A DNA stretch of 10,403 nt, from the NCBI GenBank assembly GCA_030648825.1, contig JAUSGU010000061.1, positions 1 to 10,403 of the forward strand, in the 5' to 3' direction. Positions 1 through 10,403 of this stretch are shown piece by piece. The DNA is from a bacterium (GTDB lineage: Bacteria > Patescibacteriota > Minisyncoccia > Phycocordibacterales > UBA6065). Each line of letters starts with the position of its first letter. The stretch's first letter is position 1. The notes under the pieces are model-generated. The model had not been told where the DNA came from and made no database searches. It saw only the letters and a list, made by a program, of their open reading frames with translations. Both the position numbers and the translations under genes were made by a program.

Positions 1-941
1 CCCGTGCCAAATCCTTTAACTTGGACTGTGTATGTCCCCGGCCGAAGAGACACGATAACCACCGAGTCAGCGCTCCCTTTCGTAAGACCGAAAGCACCGA
101 CTTGCTGGAATGTCCACTCGTCGTTGGCATTCCAATTGTCATTCTCTCCCATAACGTTGTCTCTCGCATCCAAAACCTTGACGGACGGATCCTGAAGCGG
201 ATTCGTCACGCCAAACTTTGCAAGCGACGGGCCGATTGCCCGAATCAAAAAGGGATAGTAATGCTGGGAGTCCCCTTTGACTTCAAACCCTTTGATAACG
301 CCTGCCGTCGGCGTGACAGTCGCGAGCACTGAGCTGTTGCCCACACCCTCACTCTGAAGCTCGTCCACAATTGCATGTCTGGCTGAACGCCTCAATGGAA
401 ACAGTCCCGATGTATAATCTCCCCCGAACCAACGGAGATCGGCGTACACAGTAGACCCATACCATGGGATATCGCCTCGCACGACGATCTTTACCGTTTC
501 GCGGGGATTTATCTTGACCGAAATATCATTGACCGCCCATTCGATAAAATCAGGGTCGGGAAAACTTGCAATAACATTGGCGAAATACCAATGGCCGTTG
601 ATCTCCACACGGAGATTTGTCAGTCCTGTGTAGGTCTCAAACCCCAGACTGTCAATCTTTCCGGAGACATTTCCGCGATTTTCTCCGATAAGTACGGAGA
701 TGACACGGTTGTAATCGCCGGCCACGAAGGCCGTGCGATTGAGTGACTCCGGTGCGATTGAGAAGACGATGTCGCTACGAGGCATCACCTGCGTTGGCGT
801 CATTTGTGGTGGTAGTAGTTGCGGTGGAAGTTGCGGTGGGGGTGGTAATATTGGCGTTGCCGCAAATGAAACCGTTGACAAAACAATGAGCGCGAACGCC
901 CACGCACTGACACTGACACCGACGGGATTTTTGGTTTTCAT
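1..941 (-). CDS. Secreted/surface protein with Pro-rich linker and RAIGPSL-type beta domain (3' end outside window)
   Basis: This open frame runs from an ATG at 941 to the left edge without a stop, giving 313 residues. Residues 1-28 form a signal peptide (KTK, then a hydrophobic stretch ending VSFAA). Residues 30-54 are a proline/glutamine-rich linker (ILPPPPQLPPQLLPPQ). Residues 57-190 look like an all-beta, Ig-like region. The C-terminal part (about 205-313) has the pattern IRAIGPSLAKFGV, DPSVKVLD, ENDNWN, VGAFGL, PGTYTVQVKGFG. That pattern is typical of a beta domain repeated in many secreted bacterial proteins; in relatives it ends soon after this point, so probably only a few residues are missing. 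The start is chosen because GGAG (955-952) lies 10 nt upstream and the signal peptide begins there. A near-consensus promoter lies at 1058-1086. By count, 32 of the first 60 bases are G/C, richer than most neighbours, so recent transfer is possible. No enzymatic motif is seen; a cell-surface or adhesion role is only a guess. Confidence 0.85.
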   Translation of the reverse strand, partial: MKTKNPVGVSVSAWAFALIVLSTVSFAATPILPPPPQLPPQLLPPQMTPTQVMPRSDIVFSIAPESLNRTAFVAGDYNRVISVLIGENRGNVSGKIDSLGFETYTGLTNLRVEINGHWYFANVIASFPDPDFIEWAVNDISVKINPRETVKIVVRGDIPWYGSTVYADLRWFGGDYTSGLFPLRRSARHAIVDELQSEGVGNSSVLATVTPTAGVIKGFEVKGDSQHYYPFLIRAIGPSLAKFGVTNPLQDPSVKVLDARDNVMGENDNWNANDEWTFQQVGAFGLTKGSADSVVIVSLRPGTYTVQVKGFGT

Positions 942-957
942 AGGAGAAAATCTCCGA
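941..957 (-). promoter_or_regulatory. Ribosome binding site inside a short inverted repeat
   Basis: On the minus strand GGAGA (955-951), TTT (950-948) and TCTCC (947-943) form a perfect 5-bp inverted repeat with a 3-nt loop. The 5' arm contains the only Shine-Dalgarno-like GGAG of the surface-protein gene, 10 nt before its ATG. Folding would hide the site. The repeat is seen directly; a regulatory effect is inference, since the hairpin is short. Confidence 0.4.
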
Positions 958-1023
958 GTATTCGCTCAAATCAAAAACGCTCCCAGGCAAATATGCCGAG
1001 AATACATAACGTTCTTTTCAAAG

Positions 1024-1057
1024 AGCAAAAAAGCCTTGTTGCAGGCTCTACTTTGCT
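1024..1057 (-). terminator. Intrinsic terminator-like hairpin with T6 tract, just downstream of a promoter
   Basis: Reading the minus strand, AGCCT (1047-1043), loop GCAACA, AGGCT (1036-1032) is followed by TTTTT (1031-1027). An outer AGCAAA/TTTGCT pair (1057-1052 with 1029-1024) could extend the stem. It lies after the stop of the 1106-1525 gene and so can terminate that transcript. It also begins only a few nucleotides after the expected start site of the promoter at 1058-1086, so it could attenuate that promoter as well. Confidence 0.65.
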
Positions 1058-1086
1058 AGTATATCACCTATCATTGAGTTTGTCAA
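1058..1086 (-). promoter_or_regulatory. Near-consensus sigma70 promoter of the surface-protein gene
   Basis: The minus strand shows TTGACA (1086-1081), a 17-bp spacer ending in TGA, and TATACT (1063-1058). This is a perfect -35, ideal spacing, an extended TGn element, and a -10 differing from consensus at one position. The predicted start is about 1051, giving a leader of about 110 nt before the ATG at 941. It is the best promoter match in the window. Confidence 0.8.
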
Positions 1087-1105
1087 ATGCTCAAAAAAAA
1101 ATATA

Positions 1106-1525
1106 TTACTGAACTTGACAATTCGTACACATACCACCGTACATATTTACCAAGCAATATCCGAGTAAATTCTGGTCTGTCCAACAGGCTGCCCGTCCTG
1201 CACCGGAAGATGATGAAGAAGCCGGAGTTATCTTTATAGTGCCTTTGACATCCAGAGTCGCTTGCGGATTAGTAGTGCCTATGCCAACTTTTCCAGATTG
1301 AACGATGAGACCGTTCGGGGCACCGCCGGTATTGAGGAGAAGACCGCCAATTTTTGATTGAGCTATGTTTGAAATATTGAGAGGAGAAATGACATTATCG
1401 CCTGGAGGAGATTGGGTAGGCGGATTCCAATCGGCAAAGACGCTAGATATGAAAGCGAAAGCGCTGAGAATAAAAACAACCAACACTTGGACAAATATGG
1501 AATGATTTTTTATTTCTAATTTCAT
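1106..1525 (-). CDS. Small secreted tail-fibre-like protein with C-terminal cysteines
   Basis: A protein of 139 residues. Residues 8-31 are a hydrophobic signal/anchor segment ending SSVFA. Residues 33-55 carry the WNPPTQSPPGDNV...PLN pattern, followed by GGLLLNTGGAPNGLIVQSGKVGIGTTNPQ in two short blocks (60-88) and LDVKG (91-95). Such VGIGTTNP...LDVKG repeats occur in phage tail-fibre-like and adhesin-type beta structures and are very common in secreted Parcubacteria proteins. A serine-rich linker (102-107) leads to a tail with four cysteines (C114, C124, C133, C136, the last two as CxxC), plausibly disulfide-forming outside the cell. The gene starts 17 bp after the fusA stop on the same strand, in the place where tuf often lies. 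There is no useful SD (AGGA touches the ATG), but TACAAT ends 6 nt before the start. The function is unknown; a cell-surface role is inferred. Confidence 0.8.
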   Translation of the reverse strand: MKLEIKNHSIFVQVLVVFILSAFAFISSVFADWNPPTQSPPGDNVISPLNISNIAQSKIGGLLLNTGGAPNGLIVQSGKVGIGTTNPQATLDVKGTIKITPASSSSSGAGRAACWTDQNLLGYCLVNMYGGMCTNCQVQ

Positions 1526-1531
1526 TCCTAT

Positions 1532-1537
1532 ATTGTA
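1532..1537 (-). promoter_or_regulatory. Possible -10 box for a leaderless transcript
   Basis: TACAAT (1537-1532) ends 6 nt before the ATG at 1525, in the 17-bp gap after fusA. No convincing -35 is seen 16-18 bp upstream. It fits the leaderless pattern seen at other genes here, but alone it is weak; read-through from fusA is the alternative. Confidence 0.3.
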
Positions 1538-1542
1538 CTACA

Positions 1543-3687
1543 CTATTTTCTCGTTTCCACAATCGCCTTTTCCACCTGTGGCGGAACAACTTCATAATGA
1601 TCAAACTCCATTTGGGAACTGCCCTGTCCAGAAGTCATAGAACGCAGAGCTGTGGTATATCCGAACATTTCGGCTAGAGGCACTTTGGCGATGATAGATA
1701 GGACTTGGCCTTTTGGGTTGGTGCTCTCTATTTGTCCGCGCTTTGCAGACAGAGACCCGATGATGTCACCCATGAATTTTTCCGGAGAGACGACTTCTAT
1801 TTTCATGATCGGTTCCAAGATGACTGGCCTAGCTCGTTTTGCGCCATCTTGGAAAGCTTGAGAGGCGGCAATTTTGTAAGCAATTTCGCTGGAGTCAACA
1901 TCATGATAAGAACCATATGTGAGCTCGCAGGAAATGTTTACCATCTTGTATCCGGCGACGATGCCACGATCCATTGCTTCACGCACGCCTTTTTCTACCG
2001 CGGGAATAAATTCATTTGGAATGACACCGCCTTTTATAGAGTTTATAAATTCAAAATCATCATATCGTTTTGTATTTTTCGGAATTTTCTCGCCTTCTAT
2101 CAGAGCCGGCAGAGGCTTCAATGTGATTTTGACGTGACCGTACTGACCCTTGCCTCCCGATTGTTTTATATATTTGTGTTCCGCTTCAGCTGTACCGAGA
2201 ATCGTCTCGCGATAAGCCACCTGTGGCTTACCAACATTTGTATTGACACCGAATTCGCGTTTCATGCGATCAATCATGATTTCCAGATGGAGCTCTCCCA
2301 TACCTGCGATCAGAGTCTCACCCGTTTCGGGATTGGCAGTGATATGAAATGTCGGATCTTCATTCGCCAATTTGCGCAGAGACATACCCATTTTCTCTTG
2401 GTCGGCTTTTGTAGCCGGTTCTATACGGAGAGACACCACGGGCTCCATAAATTTGATAACCTCTAAAATAATCGGGTCATTTTCGTCACAGAGGGTATGA
2501 GAAGTGAGAGCATCTTTCAATCCCACAGCGGCGGCAATTTCACCGGCGAAAACTTTGGCAACTTCTTCGCGTTTGTCTGCTTGGAGACGAACTATACGCG
2601 AGAGACGTTCGCGCTTGCCTGTTGTGGCATTGTATATATATGAACCAGCTTCCAGTGTTCCGGAATAAACGCGAAAGAATGTGAGCTGACCGACAAAAGG
2701 ATCGTTCTGCAATTTGAATGCCAGAGCGGAAAAAGGTTCGGAGTCGTCAGCATGACGGATGACTTCTACACCCGTATCAGGATGATGGCCTCTAACCGGC
2801 GGAATATCCAGAGGTGAAGGTAAGTAATCAACGACGGCATCCAAAACCAGCTGGACGCCTTTGTTTTTCAGAGCCGAGCCAGTCATCACAGGAAAAATTT
2901 TGCAGGCTAGAGTGGCCTTGCGCAGACCTTTCTTTATCGTGTCCATATCAAAAACTTTGCCCTCCAAATAAGCGGTCATGAGAGAATCGTCCGTTTCCGC
3001 GATTTTTTCAACCATTTCTGCGTGATATTTTTTTGCATCTTCGGCATATTCGGCTGGAATTTCCGCTTCAATGACTTTCTCACCCTTCTCTCCTTCAAAT
3101 GTATAGGCCTTCATACGAACGAGATCAATGACACCTACGAGATTTTCTTCCAATCCCATAGGGATCTGAATGCGCACAGCGTGTTTGTTGAGACGTTCCA
3201 AAATGGATTTGTATGATTTTTCAAAACTGGCTCCCATGCGGTCTAATTTGTTTATGAAACATATACGAGGCACATTTGATTCGTCGGCATAACGCCAGTT
3301 TGTTTCCGATTGGGGTTCAACTCCGGCCACACCATCAAATACGACGACCGCGCCGTCCAGAACACGCAAAGATCGCTTTACTTCAACTGTAAAATCTATG
3401 TGCCCAGGGGTGTCTATGACATTGAAGCGACATTTTTTCGTAGTATCGCCTGCTGGCATATATGTCGGGTTCCAGAAACAAGTGATAGCGGCGGCAGTGA
3501 TAGTGATACCACGCTCGCGCTCCTGTTCCATCCAATCAGTAGTAGTCTCGCCTTCATGAACCTCACCGATTTTATGAATCATACCCGTGTAATACAAAAT
3601 GCGTTCCGATGTGGTCGTTTTTCCCGCATCTATATGAGCAATAACTCCGAAGTTTCTGACTTTGTCCAATGGATAATCTCGGTTCAT
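1543..3687 (-). CDS. fusA: Translation elongation factor G
   Basis: EF-G is the GTPase that drives tRNA and mRNA translocation on the ribosome and, with RRF, ribosome recycling. The 714-residue protein is full length. The G domain shows AHIDAGKTT (17-25), the switch I region with RERGITI (57-63), DTPGH (92-96) and NKLD (146-149). Domain II is about 315-400 and domain III about 410-480. Domain IV contains GGKGQYGHV (511-519) and the tip loop GSYHDVDSS (592-600). Domain V is about 615-700 and contains MFGYTTALRS. Relative to E. coli EF-G, domain IV carries an extra stretch of about ten residues near 527-542. The gene is third in the rpsL-rpsG-fusA (str) operon, 25 bp after rpsG. There is no SD; TATAAT ends 6 nt before the ATG. 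tuf does not follow. Confidence 0.98.
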   Translation of the reverse strand: MNRDYPLDKVRNFGVIAHIDAGKTTTSERILYYTGMIHKIGEVHEGETTTDWMEQERERGITITAAAITCFWNPTYMPAGDTTKKCRFNVIDTPGHIDFTVEVKRSLRVLDGAVVVFDGVAGVEPQSETNWRYADESNVPRICFINKLDRMGASFEKSYKSILERLNKHAVRIQIPMGLEENLVGVIDLVRMKAYTFEGEKGEKVIEAEIPAEYAEDAKKYHAEMVEKIAETDDSLMTAYLEGKVFDMDTIKKGLRKATLACKIFPVMTGSALKNKGVQLVLDAVVDYLPSPLDIPPVRGHHPDTGVEVIRHADDSEPFSALAFKLQNDPFVGQLTFFRVYSGTLEAGSYIYNATTGKRERLSRIVRLQADKREEVAKVFAGEIAAAVGLKDALTSHTLCDENDPIILEVIKFMEPVVSLRIEPATKADQEKMGMSLRKLANEDPTFHITANPETGETLIAGMGELHLEIMIDRMKREFGVNTNVGKPQVAYRETILGTAEAEHKYIKQSGGKGQYGHVKITLKPLPALIEGEKIPKNTKRYDDFEFINSIKGGVIPNEFIPAVEKGVREAMDRGIVAGYKMVNISCELTYGSYHDVDSSEIAYKIAASQAFQDGAKRARPVILEPIMKIEVVSPEKFMGDIIGSLSAKRGQIESTNPKGQVLSIIAKVPLAEMFGYTTALRSMTSGQGSSQMEFDHYEVVPPQVEKAIVETRK

Positions 3688-3693
3688 AAAATA

Positions 3694-3723
3694 ATTATAA
3701 GTAAATATTTAGCTACCAAGCAA
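3694..3723 (-). promoter_or_regulatory. Candidate internal promoter for fusA
   Basis: Minus strand: TTGCTT (3723-3718), an 18-bp spacer, and TATAAT (3699-3694), a perfect -10 that ends 6 nt before the fusA ATG. The -35 lies within the last codons of rpsG. The same -35 hexamer, TTGCTT, precedes the methyltransferase gene at 5770-5775. Transcription would start about at the ATG, giving a leaderless fusA mRNA separate from the str operon. Confidence 0.5.
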
Positions 3724-4183
3724 AGTGAGCAAAAGCTTTGTTGGCTTCGGCCATTTTGTGGGTATTTTCGCGCTTTTTTACGGCATCACCTTCGTTTTTG
3801 GATGCGGCGATGATTTCATCGGCCAGTTTTGCGGAAATAGGAGCGCCTTTTTTATTTCTAGCGGCGTCTATAATCCATTTTATGGAGAGTGCTTGACGAC
3901 GTTCCGGTCTGACTTCTACTGGAACTTGATAATTTGCTCCACCAACGCGCCTAGAACGCACCTCCACATTCGGAGCCGTGTTTTTCAAGGCCGCTTCAAA
4001 TACGTCCAGAGGATTTTCTGTTTTTGCTTTTTCTTTTATGATGTCAAAGCATTTGTAGACGTTTGATCGGGCGAGATTTTTCTTGCCATCATACATAATG
4101 TAATTCATCAGTTTTGAAACTTTCGGCGATTGATATTTCAGATCCGGAGACAGATCGCGTTTTATGTTTATTTTTCTGCGCAT
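3713..4183 (-). CDS. rpsG: 30S ribosomal protein S7
   Basis: uS7 binds the 3' major domain of 16S rRNA, starts assembly of the 30S head and lines the E site. At 156 residues it has the usual bacterial length. Recognisable parts are LMNYIMYDGKKNLA (25-38), ALKNTAPNVEVRSRRVGGA (65-83) with YQVPVEV (85-91), and the C-terminal KRENTHKMAEANKAFAHF (137-154). It is the second gene of the str operon, 51 bp after rpsL. In E. coli the rpsL-rpsG spacer is an S7 autoregulatory target; here the spacer is short, very A/T-rich and has no obvious strong hairpin. No SD is visible before the ATG. Confidence 0.97.
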   Translation of the reverse strand: MRRKINIKRDLSPDLKYQSPKVSKLMNYIMYDGKKNLARSNVYKCFDIIKEKAKTENPLDVFEAALKNTAPNVEVRSRRVGGANYQVPVEVRPERRQALSIKWIIDAARNKKGAPISAKLADEIIAASKNEGDAVKKRENTHKMAEANKAFAHFAW

Positions 4184-4234
4184 TTTGGTTTAAAAATAGT
4201 TTTAAAATTAACTTCAAAAATTGTTTAGTTTGGA

Positions 4235-4651
4235 TTATTTCGCGACCTTCGGCTTCTTTGTGCCGTACTGACTGCGACCTTTTGCTCTCTTGTCCACACC
4301 TGTGGCATCCAAAACCCCTCGGACAACCGTATAGCGGAGACCAACGTCTTTTACACGACCACCGCGGAGCAATACCACAGAGTGTTCCTGCAGAGCGTGT
4401 CCAATGCCGGGAATATAAGCCGTAACTTCCATGCCGTTGGACAAACGCACGCGAGCGATTTTTCTGATAGCCGAGTTTGGTTTCTTTGGAGTTTTGGTCG
4501 TCACTTTTATGCAGACACCGCGTTTGAAAGGAGAATAGAAATATCGCGGCTCGTTTTTGAGCACGTTAAAGCTCTTTGTCAGAGCGACAGATTTTGACTT
4601 TCGTTTTAGTGAACGTCTCTTTCTCTTCACCAATTGATGAATGGTTGGCAT
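4235..4651 (-). CDS. rpsL: 30S ribosomal protein S12
   Basis: uS12 sits at the decoding centre and affects accuracy and streptomycin response. The 138 residues show QLVKRKR (6-12), KRGVC (43-47), [13 protein letters not shown] (52-64), RVRLSNG (67-73), [20 protein letters not shown] (79-98) and [10 protein letters not shown] (126-135). The segment before KRGVC is about 13 residues longer than in E. coli, as in Bacillus-type S12. One feature is odd: the loop that reads KDLPGVRY in E. coli reads KDVGLRY here (101-107), one residue shorter, next to the aspartate (D102) that RimO modifies in many bacteria. It is the first gene of the str operon, behind a leader of about 215 nt with strong predicted structure. 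No clear SD (AAGA only) precedes the ATG. Confidence 0.98.
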
Positions 4652-4689
4652 TCTTTTTTATGAATTAATTATTGAACTAAAACCGGACT

Positions 4690-4817
4690 AAACACGAGAT
4701 TGTTTCGGAACAAGTGTAGCTTCGCGGCTTTGGAGCTTGAGTTGCGCTTCACTTTTGCCTTTGCGCTTGCCCCGGGCCGTTACTCACCTGTTCCCTTTTA
4801 AATAGCGTCATGGACGC
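4690..4817 (-). ncRNA. Structured leader RNA upstream of rpsL, class unknown
   Basis: On the minus strand the leader can form a long interrupted hairpin. Helix 1 pairs GGAACAGGTG (4794-4785) with CACTTGTTCC (4716-4707), 10 bp with one G-U. Helix 2 is CGGC (4779-4776) with GCCG (4728-4725). Helix 3 is GGGGC (4773-4769) with GCTCC (4736-4732), with one G-U. Helix 4 is GCGC (4766-4763) with GCGC (4747-4744), closing a 15-nt loop. The total is 23 nested pairs. A small hairpin lies on each side: GCGTC-CAT-GACGC (4817-4805) and AAACA-ATCTCG-TGTTT (4705-4690). Both wobble pairs would be A-C mismatches if the plus strand were transcribed, which supports the minus strand. It sits between a candidate promoter (4871-4898) and rpsL, so an r-protein or translation-linked regulatory leader is likely. 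It lacks the SRP, 6S, tmRNA and RNase P motifs I know and any complete riboswitch consensus. Pairing was found by eye, not by energy calculation. Confidence 0.6.
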
Positions 4818-4870
4818 AATAGAGAGATTACTATAAAACGAATTAATAATCAAGAAAACAAAAAAAGGGA

Positions 4871-4898
4871 ATTATAAAGATCTCACTTCTGCTGTGAA
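4871..4898 (-). promoter_or_regulatory. Candidate str operon promoter
   Basis: Minus strand: TTCACA (4898-4893, one mismatch to TTGACA), a 16-bp spacer and TATAAT (4876-4871). It lies immediately after the terminator of the protease gene and about 220 nt before the rpsL ATG, so the transcript would include the whole structured leader. Confidence 0.6.
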
Positions 4899-4902
4899 TA
4901 AC

Positions 4903-4929
4903 AAAACCGCGCAGACATTAATTGCGCGG
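4903..4929 (-). terminator. Intrinsic terminator overlapping the protease stop codon
   Basis: Minus strand: CCGCGC (4929-4924), an 11-nt loop and GCGCGG (4912-4907), followed by TTTT (4906-4903). The 5' arm is formed by the last sense codons of the protease gene (Pro-Arg), and the TAA stop (4920-4918) lies in the loop. The stem is all G-C, and the str promoter -35 begins five bases beyond the T tract. Confidence 0.75.
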
Positions 4930-5715
4930 CTTGAGATCAAACGGTCCTATGACTATGGATAGATTCGTGTTCTTCCGGATACCGAATCTGAAATAGGTTT
5001 CCAAAAGATCTGGGTGAGTAACGAAATTCTCCATATGGCCCTTGAAAACATATAAATTCTCCTCATCATCAATAAACCCCGTACCACTCTCGCCGGGGTG
5101 TGAAGTATGGGGAATTAAAAGTATCTTGGCTCCCTTTGTATTATCAGACCAGAGCACTACCTGATATGCCTTGCCACTCACGAGAGACTTCAGTAGAAAT
5201 TTGCTCTTTATAGTCTGAAGGGAGAATTTTTTGATGTTATCCCTAGCATTGTAGCCATCCGAAAATTCAGAGAAACATTCAATGAGTTTTGGAACACCAA
5301 CCTCAAACATGGCAACATCTGTCGCAGACACGATTGGCGATTTAGACATTTCACTACCTTTGTAGGAAATCTCTGTGATTCCGCGGTCTGCAGGAATCCA
5401 ATTGTCGAACGGACGGAGCAAGCGGGTAAAGAAATACTGTTTGCCGAGATCTTTATGAAACAAATGTTCCACGGTCACGAGATATTTCCTTCCAGAAGCA
5501 CCGGAAATTAGTGTGCCGCAACCGGCATAGTAAACAGCTTTGGCATCCCTAGTCTGATATATCAGAACTGGTTGATAATTCTTTGAAACTTCTTGCGACG
5601 TCGTCTGACCGATAATATAGTCTTCTACGTCAAATGGTTTTGCTTTCTGACAAATAACGAGGACAGAACCGGCGATAATCGCCAGTGAAATACTGATGAT
5701 TAAGAGTTTTTTCAT
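4918..5715 (-). CDS. Membrane-anchored trypsin-like serine protease (divergent)
   Basis: A protein of 265 residues. KK followed by a hydrophobic stretch (4-22) is a signal peptide or N-terminal anchor, placing the rest outside the membrane. The body matches a chymotrypsin/trypsin fold in pattern. GCGTLIS (65-71) precedes LVTVEHLF (79-86), with H84 in the place of the catalytic histidine. ATDVAMFEV (131-139) offers D133. GESGTGF (208-214) offers S210 as nucleophile, like GDSGGP in trypsin. The His-Asp and Asp-Ser spacings (49 and 77) are reasonable for the fold. The specific substrate is unknown; surface protein processing or quality control is a guess. The start has a good SD, GGAG, 6 nt upstream (5725-5722). 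It lies alone on its strand, divergent from the methyltransferase, and ends in its own terminator. The triad assignment comes from motif spacing only, so a degenerate or inactive relative cannot be excluded. Confidence 0.7.
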   Translation of the reverse strand: MKKLLIISISLAIIAGSVLVICQKAKPFDVEDYIIGQTTSQEVSKNYQPVLIYQTRDAKAVYYAGCGTLISGASGRKYLVTVEHLFHKDLGKQYFFTRLLRPFDNWIPADRGITEISYKGSEMSKSPIVSATDVAMFEVGVPKLIECFSEFSDGYNARDNIKKFSLQTIKSKFLLKSLVSGKAYQVVLWSDNTKGAKILLIPHTSHPGESGTGFIDDEENLYVFKGHMENFVTHPDLLETYFRFGIRKNTNLSIVIGPFDLKPRN

Positions 5716-5732
5716 GAATGGCTCCGATTCAA

Positions 5733-5762
5733 CTTATATACTAATGTGCATATAAAAGTCAA
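5733..5762 (-). promoter_or_regulatory. Candidate promoter of the protease gene
   Basis: Minus strand: TTGACT (5762-5757), then TATATA (5740-5735, 16-bp spacer) or TATAAG (5738-5733, 18-bp spacer). This gives a leader of roughly 10-15 nt containing the GGAG ribosome binding site. Confidence 0.5.
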
Positions 5763-5769
5763 ATATATT

Positions 5770-5798
5770 TTGCTTAAAATAACAAAAAAGCCTAGTAT
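5770..5798 (+). promoter_or_regulatory. Candidate promoter of the RsmC-like gene
   Basis: TTGCTT (5770-5775), a 17-bp spacer and TAGTAT (5793-5798), ending 7 nt before the ATG at 5806. The predicted start falls at or next to the ATG, so the mRNA would be leaderless or nearly so. It lies 8 bp from the oppositely directed protease promoter. Its position argues against translation starting at the upstream in-frame ATG at 5746. Confidence 0.5.
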
Positions 5799-5805
5799 TA
5801 GAGCC

Positions 5806-6723
5806 ATGCCTAAAGATAATTTGCCGCTTGAGCTTTTGAACAAGCATCGAAAAGCGCTTGGATTAGCCGATTCGATTGTTTTCAGTGATGAAAACAATCT
5901 TTTGATAGAACACCCGACGTCCATACCGAGCGCGATTATATTTTTGCCGAAATCAAAAGAGCTCATAGACATGACTCTGGCTTTGGTTTCAAAAATAGTT
6001 GTTGAAAATGGCACAATTGTTCTTGTCGGAGCGAATAATGCGGGAATTGGTTCTGCAAATAAATTATATGAGGCAAATATCGGTCCTGTAGAACAAAAAA
6101 TTATCGGCAATCATTCGGCCCTGTATGTCGGAAAAAATAAAAGACTCGGAGCAGGTAAAAAACTGGAGGATTTTCTCTCATACTCCCCTCTTTCATACGG
6201 AAACATTCAAATTGAAGTTGCAAACTTGTCGGGAATATTCAGTGTAGGAGAATTGGACGAGGGTACAAAGATTTTACTCGATCATATTCCATATAATAAG
6301 AAAAAAATTCTGGATATCGGTTGTGGTTCTGGTGTAATCGGAGTTATATACAAAAAAACTTCGCCAGAAAGTGAAATTACAATGTCTGATTCCAGCAAGC
6401 TCGCTGTTCTGGCCACAAAAAGAACACTTGAGAGAAATAAAATTGAAGCGAAAGTTATAGAATCGGATGTTTTTGACGATATAAAAGACAGCTTTGACCT
6501 CATCGTTACTAATCCTCCATTTCACAAAGGAATAGAGACCGATTATTCTTTTGTAGAAAAGTTTGCCCGAGGCGCGAAACGACATTTGGCGAAAAGTGGT
6601 GAAGTTTATGTTGTAGCAAATTCTTTTCTTCCTTATATAGAAATTCTTGAAAAAAATATCGGTCCAACCGACATAATCATAGACACAAAGAGGTTTAGAG
6701 TATATAAGAGCACTAGCCTATAA
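5806..6723 (+). CDS. rsmC: RsmC/RlmG-like rRNA guanine-N2 methyltransferase
   Basis: RsmC uses S-adenosylmethionine to methylate N2 of G1207 in 16S rRNA; RlmG does the same at a 23S site. The 305 residues (from 5806) have the two-domain layout of this family. The N-terminal half is non-catalytic, with FLPKSKE (46-52), LVGANNAGIGSA (73-84) and SALYVGKNK (104-112). The C-terminal Rossmann domain has GIFSVGELDEGT (143-154), motif I LDIGCGSGVIG (169-179), acidic D195, the catalytic NPPFH (236-240) and VANSFLPY (270-277). NPP is the signature of N-methylation of bases. An ATG exists 60 bp upstream in frame (5746), but that extension is lysine-rich, unlike the family, and covers the promoter. Convergent with the M50 gene, 17 bp apart. 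The choice between RsmC and RlmG is not certain; RsmC is more likely on size. Confidence 0.85.
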   Translation: MPKDNLPLELLNKHRKALGLADSIVFSDENNLLIEHPTSIPSAIIFLPKSKELIDMTLALVSKIVVENGTIVLVGANNAGIGSANKLYEANIGPVEQKIIGNHSALYVGKNKRLGAGKKLEDFLSYSPLSYGNIQIEVANLSGIFSVGELDEGTKILLDHIPYNKKKILDIGCGSGVIGVIYKKTSPESEITMSDSSKLAVLATKRTLERNKIEAKVIESDVFDDIKDSFDLIVTNPPFHKGIETDYSFVEKFARGAKRHLAKSGEVYVVANSFLPYIEILEKNIGPTDIIIDTKRFRVYKSTSL

Positions 6724-6740
6724 TTTAATACCACGAAAAT

Positions 6741-7364
6741 TCAAAAAGTAAGTCCTGTAATCACTCCAAACAGCCACGGTATGAGAGGTGCGAAAAATTG
6801 CCAGATAAAGAGGAGGAATATGATGACACCGAAAAAACCGAACCTCTCCATTGATTGACGAATGCGCATAAAACCGCGAGGCAAAATGCTGGAGATAATC
6901 TTTGAACCGTCCAGAGGCGGAATAGGAATGAGATTGAATACCGCCAATACTATATTAACCATTACTATTACTTGGCATATGACACCAGCTCCACTCGCCA
7001 GTAAATCGTTCGGAATGAGATAAAAACGAATAAAAAATCCGAATATGAGAGCGAGCAAAATATTTGAAGCGGGACCAGCCACGGCCACAATCGCTTCACC
7101 CCATCTCTGATTGCGTAAATTATAAGGATTATACGGCACAGGCTTGGCCCAACCGAATAAAAAACTGCCTGGAAGCATTAGGGAGATGATCGGCAATATG
7201 ATTGTACCGACGAGATCAATATGTTTTATCGGATTCAAGGTGAGTCTACCAGCATATTCAGCAGTATGATCACCCAAAGCTAGAGCCGCATAACCATGAG
7301 AGATTTCATGGATAACGACAGAGAACAAGAGAACAATGAGAGAAAATATAAATTGGAAATCCAT
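6741..7364 (-). CDS. Site-2-type membrane zinc metalloprotease (M50 family)
   Basis: Peptidase M50 proteins cut transmembrane helices inside the membrane, often to release regulators such as anti-sigma factors. The 207 residues include HEISH (19-23) in the first helix, giving the HExxH zinc site; FGWAKPVPYNPYNLRN (70-85) and GEAIVAVAGPASN (89-101); and NLIPIPPLDG (144-153), which supplies the third zinc ligand D152. Hydrophobic segments lie at about 5-30, 50-70, 92-118, 125-148 and 172-205. The length and the absence of a PDZ domain match the short YwhC/Rip-like subgroup rather than RseP. It stands divergent from rpmB and convergent with rsmC. No SD is visible before the ATG. The substrate cannot be told from context. 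Confidence 0.93.
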   Translation of the reverse strand: MDFQFIFSLIVLLFSVVIHEISHGYAALALGDHTAEYAGRLTLNPIKHIDLVGTIILPIISLMLPGSFLFGWAKPVPYNPYNLRNQRWGEAIVAVAGPASNILLALIFGFFIRFYLIPNDLLASGAGVICQVIVMVNIVLAVFNLIPIPPLDGSKIISSILPRGFMRIRQSMERFGFFGVIIFLLFIWQFFAPLIPWLFGVITGLTF

Positions 7365-7437
7365 ATAACAAAAGAAATTTCACGGTAGTGGCTAAACTTG
7401 CCAAAACACCCATATATGATAGCATGCTCGTACTTCC

Positions 7438-7443
7438 TAACAT
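7438..7443 (+). promoter_or_regulatory. Possible -10 box before rpmB
   Basis: TAACAT ends 7 nt before the chosen rpmB ATG (7451). No convincing -35 precedes it, and TATGAT at 7415-7420 is an alternative -10. It is listed because it fits the leaderless pattern of other core genes here. Confidence 0.25.
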
Positions 7444-7450
7444 CAAATTT

Positions 7451-7693
7451 ATGGCCCGAATCTGTCCAATTACAAAGAGTTCATCTATAGTAGGCGGTGG
7501 TTATTCAAACGCCACGCGCGCTACCCAATTCAACCCTACGGGCAAGGTGCGCAAACACGTCAACTTTCAGAATAAAAAGATTTACATCCCCGAATTGAAA
7601 AAGTCCATCCGCCTCACTCTCTCTACTCGCGGTATCAAAACTATAAACAAGAACGGTGCCTATATCACTCTAAAGAAAGCCGGTCTCATATAA
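7451..7693 (+). CDS. rpmB: 50S ribosomal protein bL28
   Basis: bL28 is a late-assembly protein of the large subunit, near the E site. From the ATG at 7451 it has 80 residues, starting MARICPITKSS, the usual bL28 opening (compare MSRVCQVTGK). Then come GGGYSNATRATQFNPTGK (15-32), the RKHVNFQNKKIYIP core (34-47) and LTLSTRGIKTINKNG (55-69). The open frame continues upstream to a GTG at 7388, but those 21 residues do not belong to the family, so the internal ATG is preferred. It is slightly longer than typical (about 62-78). No SD is present. It is divergent from the M50 gene and convergent with the MBL gene (28 bp gap). No rpmG or other ribosomal gene accompanies it. Confidence 0.93.
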   Translation: MARICPITKSSSIVGGGYSNATRATQFNPTGKVRKHVNFQNKKIYIPELKKSIRLTLSTRGIKTINKNGAYITLKKAGLI

Positions 7694-7721
7694 TCATACA
7701 GTTTTCATTTGCTGGTGATTT

Positions 7722-8585
7722 TTATTTTTTGTAAAGCAAAACTTTTGTTGAAATTGATTTTCCGTCCGAAACAAATTTGATGGTTCCTTCTCTATCAGTC
7801 CGTATTATTTGTATGCCTAATTTTTCAAAAATTTTCAAAACATCGGCATGCGGATGCCCATATCGATTTTTTTTGCCTGCTGAAATGACTACATACTGTG
7901 GCGCAACCGCTTTCACATATTTTTCTCCACTAGAAGTATGCGAGCCATGATGTCCCGCTTTGAGTACATCGCTTTTGAGAAACTCACCATCCATTCCGAT
8001 CAAATAATTTTCAATCTTCTTCGGTGAATCGCCTGTGAGCATGATTGTCGTTGAACCATATTTCATTTGCCCCACGATTGAAGCGTCATTTGTATTTTTG
8101 AAACCGGAAACATTCGTGTCTGGATAGAGAATATCAAAGTGAGACCCGTCGCCAAAATTGATTATCATTCCACGGCGCGCCAGTTTAGATGGAATATCTT
8201 TCTCTGCGCGAAGCCTGTGTAGTTCATCATCTATAACATTTTTTGAATTTATGCCGGGTTCAATAAACAAACCTATGCGATAACGCTCTAGCACTGATGG
8301 AAGTCCGCCTATATGATCCGCATCGGGATGTGTTTCTATGACAACATCAATTGACCGATCATAAAACGGCATGACTTCCGAGAGCTTTTGGAGAATAATC
8401 CTGGAAGGTCCGCCATCTATCAACATATCGTGCCCTCCCGGAGTGCGAATATATACAGCGTCACCTTGGCCTATATCTAGAAAATAAATTTCCAGCAAGC
8501 CACGCTCGCGCTCCAGAGTAAAAACAAAAACACTCGCTAAAACGAGAACAAAAAAGATAGTATATATGATTCGTCTGATTTTCAT
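7722..8585 (-). CDS. ComEC-type metallo-beta-lactamase protein (stand-alone Rec2 C-terminal domain)
   Basis: This 287-residue protein has one N-terminal membrane helix (about 6-23), which puts the rest outside. It matches the MBL domain that usually forms the C-terminus of ComEC/Rec2, the DNA-uptake channel, where it is thought to degrade the non-transported strand. Visible motifs are FLDIGQGDAVYI (35-46), LIDGG (55-59), the metal site THPDADHIGG (85-94), NDASIV (166-171), LTGD (183-186), LKAGHHGSHTSS (208-219) and NRYGHPH (240-246) followed by RTDREG (262-267). The metal-site histidines and aspartates expected for the fold appear to be present. The matching membrane part is encoded at 9837-10403, separated by two genes. 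Gene fission of comEC is the simplest reading; a separate secreted nuclease or hydrolase is the alternative. No SD; TAGGCT ends 6 nt before the ATG. Confidence 0.9.
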   Translation of the reverse strand: MKIRRIIYTIFFVLVLASVFVFTLERERGLLEIYFLDIGQGDAVYIRTPGGHDMLIDGGPSRIILQKLSEVMPFYDRSIDVVIETHPDADHIGGLPSVLERYRIGLFIEPGINSKNVIDDELHRLRAEKDIPSKLARRGMIINFGDGSHFDILYPDTNVSGFKNTNDASIVGQMKYGSTTIMLTGDSPKKIENYLIGMDGEFLKSDVLKAGHHGSHTSSGEKYVKAVAPQYVVISAGKKNRYGHPHADVLKIFEKLGIQIIRTDREGTIKFVSDGKSISTKVLLYKK

Positions 8586-8603
8586 GTCCAGAGCCTATCA
8601 GAG

Positions 8604-8637
8604 AAAGATAAAGAAATTATAAAGAAAAGATAAAGAA
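8604..8637. repeat. 12-bp direct repeat with 22-bp period in the sod upstream region
   Basis: AAAGATAAAGAA occurs at 8604-8615 and exactly again at 8626-8637. The 22-bp period is about two helical turns, so both copies face the same side. The second copy ends 7 bp before TATAAT (8645-8650), covering the -35 zone of the sod promoter; the first lies close to the start of the divergent MBL gene. A regulator site is plausible. The sequence is low complexity (A/G), so chance or slippage is possible. Confidence 0.5.
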
Positions 8638-8644
8638 GAATGTG

Positions 8645-8650
8645 TATAAT
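8645..8650 (+). promoter_or_regulatory. -10 element of the sod promoter
   Basis: TATAAT, a perfect -10, sits 30 nt before the ATG at 8681 and gives a leader of about 24 nt. No -35-like hexamer is found at the right distance; a purine-rich direct repeat occupies that zone, which would fit activator dependence. The leader has no SD. Confidence 0.5.
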
Positions 8651-8680
8651 GAATACATATATAACTAAAATAATTAAAAA

Positions 8681-9262
8681 ATGAAAAAATTTGAAGAAAA
8701 AAAATTTAATATTCCCGCTCTCAGAGGTATCTCAGCAAAAACGATTGAGGAACATTTGAAACTCTATGCGGGATATGTAAAACATTTAAACCTCATACAT
8801 GAAATTGTAGAAAATCAAAGCAATCCGGAATACGCGCGGAGAGAAGCGTATCGCAGAGTGGGATTTGAATTCGGAGGCATGCGCAACCATGAATATTATT
8901 TTTCACATTTTGAAGGCGGACCGAAACCTCTCTCTCCCGACTCTCCTTTGTACAAAAAAATCGCCGAATGGACCGGATCTTTCAATTCTTTTCTGGAAAT
9001 CTTCAAAAATTTGGCCACTACGCGCGGTATCGGTTGGGCGATGCTTGGGTATGATAAGCAAACCGACACATTGATTCAATATTGGGTTGATGAGCAACAT
9101 TTGGGACATCTCCCCGATGTTTCGCCAATTCTCGCTCTGGATATGTGGGAACATTCTTTTGTCGCAGACTATCAGCCGAGTGGCAAGAAAAATTATATTG
9201 AGGACTTTTTCGCCAACCTCAATTGGCAAACAGTAGAAGACAACTTCAAAAAAGCAAAATAA
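8681..9262 (+). CDS. sod: Superoxide dismutase, Fe/Mn family
   Basis: Converts superoxide to oxygen and hydrogen peroxide; probably cytoplasmic, as there is no signal peptide. The 193 residues have the two-domain SodFM layout. The four metal ligands can be placed: H25 (KTIEEHLKLYAGYV), H70 (GGMRNHEYYF), D154 and H158 (LDMWEHSF, the family DxWEH signature). GSFNSFLEIFKNLATTRGIG (99-118) and NYIEDFFANLNW (171-182) are also typical. It is divergent near the active-site channel: E. coli has HYGKHHQTYV, whereas here it is HLKLYAGYV, one residue shorter and lacking the second histidine (H30), with Y32 as the likely counterpart of Tyr34. Iron or manganese use cannot be decided. It is transcribed away from the MBL gene and ends in a shared convergent terminator. 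Confidence 0.93.
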   Translation: MKKFEEKKFNIPALRGISAKTIEEHLKLYAGYVKHLNLIHEIVENQSNPEYARREAYRRVGFEFGGMRNHEYYFSHFEGGPKPLSPDSPLYKKIAEWTGSFNSFLEIFKNLATTRGIGWAMLGYDKQTDTLIQYWVDEQHLGHLPDVSPILALDMWEHSFVADYQPSGKKNYIEDFFANLNWQTVEDNFKKAK

Positions 9263-9296
9263 AATCCCTCGCGCTACACAGTCGGCGAGAGGGATT
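9263..9296. terminator. Convergent terminator between sod and the 9335 gene
   Basis: AATCCCTC (9263-9270) pairs with GAGGGATT (9289-9296), 8 bp, with additional GC pairing possible inside. It begins at the sod stop codon. On the minus strand it is followed by TTATTTTGCTTTTTT, a good T tract, so it should stop the 9335-9799 transcript. On the plus strand the T-rich run comes only about 20 nt later, so it is weaker for sod. Confidence 0.7.
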
Positions 9297-9334
9297 GAAG
9301 AAAGTTCAAATTGGGATTTTTTGTTGGTGAATTC

Positions 9335-9799
9335 TCACTCCAGATTTTTTTTGTTTGCCAGACCTATCATGTCGTAAAACATTTGCCGACACGACAGATA
9401 CAACTGTTGCAACGATGTGAGGGGTTGTCTCCTCTGCTCAATTGCTGGTTTGATGACATAGCACTCGGCAATTAGAGCCTCTTCGCCAAAAAGCCTTTTC
9501 AATTCGCACTGAAGTTTCCAGCTTACGACTTCATTGTAATGTAAACGGAATTGTTCCAAGAACGCCTCCACATGTCTTTGATCCGATAGATCATAGACCC
9601 CAATCGGCCCTTCCCACCCATCGGTGTAGAGGAGATCTCCAGAGTTTCCGACACAAAACACAAGTGGATCTTGATCTGGATATCTTTTGAAAATCCATTG
9701 ATCTCCACCAGCTGATATGTCCAGTCCTTTCGGTTTTTTATCTGTGACTCCAACACCATTCTCGGTTCTCACTAGAAAGACGAACTTTTGTTCTTTCAT
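9335..9799 (-). CDS. Hypothetical protein, 154 residues
   Basis: I do not recognise this protein. It is soluble in appearance, with no signal peptide or membrane segment. The first 75 residues read as a beta-rich region (VFLVRTENGVGVTD, QWIFKRY, VFCVGNSGDLLYTD, GPIGVYDL). The second half, from about 76, is helical and charged (HVEAFLEQFRLHY, CELKRLFGEE, LTSLQQLYLSCRQMFYDM). Cysteines at about 49, 98, 113 and 137 do not form a metal-site pattern. Evidence that it is a real gene: an intact frame, AAAGG 7 nt before the ATG, and a hairpin terminator downstream on the correct strand. It starts 37 bp after the comEC stop on the same strand, so it may be co-transcribed with it. It lies between the two ComEC parts, but nothing in the sequence ties it to DNA uptake. 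Confidence 0.7.
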   Translation of the reverse strand: MKEQKFVFLVRTENGVGVTDKKPKGLDISAGGDQWIFKRYPDQDPLVFCVGNSGDLLYTDGWEGPIGVYDLSDQRHVEAFLEQFRLHYNEVVSWKLQCELKRLFGEEALIAECYVIKPAIEQRRQPLTSLQQLYLSCRQMFYDMIGLANKKNLE

Positions 9800-9820
9800 G
9801 ATAAAACCTTTTGTTTATTG

Positions 9821-9840
9821 TTGACTTACGATTGACTTAC
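9821..9840. repeat. 9-bp tandem-like repeat at the comEC stop codon
   Basis: TTGACTTAC occurs at 9821-9829 and 9832-9840 (11-bp period, one helical turn). On the minus strand this reads GTAAGTCAA twice; the comEC TAA lies in the first copy. It could be an operator for the 9799 gene or a small duplication. Confidence 0.4.
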
Positions 9841-10403
9841 AAATGTACTCTCACGCTGATATTACTTTTTTTCTGTTTCCTGTCAATTTTTTTATGAAAC
9901 CGCACGATCCAAAATGTTAAAAAAACATATGCCAAAAAAAGCATGAGAGAAGTGATAGTCATTTTTACGGACGCGAAAGGCAACTCTCCAAAAAAGGAAA
10001 CGACAAAAATCATCCACGAGAGAATAATGTCGGTAGCCCAAGCGATAGGCAGAGCGATATAATCAGAAAAAAAGCCGAAAAAACCCGTCATAAAACCTCC
10101 AAACATAGACCACGGCACGAGAGGCAAGACGATCAGATTTGTAATGAGAGATATGATGGATACTTCACCCATTTTATAAAACATAAAAGGCATAATAAAT
10201 ATCTGTGTAGATATGGTCGCCGAGATTATCTGACGAATTTGAAATTTTTCTGTGACCCACGACAGTTTTTCCATAATAATCGGCGAGATATATACCAGAG
10301 CCAGAGTGGATAAAAAACTCAACTGAAAACCTATATCAAAAACTAAAATGCGCGGATTTTGGAGGAGCATGAGCAAACCGGCAACAATCAGAGCTCGAGA
10401 CAC
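9837..10403 (-). CDS. comEC: ComEC/Rec2 competence channel, C-terminal part (5' end outside window)
   Basis: ComEC is the inner-membrane channel that carries single-stranded DNA into the cell during natural transformation. The visible 188 residues are internal to the protein: the frame is open to the right edge, and the GTG there is an internal valine codon. SRALIVAGLLMLLQNP, then DIGFQLSFLSTLALVY, are hallmarks of the competence domain. So is GEVSIISLITNLIVLPLVPW in the middle. About five hydrophobic helices follow one another, and the protein ends in a basic tail (RFHKKIDRKQKK) without the MBL domain that usually follows. That domain is found separately at 7722-8585. The stop overlaps a 9-bp direct repeat, and a gene on the same strand starts 37 bp later. 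Confidence 0.9.
   Translation of the reverse strand: MSRALIVAGLLMLLQNPRILVFDIGFQLSFLSTLALVYISPIIMEKLSWVTEKFQIRQIISATISTQIFIMPFMFYKMGEVSIISLITNLIVLPLVPWSMFGGFMTGFFGFFSDYIALPIAWATDIILSWMIFVVSFFGELPFASVKMTITSLMLFLAYVFLTFWIVRFHKKIDRKQKKSNISVRVHL

Follow-up and report, generated by a model that had tools for sequence, protein, structure and literature searches.

Control of the str operon by ribosomal protein S7 is a textbook case. In Escherichia coli, the spacer between rpsL and rpsG contains a 16S-like site at which S7 represses its own operon; this repression needs translational coupling of the two genes (PMC10931766). A 16S-like S7 site was also proposed for the str operon of a cyanobacterium (Anacystis), where control was thought likely, and a 2024 review describes S7 control of str as unstudied in further phyla and the E. 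coli structure as not obviously conserved (PMC10931766). Several r-protein leaders imitate rRNA (S15, S4, L20; Eckert and Weinberg 2020, PMC7247131); like the leader described here, they covary and stand consistently before r-protein genes. Bulged-G-type modules in r-leaders are mentioned in the same source (PMC7247131), and neither a leader for S7 or the str operon nor any Patescibacteria appear in the 20 rows of its Table 1, the entry 'rpsl' beside rplM being one that we read as rpsI. A literature search on S7 and str mRNA, leaders with rpsL, autoregulation and Patescibacteria found no such leader; subscription papers were mostly outside its scope, and an earlier description in print is possible.

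The window, by which we mean the whole 10,403-nucleotide stretch of DNA analysed, encodes on its minus strand a structured spacer followed by rpsL (S12), rpsG (S7) and fusA (EF-G), as identified with Pfam (Table 1). A 139-aa protein encoded after fusA (1106-1525, minus strand) has a weak Pfam match to Cohesin (24.7 bits against a cut-off of 24.1), and a 265-aa protein encoded ahead of the leader (4918-5715, minus strand) has no Pfam match. Our analyses indicate that the leader of this rpsL-rpsG(-fusA) mRNA is most likely a cis-acting, autoregulatory element bound by uS7, a reading based on sequence comparison.

Table 1. Leader and operon features in the window.
Feature	Position	Strand	Evidence
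Putative promoter, -35 TTGATT 4853-4848, spacer 17, -10 TAATCT 4830-4825	4825..4853	-	
5' hairpin GCGTC-CAT-GACGC, then linker TATTTAA	4805..4817	-	fold; CGCTATTT invariant in 7 genus members
Helix P2, 5' strand GGAACAGGTG	4785..4794	-	9/10 pairs changed on both sides, 48 sequences
Internal loop, 5' side AGUAA	4780..4784	-	48/48 identical; counterpart E. coli 16S 1346-1350; family-core profile match at 16S 1346
Helix P3, 5' strand CGGC	4776..4779	-	96.1% of cells paired, 3/4 pairs double-changed
CUC within apical conserved stretch (A/U)CUCAAGC	4739..4741	-	column counts
Helix P3, 3' strand GCCG	4725..4728	-	same covariation set as P3 5' strand
Internal loop, 3' side GAA	4721..4723	-	48/48 identical; counterpart E. 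coli 16S 1373-1375
Helix P2, 3' strand CACTTGTTCC	4707..4716	-	same covariation set as P2 5' strand, 48 sequences
rpsL, ribosomal protein S12	4235..4651	-	Pfam PF00164, 105.6 bits
rpsG, ribosomal protein S7, proposed ligand	3713..4183	-	Pfam PF00177, 201.5 bits
fusA, elongation factor G	1543..3687	-	Pfam EF-G domains

Fold and parts of the leader

The leader hairpin at 4690-4817 is real. On the minus strand this 128-nt segment reaches a minimum energy of -42.5 kcal/mol, compared with -32.16 +/- 3.31 for 200 dinucleotide shuffles (z -3.12, 0/200 as good), whereas the plus strand gives z -0.93 with 35 of 200 shuffles as good. The comparison with shuffled sequence is clear for this segment and weaker for the longer interval that had been proposed for folding, 4652-4870 (z -1.74, 10/200). 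Nested helices of 10, 4, 5 and 4 bp, as originally described, are present in the minimum-energy fold, which adds three pairs past the bulge after the 10-bp helix and two more after the last 4 bp. These three added pairs make better sense as an internal loop in which AGUAA faces GAA, both invariant in all 48 sequences aligned. The apical helices differ between genomes in length and sequence. Both of the small flanking hairpins that had been noted form in the window fold, but the 3' one does not belong to the shared element: by eye it is absent from the other six genus members, one of which (L008) has a different insertion there. Hairpins like the 5' one were seen by eye, and also in single-sequence folds, in most relatives and are weak in, for example, L142, L206 and L207. 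The single-sequence fold of relative L003 reached only z -1.24, on a stretch that was cut into P2 and includes coding sequence.

Further conserved positions are the G two positions before GAA (48/48) and the apical C, U and C, present in 41/41, 40/41 and 35/41 rows, respectively, of a stretch that is gapped in 7 of the 48 rows. A candidate pseudoknot of UGAG/CGAG with CUCA/CUCG was left out of the structure: judged by eye, many but not all of the early sequences could form it, and it conflicts with the last part of P2.

The promoter upstream, TTGATT-17-TAATCT, is putative. It fits the arrangement TTGNNN-16..18-TANNNT, a permissive pattern that precedes 45 of the 48 elements in a count made without background control; a consensus promoter scan listed TTCACA-16-TATAAT at 4898-4871 and not TTGATT-17-TAATCT. 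The end of this putative promoter is separated from the 5' hairpin by 7 nt, so the RNA would be expected to start at about that hairpin. In other families a short hairpin with a T-rich run recurs by eye shortly before the rpsL start codon (for example in L012, L025, L028 and L031), soon after promoter-like sequence, and this hairpin may be a simpler form of the 5' hairpin of the leader.

Covariation and distribution of the element

In a MAFFT alignment of the seven genus sequences, 86.7% of cells were paired against 75.7% when shuffled, with 7 of 14 pairs double-changed. Ten sequences (the genus plus L036, L037 and L044, also MAFFT) gave 86.1% against 66.5%, with 11 of 14 pairs double-changed; neither alignment was fitted to the structure. 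The alignment of 48 sequences is model-fitted and so leans towards the structure: in it 86.8% of pair cells hold (64.2% shuffled), 145 cells show double changes (39.0 shuffled) and the covariation score is 0.581, where shuffling gives 0.189 and sliding no more than 0.138. Double changes touch 12 of the 14 pairs, a value that 35 of 500 shuffles reach. Within P2, columns 14/133, third from the loop, are unpaired in 37 of 48 rows and columns 13/134 in 17 of 43. This alignment (A7) holds 48 of 49 sources, L211 falling below the inclusion cut-off; a match at L006:3082-3172 (E 0.045) was a row of alignment A5 and was dropped in A6. Compensatory changes, one of the tests named with the original prediction, support the 10-bp and 4-bp helices in the alignments of 7, 10 and 48 sequences. 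The element thus has the conserved, covarying secondary structure by which r-protein leaders are recognized, and we are nearly certain that a conserved cis-regulatory RNA before rpsL is real.

rpsL was identified in 7/7 genus genomes and in 56 of 60 relatives. In all seven members of the genus the element lies ahead of it with a common layout: promoter, small 5' hairpin, TATTT linker, P2, AGTAAC, a variable apical part, GAAG and the P2 return. Upstream regions in other families mostly look different by eye. A model of the seven genus sequences (R1) found 7 matches in 297 genomes of the order, all of them genus members. When run on the window and 89 loci it matched L044 (26.6 bits, E 0.00088), not L036 or L037, and gave three further matches at E 1.9 to 5.9. 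Outside the genus, L036, L037 and L044, which equal the second-family loci L186, L194 and L182, carry AGTAATCG..CGGTGAA. They were recognized by eye, among 29 of 80 named loci, and with a pattern whose search covered the 113 of 135 loci with a located rpsL; the locating step missed six rpsL-bearing loci (L013, L041, L067, L070, L095 and L103). The pattern missed L003 and L008 of the genus itself; its background was 4 matches in 1,317,948 bases. A looser descriptor (AGTAA, GAA and two helices) was not discriminating. It hit 8 of 93 upstream regions and 2 of 92 rpsL-rpsG spacers outside the genus (shuffle means 2.0 and 0.5), several of these matches not being the element by eye, and 6 of 7 genus loci, some at the wrong AGTAA.

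A model of ten sequences (R2) found 17 matches in 397 genomes; outside the genus, 8 of 10 stand before rpsL and 2 elsewhere. With 18 sequences (R3) there were 4 matches in 383 genomes of the class, all within the order: the window genome, two leaders already known and the non-rpsL match L143. L143 (E 8e-4) and L145 (E 0.084), which are not before rpsL, were taken as chance. In the second family the 18-sequence model matched 41 of 53 genomes once each and left 12 without a match; 40 of these 41 matches lie directly before rpsL and one at a contig end, the placements coming from three checks (7 in one, 30 of 34 in another and 3 more in a third). In the third family 2 of 12 genomes matched, one before rpsL and the other (L212, E 0.002) taken as chance, as it overlaps an infC-like frame by eye. 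The element is thus found in 49 genomes (7 + 41 + 1) of one order, whose named relatives bear the labels Patescibacteria or Parcubacteria. Genome G007, of the same family but another genus, gave no rpsL match and no match to R1 or R2, and no relative was found in viral contigs. Searches of more than 40 genomes ran with stricter filters, at the cost of weak matches, and a missing match in them carries less weight.

After the element, the genes for S12 and S7 come in that order in 47 of 48 loci, the remaining one being at a contig end, and EF-G follows S7 in 13 of 48 stretches, many of which are short. r-protein genes are therefore consistently downstream, as they are for r-protein leaders.

Likeness to 16S helix 43 and the candidate ligand

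A two-part core profile was built from the 48 leaders, with 8 + 7 columns and P2 excluded. In E. coli rRNA its maximum, the highest score attainable (26.5, 0/400 shuffles), falls at 16S 1346/1369, on AGTAATCG..CGGTGAA; the next-best scores were 15.8 elsewhere in 16S, 14.1 in 23S and 7.9 in 5S. The 16S numbering was checked by the profile match in the annotated rrsA gene, and the 16S of genome G009 gave the same maximum. All 15 core nucleotides at the base of helix 43 (E. coli 1346-1353 / 1369-1375) are thus the consensus of the 48 leaders. The setting differs, as the 16S core lies at a multi-helix junction and the leader core on one continuous helix, P2. The class of the RNA, originally called unknown, can be narrowed accordingly, since the family core resembles the base of helix 43, which lies within the S7 site.

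It is the 41 leaders from outside the genus that account for the likeness. With the 48-sequence profile, helix 43 is the best place in three same-genus 16S genes at 18.9, a score attained by 13 to 21 of 400 shuffles, and a profile of the 41 non-genus leaders ranked helix 43 first in 5/5 16S genes. With a profile of the seven genus leaders, helix 43 came second in the 16S of E. coli (12.7) and third in that of G009, and it was outside the top four in 3/3 same-genus 16S genes. The genus-only profile fails because P3 has drifted to CGG/CCG, so that the P3 pairs of the window genus differ from helix 43, and the ligand proposed for the window copy therefore depends on its homology to the other leaders. 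Likeness to rRNA, which is frequent and not required in r-leaders, is accordingly seen in the family and not in the seven genus sequences alone. The 16S of the window genome was not found in its assembly. Of 397 genomes, 265 contain the exact pattern AGTAATCG-N10-40-CGGTGAA; among the matches listed, most read by eye as 16S helix 43. With filters off, the full covariance models were run on 16S genes and on the str region of E. coli and gave no match at helix 43; we put down the miss of 16S to its lacking P2.

Two loci of the same genus, L121:1501-1623 (plus strand, genome G003) and L126:1501-1668 (minus strand, genome G004), match the 16S model only at about 108-309, with 63 and 22 bits. They have in common a 16S-like GGGTAAYGGCCCACCAAG..GTAGC..CTGAGA, and no tRNA or tmRNA was found at either stretch. 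By eye, L121 adjoins an rpsO-like gene and follows a TATAAT. The fragment is the sole 16S match in G003, and in G004 its contig also carries a full 16S at another position. The two stretches have the appearance of a distinct RNA that mimics the 5' domain of 16S.

According to two structural sources, the S7 site spans the H28/H29/H43 junction with immediate contact to H43 (PMC13004024), and S7 crosslinks to A1377-C1378 of 16S (PMC3548175), which adjoin the GAA copied in the leader. From these comparisons we infer binding of S7 to the leader, with repression as its effect and translation initiation as the step at which it acts. The leader core (P2, AGUAA facing Y-GAA, and P3) would imitate the helix 43 base that S7 contacts, so that S7 in excess over 16S rRNA would bind the leader. 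Bound S7 would stabilise P2 near the rpsL start and lower rpsL translation, and rpsG would be lowered too through coupling or mRNA decay. P2 lies -5 to 179 nt from the AUG in the 46 measured loci of 48 (55 nt in the window). The AUG is inside P2 in 3 of 46 loci, inside or at most 35 nt away in 22 and more than 35 nt away in 24, so direct occlusion is not the whole story. A block of initiation is easily pictured for the near loci; where the AUG is distant, S7 may work through decay of the mRNA or on additional structure. Attenuation is disfavoured for the window copy, because no terminator-like site was found on the minus strand at 4600-4960.

The same contacts allow another reading, to which we give a rather small chance: the leader may imitate, as a composite, the site where S7 first encounters 16S and not the mature site, in an arrangement that evolved separately from that of E. 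coli. U1321 crosslinks to S7 in the binary complex, but the 30S crystal places it 35 A away from S7 (PMC3548175). On such a model the internal loop would copy the helix 43 base, contacted at once by S7, and the apical CUCAA stretch the helix 42 loop around U1321. By clamping P2, S7 would mask the rpsL start, which would let one site at the first gene control the whole operon.

Other ligands fit the data less well. S12 is an improbable one even though rpsL is directly downstream in every strong readable match, since the family core matches helix 43, part of the S7 site; the S12 site is elsewhere on 16S, and we know of no S12 autoregulation. Bulged-G loops bind many proteins and AGUA/GAA alone is a common bulged-G module, so the leader could sense another factor of helix 43 or of such loops (S9, an assembly factor or EF-G, the last encoded in the window operon) or a small molecule. 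We rate this no higher than S12, as EF-G follows rpsG in only 13 of 48 stretches, though many are short, and no Rfam riboswitch family matches. At gathering score none of 4227 Rfam 15 families matched in the window, as the original prediction had anticipated for a new RNA, nor in L006, L137, L138, L140 or L144, which sets aside a riboswitch or any other RNA already in Rfam. When matches with E as high as 10 were allowed, region 4600-4920 gave one weak match, to Corona_pk3 (E 2.8). The ligand-sensing element that had been considered finds no support here as a small-molecule sensor.

A constitutive 5' structure that stabilises the mRNA and has no ligand would be in keeping with the short hairpins that precede rpsL near the 5' end in other families of the order (by eye), and is nevertheless very unlikely, because the invariant AGUAA and GAA and the strongly conserved CUC are unexpected of a mere stem. 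The stand-alone small RNA that had been offered as an option has in its favour a short hairpin after the window copy, and we regard it as scarcely credible given the lack of a terminator-like site on the minus strand at 4600-4960 and the single copy per matching genome, before rpsL in the strong readable cases. What gained support among the original suggestions is the r-protein leader controlling S12/S7/EF-G, through covariation, its fixed place before rpsL-rpsG and the helix 43 likeness.

Comparison with str control in other bacteria

The closest described system is the S7 site of the E. coli str operon, which shares with the leader the operon, the proposed ligand and a 16S-like site. Read by eye, the E. 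coli site (NC_000913.3) has a CUCCGUU helix, AGUAA, GG..CC, a U, GAA, five nucleotides and AACGGAG, with ACUC in the apical part, a layout like that of the leader. Scored with the leader core profile, it obtains a value that 1566 of 4000 shuffles reach, the likeness being one of layout seen by eye. The position differs: the E. coli site, like that proposed for Anacystis, is intercistronic, between rpsL and rpsG, whereas the leader stands before rpsL. The window spacer between these genes is 51 nt and lacks the element. The corresponding spacer spans 10-51 nt in nine carriers; L044 has one of 162 nt, and some other carriers also have longer ones. None contains a model match, each genome having a single match located elsewhere. 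In one genome without a match to the leader models (G015, locus L024), the 140-nt rpsL-rpsG spacer, a hit of the looser descriptor, contains GATTTATAGAGTAAG..GTCAAAAGTCTGAAAAAAGTCTATAAATC in an arrangement that looks like that of the S7 site in E. coli.

The original prediction had cited E. coli str control as a contrast; by the helix 43 likeness of the family core, the leader belongs with S7 control of str. It is most likely S7-type r-protein control at a different place in the same operon, with S7 binding predicted from sequence. If S7 does bind, the leader would be a compact, minimal S7-binding RNA and would point to regulated ribosome synthesis in very small genomes; compared with the E. 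coli site, the same control would have been built more than once, or would have moved.
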